A DNA stretch of 56,896 nt from Bacteroidales bacterium. Lineage in GTDB: Bacteria; Bacteroidota; Bacteroidia; Bacteroidales; UBA932. A model generated the notes under the pieces. That model saw only the letters and a list, made by a program, of their open reading frames with translations. It made no database searches and was not told where the DNA came from. Where the stretch lies: positions 1-56,896 of the forward strand of contig JAFPWX010000025.1 in assembly GCA_017412645.1 (NCBI GenBank). The letters run 5' to 3'. Positions 1-56,896 of this stretch are shown piece by piece. How positions within the stretch are numbered: the stretch's first letter is position 1; each line of letters opens with the position of its first letter. A program made the position numbers and the translations under genes.

Positions 1-630
1 ACCCGCGTCTCCTATCCGATCTACCACATCAACAACATCGTCCGTCCCGACAGCCACGGCCCTGCGGCAAAGCAGGTCATCTTCCTGTCGGCCGACGCCT
101 TCGGTGTACTTCCTCCTGTTTCCATCCTTGATTCAGAGCAGACCAAGTACTACTTCCTCTCCGGCTTCACCGCCAAGCTGGCAGGAACCGAGCGTGGTAT
201 CACCGAACCTACTCCTACCTTCTCCGCCTGCTTTGGCCAGGCTTTCCTTGAGCTTCACCCGACCAAGTATGCCGAAGAGCTCGTCAAGAGGATGAAGAAG
301 AGCGGTGCCAAGGCATATCTCGTGAACACCGGCTGGAACGGCACCGGCAAGCGCATCTCCATCAAGGATACCCGCGGAATCATCGACGCCATCCTTTCCG
401 GCGCCATCGACAAGGCTCCCACCAAGCACATCCCGTACTTCGATTTCGAAGTGCCCACCAAGCTTGAAGGAGTCGACACCGGCATCCTCGATCCCCGCGA
501 CACCTACGCCAAGCCCGAAGAATGGGAAGTCAAGGCAAAGGACCTCGCAGGCCGCTTCATCAAGAACTTCAAGAAGTACGAAAGCAACCGCGCAGGCAAG
601 GCCCTCGTAAAGGCCGGCCCGAAGTTATAG
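1..630 (+). CDS. pckA: Phosphoenolpyruvate carboxykinase (ATP), C-terminal part
   Basis: The frame is open from base 1 to the TAG at 628-630, so the 5' part lies outside the window; 209 codons are visible. The residues match the C-terminal half of ATP-dependent PEP carboxykinase: [10 protein letters not shown], then the [14 protein letters not shown] stretch, the [12 protein letters not shown] loop, the [12 protein letters not shown] segment and the [11 protein letters not shown] motif that takes part in nucleotide and metal binding. The enzyme interconverts oxaloacetate and PEP with ADP/ATP in the cytosol; in Bacteroidales it mainly runs toward oxaloacetate in the CO2-fixing succinate pathway (family knowledge). 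A nested palindrome begins one base after the stop. Confidence 0.97.
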
Positions 631-716
631 AGCCCTTGCATTTTTGCCTAATAATGACGGACCCCCCGGCTTTTTCGCTGGGGGGTCTGACGTTTTCGGG
701 CTTTTTTGCAAGGGCT
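631..716 (+). repeat. Nested palindromic intergenic element, copy A (terminator-like)
   Basis: The outer arms AGCCCTTGCA (631-640) and TGCAAGGGCT (707-716) are perfectly complementary over 10 bp. Inside them a second stem, GACCCCCC (660-667) with GGGGGGTC (680-687), closes a 12-nt loop. The two spacers between the stems are 19 nt each and match those of copy B at 2006-2095, while the stems differ in sequence yet keep pairing. It starts right after the pckA stop, so it could end transcription or protect the 3' end. It also sits 12 bp from the stop of the convergent gene at 729. Confidence 0.8.
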
Positions 717-728
717 ACCTTGCTTCCG

Positions 729-1886
729 CTATCTGGAGGTCTTCGGGGTGTGGACCTTCAGGGCTCCGCGGTTCATGTGATTCTTCGACACGGCAGGACC
801 TGCGGGGAGTCTGTGCGCCTTAGCAGGAGCCTGGATCACCTCTATGCGGGTCATGGTAAGAGGCAGGGTGGGAACACCGGCGGTGTTATAGTGATACCAC
901 TTATTGTCCTTATACGCATAACGGGTGTAGCGCATGGTCTTGATGGGAGTCTTGAACCCGTTGTCGAATTCCAGCATCTCAGGCTGGATACTGAAGGTCT
1001 CGCCGGACTGCTGGGTGTGGGCGATGTTGTACTGGTAATCGGCACCCTCGCCGTCCACATACTCACCGTCCGGTCCGAGGTAGGTTCCGACGAACATCTC
1101 GTCCACGTCGCCAAGATTATCATCCTTATAAGCGAAGATGAACTGGCCGTAGAAATACATGTTGCCGTCTTCCTTATTATAACGGGTGTAGATCCAGTCT
1201 TCGTCCATGGTCATCTGCTCGGTCACATTCGGGCCTGTCTCCCAACCGTCAACGGTGTAGAAGTAGTTGTTTTCGGCGGGGCTGACAGTGATTTCGTAAG
1301 GAGACGAACCGTCTGTCACACGCCACTTGCCTATCCAGCGGATATAGTTGGCAACAGCAGCCTCTTCCTCCACCTGATGGGCAGCCTTGGCATATTTGCC
1401 GGTGATACCGCCCTTGGCGTTCATCTCTATGATATAGGTGACGTAGTTGCCGTGGAAGAGAAGGTCGAACGCCACGATGCCGGTCTGGCTCTTGTCGAAG
1501 GCGTTGTTATTGTTCTCATACCATTTGCCGTCGCCGGCCGCATCCACAACCGCCTTGGCTTCAGCCGTGAAGAAATCCTTCAGGCTGCCGTCGTAGGAAT
1601 CCTGAAGCACGCCGTCCTGAAGGCTGCGCACAATGAACCAGTTATTGCCGGTATACTTGAAGCGGAACTCCTCCACGCGGGAAACCGAACCGTCAGTCTC
1701 TTCGAAATCAGCGCGCCCGAGATAGGTCACGGTCCAGTCGGGATTCTCAACTATCTTCACTTCCTCGGACTGGTTGTTGCCATTGCCACCGTGTCCGTGG
1801 CCGGACGGCCCGAAACGATCCTTTTTACAACCGGTAAATGCCAGTGCAGCAACGAGAGCGGCTGCTAGAATTACATTGATTCTCAT
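729..1886 (-). CDS. Lipoprotein of unknown function
   Basis: 385 residues from the ATG at 1886, which places a clean type II signal peptide at the N-terminus (MRINVILAAALVAALAFTGC, lipidated Cys20); an upstream in-frame start would only add ten residues before the signal. After the Cys comes KKD, then a Gly/His/Asn-rich tether at about residues 25-40, then a soluble beta-rich body with many Tyr/Trp (for example DWTVTYLGRADF). This is typical of Bacteroidota surface or periplasmic lipoproteins, but I recognise no family. The last 30 residues (after EVIQAPAK) look unlike the rest and might reflect a late frameshift. The gene lies downstream of copy B and converges on pckA. Confidence 0.75.
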   Translation of the reverse strand: MRINVILAAALVAALAFTGCKKDRFGPSGHGHGGNGNNQSEEVKIVENPDWTVTYLGRADFEETDGSVSRVEEFRFKYTGNNWFIVRSLQDGVLQDSYDGSLKDFFTAEAKAVVDAAGDGKWYENNNNAFDKSQTGIVAFDLLFHGNYVTYIIEMNAKGGITGKYAKAAHQVEEEAAVANYIRWIGKWRVTDGSSPYEITVSPAENNYFYTVDGWETGPNVTEQMTMDEDWIYTRYNKEDGNMYFYGQFIFAYKDDNLGDVDEMFVGTYLGPDGEYVDGEGADYQYNIAHTQQSGETFSIQPEMLEFDNGFKTPIKTMRYTRYAYKDNKWYHYNTAGVPTLPLTMTRIEVIQAPAKAHRLPAGPAVSKNHMNRGALKVHTPKTSR

Positions 1887-2005
1887 ATCCAGTGTGTTTG
1901 TGTCTCTAACCTGCAAATATAGCTAATCTCCCCTGCAAATGCAAGTAACGAGCCAGGAAGGCTTTCTGACCGACGCCGGATTGTCTGGCAGGCTGGTCTC
2001 ATGAT

Positions 2006-2095
2006 CGCCGACTTGCAAAAACGGCCGAAAACGCAAGTACCCCAGGCTTTAAACCCTGGGGTACCGTCATTTTTGGGCAAAAATGCAAGTCGGCG
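2006..2095 (-). repeat. Nested palindromic intergenic element, copy B
   Basis: The outer arms at 2006-2017 and 2084-2095 (CGCCGACTTGCA with TGCAAGTCGGCG) pair perfectly over 12 bp. The inner arms at 2037-2046 and 2055-2064 (GTACCCCAGG with CCTGGGGTAC) pair over 10 bp. Read on the minus strand the 19-nt left spacer matches copy A at 17 of 19 positions and the right spacer at 15 of 19, while the helices differ by paired changes. It begins 5 bp after the nuclease stop codon and is in sense orientation to that gene, the same placement copy A has behind pckA. Confidence 0.8.
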
Positions 2096-2100
2096 CCAGC

Positions 2101-3183
2101 CTAGAAGTCACGGAATGAATCCAAGGAGGTGTTTGCCTCAGCTGTAGTCTGCAGTGCAACGGGGAGGTTCGCGAAGAGGTCGAAACCAGTCCACGCTTCT
2201 ATCTGGTCCACGCTGACAGTGAAATCATAGTAGTGCTCCGTATCCTTATTGTATTCACGATGATCAAACCAGAATCCGATAGCAGATGCAGAGGAAAGAT
2301 TCCCGCTGCCGTCACGTTTCACTTTCAGGATAGCCTTCCAATAGTAGTTAGGCACAGGCAGAGAGGCAGGATTGGCGCTTTGAGTCCCTGTCAAATAGGT
2401 GATTGACTCACTTCCTCCAGCCTTCCTATAAGCCGGTCCTGTAACTACATACACTGTATCCGTGGCACTTGAAACCAGTCCTCTTACCGCTCCTTCAAGA
2501 GATCCCCAAATACTTCCGTTGAATTTATCCTGAAGCTGCGGGGTCTGATTCGTGGAATAGTAAGTCTGCAGATTCATCTGATCATTACTCTTACGGCTTG
2601 CGTTGGGACACTGGTGACCACGAGCATACGCAGAAGCGTTGTACATCGTTGGATAGCTATTATCTACAATTTTGACCTGCTTTGAATTATCAATATTGGG
2701 ATTGTAGCGCCAGCTGGATGTCGATGCAGATCCTGTCTTATGAGTTCCACAGAGAGGATATGCTACCCAAAGAGAAGCATACCAGGCATAGCTGTAGTTG
2801 TAACTGTAGTTCCTGTTCGTTCCCTCAGTGCTCCCACTGCCATAGAACCAGCCCACATAATCCTCACTGCCGCTGATTGCAGGGAGCTCCAGCCAGCCGA
2901 GTTTCTCGGGAGTAGCGGCTGAAGTGGTGAAGGAGCTCTCGTCTCCGTAACGATAAACGTAGTCTCCCGCCGCCTCGCTGAACTCGAGCACGTATGCCTT
3001 ATAATAATAGGTTGTCCCCGCAGAGAGTCCGGTGATGGCCTTGCTGAACGGTGAAGACGTGCCGGTGGCCACGGCCTTGCTTCCAAGGCTGCCCGATGTA
3101 GTTCCGTAATAGAACCCGACTTCGCTGATCGTTCCTGTTTCTCCCGAGTAGGAGCCCTGCAGGGTTGCCCCTGCAGAACTCAC
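2101..3183 (-). CDS. DNA/RNA non-specific endonuclease (NUC family), N-terminus missing
   Basis: From a GTG at 3183 this gives 360 residues, but the frame stays open up to a TGA at 3238-3240. Residues 1-90 form a fibronectin/Ig-like module (GSYSGETGTISEVGFYYG ... GTTYYYKAYV). The rest is a NUC domain: the beta-beta-alpha-metal motif appears as ARGHQCPNASRKSN (His190 as base; the usual Asp of DRGH is Ala) and the metal-Asn region as STNQTPQLQDKFNGSIWGSLE-like residues at about 209-230. Such enzymes cut DNA and RNA outside the cytoplasm and normally carry a signal peptide. None is present here, there is no ATG, and the upstream lipoprotein is in the same frame. It may be a 5'-truncated gene, or the tail of a longer protein cut by a stop. 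Confidence 0.75.
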   Translation of the reverse strand: MSSAGATLQGSYSGETGTISEVGFYYGTTSGSLGSKAVATGTSSPFSKAITGLSAGTTYYYKAYVLEFSEAAGDYVYRYGDESSFTTSAATPEKLGWLELPAISGSEDYVGWFYGSGSTEGTNRNYSYNYSYAWYASLWVAYPLCGTHKTGSASTSSWRYNPNIDNSKQVKIVDNSYPTMYNASAYARGHQCPNASRKSNDQMNLQTYYSTNQTPQLQDKFNGSIWGSLEGAVRGLVSSATDTVYVVTGPAYRKAGGSESITYLTGTQSANPASLPVPNYYWKAILKVKRDGSGNLSSASAIGFWFDHREYNKDTEHYYDFTVSVDQIEAWTGFDLFANLPVALQTTAEANTSLDSFRDF

Positions 3184-3237
3184 TGCGTCGGTCCCTCCGG
3201 TAACTACACTAGCAGTAGCCTGCGGAGTGGGGGAAGT

Positions 3238-5307
3238 TCAATCAAGTTTGAAGAAGCAAATATCTTTGGTCTGAGTACCAGCGTAGTAACGATAACCGGA
3301 GGTTCCGTTTCTTGCTAATATTCTGGAAGATGTAGCCTTCGATGCAATATAATAGTTGCCTGCGGTTGATTGCTCAGTAACAGTGTGGGCATATGTGGTA
3401 GTACCACAACAACCGACATTACCGGAAGTCCAATAAATATAATTGGTATCGTCCTTACTCTTTATTGTTCCAGCAGTTGCATCATAATACCAGATTACAG
3501 AATCGTCCGGGTCGCTAATTACTCCTGCCTCGGCTGTGACTTCGGTATACTTAATCCAAGATGTCCCGACAGTATTATTAATAGCGTAAACAGTATTACC
3601 GCTAATACCTCCTATAACATACCATCCGGAAGTAAGAGTTCCTGTGACCTTTGTATATGTATCAACAGAACCAATCACAAGATTAGATATAGTTTCAGGC
3701 AGAGAATTAAGATATAGGGTAGTGTTTGAAGGTACCGCCTCTACAGAAACTGCATAGGTTCCATCAGAAAGACCCGTGAATTCATATCCTTCCTCCCCAA
3801 CATCAACCGTCTGTGAATCATCAGCAGCACCGGACAGTGTTACCAGATAGTGATCGATGTTCGCGTCTGAAGCATCATCCCAAATGACTGTAATAGTAGT
3901 ACCGCTTGCAGAGGCTTCAACATTTTCAGGTGCTGCGACTCTGGTCCGAGGATCCTTCGGCATGAAATAGACATCACCTATCATCGTAGCAGATACTGCT
4001 GAATTATAAAAAGCAAACCACTTGCTGTTAGAATTGTACCTTAGACCATATCCGCTATTATCAACCGAATTGAGGAGCATAGTTCCGGAAGTCGAACCAG
4101 AAGCAAGTGTATACGTCTTTTTAGTTGTTCCTGTAGATGCTGCGCCAGAGCCCGGAGTCAAGTACGTTCCAGTGCCGTGCTCAATTGTAATCGCATCCCC
4201 GTCATTTGTGATTGTCCATACAAGGTCATCATCTGTACTTATGTAAGAAGTTGCGTCAGGGTCAAAATCCTCAAGCTTAATGCTAGTAAGACGAGTACCA
4301 TTGGCTGCTGCACTCATTGCATAATAGTTCCCGCTATATTTCATAACGATGTAGTAATCGTCATCATCAAGGGAAGGATTATCGACACCATCTACGGTTG
4401 TCATGTTCACATTGAATTTTGTAAGCCCAGAATTGTTGAATTCCAAAGTACGGCTTGCACTAGCAAGGTCAACAGTCTTTGTGTAGATCTTTTTGTTTGT
4501 GGTTACGACCACGGTGAAATTATCCGAGAGTGTGATTTCGCCAAGACGGAACCATACGGGGATGGTACCGGTATATGTGGTTGATGAAGCCGGGGTAAGG
4601 GTTAGAGTACGGCCGTCGCTTCCACCACTGTAAATTTCGGAATCATGAGTTCCCGTTAGGGGATATACTTTGACATAGCCGGCGAGGTATGCAGATGTCT
4701 CTGTGGTGGAGAATGTAATACTGCGAATGGTTTCCGTAGTTGTGGGGGCTTTGATATTCATCAAGGCTGTTGCACCAATCCTTTCAAATTCAGCCTCCAC
4801 AGTCGTGGGACGAGAAGTCTGATCCGTAATCGCACGAGATATCAAGACATCTGCATCTTTGTCAAAAGAGGTTGAGGAGAATGTCTGCTTGTCAGGAATC
4901 TGTGCACGATAAATATCGTTGCTCTTGGTATACTTGGAAGCAGGATAAACAAAAATGTATGAGTAGTTTGCGGTGCCGCTGTTGCCACTGAAGTCCATTG
5001 TGAAGGAAGCAGATGTAGCATCGGCAGCAAGGGCTGTTGAGGTTACCTTTCCCTGAACGGTTGCCACAGATTCAACAGTACTTACTTCATAACACGCAAT
5101 TGCGTCTCCTTCAGACCATTTGAGATTGTATTCCGTGGCTGAGACCTCTTCTATAAAAGTTTTGGAAGCAACTGCTTCTGCATTTACCGTCATTATCGCA
5201 GATCCCTTTGCCGGAGCCTCCTCGACGACAAAAGCCTCTTTCTGGCAAGAAACCATGCTCATGACACCTGCCGAGAGGATGAGAGTAGTAAAAAGAACTT
5301 TTTTCAT
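3238..5307 (-). CDS. Large FnIII-containing lipoprotein, fimbrillin-like N-terminus
   Basis: 689 residues. The type II signal ends at Cys21 (MVSC followed by QKEAF). Residues about 35-290 contain the phrase LKWSEGDAIACYEV and long beta-rich repeats, resembling the fimbrillin-like domains of Bacteroidales surface lipoproteins. A fibronectin type III module follows at about 458-545 (APENVEASASGTTITVIWDD ... DGTYAVSVEAVP). A C-terminal beta domain ends in ICFFKLD. It is probably exported to the outer membrane surface; the ligand is unknown. It starts 11 bp after the small peptide gene at 5319-5495 and shares its promoter. The next gene downstream, a nuclease, continues in the same frame after this stop. 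Confidence 0.8.
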   Translation of the reverse strand: MKKVLFTTLILSAGVMSMVSCQKEAFVVEEAPAKGSAIMTVNAEAVASKTFIEEVSATEYNLKWSEGDAIACYEVSTVESVATVQGKVTSTALAADATSASFTMDFSGNSGTANYSYIFVYPASKYTKSNDIYRAQIPDKQTFSSTSFDKDADVLISRAITDQTSRPTTVEAEFERIGATALMNIKAPTTTETIRSITFSTTETSAYLAGYVKVYPLTGTHDSEIYSGGSDGRTLTLTPASSTTYTGTIPVWFRLGEITLSDNFTVVVTTNKKIYTKTVDLASASRTLEFNNSGLTKFNVNMTTVDGVDNPSLDDDDYYIVMKYSGNYYAMSAAANGTRLTSIKLEDFDPDATSYISTDDDLVWTITNDGDAITIEHGTGTYLTPGSGAASTGTTKKTYTLASGSTSGTMLLNSVDNSGYGLRYNSNSKWFAFYNSAVSATMIGDVYFMPKDPRTRVAAPENVEASASGTTITVIWDDASDANIDHYLVTLSGAADDSQTVDVGEEGYEFTGLSDGTYAVSVEAVPSNTTLYLNSLPETISNLVIGSVDTYTKVTGTLTSGWYVIGGISGNTVYAINNTVGTSWIKYTEVTAEAGVISDPDDSVIWYYDATAGTIKSKDDTNYIYWTSGNVGCCGTTTYAHTVTEQSTAGNYYIASKATSSRILARNGTSGYRYYAGTQTKDICFFKLD

Positions 5308-5318
5308 AGCGCATTCAT

Positions 5319-5495
5319 CTAAAAGTCATCACCATCGGTGTAATCAAGAATGTTTCCGTTGCCGGAGGAAAAATCCTGGCCAGCAGCTTGAGACGAGCCG
5401 TAATTGCTCGTCTGTAGAATACTCCCCTCGAAACATACATCGAGGAGTTCCACCTCAGGTGAGGTGTAGGTTGTTCTTTGATAGATTTTTTTCAT
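5319..5495 (-). CDS. Small peptide of the MKKIYQ type, 58 aa
   Basis: The start at 5495 gives MKKIYQRTTYTSPEVELLDV, the opening of the short peptides common ahead of Bacteroidales surface lipoprotein genes. The middle is Ser/Gly/Gln-rich and the end is acidic (DYTDGDDF). No signal peptide or membrane segment is visible. The function of this family is unknown to me. It is the first gene after a good promoter at 5571-5601 and lies 11 bp before the big lipoprotein, so the two are very likely co-transcribed. An upstream in-frame start at 5573 would fall inside the promoter and is rejected. Confidence 0.75.
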   Translation of the reverse strand: MKKIYQRTTYTSPEVELLDVCFEGSILQTSNYGSSQAAGQDFSSGNGNILDYTDGDDF

Positions 5496-5570
5496 GATAT
5501 GTATTGTGTTTGTTGTTTCTCTTCTCCCGCAGTCCTTATCATGGAGATAAGGGCATTTTATTCCAAGCCA

Positions 5571-5601
5571 CAAAGTTAATCCCTATCTTTCAGATAGGCA
5601 A
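5571..5601 (-). promoter_or_regulatory. Bacteroidota promoter with a palindrome in the spacer
   Basis: On the minus strand TTG (5599-5601) is followed by 20 nt and TAACTTTG (5571-5578), matching the -33/-7 format TTTG-N19-20-TAnnTTTG. The spacer holds a perfect inverted repeat, CCTATCT-TTC-AGATAGG (5582-5598), well placed for a regulator. The leader to the ATG at 5495 is about 70 nt. Confidence 0.7.
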
Positions 5602-5699
5602 GGATTTTTTTATTTTTTTTCAAAATAGTTTTCCACATCATTATCAACGGCCGCCCGGAATCTCCGAACGGCCGCTGTTCAGTTTCGTAACATGAGAGC

Positions 5700-6809
5700 T
5701 TAATCTGATAAGATTTCCATCAACGAGGTATTGAACCAGATGAATTCCTTGCCCACTCTTTCTTTGCTGAGAACACCCTGAGTCTCTAACTGCGAGAGAT
5801 ATTTCTTTGCCGTGTTGATACTCTTAATCTTGTCTGAAAGCAGATTCTTTGGCCTGATGTATGGTTGCTCAAAAAGCTTTGGCACATCCATACGTGCAAT
5901 CGGCATCTTATTATCTAGCATAATGGTACGAGTTTTCTCCATGAGTGTTTTTATACGGAGAATCTTGTCCGTAGTGTATTCTGCGGTTTGGGAAACCGCT
6001 TCCAGCATATACACAATCCAGGGTTTCCACAATTGTGTTCCTGTTATACTGTTCAAACGCTGGTAATATTCATCCTTGTTCTGAAGGATATAAGCACTAA
6101 GATACAGGATTGGTAAGTCAAGAAGCTGTTTCTGAATAAGATACAGGATGCAAAGGATTCTTCCTGTACGACCGTTGCCGTCCCGGAATGGATGGATGGC
6201 TTCGAACTGATAATGAGCCATAGCCATTTTTAGCAGCGGATCAATGGGGAACCTTACATCGTCGTTCAGGAACTCGAGGAGTTCTGCCATTTTTTTCTCC
6301 ACAACACCCTTGCCTCTTGGCGGAGTGTAAACAGTTTCCGCCACGAGTGAGCCCCAGCCTCTTTTCTTGATTACCACTTCTGCCTGATAGGGGCGAATAC
6401 CGTCTTGAGTCAGTTTAACCTCACGATAGATATCTATCACCGTTCCCAGCTTCATTGATTTGTTTGCAGCTATGTCTTTGAAGCCTTTCCACAACGCTTG
6501 TCGATAATGCAGTATTTCTTTGGCCGGTCCTTCTAGATAATCATCTTCCTGATATGACAGGGAACGATATAATTCATCGTCTGTTGTAAATATGTTCTCA
6601 ATGGCGCTACTGGCCTTGGCTTCACGCAGGGCTATTGTATTGACAAAGATGGATTGGTTCGGCAGCGTGGAAGCAAGCCCCTTGAGTTCCGCGAGACGAC
6701 GACTGGCCAGCATCAATTTGTCAAGCACTTCCTCATCACGGTACAGCTCAGTTGCAGGAGGCAGCGAGGGCAATTGGTTGTAAGGTATGTTACGGTCGTA
6801 TGCTTCCAT
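5700..6809 (-). CDS. Fic family protein (AMPylase type) with N-terminal inhibitory helix
   Basis: 369 residues from the ATG at 6809 (MEAYDRNIPYNQLP, the usual opening of this subfamily). The Fic core motif HPFRDGNGRTGR is at 206-217, with catalytic His206. The inhibitory motif (S/T)xxxE(G/N) is at 67-72 (SSAIEN), which makes it a class II, self-inhibited Fic protein. Residues about 295-369 form a winged-helix-like tail (SINTAKKYLSQLETQGVLSKERVGKE). Fic enzymes usually transfer AMP to a protein Tyr/Ser/Thr; the target here is unknown. The gene lies 73 bp downstream of the AbiE pair on the same strand and may be co-transcribed. A palindrome at 5648-5674 follows the stop. Confidence 0.93.
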   Translation of the reverse strand: MEAYDRNIPYNQLPSLPPATELYRDEEVLDKLMLASRRLAELKGLASTLPNQSIFVNTIALREAKASSAIENIFTTDDELYRSLSYQEDDYLEGPAKEILHYRQALWKGFKDIAANKSMKLGTVIDIYREVKLTQDGIRPYQAEVVIKKRGWGSLVAETVYTPPRGKGVVEKKMAELLEFLNDDVRFPIDPLLKMAMAHYQFEAIHPFRDGNGRTGRILCILYLIQKQLLDLPILYLSAYILQNKDEYYQRLNSITGTQLWKPWIVYMLEAVSQTAEYTTDKILRIKTLMEKTRTIMLDNKMPIARMDVPKLFEQPYIRPKNLLSDKIKSINTAKKYLSQLETQGVLSKERVGKEFIWFNTSLMEILSD

Positions 6810-6882
6810 CTTTTTGACACTTTTCGTTTCAACTGTCAAAAATAGCAAAATTTTGACAGATGCCAAAATAATCTGTCAAAAA

Positions 6883-7707
6883 TCACGCAAACTTGATCAT
6901 CTCCGCAAGTTGCAGGAAATAGTCGTTGGACCAGATGTCCAACTCCGAGGCATTATTCAGGAATGGATATACATCTTCCTTGACCTTTGCCAAATCCGCA
7001 GATGCAATTCGCTCGCGCAAAGCATCCATAAATCCCGCCTTGGACATTGTCTGGCCGCTGAATTGAAGAATTCTCTCCTGTAAATGCACAAAATTTAGAG
7101 GAATTCTGTTCCGAACATACCATTCGAAATCGTACCAATCCCTTCCCTTGATTCGGCTCTTCCATGCGCGGAATACCAATGCGTGCATCTTACCGGCATA
7201 AAGGTCCGGAAGTGCCACACAACGTGTCATAAACGATTTCGGTTCTACAAGCAGTTTCTGCTCTGTTGCGAACTTGAGAGGCGGTTCTGTATCAACTTCG
7301 ATCTTCACCTTTATGGATTTTTCCGTTTGGAAAGCCAGATTATAAACATCCGTAGAATCTTTAAGGAATGCTGATTCAACCTTTCCAAAAGCCTTTTTGT
7401 CCTTTTTCGTTATGGCAACGGTACGCCCCACCATGGCAAACTGATCCACTATTGCTGCAAAGTAATCCTCAAAACGGAAGGAATTGTCCTTCTTCAGCAG
7501 AGTGAAATCCATATCCTCGCTAAAACGGTTCAAGCCATGGAAAATACGAAGGCAAGTGCCACCGTAGAAAGCAGCCTTGTCGAAGAATCCACCATCTGCA
7601 AGGCCAGCCAGGACCAATTGCTGACTCACCTCATAAATGGCATTTTTCTTTGCGATGTCCGTGCTCTGGTCGTATGCGGACAGCATCTTTGTGTAAATGT
7701 CGTTCAT
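6883..7707 (-). CDS. abiEii: AbiEii-type nucleotidyltransferase toxin
   Basis: 274 residues from the ATG at 7707, 2 bp after the AbiEi stop. The nucleotidyltransferase signature is intact: GGTCLR at 49-54 and RFSEDMDF at 61-68, with the two acidic residues that bind metal. This is the DUF1814/AbiEii family, which in characterised systems blocks growth by adding nucleotides to tRNA acceptor ends and causes abortive infection. An earlier in-frame start at 7767 would overlap the antitoxin gene and is less likely. Its partner is the upstream gene; the fic gene follows 73 bp later. Confidence 0.92.
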   Translation of the reverse strand: MNDIYTKMLSAYDQSTDIAKKNAIYEVSQQLVLAGLADGGFFDKAAFYGGTCLRIFHGLNRFSEDMDFTLLKKDNSFRFEDYFAAIVDQFAMVGRTVAITKKDKKAFGKVESAFLKDSTDVYNLAFQTEKSIKVKIEVDTEPPLKFATEQKLLVEPKSFMTRCVALPDLYAGKMHALVFRAWKSRIKGRDWYDFEWYVRNRIPLNFVHLQERILQFSGQTMSKAGFMDALRERIASADLAKVKEDVYPFLNNASELDIWSNDYFLQLAEMIKFA

Positions 7708-7709
7708 AA

Positions 7710-8330
7710 TTACAATAGCTTGAGAATTGTTTGTATTGAGTTGGTCTTTTTCCCCATACAAGCGCACTGTCTTAGTATCTCCTTGTTGAAAGACTTGAAG
7801 GCGTCCATATCCAGGCGAAGGTCTTCCTCCAAAAAGGCTTGAGCCTCCTTAACATAACGAAGATTCAGACCGGTCGTCTCGCGAATCAGATCACATAATG
7901 CCTTCTCCGGAGACGCAACAATAAAAGAGGACTCACCGGAAACTTCGTTCCGAAGACCGATGGGGAAATAGTGCCTGTCTACGCAGGTGTATTCGAAGAG
8001 ACCGAAGTGATTCACGAATGCACGGGAATGCTTGATTGTCATGCTTTGAGTCACAGCGACCCTTTCCGGTATTATGCCATACCACCTAAGTGCCGTGTGC
8101 ATGGAAACGTATGACGGCGAATACAGATGGTTTGCTATCAGTTCTGTGCTTACCGGCACACCGCTGAAGTCCGGATTAACCACATACATCCCCCTCTTAA
8201 GGCGAATGATGACTTCCGACTTTTCCAACTGATTTACCTTCTGGTTTGCACACGACAATTTCGGATACAGCGAAGCTATTGCAGCCGAAGAAACCGGAGT
8301 GCTACCCAATATGTCCAATTCATTCTTCAT
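7710..8330 (-). CDS. abiEi: AbiEi-type antitoxin and transcriptional repressor
   Basis: 206 residues. The N-terminal winged helix (residues about 8-60, GSTPVSSAAIASLYPKLSCANQ, then RLKRGMYVV) is followed by the AbiEi C-terminal domain (YVSMHTALRWYGIIPERV, ASPEKALCDLI). In known AbiE systems this protein neutralises AbiEii and represses the operon by binding inverted repeats. It is the first gene of the pair and its -7 box lies only 5 nt before the ATG, so the message is probably leaderless. The upstream 130 bp are AT-rich and lead into the GC-rich element at 8466. Confidence 0.92.
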   Translation of the reverse strand: MKNELDILGSTPVSSAAIASLYPKLSCANQKVNQLEKSEVIIRLKRGMYVVNPDFSGVPVSTELIANHLYSPSYVSMHTALRWYGIIPERVAVTQSMTIKHSRAFVNHFGLFEYTCVDRHYFPIGLRNEVSGESSFIVASPEKALCDLIRETTGLNLRYVKEAQAFLEEDLRLDMDAFKSFNKEILRQCACMGKKTNSIQTILKLL

Positions 8331-8335
8331 GCCGG

Positions 8336-8343
8336 CAAATATA
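8336..8343 (-). promoter_or_regulatory. -7 box of abiEi
   Basis: TATATTTG on the minus strand, a perfect TAnnTTTG, lies 5 nt before the abiEi ATG. I see no clear -33 TTTG at the expected distance. AT-rich DNA without any gene runs from here to about 8460. Confidence 0.6.
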
Positions 8344-8465
8344 GTAAATATTTGAATAGTTATAATAATATTTTAAAGTTTTTTATTCAATTTTTAACTA
8401 TCGTTTTCTGCACAGAAAAGGAAATAATTCTTCCTTTTCCTTGCAAATAATGATGCTTTTGTGAA

Positions 8466-8727
8466 GCGGAGAGGCGGGCTGGGCCGCAGCGACTTTCAAA
8501 GGGAGTCGGTGGCCCGGGCGACCGACGTGTCGAAGGCGCGCCTGCGACCACGAGGGAGGACGGGCCAGGCCGAGGGGCCGGGAAGCGGCGTCTCGATGCG
8601 AGCACTGTTCGAGGAGGTTAGACGCGAGCGCAGCAAGCGGCTAAAACTCCGAGTTGCGCAGCATAGCTGCTGACGGTCCCGAGGCCAGACTCCCTGCCGA
8701 AGGAGCGAGGCCCAGCCCGCCTCCCGC
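8466..8727. other. GC-rich, end-to-end folding non-coding element
   Basis: About 260 bp of very GC-rich DNA between two AT-rich flanks in the abiEi-hicA intergenic region. The ends pair: 8471-8485 with 8709-8723 is a perfect 15-bp helix (GAGGCGGGCTGGGCC), extended to 19 bp by GCGG/CCGC past one bulged A. Going inward, GGGAGTC (8501-8507) pairs with GACTCCC (8688-8694), GGCC and CGGG (8511-8518) pair with 8678-8686, and ACCG (8521-8524) pairs with CGGT (8674-8677). Local hairpins include CTCG-ATG-CGAG (8592-8602) within GCGTCT/AGACGC (8588-8593/8620-8625), and GCAGC-ATA-GCTGC (8658-8670). The short ORFs across it show no coding character. It could be a structured RNA or a miniature mobile element; the strand is undetermined. 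Confidence 0.6.
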
Positions 8728-8765
8728 CGCCAAAGAGTCAGCTCAATTTTTTTCTTTCAATAATA

Positions 8766-8797
8766 TTTGCATTGCAACTAAAATTTAGTTACATTTG
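8766..8797 (+). promoter_or_regulatory. hicA promoter with overlapping operator palindrome
   Basis: TTTG (8766-8769), 20 nt, then TACATTTG (8790-8797) is an excellent promoter. The palindrome AACTAAA-A-TTTAGTT (8776-8790) fills the spacer and touches the -7 box, a natural site for autorepression by the ribbon-helix-helix part of HicB. Only 3 nt separate the -7 box from the ATG at 8801. Confidence 0.75.
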
Positions 8798-8800
8798 CAC

Positions 8801-9061
8801 ATGAGTACTAAAGAGAAACTAATTGAACGACTGAAAGGCCTGCCAAAAGACTTCACATTTGATGAAGTAACACGACTATTATCCTACTTTGGATACACTC
8901 AATCGAACAAGGGGAGAACGTCTGGATCAAGGGTTATGTTCATTAATAAGCAAACGAATCATAAGATCTTGATTCACCGCCCTCACCCGGGCAATATCAT
9001 TAAAGAGTCCGCTCTTTCAGGTGTTATTAGGTCATTGAATAATAAAGGAATAAAAATATGA
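8801..9061 (+). CDS. hicA: HicA-type mRNA interferase toxin
   Basis: 86 residues from the ATG at 8801; a TTG at 8795 in the same frame sits inside the -7 box and is rejected. The sequence has the helix-strand opening KEKLIERLKGLPKDFTFDEV and the subfamily signature SGSRVMF ... IHRPHPGN (41-47, 59-65). This corresponds to the double-stranded-RNA-binding-like fold of HicA; in this subfamily the GSH motif reads GSR. HicA toxins cleave mRNA and tmRNA and are held by HicB. The stop overlaps the hicB start by 4 bp (ATGA), as usual for a coupled pair. Confidence 0.93.
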   Translation: MSTKEKLIERLKGLPKDFTFDEVTRLLSYFGYTQSNKGRTSGSRVMFINKQTNHKILIHRPHPGNIIKESALSGVIRSLNNKGIKI

Positions 9062-9567
9062 ATACACTTAAGTACAAAGGTTACATCGGTTCTGTCGCAT
9101 ATAGCGAACCGGACAAGGTCTTTTTCGGAAAACTGGAAGGAATCGATGATTTCGTCAATTACGAAGGCGAATCTGTTTCAGAACTCACCGCCGCTTTCCA
9201 CGAGGCCGTGGAAGATTATCTCGCATTTTGCGAAGGTGAAGGCGTAAAGCCTGAAAAGAGTTACTCGGGTTCGTTCAATGTACGAATCTCCCCCGACACT
9301 CATCGGAGCATCGCAAGGCTTGCTAGCGAGGCGGGAGTATCTATCAACTCTTTTGTAAAAGATGCTTTAGCAAAAGCTGTAGAGAATCCCGTCCTGGGCA
9401 CCGCCTCTTTGGTGGATGGCTATTGCGTTCCAGCCAGATCCGGCGCAGTGCTTCGGGAATCTTCCCCGCTTGAAGGAAAACAAACGAAGCTCGTTCTTGA
9501 TGTTCCTGCCAGCGAAATCCCCTTTGCAAAACAACTCTTCGCCCGCCTCGGGTGGATGGTTGAATAG
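9058..9567 (+). CDS. hicB: HicB-type antitoxin with an extra C-terminal segment
   Basis: 169 residues. Residues 1-65 are the HicB partial RNase H-like fold (YKGYIGSVAYSEPDKVFFGKL ... AFHEAVEDYLAFCE). Residues about 71-108 are a ribbon-helix-helix DNA-binding domain (RISPDTHRSIARLASEAGVS). The usual protein ends near here at about 110 residues. This one continues for some 59 residues, finishing with KLVLDVPASEIPFAKQLFAR, a motif that recalls short C-terminal tails on other Bacteroidales antitoxins. It neutralises HicA and probably represses at the palindrome 8776-8790. The role of the extension is unknown. Confidence 0.92.
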   Translation: MNTLKYKGYIGSVAYSEPDKVFFGKLEGIDDFVNYEGESVSELTAAFHEAVEDYLAFCEGEGVKPEKSYSGSFNVRISPDTHRSIARLASEAGVSINSFVKDALAKAVENPVLGTASLVDGYCVPARSGAVLRESSPLEGKQTKLVLDVPASEIPFAKQLFARLGWMVE

Positions 9568-9586
9568 GTAGGCCCAAAAGGGCGGC

Positions 9587-9698
9587 GGGGACCTAGCACG
9601 AAAAAGGCCAAAATCATGGAAGGTCCCCCTCTGGAAACGGGGACCTAGCACGAAAAAGGCCGAAATCATGGAAGGTCCCCCTCAAAACAAGGGGACCT
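9587..9698. repeat. Tandem palindromic repeat behind hicB
   Basis: Two copies of a 44-bp block start at 9587 and 9639 (period 52) and differ at one base. Each runs GGGGACCT, a 28-nt spacer containing CACGAAAAAGGCC(A/G)AAATC, then AGGTCCCC. A further GGGGACCT closes the array at 9691-9698. GGGGACCT and AGGTCCCC are complementary, so several alternative 8-bp hairpins can form. The spacer core also occurs at 18591-18612. The array lies between the hicB stop and the recG start and holds no gene. Confidence 0.8.
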
Positions 9699-9746
9699 GT
9701 CCCTCCCCCTGGAATCTTTTTGACGGAAAATGACTATCTTTACACC

Positions 9747-11915
9747 GTGAGCAACCTGGCCAGCGACATACAGTACATCTCCGGGGTGGGGCCCAAAAGA
9801 GCGGCACTCATCAAGGCGGAACTGGGCGTGGCCACAATGGGCGAGCTGCTCCGCATCTACCCCTATCGCTACATCGACCGCAGCCGCTTCTACCGCATCT
9901 CCGAAATCGCCGGCGAAGAGGCCTATGTTCAGATAAAAGCCCGGGTCGTAAGCCGTACAATGTACGGCCCCTCCGGCAGCATAATCCCTCCCGGAGACAA
10001 AAAGCTCCAGTACGCCGTAAAGCGCCTCAGCGTCATCGTGGAAGACAATTCCGGCCAGATGGAGATGGTATTCTTCAAAGGCATCAAGTGGAACTATGCC
10101 AAGCTGGTGCCGGACTCCGTTTTCGTCTTCTTCGGAAAACCCTCGCTCTTCAACGGAAAACTCAACATGGTGCACCCGGAGGTGGACGCTCCCCTGCCGG
10201 AAGGCTCCGACCTGCAGAGCGGTCTCACGGGAGTCTACCCCAGCACCGAAAAACTCATCAACGGAGGCGTCACCGGCAAAGTGATGTGCAAGCTCCAGAG
10301 CGCCGCCCTGGCCCTTTGTCTTCCCGAAATCAGGGAAACCCTTCCCGAATACATCCTCACCGAAAACGCCCTTTGCGGCCTGCAGTACGCCATAAGGAAC
10401 ATCCATTTCCCGGCCGACCAGTACGCCCTCCAGAAAGCCACAAGGAGGCTCAAGTTCGAAGAACTCTTCTTCCTGCAGCTGAGTCTGCTCAAACAGAAAT
10501 TCATCCGCTCCCACGGCAATCCGGGTCTCACGATGCCCAAGGTGGGAGCCGCCTTCAACTCACTGTACGAATCGCTCCCCTTCCAGCTCACCGGCGCCCA
10601 GAAAAGGGTGATACGGGAGATCTTCGAAGACATGCGCAGCGGCCATCAGATGAACCGTCTGCTTCAGGGCGACGTCGGCTCCGGAAAGACGATGGTGGCC
10701 GTACTTAGTGCGCTGCTGGCGGTAGACAACGGCTACCAGGCGTGCATCATGGCGCCGACGGAAGTGCTTGCTCAGCAGCATTTTGCCAACATCAGCCGGT
10801 ATCTTCAAAGAACAGGTGTGAGCTGCGCCCTGCTCACAGGCAGCACCTCCCAGAAAGAGAGGCGCGTCATCCACGCCGGCCTGCAGGATGGCAGCCTCGG
10901 CATCATCGTGGGAACGCACGCCCTCATCGAAGACAACGTAACCTTCAAGGCCCTCGGGCTGGCAGTAATCGACGAACAGCACCGCTTCGGGGTGGACCAG
11001 CGCGCCAAGCTCTGGTCCAAAGGGCCGCTGATCGGAGGGGATGCTCTCCAGAATCGCTTTGCCCCCCACGTTCTGGTAATGACCGCCACCCCCATCCCCC
11101 GCACTCTCGCAATGACGGTCTATGGCGATCTCGACGTATCCGTCATCGACGAACTGCCCCCGGGGCGCAAACCCGTTAAGACCGTTCTCATCTCCGACGC
11201 CAAAAAGGCTGCCGTCTACAAGTTCATGGCCAAGCAGATCGCGCTCGGAAGACAGGTATTCGTGGTTTATCCTCTCATCTTCGAGAGCGAAAAGATGGAC
11301 CTGAACAATCTCCAGATAGGTTACGAAGAGATACTCAAGCGCTTCCCCGAGCCCGAGTACAAGGTAGCCATAGTGCATGGCCAGCAGAGCTCGGACGTGA
11401 AAGCGTTCAACATGGACGCGTTCGTGTCCGGAAGGGCGCAGATACTCGTGTCCACCACCGTGATTGAGGTGGGTGTTGACGTGCCAAATGCCAGCGTAAT
11501 GGTGATCGAGAGCGCCCAGAGGTTCGGCCTCAGCCAGCTCCATCAGCTGCGTGGACGAGTGGGGCGCGGTGCCGACGAAAGCTTCTGCGTGCTCGTGCAC
11601 GATTTCAAGACCAGCAAGGAAGCCCGCGAGCGCCTGGAACTCATGTGCCGCACCACCGACGGCTTCGAGATAGCGGAAGAAGACATGCGCATGCGAGGCC
11701 CCGGCGATCTGGAAGGCACGGCCCAGAGCGGTCTGCCGGTGAGCCTCAATATCGCTTCCCTTGCGAAAGACGGCCTGGTGCTGGGCGAAGCGCGCGCCTA
11801 CGCGACCCGCGTCCTGGAAGCCGACCCGGCCCTGGAAGAACCCCGCAACGCACTGCTGCTCAAAGAATTGCGAAAAGACAAATACAATATTAAAGACTAT
11901 AGCAGAATATCATGA
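9747..11915 (+). CDS. recG: ATP-dependent DNA helicase RecG
   Basis: 722 residues from a GTG at 9747 (MSNLASDIQYISGVGPKRA), which matches how Bacteroidota RecG usually begins; the in-frame TTG at 9720 adds nine unlikely residues. Domains: the N-terminal wedge with an OB fold (about 60-170), then the helicase core with Walker A GDVGSGKT, motif Ia APTEVLAQQH, the Walker B-like DEQHRFG, TATPIPRT, and the C-terminal QxxGRxGRG motif (HQLRGRVGRG). RecG reverses stalled forks and branch-migrates Holliday junctions. Its stop overlaps the next start (ATGA), which argues for one operon with the S9 peptidase and the WYL regulator. Confidence 0.97.
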   Translation: MSNLASDIQYISGVGPKRAALIKAELGVATMGELLRIYPYRYIDRSRFYRISEIAGEEAYVQIKARVVSRTMYGPSGSIIPPGDKKLQYAVKRLSVIVEDNSGQMEMVFFKGIKWNYAKLVPDSVFVFFGKPSLFNGKLNMVHPEVDAPLPEGSDLQSGLTGVYPSTEKLINGGVTGKVMCKLQSAALALCLPEIRETLPEYILTENALCGLQYAIRNIHFPADQYALQKATRRLKFEELFFLQLSLLKQKFIRSHGNPGLTMPKVGAAFNSLYESLPFQLTGAQKRVIREIFEDMRSGHQMNRLLQGDVGSGKTMVAVLSALLAVDNGYQACIMAPTEVLAQQHFANISRYLQRTGVSCALLTGSTSQKERRVIHAGLQDGSLGIIVGTHALIEDNVTFKALGLAVIDEQHRFGVDQRAKLWSKGPLIGGDALQNRFAPHVLVMTATPIPRTLAMTVYGDLDVSVIDELPPGRKPVKTVLISDAKKAAVYKFMAKQIALGRQVFVVYPLIFESEKMDLNNLQIGYEEILKRFPEPEYKVAIVHGQQSSDVKAFNMDAFVSGRAQILVSTTVIEVGVDVPNASVMVIESAQRFGLSQLHQLRGRVGRGADESFCVLVHDFKTSKEARERLELMCRTTDGFEIAEEDMRMRGPGDLEGTAQSGLPVSLNIASLAKDGLVLGEARAYATRVLEADPALEEPRNALLLKELRKDKYNIKDYSRIS

Positions 11916-14143
11916 AAACCTCTAAACTCTTTGCGCTGGCCCTCGGGCTGGCGGCAATCTGCAGCTGTATGAAAAATGAAGAAAAGGGCGGGTACATAGG
12001 CCCGCAGGAAGTGCAAATCGAAAACGGAGTAATGACTCCGGAAGTGCTTCTCTCGCTGGGCCGCCTGAGCGATCCCCAACTCTCCCCCGACGGCAGCCGC
12101 ATCCTCTACGGAGTGGCATATCAGAGCATCCCCGAAAACCGTTCCAACCGCAACCTCTGGATCTGCGATACCGACGGCTCCAACGCAGTTCAGCTCACCC
12201 GCTACGGCAAGAGCGTAAACTGCGCCCGCTGGAGCAAGGACGGAAGCCACATTTTCTTCATCCAGGGCGGCCAGCTCTGGAAGGCTCCCATCAAGGGCCA
12301 TAAACTCGGCAAGAAGGTGAAACTCAGCGATGTACCCGCCGGCATGGGAGAGTTCAAGATCTCCCCGGACGAGTCACAGATCATCTACACCAGCACCATA
12401 AAGAACAGCGCTCTGGTGCAGCCGGCCGATACCGATCCGGTCCTCGACAAGGCTCAGGCCTACAGCACCGAAGACCTCATGTACCGCCACTGGGACCATT
12501 GGGTCACCGAGGTGCCGCGCAGCTACGTGGCTCCCCTGAACGGCAGTCTCATCACCCAGGAGAACAGCGTTGACATACTCGGCACCGAGGAGCTGTTCGA
12601 GCTTCCTACCGAGCCCTTCGGCGGCATCGAGCAACTCGACTGGGCTCCGGACAGCAGGCACATCGCCTACAGCTGCCGCAAGAAGACCGGCAAGCAGTAC
12701 GCCTTCAGCACCAACACCTCTATCTATATATATGACATCGTGACCGGCGCCACCGTTGCCGTTACCGAAAAGGGCGGCTACGACACCGATCCGGTCTGGA
12801 GTCCCGACGGAAAGCATCTGGCCTGGATATCCATGCCGCGCGACGGCTACGAAGCTGACCAGCAGCGTCTTATGGTGGCCGATATCGCCTTCCCGCAGGA
12901 CGGTGCCGACGGGCAGAGCGCCGACGTCTGCATATCAAATATCCGTCGACTCGGAGAAAAGTTCGACCACGACGTGACCGGTCCCATCTGGCACGGCGAC
13001 AAGATATACTTCGCCGCCCTCATGAACGAGGCGGTGCAGAGCCTCTTCCGCGTCGGCCTCGACGGTGCCGAACCGGAGCGTCTTACCCCGGGCGACTGGT
13101 GGACCGACCTCTTCCCGCCCTTCGCAGTGCTCGACCGTGAAGACGGCGGCGTGGAGATCCTCACCTGCTACTACAGCCTCGAGTTCCCGGCCGAACTGGC
13201 CAGCGTCGTCGCCGGAGCCGGCGAACCGGTCCTGAAACAGCTGGGCAGCGTGAACGGCCGCATACTCGAGAAACTCTCCCCCATCCATGAGGAGTCGGTG
13301 CTCGTCGAAACCGTCGACCACAAGCAGATGCAGTGCTGGGTCGTCTATCCGCCGGAATTCGACGAAAGCAAGGTCTACCCCGCCATCGAAATAGTGCTCG
13401 GCGGCCCTCAGGGCACGAATTCCCAGGACTGGAGCTACCGCTGGTGCTATCGCCTCATGGCGCAGCAGGGCTATATCGTCATCCTTCCCAACCGCCGCGG
13501 CACCACCGCCTTCGGACAGGAGTGGAAAGAGCAGATCAGCGGTGACTACCCGGGCCTGAACATGCAGGACTACCTGGTCGCCGGCCGCTATATCAAGAGC
13601 AAGCCCTATGTGGGGAAGCTCGCCTGCGTGGGTGCATCCTACGGCGGCTATTCCGCCTATATGCTGGAGGGCCTCCACGGCGACCTCTACGACTGCTTCA
13701 TCGCGCACGCCGGCATCTTCGACGAGAAGCAGCTCTGGTTCACCACCGAGGAGATGTGGTTCGCCAACTGGGACAACGGCGGTCTAACCGAATACGCCTA
13801 CGCTCCCGGACAGCAGGGTCCTGCGGGCGACGGGGTGACCTTCGGAGGCATGCAGCAGGCAGGCGCGCCATACGCATCCACACCCAAGGCACAGAGGCAC
13901 TACGCCAACTCTCCTTCCAGCATGGTCACCAAGTGGCATACCCCAATTCTTTGCATCCATGGCGGAATGGATTTCCGTATCCCCTACGAGCAAGGCATGG
14001 CCGCCTTCAACGCCGCCCAGATGATGGGTGTGCCTTCGAAACTCATCGTCTTCCCGGAAGAGAACCACTGGATACTGCAGCCGCAGAACGCCCTCTTCTG
14101 GCACCGCAGTTTCTTCGACTGGCTGGGCCGCTGGTGCAAGTAG
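11912..14143 (+). CDS. S9-family (prolyl oligopeptidase-like) serine peptidase lipoprotein
   Basis: 743 residues with a type II signal peptide (lipidated Cys19, followed by MKNEEK). Residues about 45-400 form WD/TolB-like beta-propeller blades (DPQLSPDGSRILY, CARWSKDGSHI, DPVWSPDGKHLAW). The C-terminal alpha/beta hydrolase carries the catalytic triad: Ser576 in GASYGGYS, Asp687 in GGMDFRIP and His719 in ENHW. It is a dipeptidyl- or acylaminoacyl-peptidase-type enzyme acting at the cell envelope on short peptides; the exact specificity cannot be read from the sequence. It is translationally coupled to recG (4-bp overlap), and the WYL regulator gene starts 14 bp after its stop. Confidence 0.95.
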   Translation: MKTSKLFALALGLAAICSCMKNEEKGGYIGPQEVQIENGVMTPEVLLSLGRLSDPQLSPDGSRILYGVAYQSIPENRSNRNLWICDTDGSNAVQLTRYGKSVNCARWSKDGSHIFFIQGGQLWKAPIKGHKLGKKVKLSDVPAGMGEFKISPDESQIIYTSTIKNSALVQPADTDPVLDKAQAYSTEDLMYRHWDHWVTEVPRSYVAPLNGSLITQENSVDILGTEELFELPTEPFGGIEQLDWAPDSRHIAYSCRKKTGKQYAFSTNTSIYIYDIVTGATVAVTEKGGYDTDPVWSPDGKHLAWISMPRDGYEADQQRLMVADIAFPQDGADGQSADVCISNIRRLGEKFDHDVTGPIWHGDKIYFAALMNEAVQSLFRVGLDGAEPERLTPGDWWTDLFPPFAVLDREDGGVEILTCYYSLEFPAELASVVAGAGEPVLKQLGSVNGRILEKLSPIHEESVLVETVDHKQMQCWVVYPPEFDESKVYPAIEIVLGGPQGTNSQDWSYRWCYRLMAQQGYIVILPNRRGTTAFGQEWKEQISGDYPGLNMQDYLVAGRYIKSKPYVGKLACVGASYGGYSAYMLEGLHGDLYDCFIAHAGIFDEKQLWFTTEEMWFANWDNGGLTEYAYAPGQQGPAGDGVTFGGMQQAGAPYASTPKAQRHYANSPSSMVTKWHTPILCIHGGMDFRIPYEQGMAAFNAAQMMGVPSKLIVFPEENHWILQPQNALFWHRSFFDWLGRWCK

Positions 14144-14157
14144 ACTGACGGCACCCT

Positions 14158-15120
14158 ATGGAACAGGCGCAGGTCGAAAGATTGCTCCGGCTGATGAAGC
14201 TTCTCACCGGCAACACCACCTATACGGTGGATGAGCTGGCGGAGAAGCTCGATACCAGCTATCGCAGCATCTACCGTTATCTCGACACCTTCCGCGAGGC
14301 CGGATTCGCCGTGCGGAAGGTGCGGAGCGGGGTATACGAGCTGGTTGCGACAGGCAGGCGCACTCGCGACCTGGACCGGCTGGTGTATTTCTCGGACGAG
14401 GAGGCCGGCATCATCAACGGACTCATCGAGAGTCTGGACAACACCAACGCCCTGAAGCAGAACCTACATCAGAAGCTGGCGGCAATCTACGATGTGGCGC
14501 CGGTAACGGACTTCATCAGCAAGCAGTCCAATGCTCTGAACGTGCGGGAACTCTCCGACGCAATACAGGAACGGCGCTGCGTGGTGCTGCACGACTTCAA
14601 GTCATCATCGGGCAAGGCCGGCGACAGGCGCATCGAGCCCTTTGCATTCACTACCAATTATATACATGTTTGGGGATATGATTTGGCGGACGGACGTTGC
14701 AAGATGTTCGGCGTTGCCCGAATCGGCGAGGTGGAGATTTTGCGCGGCGAGCCCTGGACGCATGAGGCCGAACACCGTCGCACCGAGATAGACGTTTTCC
14801 GCATGAGCGGCGAGCGCAAGTACCACGTAAAACTGGCTCTCGACCAGCTGGCCCGCGACCTGCTGCTGGAGGAGTATCCGCTGGCGGCATCCGAGGTCCG
14901 TCTTCTGGAATCTGGCGAATCGCACTCCGGTTCCGCCGGACTTTCCCCCGCCCCCACCGGACTGTCCCCTGGTTTCGCCTCCTGGCTCTTCGAGACCGAC
15001 GTGTGCGCCATGCAGGGCGTCGGCCGCTTCGCCATAGGCCTGGCCGATCATGTGCGGGTACTGGACTCCCCCGAACTGAGCGAATACATCAAAGATTTTT
15101 CGAAAAAATTTCTTGCCTGA
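14158..15120 (+). CDS. WYL-domain transcriptional regulator
   Basis: 320 residues. An N-terminal winged helix-turn-helix (about 5-60, TYTVDELAEKLDTSYRSIYR) belongs to the DeoR/HTH_11 type. The middle contains a linker, and the WYL-like beta domain is at about 135-230 (RRIEPFAFTTNYIHVWGYDL, with YIHVWGY in place of the eponymous WYL). A C-terminal extension ends in LSEYIKDFSKKFLA. WYL regulators sense nucleic acids or nucleotides and often control DNA-damage or defence genes; this one follows recG and the S9 peptidase in the same direction. A run rich in Gly/Pro/Ser at about 255-280 looks like a flexible linker. Confidence 0.88.
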   Translation: MEQAQVERLLRLMKLLTGNTTYTVDELAEKLDTSYRSIYRYLDTFREAGFAVRKVRSGVYELVATGRRTRDLDRLVYFSDEEAGIINGLIESLDNTNALKQNLHQKLAAIYDVAPVTDFISKQSNALNVRELSDAIQERRCVVLHDFKSSSGKAGDRRIEPFAFTTNYIHVWGYDLADGRCKMFGVARIGEVEILRGEPWTHEAEHRRTEIDVFRMSGERKYHVKLALDQLARDLLLEEYPLAASEVRLLESGESHSGSAGLSPAPTGLSPGFASWLFETDVCAMQGVGRFAIGLADHVRVLDSPELSEYIKDFSKKFLA

Positions 15121-15160
15121 TAATTTTTGACGTTATTTGGCAAAATACTGCCATATCTTT

Positions 15161-15193
15161 GCATCGTGGAAAGGAAATCCACGATGCTTTTTT
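15161..15193 (+). terminator. Rho-independent terminator behind the WYL gene
   Basis: A perfect 10-bp stem, GCATCGTGGA (15161-15170) with TCCACGATGC (15178-15187), has a 7-nt AAGGAAA loop and six T's at 15188-15193. It lies 40 bp after the WYL stop. A TATCTTTG box (15154-15161) abuts its 5' arm, so a promoter for a very short transcript cannot be excluded. Confidence 0.85.
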
Positions 15194-15215
15194 GTAAACT
15201 TAAAACAGATCAGAT

Positions 15216-15368
15216 ATGTCAGCCACAGAATTCTTTCTTCTCCGTAACCGCGTTTCCGAGGAGCTCACCGCCAACAGTTACAAGCCCGAAGAGGCCGCCA
15301 GCATCAGCCGCAGCCTCTCCCGCGACGCCCTCTCCCTCATCGCCGAGCTCGGCCTGGAGGTAGCCTAA
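15216..15368 (+). CDS. Possible small protein, 50 aa
   Basis: An ATG-to-TAA frame, MSATEFFLLRNRVSEELTAN..., ends in IAELGLEVA. Its codons (GAG CTC ACC GCC, AGC CGC, GCC GAG CTC) are GC-rich at third positions like the real genes here, unlike the AT-rich DNA on both sides. The helix pattern looks amphipathic, with no signal or membrane segment. It lies between the WYL terminator and the promoter at 15393-15423. No family is recognised; it could be a genuine small protein or the remnant of a larger gene. Confidence 0.45.
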   Translation: MSATEFFLLRNRVSEELTANSYKPEEAASISRSLSRDALSLIAELGLEVA

Positions 15369-15423
15369 AGGTATAAATATTTTTACCTTTATTTTGATAA
15401 TAGTATATAAATTTATACCTTTG
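15367..15423 (+). promoter_or_regulatory. Promoter and repeated operator of the second HicB locus
   Basis: TTTG (15393-15396), 19 nt, then TACCTTTG (15416-15423) is a strong promoter. AAAGGTATAAA (15367-15377) and TTTATACCTTT (15412-15422) are an 11-bp perfect inverted repeat, and another TACCTTT is at 15384-15390. Three copies of the same half-site, one of them inside the -7 box, are what an autoregulatory antitoxin site would look like. Confidence 0.75.
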
Positions 15424-15435
15424 CGCCATAGTTCT

Positions 15436-15505
15436 ATGAAAAGATACAAGGTAAAGCAGGTAATTGATCTGCTCCTGGCAGTTGGAAATGATAAAAACTT
15501 AAGCG
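15436..15505 (+). pseudogene. Possible hicA remnant ahead of an orphan hicB
   Basis: An ATG 12 nt behind the -7 box opens MKRYKVKQVIDLLLAVGNDK, which looks like the first helix of a HicA toxin (MK..KV..VI..L.A). It then lacks the rest of that 60-80 residue fold, and the frame simply runs into hicB. The toxin position in the operon is thus occupied by about 20 codons, best explained by an internal deletion. It may alternatively be a short upstream ORF with no HicA ancestry. Confidence 0.35.
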
Positions 15506-15910
15506 ATGTCAAAAGTGATTATAAATATCGATTGGATGGAGCACAATTTCGGTGCTGCTCCCAAAAATGAGAATGTTGCCTGTGTGGTCACGGGCAAAGA
15601 ACTCGCAGATGTAGAGCGAGACATAGTAGAGGCTATCAAGTTCCAACTAGAAGGAATGAAAGCCAACGGAGAAGTTATTCCAGACGAATTCCTTGGCGAG
15701 TGGGAGCCTGAATTTGTCCTCACCACTCGAGCTCAGCTGCGTTATTCAGATAACTACATCACTCGCAAAGCGCTTTCGAAGGAAACGGGCATTAACGAGC
15801 AGCAGCTTAGCCATTACGCAAACGGCTACAAAAAGCCGCGCCCCGACACTCAACGTAAAATAGCCGATGGCATTCGCGCCATCAGTCAGCGCCTCACATT
15901 TATCTTCTAA
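15506..15910 (+). CDS. HicB-type antitoxin with helix-turn-helix, apparently orphan
   Basis: 134 residues. The N-terminal part (ENVACVVTGKELADVERDIVEA) fits the HicB fold. The C-terminal part (about 85-122, ALSKETGINEQQLSHYANGYKKP) is a Cro/C1-like helix-turn-helix, as in Bacteroides HicB proteins with a QLSHYA(T/N)G motif. It probably binds the repeated AAAGGTA sites at 15367-15423. No full HicA gene is adjacent: the 70 bp upstream code only for a possible toxin N-terminus. The start ATG follows a TAA by 3 bp. Confidence 0.85.
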   Translation: MSKVIINIDWMEHNFGAAPKNENVACVVTGKELADVERDIVEAIKFQLEGMKANGEVIPDEFLGEWEPEFVLTTRAQLRYSDNYITRKALSKETGINEQQLSHYANGYKKPRPDTQRKIADGIRAISQRLTFIF

Positions 15911-15990
15911 GATACTTCACACCGCACTGGTTGCAACCAACCTTGCCACGTTGCTCGATTTTTGATTTTTCTTCGTATCTTCGCCCTGCG

Positions 15991-18528
15991 ATGGAAGAGA
16001 AAGTGGCAAGAATACTCGAAGGGCTGGACATGGCCCAGCGGCAGGCGGTGGAGAGCATCCACGGCCCGGTGCTGATAGTGGCCGGCGCTGGCTCGGGCAA
16101 AACTAGGGTTCTCACCTCGCGCATCGCCTATATCCTTGCCACTGAAGACATCGACCCGGCCCGAATCCTGGCGCTCACCTTCACCAAGAAGGCTGCCGGA
16201 GAAATGAAGGAACGCATCGCCGCCATGGTGGGCGACAGACGCGCCCGCAGGCTCGTCATGGGCACCTTCCACTCCGTGTTCGTGAGGTTCCTGAGGGACT
16301 ATGCCGAGAGTCTAGGTTACCCCAAGAACTTTACTATTTACGACCAGTCAGACTCCACTTCTGCGGTCAAGGCCTGCGTGAAGGAACTGGGTCTGGACGA
16401 TAAGGTGTACAAGCCCCGCGAAGTACTGTCGCGCATTTCCTCTGCCAAAAACGCCCTCATCGGTCCTGTGAGCTATAAGTCGGACACCCAGCTCTGCCTG
16501 GCAGATTCTGCCGCAAAAAAGCCGCGCATCTGTGACGTCTACGATCTTTATCAGAAGAAACTCAAGGCCAGCGGAGTGATGGACTTCGACGACATCCTGG
16601 TGCAGATGAACAAGCTTCTCCGCTCCAATGCCGAAGCCCTTCAGGAGATCTCCGGCCGCTTCTCATATATACTTGTAGACGAGTACCAGGATACCAACTA
16701 TCCCCAGTACCTCATTCTTCAGCAGCTGGCGCGTCCGCATCACAACATCTGCGTCGTGGGCGACGACTCCCAGAGCATCTACGCCTTCCGCGGAGCCCGA
16801 ATCCAGAACATCCTGAGCTTCCAGAAAGACTATCCCGAAAGCAAGATACTCCGCCTCGAGCGCAACTACCGCTCCACTTCAAACATAGTGGAGGCGGCAA
16901 ACGCTGTCATCACCCATAACGAGGGCCGTATCCCCAAAAAGTGCTACGCCGGCGACGAGCGTGGAGAAAAGATAGAACTCCTCAAGGCCTGGACCGAACA
17001 GGACGAGGCCATCATGATAGTATCCGACATCATCTCCCGGATGCAAAAGGAAAAGGCCCAGTATCAGGACTTCGCCATCCTCTACCGCACCAACTCGCAG
17101 TCACGTGCGCTCGAAGAGCAGCTCCGCCGTCGCAACATGCCCTATATGATCTACTCCGGCAATTCGTTCTTCGACCGGGCCGAAATCAAGGACATGATGG
17201 CATACTTCAAGCTGGTTGTGAACACGAACGACGATGAAAGCTTCAAACGCATAGTGAACGTGCCTGCCCGCGGTATCGGCGACACTTCGGTCTCGGCTTT
17301 GAACGAATGTGCCCGCGCTCACGGCTGTTCGCTCTTCAAGGCGGCGTTCATGCAGGACGCCACGGTCTTCGGTCTCAGGCCCGCCGGTCTTGAGAAGATT
17401 CAGGCATTCTGCCGCATGATAGACGGCCTTGCTGCCAAGGCAGCGGCGACGGACGCGTACGATATGGCTAAGGAGGTTGCCGATGCCTCAGGCTACTACG
17501 CATTCCACAAACTGGATACGTCAATCGAGGGCATGGCCCGCACCGCCAACCTGGACGAACTCCTGAATTCCGTGCTCGGCACTGTGGAAGAGCGTCAGGA
17601 CGATTTCGCCGACAACGGCATCCCGGAAGACGAGTTCCCGGTGGTCACGCTGGCCGACTTCCTCGAGAACATCGCCCTGCTTTCCAACGTGGACGTCACC
17701 ACTGAAGAAGACACCAACAACAAGGTAGCGCTCATGACGGTGCACTCCGCCAAGGGCCTGGAGTTCCCTTATGTGTATGTTGCGGGCTGCGAAGAGAACC
17801 TTTTCCCCAGCGGAGGAATGTTAGCGAGCAAACAGGATATAGAAGAAGAGCGCAGGCTTTTCTACGTTGCCATCACCCGCGCCAAGAGGGCTGTCGCGGC
17901 ATCGTACTCCATGAGCCGCATGCGAAACGGCAAGCATGAGAACAATTCGCCCAGCCGTTTCCTGTATGAACTGGACCAGCACTGCGTGGAGAATCCTCTC
18001 CAGAAGGAAGACGCCTACGGCGGCAGCTCTTTCGGCGGGAGTACCGGCACGCGCGGCTCGTTCGGCGGATTTGGCTCCGGGCGCACCTCGGGTTCAGGCT
18101 TCGGCGGCGGACGTTCCTTTGGCGGCGGTTCTTCCAGCTACGGCTCCGGCGGCAGTTCTTACGGTTCCGGACGCCGAGGCGATTCCGGCTACAAGTACGG
18201 ATCATCCTCGAACGTTCGTTTCGAACCTCGGAAGTCATCCTTCGGCTCCTCGTCTTCCTTCGGCAGCTCCACCCCGTCTCGTCCGGCTCCGCAACCATCT
18301 CCAGTTATCAGACCATCAGCCGCTCCGCAAATCATCGACCCGAACTTCGTTCCCGTGGATATGCGTGAGCTAAAGGAGGGGCAGCGCATCGAGCACAACC
18401 GCTTCGGTGGAGGTAAAATCCTGGAAATCACCGGAGATTATCCGGAACTCAAAGCCGTCGTGGACTTCGACGATTACGGCCGCAAACAACTCCTGCTCAA
18501 ATACGCCAAACTCCGTCCGGAGAAATAG
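15991..18528 (+). CDS. pcrA: UvrD/PcrA-type DNA helicase
   Basis: 845 residues from the ATG at 15991 (MEEKVARILEGLDMAQRQAV); an upstream frame start at 15931 is not supported. Superfamily 1A motifs are all present: Walker A AGAGSGKT (Lys37), motif II LVDEYQDTN, GDDSQSIYAFRGA, NYRS, and TVHSAKGLEF. Between about residues 677 and 770 there is a long Gly/Ser-rich, low-complexity linker with repeated SFGGGS/YGSG units. A C-terminal Tudor-like domain follows (EGQRIEHNRFGGGKILEI), the part that in PcrA/UvrD contacts RNA polymerase. The helicase acts in nucleotide excision and mismatch repair and clears transcription-replication conflicts. TATCTTCG at 15976-15983 is a likely -7 box. Confidence 0.96.
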   Translation: MEEKVARILEGLDMAQRQAVESIHGPVLIVAGAGSGKTRVLTSRIAYILATEDIDPARILALTFTKKAAGEMKERIAAMVGDRRARRLVMGTFHSVFVRFLRDYAESLGYPKNFTIYDQSDSTSAVKACVKELGLDDKVYKPREVLSRISSAKNALIGPVSYKSDTQLCLADSAAKKPRICDVYDLYQKKLKASGVMDFDDILVQMNKLLRSNAEALQEISGRFSYILVDEYQDTNYPQYLILQQLARPHHNICVVGDDSQSIYAFRGARIQNILSFQKDYPESKILRLERNYRSTSNIVEAANAVITHNEGRIPKKCYAGDERGEKIELLKAWTEQDEAIMIVSDIISRMQKEKAQYQDFAILYRTNSQSRALEEQLRRRNMPYMIYSGNSFFDRAEIKDMMAYFKLVVNTNDDESFKRIVNVPARGIGDTSVSALNECARAHGCSLFKAAFMQDATVFGLRPAGLEKIQAFCRMIDGLAAKAAATDAYDMAKEVADASGYYAFHKLDTSIEGMARTANLDELLNSVLGTVEERQDDFADNGIPEDEFPVVTLADFLENIALLSNVDVTTEEDTNNKVALMTVHSAKGLEFPYVYVAGCEENLFPSGGMLASKQDIEEERRLFYVAITRAKRAVAASYSMSRMRNGKHENNSPSRFLYELDQHCVENPLQKEDAYGGSSFGGSTGTRGSFGGFGSGRTSGSGFGGGRSFGGGSSSYGSGGSSYGSGRRGDSGYKYGSSSNVRFEPRKSSFGSSSSFGSSTPSRPAPQPSPVIRPSAAPQIIDPNFVPVDMRELKEGQRIEHNRFGGGKILEITGDYPELKAVVDFDDYGRKQLLLKYAKLRPEK

Positions 18529-18562
18529 AGCCTCCTCGCCATCCAAAGTGTCGGCGGTGTTA

Positions 18563-18620
18563 TTAACCGGTTAAATAAATACCGGTTAACAACGAAAAAG
18601 GCCAAAATCGTTATTAACCG
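18563..18620. repeat. Palindromic intergenic repeat with GGCC core
   Basis: TTAACCGGT (18563-18571) and ACCGGTTAA (18581-18589) are a perfect 9-bp inverted repeat. An overlapping alternative stem pairs CGGTTAACAACG (18583-18594) with CGTTATTAACCG (18609-18620) with one mismatch, enclosing AAAAAGGCCAAAAT. The same loop core occurs in the tandem array at 9587-9698. It lies in the 450-bp pcrA-nqrA gap, which contains no gene. Confidence 0.75.
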
Positions 18621-18701
18621 GCAAAATTTTTACCGACTAGTAACGCTCTCTATATAAAAACGTCCCGGATTGAGGCGGAAAGAGCGATAAGCGTCCGAAA
18701 G

Positions 18702-18783
18702 TGCGGTAGACGTCCAAAAAAACGGGACGTCTACCGCAAAAAAGGCCGATTTTGACCTAGGTGTCCCAAAAAATGGGACACCT
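18702..18783. repeat. Two neighbouring perfect palindromes with GGCC core between them
   Basis: TGCGGTAGACGTCC (18702-18715) pairs perfectly over 14 bp with 18725-18738. AGGTGTCCC (18759-18767) pairs over 9 bp with GGGACACCT (18775-18783). The DNA between them contains AAAAAAGGCCGATTTT, the same kind of core as in the other repeats. Further bases to about 18900 are GC-rich and show no gene. Confidence 0.75.
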
Positions 18784-18944
18784 ACCGCACCTATGCGAAG
18801 GAAAACGCCGGAAAGATGCCCGGAAAGGGAGCGGAGCCGCGCACCCAAACCCGCGAGCACCGCGCCCCAAGCCCCCGAGCATCGGACCGCCCAAAAAGGA
18901 ATTCCGATTATCGAGAATTTTCGTTATCTTCGCAGGATAAAAGC

Positions 18945-18963
18945 CGTTTAAAGAATTTAAACG
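18945..18963 (+). promoter_or_regulatory. Inverted repeat in the nqrA leader
   Basis: CGTTTAAA-GAA-TTTAAACG is a perfect 8-bp inverted repeat, 16 bp before the nqrA ATG. A near-consensus -7 box, TATCTTCG, is at 18925-18932. The repeat would be within the 5' leader and could be an operator or a leader hairpin. Confidence 0.5.
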
Positions 18964-18979
18964 AAAATTCATTCAAAAT

Positions 18980-20326
18980 ATGTCCAAAATAATCGTTTTG
19001 AGAGGTGGTCTCAACCTTCCTGTAACTGGGCAGGCCGAGATGCGCATCGCCAAGACAGTAAACCCCGCTACGGTGGCGGTTTGCCCGGACAACTTCCCTG
19101 GCATGACACCGCGTCTGCTCGTCCGTGAAGGCGACGCTGTGAAGTGCGGGTCCCCTGTGCTTGCGGACAAAAAGAGGCCAGAGATCCTCGTGGTCTCCCC
19201 CGTCAGCGGCACAGTGAAGGAGATAGTCCGGGGCGAGAAGCGCAAACTCCTTGCTGTGGTGGTGGAGTCGGACGGCAAAAGGGAAGCGCTCGATTTCGGA
19301 GCCAGGAACCCGGCCGAACTCGACGCCCCCGCCATCAAGAAGGCTATCCTCGAGAGCGGCCTCTGGCCGTTCATTATCCAAAGGCCCTACGGCATCATCG
19401 CCAATCCTGCCGATGAGCCCAAGGCCATTTTCGTATCGGCATTCGATACCGCCCCGCTGGCGGCAGACGCTGCCTTCACTCTGGGCGACCGTCTTCCGGA
19501 CATCCAGAAAGGTATCGACGCTCTGGGCAGAATCGCAAAAGTCCACATCAGCCTGCCGGCCAAAGACGCCGAACCGTTCGACAAACTCGAAAACGCGGAA
19601 AAGCACGTCTTCGAAGGCAAGCATCCCGCCGGTAACGTGGGAGTGCAGATCAGCCATGTATGCCCCGTCACTAAGGGCAGCGTCGTGTGGACGGTGTCGC
19701 TTCTGGGCCTCGCCGCCATCGGACGTCTGTTCTCAACGGGCAAGGTGGACCTTCGCCGCAAGGTAGCGGTCGCAGGCAGCGCCGCAATCGAACCGGCCTA
19801 TGCCGACACCTACCCCGGAGCCCCCATGAGCACCCTCGGCGCCTTCTTCGGCAACACCGAGAACCTCCGCGTCATAAGCGGCAACATCCTCACCGGCAAA
19901 ACCGTCGGCAGAGAAGGCTGGCTCGGCTTCTATGACAACACCGTCACCGTTCTCCTCGAAGGTTACGAGAAGGAACTCCTCGGTTGGGCGAACCCCATAC
20001 GCTGGAAGCTCTTCAGTACCGACCACTCATACTTCTCCTGGCTCACCCCCTGGCGCAAGTACGACATGGACACCAACCTCCACGGAGGTCCGCGCGCGTT
20101 CGTAATGAGCGACGCCTATTATAAGAAGGTTCTCCCGATGGACATCTTCCCCGTGTACCTCATCAAGGCCTGCCTCGCCGGCGACATCGATGCGATGGAA
20201 AAGTTCGGCATCTACGAGGTCATCCCCGAAGACCTGGCCCTGTGCGAGTACATCGATCCTTCGAAGAACGATATTCAGGAAATAATCGCAAACGGCATAC
20301 GCCTGATGCTCAAAGAAATGGAATAG
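18980..20326 (+). CDS. nqrA: Na+-translocating NADH:quinone reductase subunit A
   Basis: 448 residues, the normal length. It opens with KIIVLRGGLNLPVTGQAE, typical of NqrA, and includes the biotin-carrier-like N-terminal domain (LLVREGDAVKCGSPVLADK ... SPVSGTVKEIVRGEKRK). NqrA is the peripheral cytoplasmic subunit that takes part in quinone binding in the six-subunit Na+ pump. It is the first gene of nqrABCDEF, with only 3 bp to nqrB. Confidence 0.97.
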   Translation: MSKIIVLRGGLNLPVTGQAEMRIAKTVNPATVAVCPDNFPGMTPRLLVREGDAVKCGSPVLADKKRPEILVVSPVSGTVKEIVRGEKRKLLAVVVESDGKREALDFGARNPAELDAPAIKKAILESGLWPFIIQRPYGIIANPADEPKAIFVSAFDTAPLAADAAFTLGDRLPDIQKGIDALGRIAKVHISLPAKDAEPFDKLENAEKHVFEGKHPAGNVGVQISHVCPVTKGSVVWTVSLLGLAAIGRLFSTGKVDLRRKVAVAGSAAIEPAYADTYPGAPMSTLGAFFGNTENLRVISGNILTGKTVGREGWLGFYDNTVTVLLEGYEKELLGWANPIRWKLFSTDHSYFSWLTPWRKYDMDTNLHGGPRAFVMSDAYYKKVLPMDIFPVYLIKACLAGDIDAMEKFGIYEVIPEDLALCEYIDPSKNDIQEIIANGIRLMLKEME

Positions 20327-20329
20327 ACA

Positions 20330-21421
20330 ATGAAAAAATTCTGGGCAGCAACAGTCGATGCGTTCGCGACCTTCCTCCATGTGCCGGGCACGGTAACCCG
20401 CAAGGGTGTCCATGTGCGCGACGCAGTGGATCTCAAACGCATCATGATCATCGTGGTGATAGCCCTCGTGCCCGCAGCCCTCTTCGGCATGTGGAACGTA
20501 GGTTATCAGCACCAGCTGGCGGTTGGAGGCGGCTTCGGCGCGCACATCCTCGCCAACTGGTGGTGGGGTTTCCTCAAAACCCTCCCGCTCTTCGTAGTCT
20601 CTTACGGAGTCGGCCTTTTCATCGAATTCTTCAGCAGCGGACTCCGCGGCGAAGAAGTGAACGAAGGCTACCTCGTTTCGGGATTCCTTATTCCGCTCAT
20701 CGTTCCGGTCACCACTCCTCTGTGGATGCTCGCGCTGGCAGTAGCCTTCGCGGTCATCTTCGGAAAGGAGGTCTTCGGCGGCACCGGCATGAACATCTGG
20801 AACCCCGCTCTCCTTACCCGTGCGTTCCTCTTCTTCAGCTACCCCACCGCCATGTCGGGCAGTGAGGTCTGGATTGCAAAACGCGCGGGCGAAGTCTTTG
20901 CCGACGGCTTCACCGGTGCCACTCCCCTCGCCCTCGACGGCGCGGCGCAGTACAGCAATACCGTCTGGAGCCAGATTCTCGGAACCATCCCGGGCAGCGT
21001 GGGCGAGACCAGCATCATCGCCATTCTACTTGGTGCCGCCATCCTGCTATGGACCGGCATCGCCAGCTGGAAGGTGATGTGCGGCAGCGTACTCGGAGCC
21101 CTTCTGGTGGGCTTCCTGGGCGACCTTGCCGGCATCAGCACGATGCCCTGCTGGAACCAGCTCATCGTGGGCGGCTTCGCCTTCGGTACCGTCTTCATGG
21201 CCACCGATCCGGTTACCTCCGCACAGACGGAGGCCGGCAAGTGGATCTACGGTCTGCTCATCGGCGCGCTCTGCATCACGGTCCGTCTCGTCAACCCCGG
21301 CTATGCCGAGGGCATGATGCTGGCCATCCTCTTCGGCAACACGGCAGCTCCTCTCATCGACCACTGCGTTGTGACTTCTCACATCAACCGCAGGAACCGC
21401 AAACTCAGTAAAGTCGCCTAG
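20330..21421 (+). CDS. nqrB: Na+-NQR subunit B
   Basis: 363 residues with about ten predicted membrane helices. The flavinylation site is in the phrase FTGATPLA, with Thr198 as the covalent FMN acceptor (the usual SGAT/TGAT motif). The subunit carries FMN and riboflavin and forms much of the Na+ path. It lies 3 bp after nqrA and 2 bp before nqrC, so it belongs to one transcript. The cytoplasmic N-terminus (WAATVDAFATFLHVPGTVTRKGVHVRDAVDLKR, read in pieces) matches the family start. Confidence 0.97.
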   Translation: MKKFWAATVDAFATFLHVPGTVTRKGVHVRDAVDLKRIMIIVVIALVPAALFGMWNVGYQHQLAVGGGFGAHILANWWWGFLKTLPLFVVSYGVGLFIEFFSSGLRGEEVNEGYLVSGFLIPLIVPVTTPLWMLALAVAFAVIFGKEVFGGTGMNIWNPALLTRAFLFFSYPTAMSGSEVWIAKRAGEVFADGFTGATPLALDGAAQYSNTVWSQILGTIPGSVGETSIIAILLGAAILLWTGIASWKVMCGSVLGALLVGFLGDLAGISTMPCWNQLIVGGFAFGTVFMATDPVTSAQTEAGKWIYGLLIGALCITVRLVNPGYAEGMMLAILFGNTAAPLIDHCVVTSHINRRNRKLSKVA

Positions 21422-21423
21422 CC

Positions 21424-22200
21424 ATGAATACCAATAACAACATCTACACTGTAGTTTACACCGCCATTATAGTAGTGGTGGTGGCCGGCATTCTGGCTTT
21501 CGTGGCATCCAAATTGGGCCCGGCCCAGCAGGCGAACGCCAAGGCGGAGACACTGAGGCAGATGATGTCCGCAGCCGGCATCAAGTCGACCGACGAAATC
21601 TACGCAACCAGGAACGCCGATATTCTCCAGCTCTACGCCGACAATATCCAGGAGGCCTATACCATTGGTCTCGACGGTGAGAAGAACGGCGAACTCGGCA
21701 TCACCAAAGACAACATCCAGCTCGTGGACAGGTTCAAACCTCAGGACAGAGCCATCAAGGATGGCGGAAATGCCACCCTTCCGGTCTATGTATTCAAGAG
21801 CGGCAAGATAGTTATTCCCGTCTACGGCGCTGGCCTCTGGGGTCCCGTCTGGGGCTATGTGGCCTTCGAAGCGGACCGCTATACCATTGCCGGAGTTTAT
21901 TTCGACCATGAGGGCGAGACCCCCGGCTTGGGCGCCAAGATCAAGGACGAGCCCTGGTTCCGCGAGAAGTTCGCAGGCAAAACCGTAGAATGGGGCGACA
22001 CCCCGGCCTTCAGGCTCGAAAAGAACGCTGAGGCCAGCGGAGCCGCAAATGCGGTAGATGCAATCACCGGTGCCACCATGACATCCAAGGGCCTGAACGA
22101 AGCCCTGAATGTCTGGTTTGCCGCTTACGAAAAGCACATGGGAAACGCGGCGTTCTTCAGCATGCTGGAGAATCACGCCATAAACGCAGAGGAGGACTAA
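21424..22200 (+). CDS. nqrC: Na+-NQR subunit C
   Basis: 258 residues. One N-terminal membrane helix (about 8-30, YTVVYTAIIVVVVAGILAF) anchors a periplasmic FMN-binding domain. The flavinylation motif is DAITGATMTSKG with Thr218 as the FMN acceptor, which would be loaded by an ApbE flavin transferase encoded elsewhere. The conserved GLWGPVWGY segment is present. It takes electrons from the NqrD/E iron centre toward NqrB. Confidence 0.97.
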   Translation: MNTNNNIYTVVYTAIIVVVVAGILAFVASKLGPAQQANAKAETLRQMMSAAGIKSTDEIYATRNADILQLYADNIQEAYTIGLDGEKNGELGITKDNIQLVDRFKPQDRAIKDGGNATLPVYVFKSGKIVIPVYGAGLWGPVWGYVAFEADRYTIAGVYFDHEGETPGLGAKIKDEPWFREKFAGKTVEWGDTPAFRLEKNAEASGAANAVDAITGATMTSKGLNEALNVWFAAYEKHMGNAAFFSMLENHAINAEED

Positions 22201-22203
22201 GCC

Positions 22204-22809
22204 ATGACACTTAAAGAAACCTTCCTTCAGCCTCTCTTCAAGGGCAACCCCATTACCGTGCTGGTGCTCGGCATATGCTCGTCCCTTGCAGTTACCGTAA
22301 CCCTCAAGGGCGCGCTGGTCATGGCGCTGTCCGTAACCGTGGTCTGCGGCCTCTCGAACCTGGTGCTGAGTCTACTGCGCAAGGGCATTCCCAACCGCGT
22401 CCGTATCATTGTTCAGCTGGTCGTGGTTGCAATGCTTGTGATTCTGGTCGACCAGATACTCAAGAGTATCGAAGTCACCTTCCCCATTGACAAGCAGCTC
22501 TCCGTGTACATCGGCCTCATCATCACCAACTGCATAGTGATGGGCCGAATCGAAGCGTTCGCTCTCGGCAGCAAGCCTCTCCCCTCTCTGGTTGACGGCC
22601 TTGCCAACGGATTCGGCTACGGCATGATACTCCTCATCGTAGCCTTCTTCCGTGAACTCTTCGGAAGCGGCACCCTCTTCGGCCTGCAGGTAATGCCTGC
22701 CGGTTACATAACCAACAATCTCGTGATTCTGCCCCCGTTCGCGCTGATACTCATAGGATGCATCATCTGGGTACACCGCAGCGTGGACAAGGAACTCCAG
22801 GAAAAGTAA
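22204..22809 (+). CDS. nqrD: Na+-NQR subunit D
   Basis: 201 residues and six predicted membrane helices, the Rnf/Nqr integral-membrane family. Subunits D and E together hold an intramembrane iron centre through conserved Cys residues; here a Cys is in the early helix ([15 protein letters not shown]) and another in [14 protein letters not shown]. The start at 22204 is 3 bp after the nqrC stop. Confidence 0.96.
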
Positions 22810-22822
22810 AAAGCACAGCCAT

Positions 22823-23437
22823 ATGGAATACGTAAGCCTTTTCGTAAAGTCTATCTTCGTAGACAACATGATATTCGCCTACTTCCTGGGTATGTGCTCA
22901 TACCTGGCGGTAAGCAAGACTGTCAAGACGGCAAACGGCCTCGGCCTCGCCGTTATCTTCGTTCTGCTCTGCACCCTTCCGCTCAACTACCTGCTCAACA
23001 AGTATGTCCTGCAACCCGGAGCCCTCAGCTGGCTGGGTCCGCAGTTCGCGGAGGTGGACCTGAGCTTCCTCAGCTTCATTATCTTCATCGCGGTTATCGC
23101 CGCCTTCGTGCAACTCGTTGAGATGGTTGTGGAGCGATTCTTCCCGGCCCTGTACGGGAGCCTCGGTATCTTCCTGCCGCTGATAGCGGTGAACTGCGCC
23201 ATCCTGGGCGGCAGCCTCTTCATGCAGCAGAAGGATTTCGTGAACATCGGCGAAAGTGCCGTGTACGCCCTTGGTTCCGGAGTGGGCTGGTATCTGGCCA
23301 TAGTGATGCTGGCCGCCATCCGTGAAAAGATGGCCTACAGCAACGTTCCCAAGCCCCTCAAGGGCATAGGCATCACGTTCATCACCGTAGGCCTCATGGG
23401 CCTGGCCTTCATGATCTTCATGGGTATCAGCTTATAG
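22823..23437 (+). CDS. nqrE: Na+-NQR subunit E
   Basis: 204 residues and six predicted membrane helices, paralogous to NqrD and inserted in the opposite topology. The conserved Cys residues are in [15 protein letters not shown] and [12 protein letters not shown]. It completes the iron site with NqrD. It starts 13 bp after nqrD and is followed 11 bp later by nqrF. Confidence 0.96.
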
Positions 23438-23448
23438 GAGGGAAAGAT

Positions 23449-24720
23449 ATGACACAGGTAATCATAAGCGCAATAGCCATAACGGTACTGGTAACCGTCA
23501 TCCTGGTGGTCCTGCTGCTCTGGGTGAAGGCAAAGATTACTCCTTCCGGCACCGTAAAGATCGACATCAACGACGGCAAGCGGGTTCTTGACGTACCTCA
23601 GGGCGGTGACGTGATGCATACCCTGGCCGATCAGGGCATCTTCCTTCCCTCCGCGTGCGGCGGCAAGGCCAACTGCGGACAGTGCAAGGTGCAGATGATA
23701 GAGGGCGGCGGAGAGATACTCGAAACCGAGAAGGGTCAGTTCAACCGCAAGCAGATCAAAGCCGGCATGCGTCTCGGCTGTCAGGTGAAGGTGAAAGAAG
23801 ACCTCAAGATCCGTATCCCCGACAGCACCCTGAGCGTGAAGAAGGTGGAATGCGAGGTCATCTCCAACCACAATGTGGCCTCCTTCATCAAGGAATTCAC
23901 AGTGCGCATCCCCGAAGGCGAGCATCTCGACTTCAAGAGCGGCGAATACATTCAGATCGACGTGCCCAAGGGCACCTTCGACTTCAAGGACATCGACGTG
24001 GACGAACCCTACAGGGCCACATGGGAACGCTTCGGTTTCTTCGACCTCAAGTGCGTCAATCCCGAGCCCACGGTCCGTGCCTATTCGATGGCCTCCTATC
24101 CGGCAGAGGGTCAGATCATCAAGCTCAATGTACGTATCGCCACCCCGCCGTTCGACCCGAACGCTCCCAAGGGCAGCAACAAGCTTCTGCCGGTGAATCC
24201 GGGTATCGCCTCCTCGTATGTCTACACCAGGCATCCCGGCGACAAGGTGACCATCAGCGGTCCCTTCGGCGACTTCCTTCTCCCGGAAGACGATCCCATC
24301 GAGACCGAATACATCTTCGTGGGCGGCGGCGCCGGTATGGCTCCGCTCCGCAGTCACATCATGCATCTGTTCCGCACGCTCAAGACCAAGCGCAAGGTAT
24401 CCTTCTTCTACGGAGCCCGCAGCCTCTCCGAAGCCTTCTACCTCGAAGACTACTGGGCCATCGAGAAGGATTTCCCGAACTTCAAGTTCTATCTTACGCT
24501 AGACCGTCCCGATCCTGTTGCGGACGAGAAGGGCGTGAAGTACACCGCAGGGTTCGTGGCTCCTGAAATGGGACGCCTCTATCTCAATGAGCACGAGGCT
24601 CCCGAGGACATCCAATACTTCATGTGCGGTCCCCCGATGCTGGTAAAGACTGTGGAGAACCTGCTCGACAGTCTGGGCGTGGATCTTGAGACAAACCTCC
24701 ACTACGACAACTTCGGTTAG
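23449..24720 (+). CDS. nqrF: Na+-NQR subunit F, NADH dehydrogenase flavoprotein
   Basis: 423 residues. An N-terminal membrane helix (about 3-26) precedes a [2Fe-2S] ferredoxin domain with Cys70, Cys76, Cys79 and Cys111 (PSACGGKANCGQC, LGCQV). The C-terminal half is a ferredoxin-NADP+ reductase-like module: RAYSMASYP binds FAD, and VGGGAGMAPLRSH plus the final MCGPPMLVKTV bind NADH. This is the entry point for electrons from NADH. It ends the nqr operon, which is closed by a terminator. Confidence 0.97.
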   Translation: MTQVIISAIAITVLVTVILVVLLLWVKAKITPSGTVKIDINDGKRVLDVPQGGDVMHTLADQGIFLPSACGGKANCGQCKVQMIEGGGEILETEKGQFNRKQIKAGMRLGCQVKVKEDLKIRIPDSTLSVKKVECEVISNHNVASFIKEFTVRIPEGEHLDFKSGEYIQIDVPKGTFDFKDIDVDEPYRATWERFGFFDLKCVNPEPTVRAYSMASYPAEGQIIKLNVRIATPPFDPNAPKGSNKLLPVNPGIASSYVYTRHPGDKVTISGPFGDFLLPEDDPIETEYIFVGGGAGMAPLRSHIMHLFRTLKTKRKVSFFYGARSLSEAFYLEDYWAIEKDFPNFKFYLTLDRPDPVADEKGVKYTAGFVAPEMGRLYLNEHEAPEDIQYFMCGPPMLVKTVENLLDSLGVDLETNLHYDNFG

Positions 24721-24742
24721 CAGACGCTCATTTACAGCGAAC

Positions 24743-24775
24743 TCCCCGGTGTTTTGCGGCATCGGGGATTTTTTT
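24743..24775 (+). terminator. Terminator of the nqr operon
   Basis: TCCCCGGTG (24743-24751) pairs with CATCGGGGA (24760-24768) through one G-T pair, with an 8-nt loop and seven T's after it. It lies 22 bp behind the nqrF stop. Confidence 0.85.
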
Positions 24776-24853
24776 ATACATAAAGAAACATATAAAGTTT
24801 TTCTTTATGATATTAAGAAACAGAAAAAGTTGGGGTGTAAACGATTTACTCCA

Positions 24854-24884
24854 TTGACATTGAGCTTTTCCATTTTTAGCTTTG
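24854..24884 (+). promoter_or_regulatory. Promoter of the lipoprotein gene at 24918
   Basis: TTG (24854-24856), 20 nt, then TAGCTTTG (24877-24884) fits the Bacteroidota format. About 33 nt of leader remain before the ATG. The in-frame ATG at 24882 is inside the box and was not used as the start. Confidence 0.65.
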
Positions 24885-24917
24885 CCATCGGATTCTCATC
24901 TCTTGATTCATGATATA

Positions 24918-25727
24918 ATGGTTAAGCTTCTCGATGTGTTTGTTGTGCTGGGCGGGCTGATCGCCGCCGCCGTGACGGTTCCGGGATGCAGCAGCGAGAA
25001 TCCCCGCCCTCGAACGGTCCCCGCCGGGATTGAATGTAACATAGAATCTCCCGGCGGAGTCCGTTCTCTCGACCTCTTTATCTATCGCGATACCCTCACC
25101 CGTCCGCTGGAAAGCCATCTGCGACTGGACGCCCCACTTCCGGAAAGTATACACATGAGTTCCAGCCCCGGGGACAGGCTTCTCGTTGCTATCGCCAACA
25201 GTCCCGCTCCCTTCCGGGAAGAGGCTCTTCAGCGCTACGATGCCGCCGGACAGTTGGAAATGCACTATAGGGAAGAGGATCCGGACTATCCGCTCATGAG
25301 CTCAGTACTCAGCTTCAGCGAAGGTCCGGTGAAACTTCAGTTCACTCCCCTTCTCTGCCCCGTCAGGATACTTCATATAAACAATCTCTCGGGCAGGGCG
25401 CTGAGCGGAGCACGAGTACAGCTGCGAGGAGTTAACTCGCACGTACAGATGCTGCGCACCGACGGATTCCGATCTGTGGAAAACGAGAGCAACCCGGCCA
25501 CCCTCTCACACCCCGAGATAATGTACCAGGACATCCCGGGCACAATAGGCAGCGAACTCTCCACCCCGGGTCTTATACTCTATTGTTACCCCTTCGACGG
25601 AGAAGGCCCCACCCGCACGGAGATAATGTTTTCCGCCATCGCGGACGGAGAATCGAAAGAATGGTCATTTCCCCTGCCACCCCTGTCCAGGAGCCAGGCT
25701 GCAGCCATGGAATTAACTCTGAAATGA
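24918..25727 (+). CDS. Lipoprotein, fimbrial-anchor-like
   Basis: 269 residues with a type II signal ending at Cys24 (TVPGCSSEN). The next part, ESPGGVRSLDLFIYRDTLTRPL, recalls the start of FimB/Mfa2-type fimbrial lipoproteins, in which a conserved strand carries a LxxFIF-like phrase. Later beta strands (PVRILHINNLSGRALSGARVQL) fit a second immunoglobulin-like domain. The family assignment is a resemblance only. It is probably surface or periplasmic. The gene is alone behind its promoter and precedes the GNAT gene by 25 bp. Confidence 0.65.
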   Translation: MVKLLDVFVVLGGLIAAAVTVPGCSSENPRPRTVPAGIECNIESPGGVRSLDLFIYRDTLTRPLESHLRLDAPLPESIHMSSSPGDRLLVAIANSPAPFREEALQRYDAAGQLEMHYREEDPDYPLMSSVLSFSEGPVKLQFTPLLCPVRILHINNLSGRALSGARVQLRGVNSHVQMLRTDGFRSVENESNPATLSHPEIMYQDIPGTIGSELSTPGLILYCYPFDGEGPTRTEIMFSAIADGESKEWSFPLPPLSRSQAAAMELTLK

Positions 25728-25752
25728 ATTATTTTTCGTATATTGGCAGGGC

Positions 25753-26334
25753 ATGAAACTAATAATCAAACAACTGCAGGAAACTCCTGTCACCTACACC
25801 CAGATCACGGATCTGATTCACCAATCATTCGAGGAGAGGTTGCAGCAGGGCCTCAACTTCACCTGTTCCCGTATGACCGAGAGCGAATTCAGAGCCGCTA
25901 TGGGAGATGGCACCGTATTCGTCGCCCTGGACGAAGACTCGGGAGAACTGCTCGGAACCGTAACCATCAGCTTCAAAACAGACCATAAGGGCCGCTGCTA
26001 TGCGTATCACGAGTATCTTGCAGTGAGTCCAAAGGCCAAGCATCTGGGAGTTGCCAGCAGGCTGGCCGAAGTATGGAAAGTCTATGCAAGGGAAAACGGA
26101 GCACAGTATGTGAAAAGCGACACCGCCACCAGGGCGGAGAGCTCCGTGAAGTGGCATCTGAAGAACGGCTTTCAGATCTACGGTGTCAAGGCTTTCCGCA
26201 GTACGAATTACGTTTCATACATTTTCATAATGTATCTGGACGAACGCACAAAAAAGAGCCCGACTTATGTCAGGCTCCATTATCTCTATTCGAGGATACG
26301 CTACTTCTTCTCTTTCCAGAAAAGGCGGATATAG
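25753..26334 (+). CDS. GNAT-family N-acetyltransferase
   Basis: 193 residues. The acetyl-CoA-binding core is visible: strand beta4 (AYHEYLAVSPKAKHLGVASRLAEVW, with the loop where Q/RxxGxG/A normally sits) followed by KSDTATRAESSVKWHLKNGFQIYG. The substrate is unknown. A near-consensus -7 box, TATATTGG, lies 6 nt before the ATG. Oddly, the last 28 codons run across a minus-strand terminator and 34 bp into the 3' end of the convergent licD gene, so the C-terminus (TYVRLHYLYSRIRYFFSFQK) may be a later extension. Confidence 0.85.
   Translation: MKLIIKQLQETPVTYTQITDLIHQSFEERLQQGLNFTCSRMTESEFRAAMGDGTVFVALDEDSGELLGTVTISFKTDHKGRCYAYHEYLAVSPKAKHLGVASRLAEVWKVYARENGAQYVKSDTATRAESSVKWHLKNGFQIYGVKAFRSTNYVSYIFIMYLDERTKKSPTYVRLHYLYSRIRYFFSFQKRRI
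26250..26277 (-). terminator. Terminator of the surface-glycan operon, inside the GNAT gene
   Basis: On the minus strand GAGCC-T-GAC-ATAA-GTC-G-GGCTC forms an 8-bp stem with one mismatch and is followed by six T's (26250-26255). It lies 24 bp behind the licD stop but within the coding 3' end of the convergent acetyltransferase gene. Confidence 0.75.
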
Positions 26335-27146
26335 CCCAGGGAACGCCACTTGCGATCCTTCTTGGGCGGCAGCTGCATATAGTCGCCGAACCACACCTTC
26401 AGAACCTTGTCGTAGTTGGCCGGGGCGCTGAATGAAGCGTCCTCGAAAGGCAATTCCACCAGATTCTCGAAATCTTCCACGTCAAACCATTCGCAGATAT
26501 TGCGGTCGGGACAGGCGTACTGGGAAAGATGCTTCGTAGGAGTTGAACCCAGTCTGTGCATGAGGTACTCCAGCCATCCTGCCACTTCCTCCGCTGACTG
26601 GCGGGCAAGGCGCCTGTTTAAACGGTTACTGTGGACAAGTCTCTTTAAATGGAACTTCAAAGGCAGGCCAGGAATCGATTTTACGTTTGCCTTGCGCACC
26701 CTGTTCGAGAAATCGTAAAGCGTGCAGAACAGTTTATACTGAAGACGCTGTTCCTGCTCGTCATCCGGCGCATAGTCAAGCGGGAACACGTCTATGCGCA
26801 CGCCCTGGTCCTGAGTCCTGGCCCAGGGGATGTAAGTGCGGGATTCGGTGTCCTCCATGTCGGCCACACGCGCATAAGCCACGTAGGCATTTTCCGAATT
26901 GCAGGCACTGGGGAAGAGCACAAACCTGTCGGACTTGTATTCATGGCAGAAGCGCTCATAGTCGGAACGCATCATCACGATGTCAACGTCGTCATCCCAG
27001 GGAATGAAACCTTTGTGCCTCACTGCGCCCAGCAGGGTTCCGTAGGCCATCGAATAGCGGATGCCGTTCGCCTTGCAGAAAGCGTCGACGTCTTTCAGGA
27101 TCTCCAGGCTTACTGCCTGCAGCTCTTTTTGGGTTAGTCTTTTCAT
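26301..27146 (-). CDS. LicD-family phosphotransferase
   Basis: 281 residues. The LicD signature is complete: RYSMAYGTLLGAVRHKGFIPW followed by the acidic DDDVD at 51-55, and later RIDVFPLDYAP. LicD enzymes move a phospho-alcohol (phosphocholine, phosphoribitol and similar) from its CDP form to a sugar on a cell-surface glycan. The C-terminal segment (LVELPFEDASF ... FGDYMQLPP) closely matches the LicD part of the Stealth-LicD fusion in the same operon, so the two are recent relatives. It is the last gene of the operon and starts 11 bp after the aminotransferase stop. Confidence 0.94.
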   Translation of the reverse strand: MKRLTQKELQAVSLEILKDVDAFCKANGIRYSMAYGTLLGAVRHKGFIPWDDDVDIVMMRSDYERFCHEYKSDRFVLFPSACNSENAYVAYARVADMEDTESRTYIPWARTQDQGVRIDVFPLDYAPDDEQEQRLQYKLFCTLYDFSNRVRKANVKSIPGLPLKFHLKRLVHSNRLNRRLARQSAEEVAGWLEYLMHRLGSTPTKHLSQYACPDRNICEWFDVEDFENLVELPFEDASFSAPANYDKVLKVWFGDYMQLPPKKDRKWRSLGYIRLFWKEKK

Positions 27147-27157
27147 TAGGTTAAAGC

Positions 27158-28210
27158 TTATTCGAATTCTTTGATACGTGCCGCCAGGGCCGCGAGTTCA
27201 TCGTGGGTCTGCTCTCCCATATGCGAGATACGGTAGAAGCCCGGAATGGAGCCAGGCATTATGTAGGTGGCATATTTGTCGATGAGGCCGCGGAATACCC
27301 TGCGGGACGCGTCGTCGGCTGTCTGGATGGAAGTAATAGCGTAGGTTGGCGACTCGGCAGGCATGTCCCAGCCGTATTTGGCGCACTCGGCGCGGAAGAA
27401 TTTAGCCCTCTCGTGCACTCGGGCGATGTTTGCAGCCTCTCCCCCTTCGGCCTCCAGCTGTTTGAGACGGGCATGGAGCTGAAGGAAGATGATGGTTGCC
27501 GGACTGTATGGAGTCTGACCCCGGGTTAGGTTACGCAGGTTCTCTTCAAAGTCCCAGTAATAGCCCCTGTGCCTGAAGGGGAATTCAGCAGCTTTCTTCG
27601 AAAGGAAGACGACCGAAAGGCCGGGAGGCACGTTGAGTCCCTTCTGGGTACTGGTGACGCATACGTCGGCACCTACTTCATCCATATTGAACGGCTCCGC
27701 GAGGAAGCTGCTTATCACGTCCACCACCAGCGACACGCCGTAGCGGCGGCAAATCTCTCCTATGCGCTTAACGTTGAACAGCACGCCCGAGGACGTTTCG
27801 TCATGCTGGCAGAGCAGCACGCCCGGGCGCTCGGACGCGATCGTCTTCTCGAGTTCGGAATAATCCAGATCACGGGCGAAGGGAACCTTGAAATGCACGA
27901 ACGGCAGGCCATAGTAGCCGCAGAGATCCGCCCAGCGGTGACCGAACGAGCCGCCGTCAATCACGAGCGCCTTTTCGAAGCCTGAGGCATAGTTTTCCAC
28001 GATTGCGCTCATTGCCCCTGTTCCGGAACTCGTGTAGATTATGGTACGACCGCCCTTACAATGGATGAGATCCAGAAGGATGCGTTCGGATTCCAGGTTG
28101 ATGCGGGAGAACTCATCGGTGCGCATGTAGGGAATAGGCTCCGACCCTATTCGGGCTATGCTTTCGGAAAGATCTCCGGGAAAAGCATATGAGTGCATTG
28201 GAAGGCTCAT
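27158..28210 (-). CDS. Class V PLP-dependent aminotransferase
   Basis: 350 residues. The PLP Lys is Lys190 in TSTQKGLNVPPGLS, the pattern of the alanine-glyoxylate/AEP-transaminase (PhnW-like) branch; TSSGTGAMSAIVENY near 60-74 binds the cofactor phosphate, and Asp164 in LVVDVISSF faces the pyridine nitrogen. These enzymes exchange an amino group between alanine or another donor and a small aldehyde or keto acid. Placed between a CDP-forming fusion and a LicD transferase, it most plausibly makes the amine of a phospho-amino-alcohol or of 2-aminoethylphosphonate. It overlaps the upstream stop by one base. Confidence 0.88.
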   Translation of the reverse strand: MSLPMHSYAFPGDLSESIARIGSEPIPYMRTDEFSRINLESERILLDLIHCKGGRTIIYTSSGTGAMSAIVENYASGFEKALVIDGGSFGHRWADLCGYYGLPFVHFKVPFARDLDYSELEKTIASERPGVLLCQHDETSSGVLFNVKRIGEICRRYGVSLVVDVISSFLAEPFNMDEVGADVCVTSTQKGLNVPPGLSVVFLSKKAAEFPFRHRGYYWDFEENLRNLTRGQTPYSPATIIFLQLHARLKQLEAEGGEAANIARVHERAKFFRAECAKYGWDMPAESPTYAITSIQTADDASRRVFRGLIDKYATYIMPGSIPGFYRISHMGEQTHDELAALAARIKEFE

Positions 28211-29550
28211 TATAGTGTCTTGAGATTATGTTTGCGGTTGAATGCTTCCTGTATGCCGGCCATGGCTATTATTTCCTTTTCAGGAAGCTTGGTGTAGAAG
28301 TAGCCTTCGGCCAGTGCCGCGGAGGCGAACTCCTTGATTTCGTAGCGAAGGCCTTCGCCGGCGAAGGGATAGAAGCACTTTTTATTCAGGTTCTGGTCTT
28401 CGTAGCGAAGCTCGAAGAAATCGGTCTTCCACCAGGGCGCGGGAACGTAGGCGTAGCCCTTGGTTCCGGAAACCACCATGCTCCCCTCGGTCTTGGCACC
28501 CAGGCCAACCTCGAAGCTGGCGGAGGCATGGTCGAAGAGCATAATAACCTTGGTGTAGATATCCACTCCCCCCTTCATCTGGGCGATGAACATGGTATCG
28601 CGTACGTCGGTTCCGAGCAGATGGAATATGGGCAGGAGCGGGAAACAGGCGTTTTCGTTCATGCTGCCGCCGAAACGGGCGCTGTCCATCTTTTCGGAGC
28701 TCAGATCAGTAATGGTGGTGGTGGCAGCCTTAATATCCACAATGTCTCCTATCGCACCGGACTGAAGCAGGGTTACCAGATGACCGAAAGCCGGGCAGTA
28801 GGCAGTTTTGTGCGCCATCATGAGCACCAGTTTCTTTTTGCGTGCAAGTGCGAAAAGCTCTTCCGCCTGGGCTTTCTCCAGCACCAGCGGAGTTTCGCAG
28901 AGCACATGCTTTCCGGCGTTCAGGGCCGATTTTGCGTATTCGTAGTGGGTATAGTGAGGCGATGCCACATACACGGCGTTGCAGCTAGCGTAGAGTTCTT
29001 CCAGACTTCCCGCACAGAGGGGAATATCAAGTTCGCGGCAGAAGGCTTCACATTCCGCACGATCGGGATTGTAGGCCCCGGAAATAGCAATGCTGTTCAC
29101 ATGGGTGGATTCGGGAACGAACCTGCGTGCGATTCCGCCCGTGCCTATGATGCCTATGCGTATCTTTGCCTGTTCTTCGCGGAGCATGGTACTGGAAATG
29201 CCCTCGGTACGGGGCAAATACACCACTTCGCAGAACTCTTTAAGATAATCGAAATAACCCTCCCAGTCGGATCCTATGGCGAAGATGTCCACTCCGTATT
29301 TGTGGATGTCGTCAATCTTCTGACCACGGTATTCTTCGATGATAACCTCGTCGGCCAGACCGGTGGCACGCACCGCATCGATGCGCTTCATCACATTGTC
29401 GCTGGTGTTGAGCTTGCCCCTTTCGAGATCGAAGTTGTCTGTGGTAACGCCGACAATGAGCCAGTCGCCAAGTTCCTTGGCCCTTCTAAGCAAGTTGATG
29501 TGGCCCTGATGCAGAAGGTCGAAGGTTCCGTAGGTTATTACTTTTTTCAT
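28210..29550 (-). CDS. Fusion of a TagD-like cytidylyltransferase and a Gfo/Idh/MocA oxidoreductase
   Basis: 446 residues from the ATG at 29550; a TTG nine bases upstream falls inside the -7 box. Residues 1-128 form a glycerol-3-phosphate-cytidylyltransferase-like domain with GTFDLLHQGH (HxGH at 14-17) and RTEGISST at 114-121. Residues 130-446 form a Gfo/Idh/MocA oxidoreductase with the nucleotide loop IGIIGTGGIARR. The normally conserved EKP triplet reads Glu219-Thr220-Pro221, so the usual catalytic Lys is missing, while HKTAYCPAF matches the second motif. By analogy with the CDP-ribitol pair (reductase plus cytidylyltransferase), it may reduce and activate a polyol phosphate. The product is unknown. 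Confidence 0.88.
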   Translation of the reverse strand: MKKVITYGTFDLLHQGHINLLRRAKELGDWLIVGVTTDNFDLERGKLNTSDNVMKRIDAVRATGLADEVIIEEYRGQKIDDIHKYGVDIFAIGSDWEGYFDYLKEFCEVVYLPRTEGISSTMLREEQAKIRIGIIGTGGIARRFVPESTHVNSIAISGAYNPDRAECEAFCRELDIPLCAGSLEELYASCNAVYVASPHYTHYEYAKSALNAGKHVLCETPLVLEKAQAEELFALARKKKLVLMMAHKTAYCPAFGHLVTLLQSGAIGDIVDIKAATTTITDLSSEKMDSARFGGSMNENACFPLLPIFHLLGTDVRDTMFIAQMKGGVDIYTKVIMLFDHASASFEVGLGAKTEGSMVVSGTKGYAYVPAPWWKTDFFELRYEDQNLNKKCFYPFAGEGLRYEIKEFASAALAEGYFYTKLPEKEIIAMAGIQEAFNRKHNLKTL

Positions 29551-29556
29551 ATCCTG

Positions 29557-29564
29557 CAAAGATA
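29557..29564 (-). promoter_or_regulatory. Internal -7 box ahead of the cytidylyltransferase fusion
   Basis: TATCTTTG on the minus strand, 6 nt before the ATG at 29550, lies in the 15-bp gap after the Stealth-LicD stop. It suggests an internal, leaderless start for the last three genes of the operon. No -33 element was identified. Confidence 0.5.
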
Positions 29565-29565
29565 G

Positions 29566-31320
29566 TTATTTCTCTGGAAGAGAAAAAACACTGAGTTCGT
29601 GGGTTTTGCGTTTATCCTCCGGAGGAAGCTGCATATAGTCGCCGAACTGCTGCCTAAGGAAAGCATCCCAGTCGCGGAAAGCCATGAAGGACCCATCTTC
29701 GAACGGCAGTTCAACATAGTTCTCGAACATCTCGCGCGGGAATATCTCCGCATTCCCGACATAACGCACCGACATGCTTCCGCACAGGCGCGAGCCTTCG
29801 AAGGGGAATTCCTTCATGGTGGAGGTGAGCCTCTCGAACCACTGGAGCGGCGAGAGCTTGTACGATGCCAGATGCGCGAAGAGCGGATCGTGGAGACTGA
29901 GCGGCCACAGGGGACGCAGACGCATGTAAAGATGATGCACGTCGCTGCAGAAACGGCGCTCGCGACGGAGGTTGACGGCTTCGTCGTCCGGCTTGCCGTC
30001 GACCGGGAAGATATCGATATTGAGGCCGAAGTGGTAGGCGGGCATGCGGGGCTCGATGCTGCGGGTGCGGGTATCGTGCACCTTGGCGAAGAAGTTCACG
30101 AATGCGGCTTCCGGCTTATCGGTTCCGTAGAGCACTTCGTAGGGGCCGCGACGGCCGTATTCCGCCACGAAGCGTTCGAAATCCGGACGCGGCATAAGCA
30201 GGTCGATGTCGTCGTCCCAGGGGATGAAGCCCTTGTGGCGCACCGCTCCGAGCAGGGTGCCGTAGGCCATGGAATAGCGGAGACCGCGCTCGCGGCAGAA
30301 GGCGTCCACATCGCGAAGAATATCCAGCAGACGCATCTGTATCTCCCTGCGCTCCAGAGGTCTGCCTCCCAGACCGGTCATGCGTTCCAGGTAGAGCAGC
30401 ACCTTTTCCTGTTCGTCGGGAGTGCAGTAGTTGAGCGAATTGAAGCAGACGAATTTTCCCGTAGTGTCGGCATCGAAGGCTGCTATCTTGCTGTCTACGT
30501 AACCTGGCGAATTGCGCCTCTTGAAATATCGCACCACGTTTCCCTCTTTCTCGAGGATGAGTCGTCCCTGGGATGCCATGCCGAGGTAGAAAGGCTCCTG
30601 AGCCTCGAACTGGAGCACATTGCGGAACTTGTAGCGGAGGTTGTTCTCCACCATATCCGGCCGCTTCTCCGCCCAGTCCGCATACCAGCTCTTGAGCAGC
30701 GGATGCGGGGTATGCACCATGAGCACGAAACGCCGGCCTCCTCCCATCATCTCCAGGGCCCGGAGCATGGAAGCCTTGAATCCTATGTGCCGGGGCTTGA
30801 GGGCCCGGAGCAGACGTTCGAACCATGCCGGGAACCAGCTGCCGTAGCAGACCACCTTGTCGCCCCGGAAGAAATCCTCCGGAGTCACGGGGCTCATGAG
30901 CATGAGGTCGTCGTTGAAATAGATGAAGTGTTCGGACAGGTCCGAAATGTTCCAGATGAGGGTGTCGATCGAGTTGGAATTGAATACCGGCAGATACTCT
31001 TCCCTGCCCCGGAAGATGACCTTGTGGTCTATCGTGACCACGTCGCCGCTGCGCTCCGGGAAGTGCTTCTCCAGCATTGCTCCGAGAGCCGGATCCTGTC
31101 CGTCGGTGACGATGAATATCTTGCGCACCCAGGGCGCGTAACGCAGAATCGAGGCCACGCTGTAGCGTAGCTCACCTATCTGCTGGTATCTGGTGGGGCC
31201 TCCCGACTCATCGTTGGCAGTTTCGCTGCCGCTCGCATAGGACGCCCTGCGCGCCGAGAGAACGGGATCGCTTCCGTCTACCCAAGGGATGACTGCGTCT
31301 ATCGGGAAGGGAGGGATCAT
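29566..31320 (-). CDS. Stealth-LicD fusion protein
   Basis: 584 residues. The N-terminal 300 residues show the Stealth blocks: CR1 IDAVIPWVDGSDP (7-19), CR2 from RYQQIGELRYSVASILRYAP (44-63) through FNSNSIDTLIW and HFIYFNDDLMLM (113-142), CR3 around MVHTPHPLLKS (201-211) and CR4 VCFNSLNY (291-298). Stealth enzymes transfer sugar-1-phosphate from a nucleotide sugar to a glycan, giving phosphodiester polymers as in capsules. Residues about 325-584 are a complete LicD domain with GTLLGAVRHKGFIPW and DDDID at 369-373. One polypeptide thus carries two kinds of phosphodiester-forming activity. Its start overlaps the glycosyltransferase stop (ATGA). Confidence 0.92.
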   Translation of the reverse strand: MIPPFPIDAVIPWVDGSDPVLSARRASYASGSETANDESGGPTRYQQIGELRYSVASILRYAPWVRKIFIVTDGQDPALGAMLEKHFPERSGDVVTIDHKVIFRGREEYLPVFNSNSIDTLIWNISDLSEHFIYFNDDLMLMSPVTPEDFFRGDKVVCYGSWFPAWFERLLRALKPRHIGFKASMLRALEMMGGGRRFVLMVHTPHPLLKSWYADWAEKRPDMVENNLRYKFRNVLQFEAQEPFYLGMASQGRLILEKEGNVVRYFKRRNSPGYVDSKIAAFDADTTGKFVCFNSLNYCTPDEQEKVLLYLERMTGLGGRPLERREIQMRLLDILRDVDAFCRERGLRYSMAYGTLLGAVRHKGFIPWDDDIDLLMPRPDFERFVAEYGRRGPYEVLYGTDKPEAAFVNFFAKVHDTRTRSIEPRMPAYHFGLNIDIFPVDGKPDDEAVNLRRERRFCSDVHHLYMRLRPLWPLSLHDPLFAHLASYKLSPLQWFERLTSTMKEFPFEGSRLCGSMSVRYVGNAEIFPREMFENYVELPFEDGSFMAFRDWDAFLRQQFGDYMQLPPEDKRKTHELSVFSLPEK

Positions 31321-32156
31321 ATGATATCCTGGAATCTGTCGGGAATGCGGACTACTATTATCGCGCCCAGCATGGCGGGCTTATTCCATGCGTATACGGG
31401 GCGGATGATGCTCTGGCAGATGCGGGCAAAACGCGTCCAGCGGCCGAATTCCCGGGCAGGCCTTTCGGTGACCAGGCGTATGGTGCGGGAGCGCTTCTTG
31501 AGATGCTTCCCCCAGCCCTGGGCCAGACGGGACTTGTCCGCGAAACGGTCCTGCAGGCGCTTCATGTCGAAGTAGCCGAAGTGCAGGAGGTAAAGGTCTT
31601 TCTGGATATGGAAATTATGCCCTTTGATGCGGTGGAAGCCACTTCCCCAGCGGAGAGGCTCCGCCATGACTGAAGGCTTGGTGTAACGAGTGACGATCTG
31701 GGCGTAGTGCCTCTGGGCAAGGAAGGGTCTGTCTTCCGTAACATCCGGTTCCTCGCCGAGCTTCTGGCCGAAGTCCAGACCGAGACCCGATACTGAGCCC
31801 TTGATTTTCAGGCCGGATAGGAACTCCGCGAGGCTCTTTCCAAGGGCCGGGTCCACAACAAGGAATTCGTCGGCGTCGGTGCCTATCACAAGATCATAAC
31901 CGGAGGCCATGAGTTCGTGTGCCTTTTCGGAGAGGAAGGCCAGACGGCCCTTTTCAGCGGACACGACCTGAGTCCCTATCTTTGGGACCTTGGTTGCATG
32001 AGTACCCTCGCAGAAGGGGGCTATCTCCTGGTCGGTGCCATCGAAATAGATATACAGATTATCTTTTCCTCCCAGTTCGCGTCCGTAATATTCCACCCAT
32101 TTTCGAAGGTAGAAGTCGTCGTTACGGACCATCGTTAAAGCAGCGATTCGGGTCAT
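31317..32156 (-). CDS. Glycosyltransferase, family 2/92-like
   Basis: 279 residues from the ATG at 32156. It opens with MTRIAALTMVRNDDFYLRKW, the start of the Glyco_tranf_2_4-type enzymes, and has a DxD-type metal site in GTDADEFL. The later part (GFHRIKGHNFHIQKDLYLLHFGYFD) is characteristic of the same group. It is expected to add a sugar to a surface glycan in the cytosol; donor and acceptor are unknown. It is the first gene of the five-gene operon, with a -7 box 4 nt before the ATG and 12 bp between its start and the uvrA stop. Confidence 0.85.
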   Translation of the reverse strand: MTRIAALTMVRNDDFYLRKWVEYYGRELGGKDNLYIYFDGTDQEIAPFCEGTHATKVPKIGTQVVSAEKGRLAFLSEKAHELMASGYDLVIGTDADEFLVVDPALGKSLAEFLSGLKIKGSVSGLGLDFGQKLGEEPDVTEDRPFLAQRHYAQIVTRYTKPSVMAEPLRWGSGFHRIKGHNFHIQKDLYLLHFGYFDMKRLQDRFADKSRLAQGWGKHLKKRSRTIRLVTERPAREFGRWTRFARICQSIIRPVYAWNKPAMLGAIIVVRIPDRFQDII

Positions 32157-32160
32157 GCTA

Positions 32161-32168
32161 CAAATATA
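32161..32168 (-). promoter_or_regulatory. -7 box of the glycan operon
   Basis: TATATTTG on the minus strand lies 4 nt before the glycosyltransferase ATG and 1 bp past the uvrA stop. The -33 region would fall inside the uvrA 3' end and has no clear TTTG. Confidence 0.55.
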
Positions 32169-32169
32169 A

Positions 32170-34983
32170 TCAATTTTCGCGTAGATACTGCGCCGTGAAG
32201 CCTTCGGATTTGGCTGCAAGGTCTTCCGGAGTGCCTTCGAACACTATCTCGCCACCTGCCGCTCCGGCATCGGGGCCGAGGTCTATCACCCAGTCGGCGG
32301 CACGGATTACGTCGGTATTGTGTTCCACCACCACTATACTGTGGCCCGCGTCGAGCAGGGCGTCAAAGCTCTTGAGCAGTTTCTCCACGTCGAAGAAATG
32401 CAGGCCAGTGGTGGGCTCGTCGAAGATAAAGAGTATATGCTCCGAAGACCGGCGGCCGCCCTCTCCGCTCATGGAGAGGAAGTAAGCGAGCTTGATTCGC
32501 TGGCTTTCTCCGCCCGAGAGGGTGCTGCTGCTCTGTCCGAGTTTGATGTATCCCAGACCCACGTCTACAAGGGGTTGCAGACGGGCAGCAATCTCCCTGG
32601 CCGCCTCTTCGGGACCGAGAGAGAAGAAGTCTATGGCCTCATCAACGCTCATGCTCAGGATATCGTCGATGTTCTTGCCGCGATAGCGCACCTCCAGGAT
32701 GTCGGGCTTGAAACGTTTTCCGCCGCATTCTTCGCATACCATGGTAACGTCGGCCATGAACTGCATCCCTATGGTAACCACGCCCTCGCCCTGGCATTCC
32801 GGGCAGCGGCCACCCTCCTGGTTGAAGGAGAAGAAAGACGGGCCGTAGCCGTTCACCTTGGCATACTGCTGTTCGGAAAGGAGTTTACGTATGAGGTCGT
32901 ACACCTTGAGATAGGTGACTGCGTTGCTGCGGGTACTGCGTCCGATAGGATTCTGGTCAACGTATTCCACTCGGGAGATGCGGTCGAGATTGCCGCCCAG
33001 GCCTTTGTGCGTGCCGGGAATCTCCCCTCCTTCGCCCATGTGACGCATGAGCGCCGGATAGAGTATGTCGCCCACGAGCGACGACTTGCCCGATCCGCTC
33101 ACACCGGTGACCACAGTGAGCGCCCGGAGCGGGAACTTCACGTCAATACCCTTCAGGTTATGCTCCATGGCTCCATCCACGCTTATGTAATAGTGCCACG
33201 GGCGTTTAGCCCTCTGGTAACGGGGCCTCTGATGGTAGACGTACTGCAGGGTAAGCGACTTGGAAGCGGCTGCCGGAGCCTTTGCTCCGAGCTTACCCTT
33301 GAAGACAACTTCGCCTCCGTTCACGCCCGCAAGGGGTCCCATGTCAATAAGCAAGTCTGCCGCCCGGATCACATTTTCGTCATGCTCCACCACTACGACC
33401 GTGTTGCCCAGGTCGCGCAGGCGCCGCAGCACTCCTATCAGCCGTTCAGTATCGCGCGGATGCAGCCCCACTGTGGGCTCGTCCAGGATGTACATACTGC
33501 CAACCAGAGAACTGCCGAGGGCCGTCACCAGATTGATTCTCTGGCTCTCGCCTCCGGACAGAGTATTGGTGGCCCGGCTCAGCGTCAGATACCCAAGTCC
33601 AACCTCGGAGATATATTGCAGACGGGAACGGATTTCCTTCAGGGGCTCGGCGGCTATGGTGCGTTCGTCTTCATTCAGCTGCAGACCGTCCACGAAGGGC
33701 AGCAGGTCTTCAACAGTCATGGATAGCCACTCATGGATGTTCTTTCCGCCCAGCTTCACGTAGAGGGCTTCGGGCCTGAGCCGGCTACCATGACAGGCAG
33801 TGCAGGCGGTTCGGCCGCTGAAACGGTTCTCCATGAAGCGGTACTGGACCTTGTAGCGCTGGGTGTGCACCCAGTCGAAGAATTCTTTTATGCCGACGAT
33901 GCTCTCGTCGTTTCCTGGCTCACTGTGACCGTTCCAGATGATGTCTTTTTCGCGTTCAGAGAGATTGCACCAGGGCACGAAAGGCCGTATGCCGTAATGG
34001 CCCGCCACATGCACCAGATGGTCCTTGAACCAGACCATCTTGTCGCCACGCCAGCATGCTATGGCTCCGTCGTATATGCTTTTGCTCTTGTCGGGGACAA
34101 CCAGGTCTTCGCTGATGCCGATTATCTTTCCCAGGCCGCCGCACTCCGGGCAGGCACCGAGAGGAGAATTGAAATTCAGAAGATATTCGTCCGGGCGGCG
34201 GAAAAGGATGCCGTCGCGCTCGAAGCGGGAACAGAAACTCCTCATGGATTCGCCGCAGACCACGGACATGTCTCCCCCGCCACGCTCGAAGGCATCGGCC
34301 ACGCTCCCGAGCAGACGGGTGCGAAGGTCCGGATCCGAGGCGATGTCGGCCGGGTTGTCCAGCTTCAGGCGGTCTATCAGCAGCATCGCCCCTTCCGGAT
34401 ACGATTTGCTGCTGAGCATATCCTCTATGTCGAGCGCACGGCCGTCCGCAAAAAGACGGGAGTAGCCCTGAGCCTTGAGCGAGAGCAGGAGCTCGATACG
34501 GTCGGCCCTGTCGTCCCAGCCTATGGGGGCTAGGATATAGAAGACCTTCTCGCCGCTCCCCTGCATATACGCCAGCACATCCTGCACCGTATCGGCGCTC
34601 ACTTCTTCGCCGCTCACGGGAGAGTAGGTGCGGCCGATACGGGAGAAGAGCAGCCGCAGGAGATCATAGATCTCAGTAGTGGTGCCAACCGTGCTGCGGG
34701 GATTCTTTACGGAAACCTTCTGCTCGATGGCGATTGCCGGAGGGATGCCGTCGATTTTGTCCACGTCCGGCTTGGACATGCGGCCCAGGAACTGTCGGGC
34801 GTAGGAGGATATACTCTGGGCGAAACGCCTCTGCCCTTCCGCATAGAGGGTGTCGAAAGCAAGGGAACTCTTTCCGCTACCGCTGATGCCGGTGACAACC
34901 ACCAGCGCCCCGCGCGGAATCTCCAGGTCGATGTTTTTGAGGTTATTGACCCTGGCGCCCTTTATTTCTATGCTTTCGGACAT
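32170..34983 (-). CDS. uvrA: Excinuclease ABC subunit A
   Basis: 937 residues. It has two ABC ATPase modules: Walker [14 protein letters not shown] near the N-terminus and [13 protein letters not shown] in the second half, two LSGGESQRI signatures and two DEPT(V/T)GLH Walker B regions. Zinc-binding Cys sets are visible ([26 protein letters not shown]). UvrA finds bulky DNA lesions and loads UvrB in nucleotide excision repair. It is a single gene with a -7 box 4 nt before its ATG. Confidence 0.98.
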
Positions 34984-34987
34984 TTCA

Positions 34988-34995
34988 CAAATATA
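34988..34995 (-). promoter_or_regulatory. -7 box of uvrA
   Basis: TATATTTG on the minus strand, 4 nt before the ATG, so the transcript should be nearly leaderless. I see neither a -33 match nor an obvious LexA-type site in the surrounding AT-rich DNA. Confidence 0.55.
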
Positions 34996-35025
34996 CTCAT
35001 TTTTCGGCCGAAAAAATTAAAAACA

Positions 35026-35056
35026 TTTGCAGGTTTGAAAAATATCCGTATATTTG
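35026..35056 (+). promoter_or_regulatory. Promoter of the tRNA-Asp gene
   Basis: TTTG (35026-35029), 19 nt, then TATATTTG (35049-35056). It lies 37 bp before the tRNA and on the opposite strand to uvrA, so the short gap is a divergent control region. Confidence 0.7.
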
Positions 35057-35093
35057 CATCCGCTTTTGACGGAAACCCGTCACAAAGCAACCC

Positions 35094-35167
35094 GGTGCGG
35101 TAGTTCAGTTGGTTAGAATGCCGGCCTGTCACGCCGGAGGTCGAGAGTTCGAGCCTCTTCCGCACCG
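35094..35167 (+). tRNA. tRNA-Asp (GTC)
   Basis: The cloverleaf is complete in 74 nt: acceptor stem GGTGCGG with CCGCACC, D arm GTTC/GAAT, anticodon arm CCGGC-CTGTCAC-GCCGG with anticodon GTC, T arm GAGAG-TTCGAGC-CTCTT, and discriminator G as expected for tRNA-Asp. The 3' CCA is not encoded. Confidence 0.97.
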
Positions 35168-35169
35168 CA

Positions 35170-35200
35170 AAAAACCCCAGGAGAAATCCCGGGGGTTTTT
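35170..35200. terminator. Terminator between tRNA-Asp and the metal ATPase gene
   Basis: AAAAACCCC and GGGGGTTTTT arms enclose AGGAGAAATCCC, which can pair further (GG/CC). The A- and T-tracts on both sides let it work in both directions, for the tRNA and for the convergent ATPase gene that ends at 35205. Confidence 0.8.
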
Positions 35201-35204
35201 CGTT

Positions 35205-37133
35205 TTATTTCCTGATCACCATGGCGCGGATGGCGTTTAGCACTGCGAGTATCATCACTCCCACGTCAGCGAAGATGGCCAGCCACATATTGGCGATTCC
35301 AAGCGCTCCCAGAATAAGGCAGACGCCCTTGATTCCCAGCGCCATGACGATGTTTTCCCGAACAATGCGCAAAGTCTTCCGGGAGATGCGTATGGCGGTG
35401 GCGATCTTGAGCGGACTGTCGTCCATGAGCACTATGTCGGCCGCCTCTATAGCGGCATCGCTCCCCGCTCCGCCCATAGCTATGCCGATATCGGCCCTGG
35501 AGAGCACCGGAGCGTCGTTGATGCCGTCACCCACGAAGGCGATGCGCTCGCCCTCCGACTTTGCGGCCAGCATCTCCTCCACCCTTGCCACCTTGTCGGC
35601 CGGCAGGAGCTCGGCGTAAACCTCGTCCACACCAAGCACTCCGGCCATCTGGTCGGCAACGTCGCGGGAGTCTCCGGTGAGCATGACGGTACGCTGCACG
35701 CCGCAGGCCTTTAGAGCGCCCACCACCTCCTCCGCATGGGGCTTGAGCATGTCGCCCAGCACTATATGTCCGGCGTAATGTCCGTCCACGGCCACGTGTA
35801 CTATGGTTCCGGCGGTGCCGCAGTGACAGTATTCCAGCCCAAGGCTGGCCATGAGCTTTTCATTCCCCACCGCCACCTTGCGGCCGTCGATAAGGGCGGT
35901 AATGCCGAGACCGGCCAGCTCCTGGATATCGCTGATGCGTTTGTGGTCTATCTCCTGCCCATAGGCTTTGCGAAGCGTCTTGCTGATGGGGTGCGAAGAG
36001 GCGCACTCTGCTATTGCCGCCAGTTCCGTGATAAGGCGTTTCTCATTCTCGTCCGTTTCCACATGGTCGTGAATGTCGTGCATGGCGGACACTTCGAATA
36101 CTCCGAGCGTGAGCGTGCCGGTCTTGTCCATCACCACTGTGCGCACCTTGGAGAGGTTCTCCAGGATATTGGCGCCCTTAACCAGGATGCCTTCGCGGCT
36201 GGCACCGCCTATTCCGGCGAAGAACGACAGCGGAATACTGATTACCAGAGCGCACGGGCAGCTGATCACAAGGAAGGTGAGGGCCCTGTAGATCCATTCG
36301 TTCCACATCGGGTCCATTCCCGGTATGAGCAGCCTCACCAGCGGAGGCAGCAGCGCAAGCGCCAGGGCGGCTCCCACCACTGCGGGAGTGTACACACGGG
36401 CAAAGCGGGTGATGAAATCTTCGGAGCGCGATTTGTGCGAGGCGCTGTCTTCCACCAGCTCAAGTATCTTGGAAACTGTGGACTCCCCGAATTCAGCCGT
36501 GGTGCGAAGGGAAAGCACGCCGGTGAGGTTGATGCTGCCACTGAGCACGGTATCGCCTTGTCTGACGTCAAGAGGAAGGGATTCACCCGTGAGTGCGGCG
36601 GTATTGAGGGACGATGTGCCGTCCACGACGACAGCGTCGATAGGCACCCTTTCGCCCGGCAGCACCACTATCGTGGCACCCACCTCAACGTCGTCCGGGT
36701 CCACCTTTTCGAGCGAACCGTCTTCCCGGGGGATATTGGCATAGTCGGGACGGATATCCATGAGGGCGCTGATGCTCCGACGGCTGCGGCCTACCGCGTA
36801 ACTCTGGAAGAACTCCCCTATCTGGTAGAACAGCATTACGGAGATGGCCTCCAGATAGTCGCCGCTCCGCTCATAAAGGGCGAGGCCGAAGGCGCCGGCG
36901 GTTGCCACCACCATGAGGAAGTTTTCGTCGAAGACGCGGCGGTTGCCTATTCCGAGCACGGCCTTACGCACTATGTCCCAGCCGATAATCGCGTATACTA
37001 CGAGGTAATATAGGATACCCTTGCCAATGCCGCCGAGGGGCAGCACTGTTACGTCGGGCAGCAGTGCGAGCGTTGCGGTGAGCACTGCTGCCACCACGAT
37101 GCGCACGAGCATATTTTTCTGCTTCGATGTCAT
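35205..37133 (-). CDS. Heavy-metal P1B-type ATPase without a metal-binding domain
   Basis: 642 residues. P-type landmarks: TGES at 182-185, the transport motif CPC at 292-294 in SCPCALV, the phosphorylation site DKTGT with Asp336, the HP pair at 381-382 (SSHPIS), and GDGINDAPVL. CPC plus the sequence around it fits the Zn/Cd/Pb-type exporters. The usual N-terminal HMA domain is absent; instead an independent HMA protein is encoded directly upstream, with adjoining stop and start. A His/Asp-rich stretch (MHDIHDHVETDENE, about 351-364) in the soluble domain might bind metal. The exporter acts in the inner membrane. Confidence 0.94.
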   Translation of the reverse strand: MTSKQKNMLVRIVVAAVLTATLALLPDVTVLPLGGIGKGILYYLVVYAIIGWDIVRKAVLGIGNRRVFDENFLMVVATAGAFGLALYERSGDYLEAISVMLFYQIGEFFQSYAVGRSRRSISALMDIRPDYANIPREDGSLEKVDPDDVEVGATIVVLPGERVPIDAVVVDGTSSLNTAALTGESLPLDVRQGDTVLSGSINLTGVLSLRTTAEFGESTVSKILELVEDSASHKSRSEDFITRFARVYTPAVVGAALALALLPPLVRLLIPGMDPMWNEWIYRALTFLVISCPCALVISIPLSFFAGIGGASREGILVKGANILENLSKVRTVVMDKTGTLTLGVFEVSAMHDIHDHVETDENEKRLITELAAIAECASSHPISKTLRKAYGQEIDHKRISDIQELAGLGITALIDGRKVAVGNEKLMASLGLEYCHCGTAGTIVHVAVDGHYAGHIVLGDMLKPHAEEVVGALKACGVQRTVMLTGDSRDVADQMAGVLGVDEVYAELLPADKVARVEEMLAAKSEGERIAFVGDGINDAPVLSRADIGIAMGGAGSDAAIEAADIVLMDDSPLKIATAIRISRKTLRIVRENIVMALGIKGVCLILGALGIANMWLAIFADVGVMILAVLNAIRAMVIRK

Positions 37134-37352
37134 TTAGTCGAGGATTTCGAAGTCGGGTTCCACCTTTTTGGCAGCTTTGAGAGCGGCGGCCATCACGGCC
37201 TCGGGATCCGATCCCTCTTCAAATTCCACCTTCATTTTCTGCGTCATGAATACTACGGCGGCATCTTTAACTCCAGCCACCTTCTTAACCTCCTCTTCTA
37301 CCAGGTTGGCGCAATTGGCGCAGTCAACTTCTATTTTGTAAGTCTTTTTCAT
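37134..37352 (-). CDS. Small HMA-domain metal-binding protein
   Basis: 72 residues, one ferredoxin-like HMA fold. The metal-binding CxxC is Cys11-Ala-Asn-Cys14 (DCANCANLVEEEV). Its stop immediately precedes the ATPase ATG, so it almost certainly delivers metal to that pump or acts as its detached regulatory domain. The CANC loop lacks the Met usual in copper chaperones, which fits Zn/Cd. A -7 box (37372-37379) and a palindrome (37395-37408) lie upstream. Confidence 0.93.
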   Translation of the reverse strand: MKKTYKIEVDCANCANLVEEEVKKVAGVKDAAVVFMTQKMKVEFEEGSDPEAVMAAALKAAKKVEPDFEILD

Positions 37353-37371
37353 ATCAGTATGTTTGGTTCCG

Positions 37372-37408
37372 CAAAGATACTCATTCCGCGCGTATTGGTA
37401 ACTACCAA
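37372..37408 (-). promoter_or_regulatory. Control region of the metal operon
   Basis: TATCTTTG (37372-37379, minus strand) is 19 nt before the HMA ATG. Upstream is the perfect palindrome TTGGTA-AC-TACCAA (37395-37408), at the place where a metal-responsive repressor could bind. No regulator gene is adjacent. Confidence 0.5.
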
Positions 37409-37443
37409 ATAGTAGTGAGGTAACAATGGCGCGCGTTTTTTCT

Positions 37444-37451
37444 TATATTTG
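37444..37451 (+). promoter_or_regulatory. -7 box of the E2-like gene
   Basis: TATATTTG, 25 nt before the ATG at 37477. The -33 region lacks a clear TTTG. The gene is divergent from the metal operon, so the palindrome at 37395-37408 is shared by both. Confidence 0.5.
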
Positions 37452-37476
37452 TAGCCACTAAAGCCTTAACCTTATT

Positions 37477-38361
37477 ATGCAAGAACGCAAGAGAAGATGG
37501 GGAGACAGGTGGGATGCCTACCGTCTCCGTGGTCTTGACCCTGTGCACGTGATGATGCCGTATATGTTCGGCGACCGTACCTCCAACGAGGCTGTGCTGG
37601 GAGAAGTCATGGACCTTACCGAAGTGGACAAGTACCTCGCGAAGAAAAACGCGCAGAATCCCGAATTCAAGTACACCTGGTTCCATTTCATCACAGCAGC
37701 AATCTCCAAAGCCATACTGCTCCGTCCCAAGATGAACTATTTCATCGCCGGCGGGCGTTATTATGAGCGCAAGAAGATACAGGTAGCTTTCAACGTGAAG
37801 CGTCAGTTCTCCGACGAAGCTGAGGAATCCATGGCCAAGTTCGTCCTGGATCCCGAGGGCGGCTCCCCCATGGAACAGGTACACGACTACGTGCACAAGT
37901 TCGTCACGAAGGTCCGCAAGGAGAACCAAAACGTGGGCGTGGACGACATGCTCAAGTTCCTCAGCCATCTTCCCCGCTTTGCATGGCGCATCATGAGCTG
38001 GGCGCTCAAGCGCATGGAATACTATGGCATCTACCCGAAGAGTCTCGCAATGGACGACCCCTGCTATTCCAGCGCCTACCTCACCAATCTGGGCAGCATC
38101 AAGATGAACGCCGACTATCATCACCTCTTCAACTGGGGCACCATCTCATTCTTCGTTACCATAGGAGAAAAGAAACTCAGGCCCTATTTCAAGGAAGACG
38201 GCAGCTATGAGATGCGCAACACCATAAAACTCGGACTCACCATCGACGAACGCATAGCGGACGGCTACTATTTCGCAAAGACGCTTCGCCTCGTGCGCAA
38301 GATCTTCCAGAATCCCGAGCTCCTGGACGCCCCCGCGGCAACACCTATCGCCATCGAATAA
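37477..38361 (+). CDS. Stand-alone E2-like acyltransferase domain, catalytic His replaced
   Basis: 294 residues that correspond only to the catalytic domain of 2-oxoacid dehydrogenase E2/chloramphenicol acetyltransferase-like enzymes; there is no lipoyl or peripheral-binding domain. Recognisable pieces are KYTWFHFITAAISKAILLRP and SSAYLTNLGSIKM. The motif expected to be DHRxxDG reads DERIADG at 257-263, so the catalytic His is Glu258. It may be an acyltransferase with altered chemistry or a non-catalytic partner. An acyl-CoA ligase gene starts 13 bp later, which suggests that the two handle the same acyl group. Confidence 0.8.
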   Translation: MQERKRRWGDRWDAYRLRGLDPVHVMMPYMFGDRTSNEAVLGEVMDLTEVDKYLAKKNAQNPEFKYTWFHFITAAISKAILLRPKMNYFIAGGRYYERKKIQVAFNVKRQFSDEAEESMAKFVLDPEGGSPMEQVHDYVHKFVTKVRKENQNVGVDDMLKFLSHLPRFAWRIMSWALKRMEYYGIYPKSLAMDDPCYSSAYLTNLGSIKMNADYHHLFNWGTISFFVTIGEKKLRPYFKEDGSYEMRNTIKLGLTIDERIADGYYFAKTLRLVRKIFQNPELLDAPAATPIAIE

Positions 38362-38374
38362 CCTAAATTCAAAA

Positions 38375-40093
38375 ATGAAATACAAACTCGACAATGTGTC
38401 CACCCCTTGGCTTGACAGCTATGGGGAGGTGGCTCCCAATCTCGATTACAGCGAAAAAACCATATCCGCAGCGGTACTCGACACGGCCGCAGTTGAAAAG
38501 GACTTCCCAGCCCTCACCTTCATGGGAAAGCCCACGTCGTACACCCGCCTGGCAACAGAAATCGACCGTGTGGCCAGGAGCTTCCATGCCCTGGGAGTGC
38601 GTCCCGGACAGAGGGTGCTGGTGTGCCTCCCCAACGTTCCCCAGGCCGTCTTCTGTCTGTACGGACTGAACCGCATAGGGGCAATCCCGACCATGGTGCA
38701 TCCACTGTCGGCCGTTTCTGAACTGGCTTTCTACATGAAGGAGGCGGACTGCAGCATCGCGGTTACCCTGGACCAGTTCTACGGCAAGTTCCTTCGCGTG
38801 AAGGAGCAGCGTCCCATCGAGAAACTCATAGTCTGCCGTGTGTCCGACGAACTGCCATTCCCGCTTTCAATCGCCCAGAAACTCTTCACCGAAAGCAAAT
38901 TCCCCAAGGTTTCCGGAGCGAACGACATAGTGTGGAGCGATTTCATGAAGATGGGAGAATCCGTAACCGATGGCTACGTTGCGAAGAAAGACTACCGCAC
39001 AGAGGCCGTCGTGCTCTTCTCGGGCGGCACCACCGGCACCACCAAGGGCATCATGCTGAGCGACCTCAACTTCAATGCCCTGGCCTGGCAGACGGCCAGC
39101 ATGGCCAACGAGGAGGTCCACCATGCCAAGATGCTCGCGGCCATGCCGGTGTTCCACGGCTTCGGTCTTGGGGTGTGCATCCACACCCTCATGTTCATCG
39201 GCGGCACCTCCATCCTGGTGCCCCGCTTCAACGTGAAGAGCTACGCGAAGCTCATCCGCAAAACCCAGCCCAATTTTATCGCCGGCGTGCCCACCTTGTT
39301 CGAAGCCATCACCCGCAACCGTTATCTCGACGGAGCCGACCTGAGCTGTCTGCGCGGCGTATTCTCCGGAGGAGACTCGCTCACCATCGAGCTCAAGAAA
39401 AAGTTCGACGCCTTCCTGAAGGAACATAAAGCCCGTGTGCGCGTCCGCGAGGGTTACGGCACCACCGAGTGCGTCACCGCCTGCTGTCTCACTCCCTACA
39501 ACAAGGAAAAAGAGGGCTCCATCGGCATCCCGTTCCCGGACACTTACTTCAAGATCTGCAAACCCGGCACCCAGGAAGAACTGCCGTACGGCGAAGAAGG
39601 CGAGATCTGCCTCACCGGTCCTTCCATGATGCTCGGTTACATCGGCCACGAAGAAGAGAATGCCCAGACGCTCCAGAAGCATCCCGACGGCCATGTCTGG
39701 CTGCATACCGGCGACCTCGGAAAGATGGACGACGAGGGCTTCGTATACTTCCGCCAGAGAATCAAGAGAATGATAGTCACCAGCGGTTACAACGTGTATC
39801 CTTCGCAGCTGGAGAACATCATCGAAGGCCATCCGGCCGTTCAGCGCAGCTGCGTCATCGGCATTCCGGATTCCCTGAAGATGCAGAGGGTAAAGGCATT
39901 TGTCGTACTGCGCGACGGCTATACGGCCGACGACGCCGTGCGCGAATCGATCCTCGCCCACTGCAAGGCCCACATCGCGAAATACGCGCTCCCCTCGGAA
40001 ATCGAGTTCCGGGAGTCCCTGCCTACCACCCTGGTCGGCAAGGTGGCCTATACGGTGCTTGAAAAGGAAGAGGCGGAAAAAAGGGTAGCCTAA
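38375..40093 (+). CDS. AMP-forming acyl-CoA synthetase
   Basis: 572 residues of the ANL superfamily. The P-loop-like motif SGGTTGTTKGIMLS, the GYGTTEC adenine site, and the hinge region LHTGDLGKMDDEGF with RIKRMIVTSGYNVYPSQLE are all present, and the C-terminal Lys for adenylation lies in LVGKVAYTVLE. It activates a carboxylic acid as acyl-AMP and then acyl-CoA; medium- or long-chain fatty acids are likely but unproven. It is probably in one operon with the E2-like gene, and its stop overlaps the convergent transporter gene by 4 bp. Confidence 0.94.
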   Translation: MKYKLDNVSTPWLDSYGEVAPNLDYSEKTISAAVLDTAAVEKDFPALTFMGKPTSYTRLATEIDRVARSFHALGVRPGQRVLVCLPNVPQAVFCLYGLNRIGAIPTMVHPLSAVSELAFYMKEADCSIAVTLDQFYGKFLRVKEQRPIEKLIVCRVSDELPFPLSIAQKLFTESKFPKVSGANDIVWSDFMKMGESVTDGYVAKKDYRTEAVVLFSGGTTGTTKGIMLSDLNFNALAWQTASMANEEVHHAKMLAAMPVFHGFGLGVCIHTLMFIGGTSILVPRFNVKSYAKLIRKTQPNFIAGVPTLFEAITRNRYLDGADLSCLRGVFSGGDSLTIELKKKFDAFLKEHKARVRVREGYGTTECVTACCLTPYNKEKEGSIGIPFPDTYFKICKPGTQEELPYGEEGEICLTGPSMMLGYIGHEEENAQTLQKHPDGHVWLHTGDLGKMDDEGFVYFRQRIKRMIVTSGYNVYPSQLENIIEGHPAVQRSCVIGIPDSLKMQRVKAFVVLRDGYTADDAVRESILAHCKAHIAKYALPSEIEFRESLPTTLVGKVAYTVLEKEEAEKRVA

Positions 40094-41025
40094 AGCAGGA
40101 AGAACAGCGAAACGCCTGCGACCGATACAAGGGCGCCGATGAGGCTGCGCCATGTGAGCTTTTCCCCGAACATCCAGTGCGAGGGAAGAATGAGAAGAAT
40201 GGGCGTGAGCGCCTGCAGGGTGCTGGCGATGCCGGCTGCGGTGTAGCGGAGCGCCATCAGTGAGAAGCCCACGCCCACCACCGGGCCGAAGATCACCACG
40301 ATAACCAGGGACAGCATGGACTTGCGGTCGCGCGTTGCGGCGAGCACCTGCGGCATACGCCTGCTGACGACCATCATGAAAAGAGCCGCCAGGAAGCCGG
40401 AGATGCAGCGTATCATATTGGCGCTGAACGGAATAACCGGAGCCACGCTCTCCACCACATCCGCCGGTATTTCCGTCATGTAACGACTCAGCGCGATTCC
40501 GCTGATAACCAGTCCGAAACCCTGGCACACCGCAGCCGCTATCCCGAGCAACACACCCTTCAACGGAATCTGAAGACGAACCTTGTGCCGCTCCCCTTGC
40601 CCGAGCACGGTGATTCCGATACCGATGAGGGTGATTCCCATAGCGAGGAGGCTCTTCCAGCCGAGCTGCTGCCCCATGAGTATCCAGCCAAATAGCGCGG
40701 CTGAGGCCGGAGCCAGGGTCTGGAACAGCTGGGTGGTGCGGGCTCCTATCAGCACATAGCTCCGCAGAAGGCAGAGATCGCCGAGGAAGAATCCGATGAA
40801 GCCGCTGAGGGCCAGCAGCCCCCATGTACCCGCACCGGCATATACAGGCCAGGGCCTCCCCAGGAACAACCAGCACATCACCGCATACATGAGCACAGAT
40901 AGCGCCATCCGCCACAGGTTCATGACGGATGCACCGAGCCGTTTGCTGCTGTATTCGCTCCAGAGTGAACCGATAGTCCAGCATATAGCTACTCCTATGG
41001 ATATTATTTCTCCCAGGTACGCCAA
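40090..41025 (-). CDS. DMT-superfamily (EamA-like) transporter
   Basis: 311 residues from a TTG at 41025 (MAYLGEIISIGVAICWTIGS); the longer frame upstream would run through the divergent promoter region. About ten hydrophobic helices in two EamA-like halves are visible, the second ending in TLQALTPILLILPSHWMFGEKLTWR and a final helix to LFFLL. Drug/metabolite transporters export or import small metabolites; the substrate is unknown. A TATATTTG box (41034-41041, minus strand) lies 8 nt before this TTG. Confidence 0.85.
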   Translation of the reverse strand: MAYLGEIISIGVAICWTIGSLWSEYSSKRLGASVMNLWRMALSVLMYAVMCWLFLGRPWPVYAGAGTWGLLALSGFIGFFLGDLCLLRSYVLIGARTTQLFQTLAPASAALFGWILMGQQLGWKSLLAMGITLIGIGITVLGQGERHKVRLQIPLKGVLLGIAAAVCQGFGLVISGIALSRYMTEIPADVVESVAPVIPFSANMIRCISGFLAALFMMVVSRRMPQVLAATRDRKSMLSLVIVVIFGPVVGVGFSLMALRYTAAGIASTLQALTPILLILPSHWMFGEKLTWRSLIGALVSVAGVSLFFLL

Positions 41026-41052
41026 AACGGATGCAAATATAGCATTATTTGC

Positions 41053-41084
41053 TTTGCAAAAACGGAGAGTTTTTAGTAATTTTG
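41053..41084 (+). promoter_or_regulatory. Promoter of the V-type ATPase operon
   Basis: TTTG (41053-41056), 20 nt, then TAATTTTG (41077-41084), with a 32-nt leader to the ATG at 41117. It is interleaved with the divergent transporter promoter. Confidence 0.75.
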
Positions 41085-41116
41085 TCAAATATAGACGAAC
41101 TATAACCAAGCTCCAT

Positions 41117-41716
41117 ATGCAAGACAAATTACAGGAACTCACGGAAAAGCTTTACAATGAGGGTCTTTCCAAAGGAAAAGAAGAAGGAGAGCGCCTTCTC
41201 GAACAGGCCAGGAAAGAGGCTGCAGCCATCGTAGCCAAGGCTAAAGACGACGCGGCAGCCATCACGGCAAAGGCGGAAAAAGACGCCGGAGACCTCCGCT
41301 CCAAAGCCGAGTCTGACATCCGCATGGCATCCACCCAGGCCCTTCAGGCCACAAGGAAAGACATTGAGAACCTGCTCACCGGAAAACTGGCGGACGCTTC
41401 CACTCTGGAAGATCCCGCCTTCCTGAAAGAGATAATCAAGTCGGTGGCCCAGAAGTTCGACGCCCAGCAGGCGCAGGACCTCTCCCTGGTTCTCCCCGAA
41501 AAGCTCCGTTCGGAGCTGGAGCCCTGGGTTGCCGGCGAGCTTCGCAAAACCCTTGCACACGAAGTGCAGGCCAGTTTCAGCAAAAAGGTCGCGGGCGGCT
41601 TCAGCATCGGTCCGGCCAGCGGCGGCTGGTTCGTAAACCTTACGGAGGAAACCTTCAAGGCTCTTCTCGCCGAGTATCTTCGCCCCGTTACCCGCAAGCT
41701 CCTCTTCGGTGAATAA
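41117..41716 (+). CDS. V-type ATP synthase subunit E
   Basis: 199 residues from MQDKLQELTEKLYNEG. Residues 1-110 are a long Ala/Lys/Glu-rich coiled coil (RKEAAAIVAKAKDDAAAITA), the peripheral-stalk helix; the rest is the globular head that clasps the A/B hexamer. A longer upstream frame would cross the promoter. It is the first gene of the operon, and the DUF2764 gene begins 8 bp before its stop. Confidence 0.92.
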   Translation: MQDKLQELTEKLYNEGLSKGKEEGERLLEQARKEAAAIVAKAKDDAAAITAKAEKDAGDLRSKAESDIRMASTQALQATRKDIENLLTGKLADASTLEDPAFLKEIIKSVAQKFDAQQAQDLSLVLPEKLRSELEPWVAGELRKTLAHEVQASFSKKVAGGFSIGPASGGWFVNLTEETFKALLAEYLRPVTRKLLFGE

Positions 41717-42305
41717 CTACGAGTATATAATCGCATCCCTTCCTGTCCTGCAGGCCGGCTATCGCGGTCCGCTGGATGCTGCTTCCCTCCTTGAGGAAAT
41801 CCGGGAGCAGCTTTCGGCCTCCGACGCCGCAGCGCTTCAACTCGTTCTGGACGGCTGGAATGCAAACTCCCTGGGCGAAGAATTCTATGCCCGCGCGGCA
41901 AAGAGCAGGAGCGCCTTCATCAATGGCTACTTCCTCTACGACAGGCAGCTTCGCAACGCAAAGGTGAACTGGCTCAACAAATCTCTGGGACGTCCGGAGG
42001 GGCAGGACATCATTCCCGCGCCCGGTGCCGACTCCGCGGAAGAAGATTTCGAGGACCAGGCCCGCGCGGCGGAAGTGCTCGCCGGTACAGACATTCTGGA
42101 AAGGGAACGCGGGCTGGACTCGCTTCTCTGGGAGCGCATCGACGGGCTTACCATAATGCACGTATTCGATCTGGACGTAATCCTCGGCTTCGCGGCAAAG
42201 CTCCAGATCGTGGACCGCTGGCTTAAACTCGACGAGAACACCGGCCGCGAACTCTTCGCCAGGCTGGTGAGTGACATGAAATCGCAATATCTACAACAAG
42301 AATAA
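41709..42305 (+). CDS. DUF2764 family, V-type ATPase-associated protein
   Basis: 198 residues from a GTG that overlaps the end of subunit E. The N-terminus NNYEYIIASLPVLQ and the conserved FNxGY-like FINGYFLYDRQLRNAKVNWLN match the family that sits at this position in Bacteroidota V-ATPase operons, where a subunit C is otherwise missing. It may therefore act as the central-stalk-to-membrane adaptor; this is inference from position. Its stop overlaps the subunit A start by one base. Confidence 0.88.
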   Translation: MNNYEYIIASLPVLQAGYRGPLDAASLLEEIREQLSASDAAALQLVLDGWNANSLGEEFYARAAKSRSAFINGYFLYDRQLRNAKVNWLNKSLGRPEGQDIIPAPGADSAEEDFEDQARAAEVLAGTDILERERGLDSLLWERIDGLTIMHVFDLDVILGFAAKLQIVDRWLKLDENTGRELFARLVSDMKSQYLQQE

Positions 42306-44062
42306 TGGCAACTACAGGCAAAGTAACAGGAATAGTCTCCAACCTGGTCACCGTCCAGGTGGACGGCCCCGTTGCGGAGAACGAACTCTGCAGCATAGAC
42401 CTCCATGGCACCGGGCTTCTGGCCGAGGTGATCAAGGTCACGGGCGACAGGGCCTCGGTGCAGGTGTTCGAAAGCACCCGCGGGCTGGCTGGAGGCGCAA
42501 AAGTGGAATTCCTCGGAAGAATGCTTGAGGTGACCCTGGGACCGGGCATGCTGGGCAGCGTGTACGACGGTCTCCAGAACGACCTCACCACCATGACAGG
42601 CGTCTTCCTCAAGCGCGGCGAATACACCGACCCTCTGGACCATGAAAAGAAATGGGACTTCAAGCCCCTGGTGGCTCCCGGCGACAAAGTGCAGACGGCC
42701 GACTGGCTGGGAGAGGTCACCGAAGGCTGGCTCCCCCACAAAATAATGGTCCCGTTCAGCTTCAAGGGTGAGTTCACCGTAAAGTCGGTGGCCCCCGAAG
42801 GCAGCTACACGGTAGACGAGACAATCGCCACTCTCATCGACGCCGAAGGCGCAGAAGTACCCGTCACCATGACCCAGCGTTGGCCGGTGAAGGTTGCCGT
42901 CAAGGCATATCGCGAAAAACCACGACCGCAGAAGATAATGGAAACGGGAGTGCGCGTAATCGACTCCTTCAATCCCATAGCCGAAGGCGGCACCGGCTTC
43001 ATTCCGGGCCCGTTCGGCTGCGGCAAGACCGTTCTTCAGCACGCCATCGCCAAGCAGGGCGAGGCCGACGTTATCGTCATGGCGGCCTGCGGTGAACGTG
43101 CCAACGAAGTGGTGGAAATCTTCACCGAGTTCCCCGAACTCGTGGACCCGCACACCGGCCGCAAGCTCATGGAGCGCACCACCATCATCTGCAATACCTC
43201 CAACATGCCTGTAGCCGCCCGTGAAGCCTCCGTCTACACGGCCATGACCATCTGCGAGTATTACCGTGCGATGGGACTGCGCTGCCTTCTTCTGGCAGAC
43301 TCCACCTCCCGCTGGGCCCAGGCCCTCCGCGAGATGAGCAACCGAATGGAAGAACTGCCCGGCGCAGATGCGTTCCCGGTGGACCTTTCCGCCATCATCT
43401 CCAATTTCTACTCGCGTGCAGGCATGGTGGTGCTGAATAACGGCAGCACTGGTGCGGTCACCTTCATCGGCACCGTCTCCCCTGCCGGCGGCAACCTGAA
43501 GGAACCCGTGACGGAAAGCACTAAGAAGGCCGCCCGCTGCTTCTACTCCCTGGAGCAGAACCGCGCCGACCAGAAGCGCTATCCCGCCGTGAATCCGCTG
43601 GATTCCTATTCCAAATACCTCGAATATCCCGAAATCTCGGCTTATCTGGACGCCAAGGTCGAAAAAGGCTGGGTGGAAAAGATAGTCAAGGCCAAGATGC
43701 TCGTGCGCCGTGGCAAGGAAATGGCCGACCAGATCAACATTCTGGGCGACGACGGCGTGCCCATGAGCTACCACGAGGCATTCTGGAAGAGCGAGGTTAT
43801 CGACTTCGCCTTCCTGCAGCAGGACGCGTTCGACGCCATCGACGCCCTCTGCCCCATGGAGCGTCAGAAATACATGCTGGACCTCATCCTTGAGATATGC
43901 GACCACAACTTCTCTTTCGAGGGATTCGAAGCCTGCCGCGACTATTTCAAGAACCTTATCAACCTGCTCAAACAGATGAACTATTCCGCCTTCGACGGCC
44001 CGGAATTCAAAGATTACCGCGTTCAGATAGATAAACTCCTCCAAGAAAATGGCAGATCCTAA
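42305..44062 (+). CDS. V-type ATP synthase subunit A (catalytic)
   Basis: 585 residues. The P-loop is in GPFGCGKTVLQHAIAKQ, with the catalytic Glu region AACGERANEVVEI and the SRWAQALRE segment. The non-homologous insertion typical of V/A-type A subunits is at about 110-190. The subunit hydrolyses or makes ATP in the cytosolic V1 part. Its last 14 bp overlap the subunit B gene, consistent with coupled translation. Confidence 0.97.
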   Translation: MATTGKVTGIVSNLVTVQVDGPVAENELCSIDLHGTGLLAEVIKVTGDRASVQVFESTRGLAGGAKVEFLGRMLEVTLGPGMLGSVYDGLQNDLTTMTGVFLKRGEYTDPLDHEKKWDFKPLVAPGDKVQTADWLGEVTEGWLPHKIMVPFSFKGEFTVKSVAPEGSYTVDETIATLIDAEGAEVPVTMTQRWPVKVAVKAYREKPRPQKIMETGVRVIDSFNPIAEGGTGFIPGPFGCGKTVLQHAIAKQGEADVIVMAACGERANEVVEIFTEFPELVDPHTGRKLMERTTIICNTSNMPVAAREASVYTAMTICEYYRAMGLRCLLLADSTSRWAQALREMSNRMEELPGADAFPVDLSAIISNFYSRAGMVVLNNGSTGAVTFIGTVSPAGGNLKEPVTESTKKAARCFYSLEQNRADQKRYPAVNPLDSYSKYLEYPEISAYLDAKVEKGWVEKIVKAKMLVRRGKEMADQINILGDDGVPMSYHEAFWKSEVIDFAFLQQDAFDAIDALCPMERQKYMLDLILEICDHNFSFEGFEACRDYFKNLINLLKQMNYSAFDGPEFKDYRVQIDKLLQENGRS

Positions 44063-45380
44063 AGTTTTCCAGAAGATATACACGAGGCTCGAGGCCATCA
44101 CCAAGGCCACCGTGTCCCTGCATGCACAGGGTGTGACGAACGATGAACTTGCCACCGTGGAGGGACGTCTGGCCCAGGTGGTTAAAACCCGCGGAGACCT
44201 CGTGACACTGCAGGTCTTCTCCGGCACCGAGGGCATCCCCACCGACGCCGAAGTGGCTTTCCTCGGAGAGCCTCCCACCCTCAAGGTGAGCGATCAGCTT
44301 TCCGGCCGCTTCTTCGACGCCTACGGCCATCCTATCGACGGCGGCCCCGAAGTGGAAGGCGAAGAGCGCGAAGTGGGCGGCCCGTCAGTGAACCCCTACA
44401 AGCGCCGTCAGCCATCGGAGCTCATCCCAACCGGCATCGCCGGCATCGACCTTAACAACACCATCGTCTCCGGTCAGAAGATCCCCTTCTTCGCCGACCC
44501 GGACCAGCCATATAATCAGGTCATGGCGGATGTGGCCCTGAGGGCCGACGTGGACAAGATTATCCTCGGCGGCATGGGTCTCAGCAACGACGACTACCTT
44601 TATTACCGTCACGCCTTCGAGGGCGCCGGTGCTCTGGACCGCATAGTCTCCTTCGTGAACACGACCGAAGACCCGCCGGTGGAGCGTCTGCTCGTGCCCG
44701 ACATGGCCCTTGCGGCAGCAGAATACTTCGCGGTGGACAAGAACGAAAAGGTGCTGGTACTGCTTACCGACATGACTCTCTACGCAGACGCCCTTTCGAT
44801 AGTGAGCAACCGCATGGACCAGATTCCTTCCAAGGACGCCATGCCCGGATCGCTCTATTCAGACCTCGCCAAGATCTACGAAAAGGCCGTGCAGCTGCCC
44901 ACAGGCGGCAGTATCACCATCATAGCCGTCACCACCCTGAACGACGGTGACATCACCCACGCAATCCCCGACAACACCGGTTACATCACCGAAGGCCAGC
45001 TCTTCCTGCGTGCCGATCCCGACAGCGGAAAGGTCATCGTGGACCCGTTCCGCAGCCTTTCGCGTCTGAAACAGAACGTGCAGAACAAAAAGACCCGCGA
45101 AGACCACTCCCAGGTGATGAACGCAGGCGTGCGCCTCTACGCGGACGCGCAAAACGCCAAGACCAAGCAGGAAAACGGCTTCGACCTTTCGGACTACGAC
45201 CGCAGGTGCCTCAAATACTCAGTAGAATATGCTACCAGGCTTCTCAGCATCGATGTGAACATCTCCATTAACGAGATGCTCGACACCGCCTGGGAACTCT
45301 TCGCCAAATACTTCACGCCAGCCGAAACCGGCATAAGGCAGAGTCTTATCGATAAATACTGGCCCGGCAAAGCGGAATAG
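44049..45380 (+). CDS. V-type ATP synthase subunit B
   Basis: 443 residues, homologous to A but without a P-loop, as in all V/A-type B subunits. Typical phrases are PSELIPTGIAGIDLNNTIVSGQ and the PGSLYSDLAKIYEKA region. It forms the non-catalytic nucleotide site at the A/B interface. It is translated by overlap with subunit A and followed 2 bp later by subunit D. Confidence 0.97.
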   Translation: MADPKVFQKIYTRLEAITKATVSLHAQGVTNDELATVEGRLAQVVKTRGDLVTLQVFSGTEGIPTDAEVAFLGEPPTLKVSDQLSGRFFDAYGHPIDGGPEVEGEEREVGGPSVNPYKRRQPSELIPTGIAGIDLNNTIVSGQKIPFFADPDQPYNQVMADVALRADVDKIILGGMGLSNDDYLYYRHAFEGAGALDRIVSFVNTTEDPPVERLLVPDMALAAAEYFAVDKNEKVLVLLTDMTLYADALSIVSNRMDQIPSKDAMPGSLYSDLAKIYEKAVQLPTGGSITIIAVTTLNDGDITHAIPDNTGYITEGQLFLRADPDSGKVIVDPFRSLSRLKQNVQNKKTREDHSQVMNAGVRLYADAQNAKTKQENGFDLSDYDRRCLKYSVEYATRLLSIDVNISINEMLDTAWELFAKYFTPAETGIRQSLIDKYWPGKAE

Positions 45381-45382
45381 CA

Positions 45383-45991
45383 ATGGCCATCAAGTTCCAA
45401 TATAACAAGACCTCGCTCACGAACCTCGGCAAGCAGCTGAAGATTCGTCAGAACGCCCTCCCCACCCTCAAGAACAAGGAGAGCGCCCTGCGTTTCAGCG
45501 CCCTTGCCGCCCGAAAGGAATCCGAAAGGCTCGAAGAGGAGCTGCGCGCCAAAATGGCCGAGTACGACTATCTGGCCGCGCTTTGGAACGAGTTCGAGCC
45601 AGGGCTCATCAGCATTACTGACGTCGACCTGGCCACGGTCAAGATTGCAGGCGTAAAGTGCCCTGAACTTCGCGAGGTACATTACAAACTCGCCGAGTTC
45701 AACGCCTTCGCCGCTCCTGCCTGGTATGCCGACGGGGTACGCATCCTCAAGGAACTCACTCATCTCGGGCTTCAGAGCGAGGTGAGCATGCGCACCAGCC
45801 GCATCCTGGACTTCCAGCGCAAGAAGACCACCCAGAAGGTGAATCTCTACGAAAAAGTGCAGATTCCCGGATATCAGGAGGCTATGCGCAAGATAAAACG
45901 CTACATGGAAGACGAGGAGAACCTCAGCAAGGCCTCGTCCAAGATAGTCAAGAGCCGTCACGAACTCGAAGAAGCGGAGGAAGCAGTATGA
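45383..45991 (+). CDS. V-type ATP synthase subunit D (central stalk)
   Basis: 202 residues, mostly two long helices (FQYNKTSLTNLGKQLKIRQNA at the start, RKKTTQKVNLYEKVQIPGYQ near the end), the usual structure of the rotor shaft. It couples rotation of the K ring to the catalytic hexamer. Its final ATGA overlaps the start of subunit I. Confidence 0.95.
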   Translation: MAIKFQYNKTSLTNLGKQLKIRQNALPTLKNKESALRFSALAARKESERLEEELRAKMAEYDYLAALWNEFEPGLISITDVDLATVKIAGVKCPELREVHYKLAEFNAFAAPAWYADGVRILKELTHLGLQSEVSMRTSRILDFQRKKTTQKVNLYEKVQIPGYQEAMRKIKRYMEDEENLSKASSKIVKSRHELEEAEEAV

Positions 45992-47736
45992 TCGAACGCA
46001 TGACCAAATACTCCTTCGTGCTCCTCTCCAGCCAGAAGGAAGAGTTCCTGGAGCGGCTTCAGCAGCTGGGCGTGGTTGATATCACACGCAGCGAAAAGCC
46101 AGTGGACGACAGGTCCGCTGCCCTTCTTGCCGAAGCTGAAATGCTCAGCCGGGAAATCGCCGACATCTCTGCCGGCTGCGACTCTCATCTTACCGAGCTC
46201 CGCTCCGGCCTTGCCGAGCTTCTCAAAGAGCGCGACGAAATAGCCCCCTGGGGCAGCTGGGATCGCGATCTTCTGGAGCAGACCGGACTGGATTTGCATT
46301 TCTACACGGTGGACGCAAAACGCTTCGATCCGGAGTGGCCCCAGCAGTTCGCAATCCAGAAGGTTTCGGACGACGGCCGCAAGGTGCGCTTCGTGATCGT
46401 GGGTTCCGCCGACGGCTTCCCGCTCAGGGAACTGCCGGCTCCGGCTCTCACTCTCCGGGAAGCCGATGCTGCCGTGGACGAGAAGGAAAGGGAGATCGCC
46501 CTGTATTCCAAAACGCTCAAAGGGCGCAGTTCCGAGCTCCCCGCACTCAAAGCTGCGCTTGCAGCCAAAAAGGAGGAGGTCTCCCGCTATCTGGCCGGAC
46601 TGTCAGGCGAGTCGGCGGCAGCTGACATGCTGGTGGTATTCGAAGGCTTCGTCCCGGAAGCCGAGTCCGAATCATTCGAGGCCGGGCTCGCGGAACTCCC
46701 CGCCGTCTGGTTCAAGGATGCCGCCACCGTGGAGGACAAACCTCCGGTAAAGTTCCGCAACAACAGCTTCGTGGAGCTATTTGAAGTGCTCACCGACATG
46801 TACGGCAGGCCTTCCTACGACGGCTTCGACCCGACTCCTTTCATCAGCATCTTCTTCACCCTGTTCTTCGCCTTCTGTATGGGCGACGCCGGATATGGTC
46901 TGGTGCTCCTGCTTCTTGGCGTCCTGCTCAAGGGAGCGCTTGGCAGGCAGACGAGTGCGCTGGTGGTAATTCTGGGCGCGGCCACCTTCTTGATAGGCTT
47001 CGTTTTCCACAGTTTCTTCAGCCTGGATATCAGCCAGTGGGGATTCATCAGGGAACTGGGCCTTCACCGTATAATGGTTCCTTCCGACAGCCAGTGCGTG
47101 GTTCCGGGAATGGGAGCCTACGACTGGAACATGATCATAGCACTCGCATGCGGCGTGGTTCACATCGCCCTGGCGCAGTTCACCAAAGCCTGCGTGGAGA
47201 CACGCAACAAGGGCTTCCTGGGCAGCCTTGGCACCTGGGGGTGGACCCTCCTCATAGTTGGCGGTTCTGCCGTCGGCACCTTCGCTCTGCTGGGAGTGTT
47301 CGACAGCGACATCACCAAAACCGCGATAATAATCGTGGGGATTATTTCCGCACTTTGCATCTTCCTGCTGCGCGATATTCACAAGAATCCGCTGGCGAAT
47401 ATCGGCAGCGGTCTCTGGGAAACCTACAACACGGCTACCGGACTGCTGAGCGACGTGCTCAGTTACCTCCGACTCTACGCTCTGGGACTTGCCGGAGGCC
47501 TGCTCGGAGGAGCGTTCAACAATCTTGCTGTTATGGTCAGGGGCGATGGCGGCGCGGGCTGGATCTGGTTCGTGGTGCTGCTCCTCATCGGCCATGTGCT
47601 CAACATTGCGATGTGCGCCCTGAGCGCCTTCGTTCACCCGCTCCGACTCAACTTCCTGGAGTTCTTCAAGAATTCCGGATACGAGGGCATAGGGCGCAAG
47701 TACACTCCCCTTTCGAAAGATAATTCAAACAATTAA
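45988..47736 (+). CDS. V-type ATP synthase subunit I (membrane stator)
   Basis: 582 residues. The N-terminal 270 residues are cytosolic with coiled-coil segments. The C-terminal half holds about seven or eight membrane helices beginning at FISIFFTLFFAFCMGDAGYG, and LSDVLSYLRLYALGLAGG includes the conserved Arg that faces the rotor. It forms the ion half-channels with subunit K and is shorter than many homologues because the soluble arm is compact. Confidence 0.95.
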   Translation: MIERMTKYSFVLLSSQKEEFLERLQQLGVVDITRSEKPVDDRSAALLAEAEMLSREIADISAGCDSHLTELRSGLAELLKERDEIAPWGSWDRDLLEQTGLDLHFYTVDAKRFDPEWPQQFAIQKVSDDGRKVRFVIVGSADGFPLRELPAPALTLREADAAVDEKEREIALYSKTLKGRSSELPALKAALAAKKEEVSRYLAGLSGESAAADMLVVFEGFVPEAESESFEAGLAELPAVWFKDAATVEDKPPVKFRNNSFVELFEVLTDMYGRPSYDGFDPTPFISIFFTLFFAFCMGDAGYGLVLLLLGVLLKGALGRQTSALVVILGAATFLIGFVFHSFFSLDISQWGFIRELGLHRIMVPSDSQCVVPGMGAYDWNMIIALACGVVHIALAQFTKACVETRNKGFLGSLGTWGWTLLIVGGSAVGTFALLGVFDSDITKTAIIIVGIISALCIFLLRDIHKNPLANIGSGLWETYNTATGLLSDVLSYLRLYALGLAGGLLGGAFNNLAVMVRGDGGAGWIWFVVLLLIGHVLNIAMCALSAFVHPLRLNFLEFFKNSGYEGIGRKYTPLSKDNSNN

Positions 47737-47746
47737 AAATCAATAA

Positions 47747-48187
<441 letters not shown>

Positions 48188-48207
48188 AGGCTTCCGGCTA
48201 GAAATAG

Positions 48208-48236
48208 CGGCGTCCGAGAGGGCGCCGTTATTTTTT
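48208..48236 (+). terminator. Terminator of the V-type ATPase operon
   Basis: CGGCGTCC (48208-48215) and GGGCGCCG (48220-48227) pair over 8 bp with one G-T, close a GAGA tetraloop and run into TTATTTTTT. It ends at the stop codon of the convergent mltD gene. Confidence 0.88.
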
Positions 48237-49352
48237 ATAGATATAGAGGATTTGTCCCGGACGGATGATGTCGCTCTTGAGGTGATTCCACTTCTTGATC
48301 TGCGCAACCGTCACTCCGTTTTTCAGGGCTATGCGCCCCAGGATATCGCCGTCCTTCACTTTGTATGCAACCCTCTGAGGCACCCCGGCTTCTTCAATAT
48401 TCTTCAGCACCTGCGGATTGAGAAGGTCCGCGGCCCGGTGAACATACAAAGAATCAAGTCCACCGATAAATGCTTCCGTCCAGGTAGCAGGGATATTCAG
48501 GATACACGGCCCGCTGTTCCCCGGAATAATCTCATGAGTATACTGGGGATTCAGCAGCTTTACCGTATCCAACGGCACACCCACCACTTCGCTGATCTGA
48601 CGGAAATGAAGGTTGCGGCGGATCTCGAAAGTATCCACCTCCACCGGCATATTCAGGTCCGCCGGCTGCAGGCCATATTCCTTTGCATAATGGAAGGCAT
48701 ACATCGCGCCTGTGAAAGCCGGAACGTAGCCTCGCGTTTCGCGTGGAAGGTACGGCCAGATGCTCCAGAAGTCGCGTTTTCCGTCGGCAAGCTGAATAGC
48801 CTTGCGAACGTTTCCGAAGCCGCAGTTATATGAGCAGATTGCCAGGTTCCAGTCGCCGAACACATTGTAGGCGTCTCTCAGATAACGTGCCGCAGCATCC
48901 GCCGATTTTTCCACATCCAACCTCTCATCCATGAAGGAGGTGATCTTGAGACCGTATAGCTTTGCCGTACGGAACATGAACTGCCACATTCCCAGGGCTC
49001 CCGCCTTGGATTCAGCCGTGGGGCTCAGATGCGACTCAATTACCGCCATGTATTTGAGTTCAAGCGGCAGATGATACTTAGCGAGAATCTCTTCGAAAAT
49101 GGGAAAATAATACTCCGATCTGGCCAGCATCTGGCCCATCTGGCGCGGCATCTTCTCGGAGTAGAGCACCATGTAGTTCTTAACCGTGGAGTTGAAAGGC
49201 AGGGTGATGAACGGGTTCATTGCCTCCAGACGCCGCATCAGTTCTTCGTCTGAAACATTGGTGGTAAAATGCGCACTGTCCGCAATCTCTTCCTGGGCCG
49301 CCACCGATAGGCAGCACAGGAGCAGTGAAAGCAGCAGAAATATTCTTTTCAT
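48228..49352 (-). CDS. mltD: Membrane-bound lytic transglycosylase D-like protein with LysM
   Basis: 374 residues with a signal peptide (about 1-19, ending SVAAQ). The SLT domain has the catalytic Glu106 in VIESHLSPTAESKAGALGMW and the later CSYNCGFGNVRKA motif. A C-terminal LysM (about 327-374, YKVKDGDILGRIALKNGVTV) binds glycan. The enzyme cleaves peptidoglycan strands to 1,6-anhydro products in the periplasm. It is the last gene of the rfbB-to-mltD operon and overlaps its upstream neighbour by one base. The relA/spoT gene often found next in Bacteroidales is not here. Confidence 0.95.
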   Translation of the reverse strand: MKRIFLLLSLLLCCLSVAAQEEIADSAHFTTNVSDEELMRRLEAMNPFITLPFNSTVKNYMVLYSEKMPRQMGQMLARSEYYFPIFEEILAKYHLPLELKYMAVIESHLSPTAESKAGALGMWQFMFRTAKLYGLKITSFMDERLDVEKSADAAARYLRDAYNVFGDWNLAICSYNCGFGNVRKAIQLADGKRDFWSIWPYLPRETRGYVPAFTGAMYAFHYAKEYGLQPADLNMPVEVDTFEIRRNLHFRQISEVVGVPLDTVKLLNPQYTHEIIPGNSGPCILNIPATWTEAFIGGLDSLYVHRAADLLNPQVLKNIEEAGVPQRVAYKVKDGDILGRIALKNGVTVAQIKKWNHLKSDIIRPGQILYIYKK

Positions 49353-50230
49353 CAGAAGGTGAGGCCGAAATGCATTCCGAACGCAGGACTCTGGCCCAGA
49401 GCGTAGGTGGCACCCGTAGGCATCACGGTGGGGCTCACCTTTATGGCCAGATCGTCCGAAACGGAGAAATCGTGCATGTATGAGAACACGTTCGCATCAA
49501 TCACCTGAAGCAGGTATCCTGCAAAAATGGTGAGCAGCGAATAGTCTCGGTAACGGCGGTACAGGTTACGGTAATACAGCGCGCGCTCTGCGGAGATAGG
49601 GCCGTCGTTGGATGCATCATCGTCTGTCATCTCACGATAGATACGCTGGAAACGAAGGTAATTTGTGCGGTTCAGGAAATAGAAGTGCGCACCCCCGGCC
49701 ATAATCCCCCAGTAAAGAGGCAGTTTCCATGTCTCGTGATTGTATATCTGGCCAAGGCCAGGCACCAGCACCGCATAAAGCGTCGCCTTGCCGTGATGCG
49801 GATAATCGTTCGGCCTGTAGCTGATGACACCGTCCATAAGGGTGGCCCAGTATGCCGCCCCAGCACCTACGAACCACCATTTTGCGGCATCGTGGTTCCC
49901 CTGCATATTCTGATAGACGCCCATGCCGGCCGTGCCCAGTATGCCTCCGTAAACCAAAGGAAGCTTCCAGTAATCGCGGTTGTATATCTGGCTGCTGCCG
50001 AGAAACACCGTACTGCCGGCGAACATTACGCCTATCTTGATATCGTGTTTATGACTGATGCCGCCAAAGAAATCCTTGAACGAAAAGAGCACGTCCACGG
50101 AGTCCTTGGAATCGGCCGGATCGTCATTATAGCTCTGGGAGAAGGCTTCTTCCTTGAACTGAGCATGCGCAGGGATGCCGGCGACAAGGGCCAGCAGCAG
50201 CGGCAGCAGTATGCGGAGAAGCCGTTTCAT
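49352..50230 (-). CDS. DUF5683 membrane or envelope protein
   Basis: 292 residues with a signal peptide ending at about AHAQ. The body contains LVPGLGQIYNHETWKLPLYWG and a second, related segment (SSQIYNRDYWKLPLVYGGI); the GLGQxYN phrase defines the DUF5683 family. Several hydrophobic stretches suggest membrane association. The function is unknown, but its place between parB and mltD is a common Bacteroidales arrangement, hinting at a link between chromosome segregation and the envelope. Confidence 0.9.
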   Translation of the reverse strand: MKRLLRILLPLLLALVAGIPAHAQFKEEAFSQSYNDDPADSKDSVDVLFSFKDFFGGISHKHDIKIGVMFAGSTVFLGSSQIYNRDYWKLPLVYGGILGTAGMGVYQNMQGNHDAAKWWFVGAGAAYWATLMDGVISYRPNDYPHHGKATLYAVLVPGLGQIYNHETWKLPLYWGIMAGGAHFYFLNRTNYLRFQRIYREMTDDDASNDGPISAERALYYRNLYRRYRDYSLLTIFAGYLLQVIDANVFSYMHDFSVSDDLAIKVSPTVMPTGATYALGQSPAFGMHFGLTF

Positions 50231-50233
50231 CGC

Positions 50234-51157
50234 CTATATGCCTGAATCTTCAAGTGCCTTGAGGAAAGCGTTCACCTCTTCGTCGGAGTTGAAACGCACC
50301 GTCATACTGCCCTTGCCGTTAGCACTGCGACGAAGCGAAATGGGATCCGCAAAGAAGCGTCCCACCTTGCTCAGCAGGCGGGTGTACTCTGCCGGGAGTT
50401 CCTGCTCCTGACGGGCAGTCTTTGTGCGGGGCTTGCGGAGATATTTGTGCACTTCCTCTTCCAGCTGACGCACGCTCAGACCTTCCTTTACGGTGAGGTC
50501 GCAGAGTTGCTGGAGAAGTTCCTGGTCTTCCACGCCTAGCAGCACCTTTGCGTGGCCGACGCTCAGAAGGCCAACCTTAAGATCGTGCTGAACCTTGACT
50601 GGAAGCTTCAGAAGACGAAGGGTATTGGCCACTGATGCGCGCTTCTTGCCCACACGGTCCGCCATAGTCTCCTGGGTGAGATTGCATTCATCGATGAGAC
50701 GCCTGTAGCTGAGTGCTGTTTCGATTGGATCCAGATTCTCTCTCTGAATATTCTCCACGAGGGCCATTTCCAGCATACCCTGATCGTCGGTCTCGCGCAC
50801 ATAAGCGGGAATCATGGCCATGCCGGCCATACGGCAGGCCTTGAAACGGCGCTCACCGCTGATTATCTGATAACGGTTCTCGGAGACCTTGCGCACGGTG
50901 ATGGGCTGGATGAGCCCGAGGGTGCGGATGCTGGCTGCCAGTTCTTCCAGGGCCTCTGCATCGAAGGAGGTGCGGGGCTGGAAGGGATTGGCTTCCACCA
51001 TGTCCACGGGAATACGGAGCACATCGGAAGCACGCGCGGCCGGTTTGGTTCCGGCCACATCCTTGTTCACATAGCCTACCGGCTTGCGGAACTGATCGGC
51101 TTCTTCACCGAGAAGGGCGCTGAGGCCGCGCCCGAGGCCATGCTGCTGTTTTGCCAT
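50234..51157 (-). CDS. parB: Chromosome partitioning protein ParB
   Basis: 307 residues. The N-terminal CTPase/box region reads NPFQPRTSFDAEALEELAASI and the arginine patch is GERRFKACRMAG; the helix-turn-helix for parS is at about 150-180 (LTQETMADRVGKKRASVANTLRLL). The C-terminal dimer domain has the SMTVRF pattern. ParB spreads from parS and works with ParA. It starts 1 bp after parA. I saw no parS-like palindrome within the window. Confidence 0.97.
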   Translation of the reverse strand: MAKQQHGLGRGLSALLGEEADQFRKPVGYVNKDVAGTKPAARASDVLRIPVDMVEANPFQPRTSFDAEALEELAASIRTLGLIQPITVRKVSENRYQIISGERRFKACRMAGMAMIPAYVRETDDQGMLEMALVENIQRENLDPIETALSYRRLIDECNLTQETMADRVGKKRASVANTLRLLKLPVKVQHDLKVGLLSVGHAKVLLGVEDQELLQQLCDLTVKEGLSVRQLEEEVHKYLRKPRTKTARQEQELPAEYTRLLSKVGRFFADPISLRRSANGKGSMTVRFNSDEEVNAFLKALEDSGI

Positions 51158-51158
51158 A

Positions 51159-51938
51159 TTATTCTGCGGCGATGCCGTTCTTTTCGAGCTCTTCCTTCGC
51201 CAGATTCAGGTAATTGTTGGCTCCGGTGCTCATGATATCGTAAAGAATAATGGGTTTACCATGCGAAGGAGCTTCGCTCAGACGTATGTTCCTCTGGATG
51301 ATGGTGCGGAACACCATGTCTCCGAAATGCTCGCGGAGCTCGCCCACGACCTGGGTGTGCACGCGGGTGCGGCCATCGAACATGGTAACCAGGAAACCTT
51401 CTATAGTAAGCCCCGGATTCACTCCCTCCTGTACCAGACGGATGGTCTGCAGGAGCTTTCCAAGTCCCTCGAGAGCGAAGAATTCGGGCTGCACGGGGAT
51501 GATTACCGAGTCGGCCGCAGTGAGGCAGTTGACAGTCACGAGACCGAGCGAAGGCGAGCAGTCGATGAGGATGAAGTCGTAATTGTCCCTTATGGGAGCC
51601 AGGGCATTACGGAGGACGGACTCCCTCTCGGGAACATCCAGCATCTCGATTTCCACACCCACGAGATTGATGTGGGAGGGTATCATGTGCAGATTGGCTA
51701 TCTCCGTTTGAATGAGAGCGTCTTCCGCGGAAATCTTGCCTTCCATCACTTCGTACACCGTGCGCTTTTCGTCGCTGTCGGGCGAGAAGTTCAGGCCGCT
51801 GGTGGTATTTGCCTGAGGATCTGCGTCAATTACCAGCACCTTGTGATCCAGCACGGCCAGCGAGGCCGCAAGATTGATGGCGGTGGTGGTCTTGCCCACT
51901 CCTCCCTTCTGATTCGCTATCGCTATAATTTTTCCCAT
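51159..51938 (-). CDS. parA: Chromosome partitioning ATPase ParA (Soj-like)
   Basis: 259 residues. The deviant Walker A is KGGVGKTT (Lys11 and Lys16), with Walker A' LVIDADPQANTTSG and Walker B ILIDCSPSLG. It lacks an N-terminal helix-turn-helix, as expected for chromosomal Soj types. The start is inside the last 16 bp of the PAP2 gene. Confidence 0.97.
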   Translation of the reverse strand: MGKIIAIANQKGGVGKTTTAINLAASLAVLDHKVLVIDADPQANTTSGLNFSPDSDEKRTVYEVMEGKISAEDALIQTEIANLHMIPSHINLVGVEIEMLDVPERESVLRNALAPIRDNYDFILIDCSPSLGLVTVNCLTAADSVIIPVQPEFFALEGLGKLLQTIRLVQEGVNPGLTIEGFLVTMFDGRTRVHTQVVGELREHFGDMVFRTIIQRNIRLSEAPSHGKPIILYDIMSTGANNYLNLAKEELEKNGIAAE

Positions 51939-52513
51939 AACTTACAAATGTAAGGAATTTTCCCGATAATCCATCCAAATAGCAGGCCAACCGCCGTGCC
52001 GACAAGCACGTCTCCAAGGAAATGCTTTCCTACAAAAATGCGGCTTATGCCGACCAGGGCAGCCCAGCCGAAAAGCAGCCACGTCATTCCCCGGTAGTTC
52101 CGGCTCTTGTCGGCCCCCCTGAAACCCAAAAGCACACATGCCGCCACTCCGAAACTGTTGGCAGCGTGGGCGGAGAAGAAACCGTAGAAGTTGCCTCTCC
52201 CCTCCAGCCTGTGCAGACCGCCTGCCACCATCCAATTGTCCCAGACAGGACGGAGACGCGCGACAGAGTCCTTGATAAGGTTTGAGAACTGGTCACATGC
52301 CAGCACGGTAAGCGCCACGGAAAGCAACACTACCAGGGCCTTTTTCCAGCCGGCTCGAACAAAGAGCAGGACCGCCAGCACCGCATACATTATGTACCAG
52401 ACCTTCTTGTCGGAAAACAGTATCCACACCGCATCCGTGAAAGGGCAGTGCAGGGAGTTCAGAGCCAGCGTGAGATGCTGGTCCAGATGATGGAGCCACA
52501 TTACGAAGTTCAT
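51923..52513 (-). CDS. PAP2-family membrane phosphatase
   Basis: 196 residues and about five or six membrane helices. The acid phosphatase motifs are KDSVARLRP, FFSAHAAN (in place of PSGH) and SRIFVGKHFLGD, which contain the catalytic His residues. Enzymes of this type remove phosphate from undecaprenyl diphosphate, lipid A or phosphatidic acid in the periplasm; which one applies here is open. It overlaps obgE by 4 bp and parA by 16 bp. Confidence 0.93.
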   Translation of the reverse strand: MNFVMWLHHLDQHLTLALNSLHCPFTDAVWILFSDKKVWYIMYAVLAVLLFVRAGWKKALVVLLSVALTVLACDQFSNLIKDSVARLRPVWDNWMVAGGLHRLEGRGNFYGFFSAHAANSFGVAACVLLGFRGADKSRNYRGMTWLLFGWAALVGISRIFVGKHFLGDVLVGTAVGLLFGWIIGKIPYICKLWEKL

Positions 52514-53514
52514 GCGTGCAGGGCTTTCCAGAGCATGTCGATGAGTTCCTTTAGACCCTCCTGGGTGAAACTCGAGATGAAAACGTGCGGGATATCCTTC
52601 GGGAGGGTTGGTTCTATTTCCGCCTCGAGGTCCTTATCGAGCATATCGCACTTTGTCACCGCCAGCACCTTGTCTTTCACGAGCAGCTCCGGATTGTACT
52701 GACGGAGCTCTTCCAGAAGGGTGTTGTAGCCGGCTGCTATGTCGTCTTCTTCGGCCGAGACCATGAAGAGAAGCACAGAGTTGCGTTCGATGTGACGCAG
52801 GAACCTTATTCCTATTCCCCGGCCCTCGTGGGCGCCTTCGATGATACCGGGGATGTCCGCAATCACAAACGATTTGTCGTCGTAATAGCTCACGATTCCG
52901 AGGTTAGGCTCAAGGGTGGTAAAGGCGTAGGATGCAATTTTGGGTTTCGCGGCCGTGACAGTGGCCAGAAGGGTTGATTTGCCGGCGTTCGGGAAGCCCA
53001 CCAGGCCCACGTCGGCCAGAAGTTTCAGCTCCAGAACGAACCAGCCTTCCTCCCCTTCTTCGCCAGGCTGGGCGTAACGGGGAGTCTGGTTGGTGGCTGT
53101 CTTGAAATTGTTGTTGCCCAGACCTCCGCGGCCGCCCTTGCAGAGCACGAATACCTGGCCGGGATCCACAACTTCGCCTATCTGCTCCTCTGTACCGTCT
53201 TCTTCATTTATGCGTTTTACCACGGTTCCGGGCGGCACGTCCAGATAGATGTCCGCAGCGCTCTTGCCCGTCTGAAGGCCGCCCGATCCGGGTTCGCCGT
53301 CGTCGGCAATCACGTTCTTGCGGTATTTCAGGTGGATGAGCGTCCAGAACTGGGGGTTGGCACGCAGAATCACGCTGCCACCACGTCCTCCGTCTCCGCC
53401 GTCGGGACCGCCCTTATACTGGTATTTGGCATGATACAGGTGCGCACTCCCCGCCCCTCCGTGTCCGGAAACGCAGCGTATGCGCACGTAGTCTATGAAG
53501 TTGCTTTCGGCCAT
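52510..53514 (-). CDS. obgE: GTPase Obg
   Basis: 334 residues. The Gly-rich Obg fold fills residues 1-160 (GGPDGGDGGRGGSVI). The GTPase domain has GFPNAGKSTLL, DIPGIIEGAHEGRGIG and TKCDMLDK. The short C-terminus lacks the OCT domain, as in other Bacteroidota. Obg assists 50S ribosome assembly and responds to the nucleotide state of the cell. It begins 1 bp after the nitroreductase stop. Confidence 0.97.
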   Translation of the reverse strand: MAESNFIDYVRIRCVSGHGGAGSAHLYHAKYQYKGGPDGGDGGRGGSVILRANPQFWTLIHLKYRKNVIADDGEPGSGGLQTGKSAADIYLDVPPGTVVKRINEEDGTEEQIGEVVDPGQVFVLCKGGRGGLGNNNFKTATNQTPRYAQPGEEGEEGWFVLELKLLADVGLVGFPNAGKSTLLATVTAAKPKIASYAFTTLEPNLGIVSYYDDKSFVIADIPGIIEGAHEGRGIGIRFLRHIERNSVLLFMVSAEEDDIAAGYNTLLEELRQYNPELLVKDKVLAVTKCDMLDKDLEAEIEPTLPKDIPHVFISSFTQEGLKELIDMLWKALHA

Positions 53515-53515
53515 A

Positions 53516-54190
53516 CTATACTAAAATCTTTTCCAGCGGCAGTTTTGGCACATAATGTATCCCATCCTGCCTGTAATAATCCTGACTGCCTTCCGCCCGG
53601 GGCACCAGGAAGATACGCTCGACGCTCTTCCCCACGGCCAGAACCGCAAGAGGATAAAGCCCCTCCGTTCCGGGGAACGATAGCATCGCTTCCCGATTGA
53701 ACGCCCTTATCATGAGGCAGTTGAGCCCCATTTCCACGGCCTTCAGGCTCATGCTCTGAAGGGAGATGCCGAGGTCGATGTCAAGGCTGGCGTCTTCCGT
53801 ATGCGTGCCGTAGATGACGATGAATGCCTGCGGTTCGGTGCCGGGCAACGGCAGATCCGGACAGTCCTGCTGCGGTGCGGACGGATCTGCAGCGCGGCGC
53901 GCGCGGAAGAGCGCTCCCATCTTCACGGCGGCATTAATGCGCGCCGCACCCTCAGGATCGCAGATCAATTTGAAGCGAAGCGCCTGCTGGTTCTTGGAGG
54001 AGGCGATTTTTGTATTCACCTCCACGATGCGGCGAAGCTCCTCTTCGCTTACTGCCCTTCCATGAGAGAAGCCCCTGGTACTGCGGTTCCGGAGCAGCAG
54101 CGAGTCCAGCGACGGACCGCCCTTCCGCACAACCTTCTTCTCCGGCTGCCGGAATTCTTCGAAACGCTTCTCCAGGTAGTTGTCTGCCAT
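53516..54190 (-). CDS. Nitroreductase-family flavoprotein
   Basis: 224 residues. The FMN-binding opening LLRNRSTRGFSHGRAVSEEELRRI, the SSKNQQALRF segment and the later ISLQSMSLKAVEMGLNCLMI are the usual nitroreductase landmarks. The enzyme reduces small electrophiles with NAD(P)H; the physiological substrate is unknown. Its start overlaps the rfbB stop by one base. Confidence 0.9.
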   Translation of the reverse strand: MADNYLEKRFEEFRQPEKKVVRKGGPSLDSLLLRNRSTRGFSHGRAVSEEELRRIVEVNTKIASSKNQQALRFKLICDPEGAARINAAVKMGALFRARRAADPSAPQQDCPDLPLPGTEPQAFIVIYGTHTEDASLDIDLGISLQSMSLKAVEMGLNCLMIRAFNREAMLSFPGTEGLYPLAVLAVGKSVERIFLVPRAEGSQDYYRQDGIHYVPKLPLEKILV

Positions 54191-55323
54191 TATCTGCCTT
54201 TATACATGCTCTCGTAGTACTTCTGATAGTCGCCGGAGGTAACGTTGTCCAGCCAGGCCTGATTGTCCAGGTACCAGCGAACGGTGCGTTCTATTCCCTC
54301 CTCGAACTGAAGGCTGGGCTCCCATCCCAACTCGCGCTGGAGTTTGGAAGAGTCGATCGCGTAGCGGAGGTCGTGTCCGGCACGGTCCGTCACATAGGTG
54401 ATAAGGTCCATGTCAGCGCCTTCCGGCCTGCCGAGCAGACGGTCCACCGTATTGATAAGGACCTTGATGATGTCGATGTTTTTCCACTCGTTGAAACCGC
54501 CGATGTTGTAGGTCTCGGCAACCTTTCCATTATGGAAAATAATGTCGATGGCGCGGGCGTGGTCTTCCACGAAAAGCCAGTCGCGTACATTCTCGCCCTT
54601 TCCGTATACAGGCAGGGGCTTGCGGTGGCGGATGTTGTTTATGAAGAGCGGAATGAGCTTTTCCGGGAACTGGTACGGCCCGTAATTATTGGAACAGTTC
54701 GTTACGATGGTGGGCATGCCGAAGGTGTCGTGGAACGCACGCACGAAATGGTCCGAGCTGGCCTTGGCAGCGCTGTAGGGGCTGTGCGGCTGGTACTTCA
54801 AGTCTTCGGTGAAGAACTTTTCACCGTATGCAAGATGGTGCGTGCCACTGCTCGCCTTTGTTATGAAGGGAGGCTCGATGCCCTCGGGGTGGGTCATTTC
54901 AAGGGCGCCGTACACTTCATCCGTAGAGATGTGATAGAAGCGTTTCCCCTCCCAATTGCCGTCCCAGGCAGCCTTGGCCGCCTGAAGCATGCTGAGAGTA
55001 CCCATCACATTGGTCTGTGCGAAGGTGAAGGGATCTTTGATGGAACGGTCTACGTGACTTTCGGCTGCGAGGTGGATGATGCCATCAACCTTCTCTTCCT
55101 GCATCAGCTTCAGCACCCCTTCGAAATCGCAGATATCCATCTTCACGAAACGGTAATTCGGCTTATCCTCAATGTCTTTGAGATTTGCCAGATTGCCGGC
55201 GTAGGTAAGCTTATCCAGGTTTATTATCCTGTATTCGGGGTACTTGTTCACAAAAAGCCTAACCACATGGCTCCCTATGAAACCGGCTCCGCCGGTGATG
55301 ATGATACTGCGCTTAAATTCCAT
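54190..55323 (-). CDS. rfbB: dTDP-glucose 4,6-dehydratase
   Basis: 377 residues from MEFKRSIIITGGAGFIGSH; a longer frame to 55533 crosses the promoter and is not used. The Rossmann loop GGAGFIGSH, ISTDEVYGAL (catalytic Thr-Asp-Glu) and YSAAKASSD (YxxxK) are all present. The enzyme converts dTDP-glucose to dTDP-4-keto-6-deoxyglucose on the way to rhamnose and other deoxysugars. The other rml genes are not in the window. It heads an eight-gene operon ending with mltD. Confidence 0.96.
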   Translation of the reverse strand: MEFKRSIIITGGAGFIGSHVVRLFVNKYPEYRIINLDKLTYAGNLANLKDIEDKPNYRFVKMDICDFEGVLKLMQEEKVDGIIHLAAESHVDRSIKDPFTFAQTNVMGTLSMLQAAKAAWDGNWEGKRFYHISTDEVYGALEMTHPEGIEPPFITKASSGTHHLAYGEKFFTEDLKYQPHSPYSAAKASSDHFVRAFHDTFGMPTIVTNCSNNYGPYQFPEKLIPLFINNIRHRKPLPVYGKGENVRDWLFVEDHARAIDIIFHNGKVAETYNIGGFNEWKNIDIIKVLINTVDRLLGRPEGADMDLITYVTDRAGHDLRYAIDSSKLQRELGWEPSLQFEEGIERTVRWYLDNQAWLDNVTSGDYQKYYESMYKGR

Positions 55324-55328
55324 AAGCG

Positions 55329-55359
55329 CAAAGATACATTTTTTTTGGAGGTCCTGCAA
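55329..55359 (-). promoter_or_regulatory. Promoter of the rfbB-mltD operon
   Basis: On the minus strand TTG (55357-55359), 20 nt, then TATCTTTG (55329-55336), only 5 nt before the rfbB ATG. The message should be leaderless or nearly so. Confidence 0.7.
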
Positions 55360-55558
55360 CGCCGACGGGAGTTCTTGCATCTTACTCTCGGAAAACAAAA
55401 AGAAACGAAATGAAAATCCGCAGATTCCACAAATTCTTATCGATGTTCTTCTGGGCAATGGTTTAGCCCCGAAAATATTGTTGGTTAGTTCATATAATAT
55501 TGGGTGACTGAAAGTTGAATGACTTTTGGTCATCCAATTATTTTATCCAATTTTTTCT

Positions 55559-55566
55559 TATATTTG
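55559..55566 (+). promoter_or_regulatory. -7 box of the plug-domain lipoprotein gene
   Basis: TATATTTG, 5 nt before the ATG at 55572. No -33 match is at the right distance. An imperfect inverted repeat, TTGGGTGAC (55500-55508) with GTCATCCAA (55530-55538), lies upstream and could be an operator. The rest of the 55360-55570 gap shows no gene. Confidence 0.5.
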
Positions 55567-55571
55567 GCATC

Positions 55572-56012
55572 ATGATGAAACGACTGATAATCACAATACT
55601 GGCCCTTCCATTTCTGGCTTCATGCGGCGTGTCATACCCTGTCCCCAAATCCGACGAAGATTTCAGCGACGGCTATGGCACAGTGAAGAAAAGCGAAGCT
55701 ACACTGTCCGTTTCCGCCATAGATGTGAACGATAAGGAAATCGCCAACTGCAACACTATCTACCAGTATCTTGCCGGCCGCCTGCCGGGCGTTCAACTCA
55801 CCGACGAGACCCACATCATCATCAGAGGCAAATCCACCATGCGCGCCGGCACCGATCCCCTCTTCGTGGTGGACGGAGTGGCGATGAACGACATCTCATT
55901 CCTCAATCCCAACGATGTGAAGCGCGTGGAGGTACTCAAAGACTCCGCCGCCGCCATCTACGGAATGCGCGGAGCAAACGGTGTGATAGTCATCACCACC
56001 AAGGCGAAATAG
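55572..56012 (+). CDS. Lipoprotein consisting of a TonB-receptor plug-like domain
   Basis: 146 residues with a type II signal ending at Cys18 (FLASC). Residues about 60-146 match the plug of SusC/RagA-type TonB-dependent receptors: IYQYLAGRLPGVQL, IIIRGKSTMRAGTDPLFVVDGV, VKRVEVLKDSAAAIYGMRGANGVIVITT. The frame then stops, with no beta-barrel. It is thus a free plug module tethered to the membrane rather than a receptor. Small proteins of this kind exist in Bacteroidales, but their role is unclear; it could be an independent adaptor or the end point of barrel loss. Confidence 0.88.
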   Translation: MMKRLIITILALPFLASCGVSYPVPKSDEDFSDGYGTVKKSEATLSVSAIDVNDKEIANCNTIYQYLAGRLPGVQLTDETHIIIRGKSTMRAGTDPLFVVDGVAMNDISFLNPNDVKRVEVLKDSAAAIYGMRGANGVIVITTKAK

Positions 56013-56021
56013 GGCCGGATA

Positions 56022-56609
56022 TTACTTTATCAGATTCAGGAATTCGTTCCTTGTACGGGAGCTGGTAAGAAAGACTCCCGAGAACGCTGACGTGGTGGTT
56101 ATGGCGTTGTCCTTTTCCACACCGCGAAGCTGCATGCAGGTGTGGCGGGCCTCTATGACCACTGCCACTCCCAGCGGATGAAGGGCTTCGTCTATACAAT
56201 CTCGGATTTGGACGGTAAGACGCTCCTGAACCTGAAGGCGACGGGCGTAGGTTTCTACCACCCGAGCGATTTTGCTGAGGCCGGTGATTTTACCGTCGGG
56301 GATATAGGCCACATGGCACTTGCCGATGAACGGAAGCATGTGATGTTCGCAGGTAGAATACAGGTCGATGTCTTTCACGAGCACCATTTGCCTGTACTTC
56401 TCTTCAAAGATTGCCTTCTGTATGATTTCTGTTCCACTCTCCGAGTATCCTTTAGTAAGGAACTGCAGGGACTTGGCAACTCTTTCCGGGGTTTTAAGAA
56501 GTCCTTCGCGGGAGGAATCTTCTCCCAATAAATCCAGTACTGCTCGCACGTGTTCCGCAATTTTCGCGGTTACCTGCGGATCGTATTCATCTTCTCTTGT
56601 GTAGGCCAT
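56022..56609 (-). CDS. folE: GTP cyclohydrolase I
   Basis: 195 residues. The zinc ligands are in [11 protein letters not shown] and [11 protein letters not shown], and [20 protein letters not shown] is the family core. The enzyme turns GTP into 7,8-dihydroneopterin triphosphate, the first step toward tetrahydrofolate. A TAAATTCG box (56617-56624, minus strand) is a weak -7 element. The gene is divergent from the small gene at 56682 and convergent with the plug lipoprotein. Confidence 0.97.
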
Positions 56610-56632
56610 TTCACCGCGAATTTACGCATTAT

Positions 56633-56662
56633 TTTGCAATATTGAAAAATTGTATATCTTTG
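56633..56662 (+). promoter_or_regulatory. Promoter of the gene at 56682
   Basis: TTTG (56633-56636), 18 nt, then TATCTTTG (56655-56662), and a 19-nt leader. It shares the 72-bp gap with the folE control region. Confidence 0.65.
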
Positions 56663-56681
56663 CGGAAAATTTGAAGAGACT

Positions 56682-56896
56682 ATGTTTTGGACACTTGAAC
56701 TTGCCAGTTCCCTGGACGATGCTCCATGGCCGGCAACTAAGGAAGAGCTCATCGACTACGCGAACCGTTCCGGTGCGCCGGAAGAGGTGATTGAAAATCT
56801 TCAGGAACTCGAGGAAGACGGCGAAATATACGAAACCATAGAGGATATCTGGCCCGACTACCCCACCAAAGACGACTTCTTCTGGAATGAGGAGGA
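56682..56896 (+). CDS. Small conserved acidic protein (DUF2795-like), cut by the window end
   Basis: 71 codons are visible, without a stop. MFWTLELASSLDDAPWPATKEELIDYANRSG, in pieces, followed by EEVIENLQELEEDGEIYETIEDIWPDYP, is a short acidic protein conserved in Bacteroidota that resembles DUF2795. No function is established to my knowledge. Only a few residues are likely to be missing, since homologues of this type are about 73 residues long (from memory). Confidence 0.8.
   Translation, partial: MFWTLELASSLDDAPWPATKEELIDYANRSGAPEEVIENLQELEEDGEIYETIEDIWPDYPTKDDFFWNEE

Follow-up and report, generated by a model that had tools for sequence, protein, structure and literature searches.

Elements of the kind considered here are already known, both as REPs that accompany RAYTs and as Rickettsia palindromic elements. 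In the accessible part of one account, REPs and REPINs are short dispersed palindromes, biased towards 3' ends and found next to HUH Y1-like genes, which have similar copies elsewhere in the genome and come in several types per genome (PMC6006769); the family described below is like them in these respects, with its architecture, though none of its three main stem types, seen beside RAYT-like genes. The same text describes the RAYTs of Bacteroidetes (subclass 2.6, group 5) as 'flanked by atypical secondary structures' and gives their motif as YIH[QN]NP. Rickettsia palindromic elements and intragenic REPs, as far as the available portions of two papers go, lie in frame in unrelated housekeeping genes, where they encode a conserved peptide of ~20-50 residues; they sometimes occur more than once per gene, and different REPs are found near one recB site in two Xanthomonas species (PMC10969869, PMC3733652). 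In-frame palindromes, unrelated housekeeping genes and a conserved peptide all recur here. Finally, CGTC-tagged REPs are known from Bacteroidetes too, are also intragenic and have loops of 4-5 nt (PMC3733652, available text).

The window, that is, the whole stretch of 56,896 nucleotides that was analysed, is one entire contig of a 26-contig, 1.80-Mb assembly of a genome that is ~96% complete. Near its start lie two palindromic copies, A and B, at the positions and on the strands that a sequence-only reading had given them (Table 1). Each follows a stop codon in sense with its gene, as that reading also had it: the arm of A starts at the next base after the PEPCK TAG (628-630), and B begins 5 bases past the stop of the minus-strand nuclease gene (2101-2103). 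The two copies do share two spacers, although these are ~25 nt long and not 19 nt as first described, with 23 of 25 positions identical in the first (TTGCATTTTTGCC..A.AATGACGG) and 20 of 24 in the second. With as many as 3 mismatches allowed, a 24-nt spacer pattern is found at two places in the window, against a mean of 0 in 100 shuffles. The arms of A and B differ yet pair, so that both copies contain two paired helices, and each alone folds as a long nested hairpin (-56.6 kcal/mol, z -8.9 for A; -53.3 kcal/mol, z -8.1 for B; 0 of 200 shuffles as good in either case). Because the copies lie on opposite strands, the pair was missed by a direct-repeat finder and caught in an inverted-repeat row.

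Table 1. Features of the window; bit scores refer to the covariance model built on 24 copies
Feature	Position	Strand	Remarks
PEPCK gene, ATP-type (phosphoenolpyruvate carboxykinase), 3' part	1..630	+	truncated by contig start; PF01293, E 2.9e-68
Copy A, whole element	631..716	+	stem type GACC/GCCC; model match C24:627-718, 85.6 bits (A among the 24 training copies)
Copy A, outer arms	631-640 and 707-716	+	
Copy A, first spacer	636-660	+	
Copy A, inner hairpin	658-689	+	
Copy A, second spacer	~688-711	+	
ORF between A and B	729..1916	-	3' end toward copy A; no Pfam match
Copy B, whole element	2006..2095	-	stem type GTACC/CGCCGACTTGCA; model match C24:2006-2097, 83.6 bits (B among the 24 training copies)
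Copy B, outer arms	2095-2084 and 2017-2006	-	
Copy B, inner hairpin	~2065-2036	-	
DNA/RNA non-specific endonuclease gene	2101..3183	-	stop codon followed by copy B; PF01223, E 6.7e-34
Related repeat, same spacer style, other stem (GGGGACCTTCC...GGTCC)	9589..9680	-	array-like; 40.4 bits
recG open frame	9597-11912		recG domains by Pfam; array-like repeat at its upstream end
Single GACGTCCC-type hairpin	18707..18733		3 mismatches to the hairpin pattern

A search for further copies with a covariance model, which the sequence-only reading had proposed, demonstrates that the two-storey architecture recurs with rigid spacing across the 1.8-Mb genome. The model, built on 24 copies, returned 77 rows at E<=0.01, and removal of 22 doubles (both strands of one palindrome scoring) left 55 deduplicated places that include A, B and all 24 training copies; two array places overlap, and two tandem copies on contig C13 overlap by some bases. 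REPs and REPINs are short palindromes with many dispersed copies, and the 55 places in 1.8 Mb agree with this. A copy is ~92 nt long and consists of an outer arm, a T-rich spacer of ~25 nt, an inner C-rich hairpin, a second T-rich spacer and the other outer arm, and spacer pattern searches of the genome put the core-to-core distance of copies at 51-54 nt, mostly 52. Sorted by eye, the 55 places comprise the stem types GACC/GCCC (17), GTATCC/CAACC (15), CACC/GGCGG (8), ACTAACC (4), GTGACC (3) and GTACC, the type of copy B (1), as well as GGTC arrays (5) and singles (2). Inner and outer stem types are linked, going together across copies, and the stems of A and B differ because they represent two separate types. 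In a second style, GACGTCCC hairpins come in pairs joined by the same kind of spacer: a search that allowed 3 mismatches found 16 such hairpins, of which 14 form 7 pairs with a pitch of 51-52 nt, and hairpins of this type flank a RAYT-like gene elsewhere in the genome. A tandem-array type (GGGGACCTTCC...GGTCCCC, ~52-nt unit, same spacer style) was seen before recG (window:9589-9680) and at two contig ends (G000:C9:35-230 and G000:C18:5-148).

ORF calls around all 55 places, together with Pfam and NCBIfam, put 24 copies in frame inside 17 genes, an assignment that used open frames from simple ORF calls and would have counted gene-breaking copies as intergenic. The AroD-AroA fusion holds five copies, and HemW, RsmE and a DsbD-like protein hold two each. 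Single copies lie in ApbE, an HU-CCDC81 protein, aspartokinase-homoserine dehydrogenase (ThrA), DUF3109, ATP synthase gamma (AtpG), an outer-membrane barrel, GH109, MtaB, an FHA/zinc-ribbon protein, IspE, an OstA protein, an MFS transporter and an X-Pro peptidase (a copy of the GACGTCCC type), with the gene less certain for the barrel, OstA, HU and X-Pro proteins, where the copy is outside the matched domains. Ala/Pro/Ser-rich long loop expansions were also observed in host proteins beyond the elements (L142:2790-3920, L133:3086-4234).

The intragenic copies are strongly biased in orientation. All are antisense to the element except the one in MtaB (23 of 24; P 1.5e-6 for at most one sense copy by chance), and since the sense frame is open in 19 of the 24, including 18 of the 23 antisense copies, stops alone are insufficient to account for the bias. 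The AroD-AroA region has 7 terminator-like sites, against 3.0 in shuffles, every one opposite the gene strand and 5 of the 7 in elements. Read in antisense, the element encodes hydrophilic peptides of ~30 residues, of which CQKGPKTSDPPAKIEGGPSKSAKNA and RQKTPKMQVSPSKNGGIPSKSPEND are typical; over all 55 places the mean GRAVY of open frames is -1.15 to -1.54 in antisense and -0.05 to +0.37 in sense. Sixteen antisense copies of 92 nt all use one frame, many of them with two or three open (P ~1e-5 when dealt among open frames, with copies in one gene maybe non-independent), and copies of 93 nt have one half read in the neighbouring frame. Furthermore, the CACC type is intragenic in 8 of 8 copies (P 6e-4 by counting, the pattern having been noticed post hoc).

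The remaining 31 places are outside assigned genes, and 5 of these are arrays. Among the 26 non-array intergenic copies, 18 lie between convergent ORFs (17 with B corrected by eye) and 1 between divergent ORFs, as counted with a crude ORF caller, with the neighbours of A and B corrected by eye and with several copies in one gap. This distribution, together with the inner hairpin and T-tail of B, which look like a terminator on both strands, is what speaks for the lead of the sequence-only reading: a transcribed 3'-end RNA element or bidirectional terminator, maintained by selection on its RNA fold. I nevertheless regard this as unlikely. Placement at 3' ends and between convergent genes is general for REPs, in the available text of PMC3733652, and so is a likeness between REPs and these intergenic copies. 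Copy A is unflagged as a terminator, and the region examined has 3 terminator-like sites against 1.5 (sd 1.3) in shuffles. Although the intergenic copies are indeed mostly at gene 3' ends, 24 of the 55 copies are in frame inside genes, a position for which neither a terminator nor an RNA element of 3' ends would account.

Evidence for a selected fold is divided. Pairing is kept between stem types: across 24 copies of mixed type covariation is 0.468 against a shuffled mean of 0.182, and 0 of 500 shuffles score as high. In each of the two largest types, in contrast, it is at shuffle level, with 0.136 against 0.126 for GACC (18 rows, 17 own and 1 from a sister contig; 116 of 500 shuffles reach the score) and 0.080 against 0.088 for GTATCC (15 rows; 358 of 500). 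The claim of selection for paired structure, made from A and B, is therefore supported in part, covariation being strong across types and absent within these two. The paired changes are whole-type differences that reflect few independent events and thus do not demonstrate continuing selection for an RNA fold, which I dropped as the main reading. A known RNA family was also considered and rejected, as Rfam at gathering threshold matched no family in the window except a tRNA.

For 12 of the 24 inserts, orthologues in congeners were compared, and 11 of these inserts are mostly absent from them, AtpG being the exception. In an alignment of AroD-AroA with 29 congener proteins, drawn from 34 other genomes with a match, the stretches that correspond to the five inserts are all gapped in 70% of rows or more (the threshold used). 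The element is missing from G009, the nearest congener found, at both RsmE sites, both HemW sites, IspE and MFS. Presence in frame in unrelated genes and absence from orthologues is the pattern of the Rickettsia palindromic element type, seen here with 24 copies in 17 genes and with orthologues compared for 12 of the 24 inserts. Two sites are occupied by different stem types in relatives: the same AtpG loop in G009 contains an element, but one that belongs to the type of copy B, and in MFS a sister contig (goat rumen MAG JAFTEQ010000025.1, 88% identity over 3.6 kb) has a GACC-type copy whereas this genome has the CACC type. These may be independent insertions into a tolerant loop. The second HemW loop and the IspE loop are variable in length among congeners, some with long inserts of another kind.

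Several further observations concern these relatives. The IspE and AtpG loops of congeners (L224 AtpG, L220 IspE) hold other in-frame inserts, e.g. ..SRLRPEGSARND..VISSETEWSREI.., and the IspE insert of congener G011 (L215:1672-1809) folds as a long palindrome. The HU-CCDC81 insert agrees at 92 of 92 nt between this genome (L130:4168-4259) and the sister contig (L152:3944-4035) within flanks of 85-95% identity, a single case. The bin that contains the sister contig (G065) seems mixed, with one contig (C51) 99.66% identical to this genome and another (C79) ~88% identical over its longest piece, and it has few other strong model matches.

At E<=0.001 and under stricter filters, model matches were found in 10 of 61 genomes, namely this one and 9 of 36 congeners, and 24 genomes of other families gave no match at that threshold. 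In the congeners the copies differ in their stems but not in layout, and 3 of 23 congener places lie in a spanning frame of at least 200 codons (AtpG of G009 and two other frames). The exact two-spacer pattern was found in one contig only, a member of bin G065, of a public genome collection, from which records of this genome were possibly excluded.

Y1_Tnp has 4 matches in this genome, 3 of them above the Pfam cut-off, and 29 in nine congeners that were selected by having model matches. The resulting 33 RAYT-like loci contain 12 model places at E<=0.1. In 7 of the 33 the open frame has an element at most 41 bp away or overlapping its end, and at 26 there is no element within 41 bp, with distances computed for 7 of the 8 loci that have model matches (L268 was left out; the ORF chosen by script is doubtful there and at some other loci, and L275 gave none). 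Two RAYT-like genes of this genome adjoin elements, L150 with its 3' end and L151 with both of its flanks, and in congeners G015 and G016 the stems of RAYT-flanking copies are similar to another copy elsewhere in the respective genome. In a first control, with 33 loci that carry other genes and mostly come from congeners other than those of the RAYT loci, the model found 3 places; a matched control of 57 kb, taken from eight of the same nine genomes, contained 1 place, compared with 10 in the 88.7 kb of their RAYT loci. A position test, which is independent of the choice of genomes, places 3 of 27 distinct congener places in RAYT loci (~0.5% of the nine genomes) where 0.13 are expected, these three sitting at two RAYT genes, with two of them flanking one gene. 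The GACC, GTATCC and CACC types (40 of 55 copies) are beside none of the 33 loci examined; their RAYTs may have been lost or lie outside the 96%-complete assembly, or the RAYT link may be weaker than it looks. Identity as RAYTs is weak, since the RAYT-like proteins score 26.6-45.1 bits against NF047646 (cut-off 80) and for L151 Pfam gives no match at E<=0.001. Seven of them share the motif NHVH..YV[QHL]MN[SC], five of the seven with such an element; one of the other two (L257, congener G016) has tandem CCAGGTGG hairpins of ~52-nt pitch directly 3' of the gene (L257:2254-2400), which the model missed.

These data also bear on replication template switching (quasi-palindrome correction), in which one arm templates the other and the stems change together with no transposase. 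It would explain paired changes without selection, as well as the differing stem types at one site in MFS (own versus sister contig) and AtpG (own versus G009). It leaves unexplained, however, the dispersal of the spacers to 55 places, the types common to many places, the empty orthologous sites and the proximity of RAYT-like genes, and correction of mismatches within the GACC and GTATCC types is no higher than in shuffles; I consider it quite improbable. That the intragenic copies are excised from RNA or bypassed by ribosomes, leaving proteins without the insert, is compatible with the sequence and with stable hairpins inside essential genes, but is hardly credible given that all 24 assigned copies keep the frame open with the host ORF on both sides, which a removed or skipped insert need not do, even if open frames also underlay the assignment.

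Copies A and B are best viewed as probable members of a RAYT-linked, non-autonomous mobile palindrome that is REP-like and is tolerated in frame in the manner of Rickettsia palindromic elements. The conserved spacers, and the fact that types differ as wholes, are more in keeping with a transposase that recognises hairpin and spacer as DNA than with a conserved function as RNA. The likely mobiliser would be a transposase of the RAYT type (HUH, Y1), with hairpin and spacer in single-stranded DNA as its recognition site, and the several stem types may each have, or have had, a RAYT of their own. Copies would persist where harm is small, either directly behind stop codons, with the T-rich strand perhaps doubling as a terminator, or in frame inside genes, where the A-rich strand would be the mRNA, the hairpin has no U-run behind it, and the translated hydrophilic peptide of ~30 residues may form a flexible surface loop. 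No target-site duplication or clean junction could be defined around the inserts because the surrounding loops are also enlarged by Ala/Pro/Ser-rich sequence, and movement of a copy within a species was not observed. A reading as an IS or complete transposon was rejected, as copies of ~92 nt are too short for a transposase gene.

How does this family compare with the systems already described? From REPs and REPINs it differs in having no constant GTAG foot, in its nested form with two T-rich spacers and in its 52-nt hairpin pitch. Neither GTAG nor CGTC is a constant tetranucleotide at the stem foot in three alignments inspected by eye, GACG in the inner stem being frequent and variable. The RAYT-like proteins, besides falling below the NF047646 cut-off, carry NHVH..YV[QHL]MN[SC] in the five of seven beside elements, and not the YIH[QN]NP given for subclass 2.6 in the accessible text of PMC6006769. 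Rickettsia palindromic elements are from another phylum and have another architecture and probably another sequence, and here one gene has five copies. Many copies resemble CGTC-tagged REPs in that their inner stem has GACG, which reads CGTC in the complementary strand, at its foot, but the tag is inconstant, the loops are ~10-13 nt rather than 4-5, and the outer stem is nested with spacers; furthermore, in the portion of PMC3733652 available, these RPE-like repeats are reported to flank no RAYT, whereas the present architecture occurs beside RAYT-like genes. I thus rejected membership of the CGTC-tagged REPs on the inconstant tag. A literature search returned no report of the present family, its nested architecture or its load in core enzymes, while CGTC repeats and RAYT-linked structures in Bacteroidetes in general have been reported.

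A bolder proposal, which I offer tentatively, is that these are RAYT-linked repeats specialised for life inside proteins, in effect a reusable surface-loop cassette. The AtpG, IspE and MFS loops would then have been recolonised by different palindromes in related species, and transposition would drive recurrent growth of core-enzyme loops across the genus. This proposal draws on the hydrophilic frame, the antisense orientation and the restriction of the CACC type to genes (8 of 8). If the reading of A and B as RAYT-linked mobile palindromes is true, protein-coding palindromes, best known from Rickettsia, reach uncultured Bacteroidales, accompanied by a candidate transposase class and by several inserts in single core enzymes. 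The family would be a natural set of tolerated in-frame insertions, and may give concrete anatomy to the 'atypical secondary structures' beside Bacteroidetes RAYT genes (PMC6006769, accessible part). It would then also be possible to test two open questions, by what means coding palindromes move and whether changes in proteins are driven by RAYTs.
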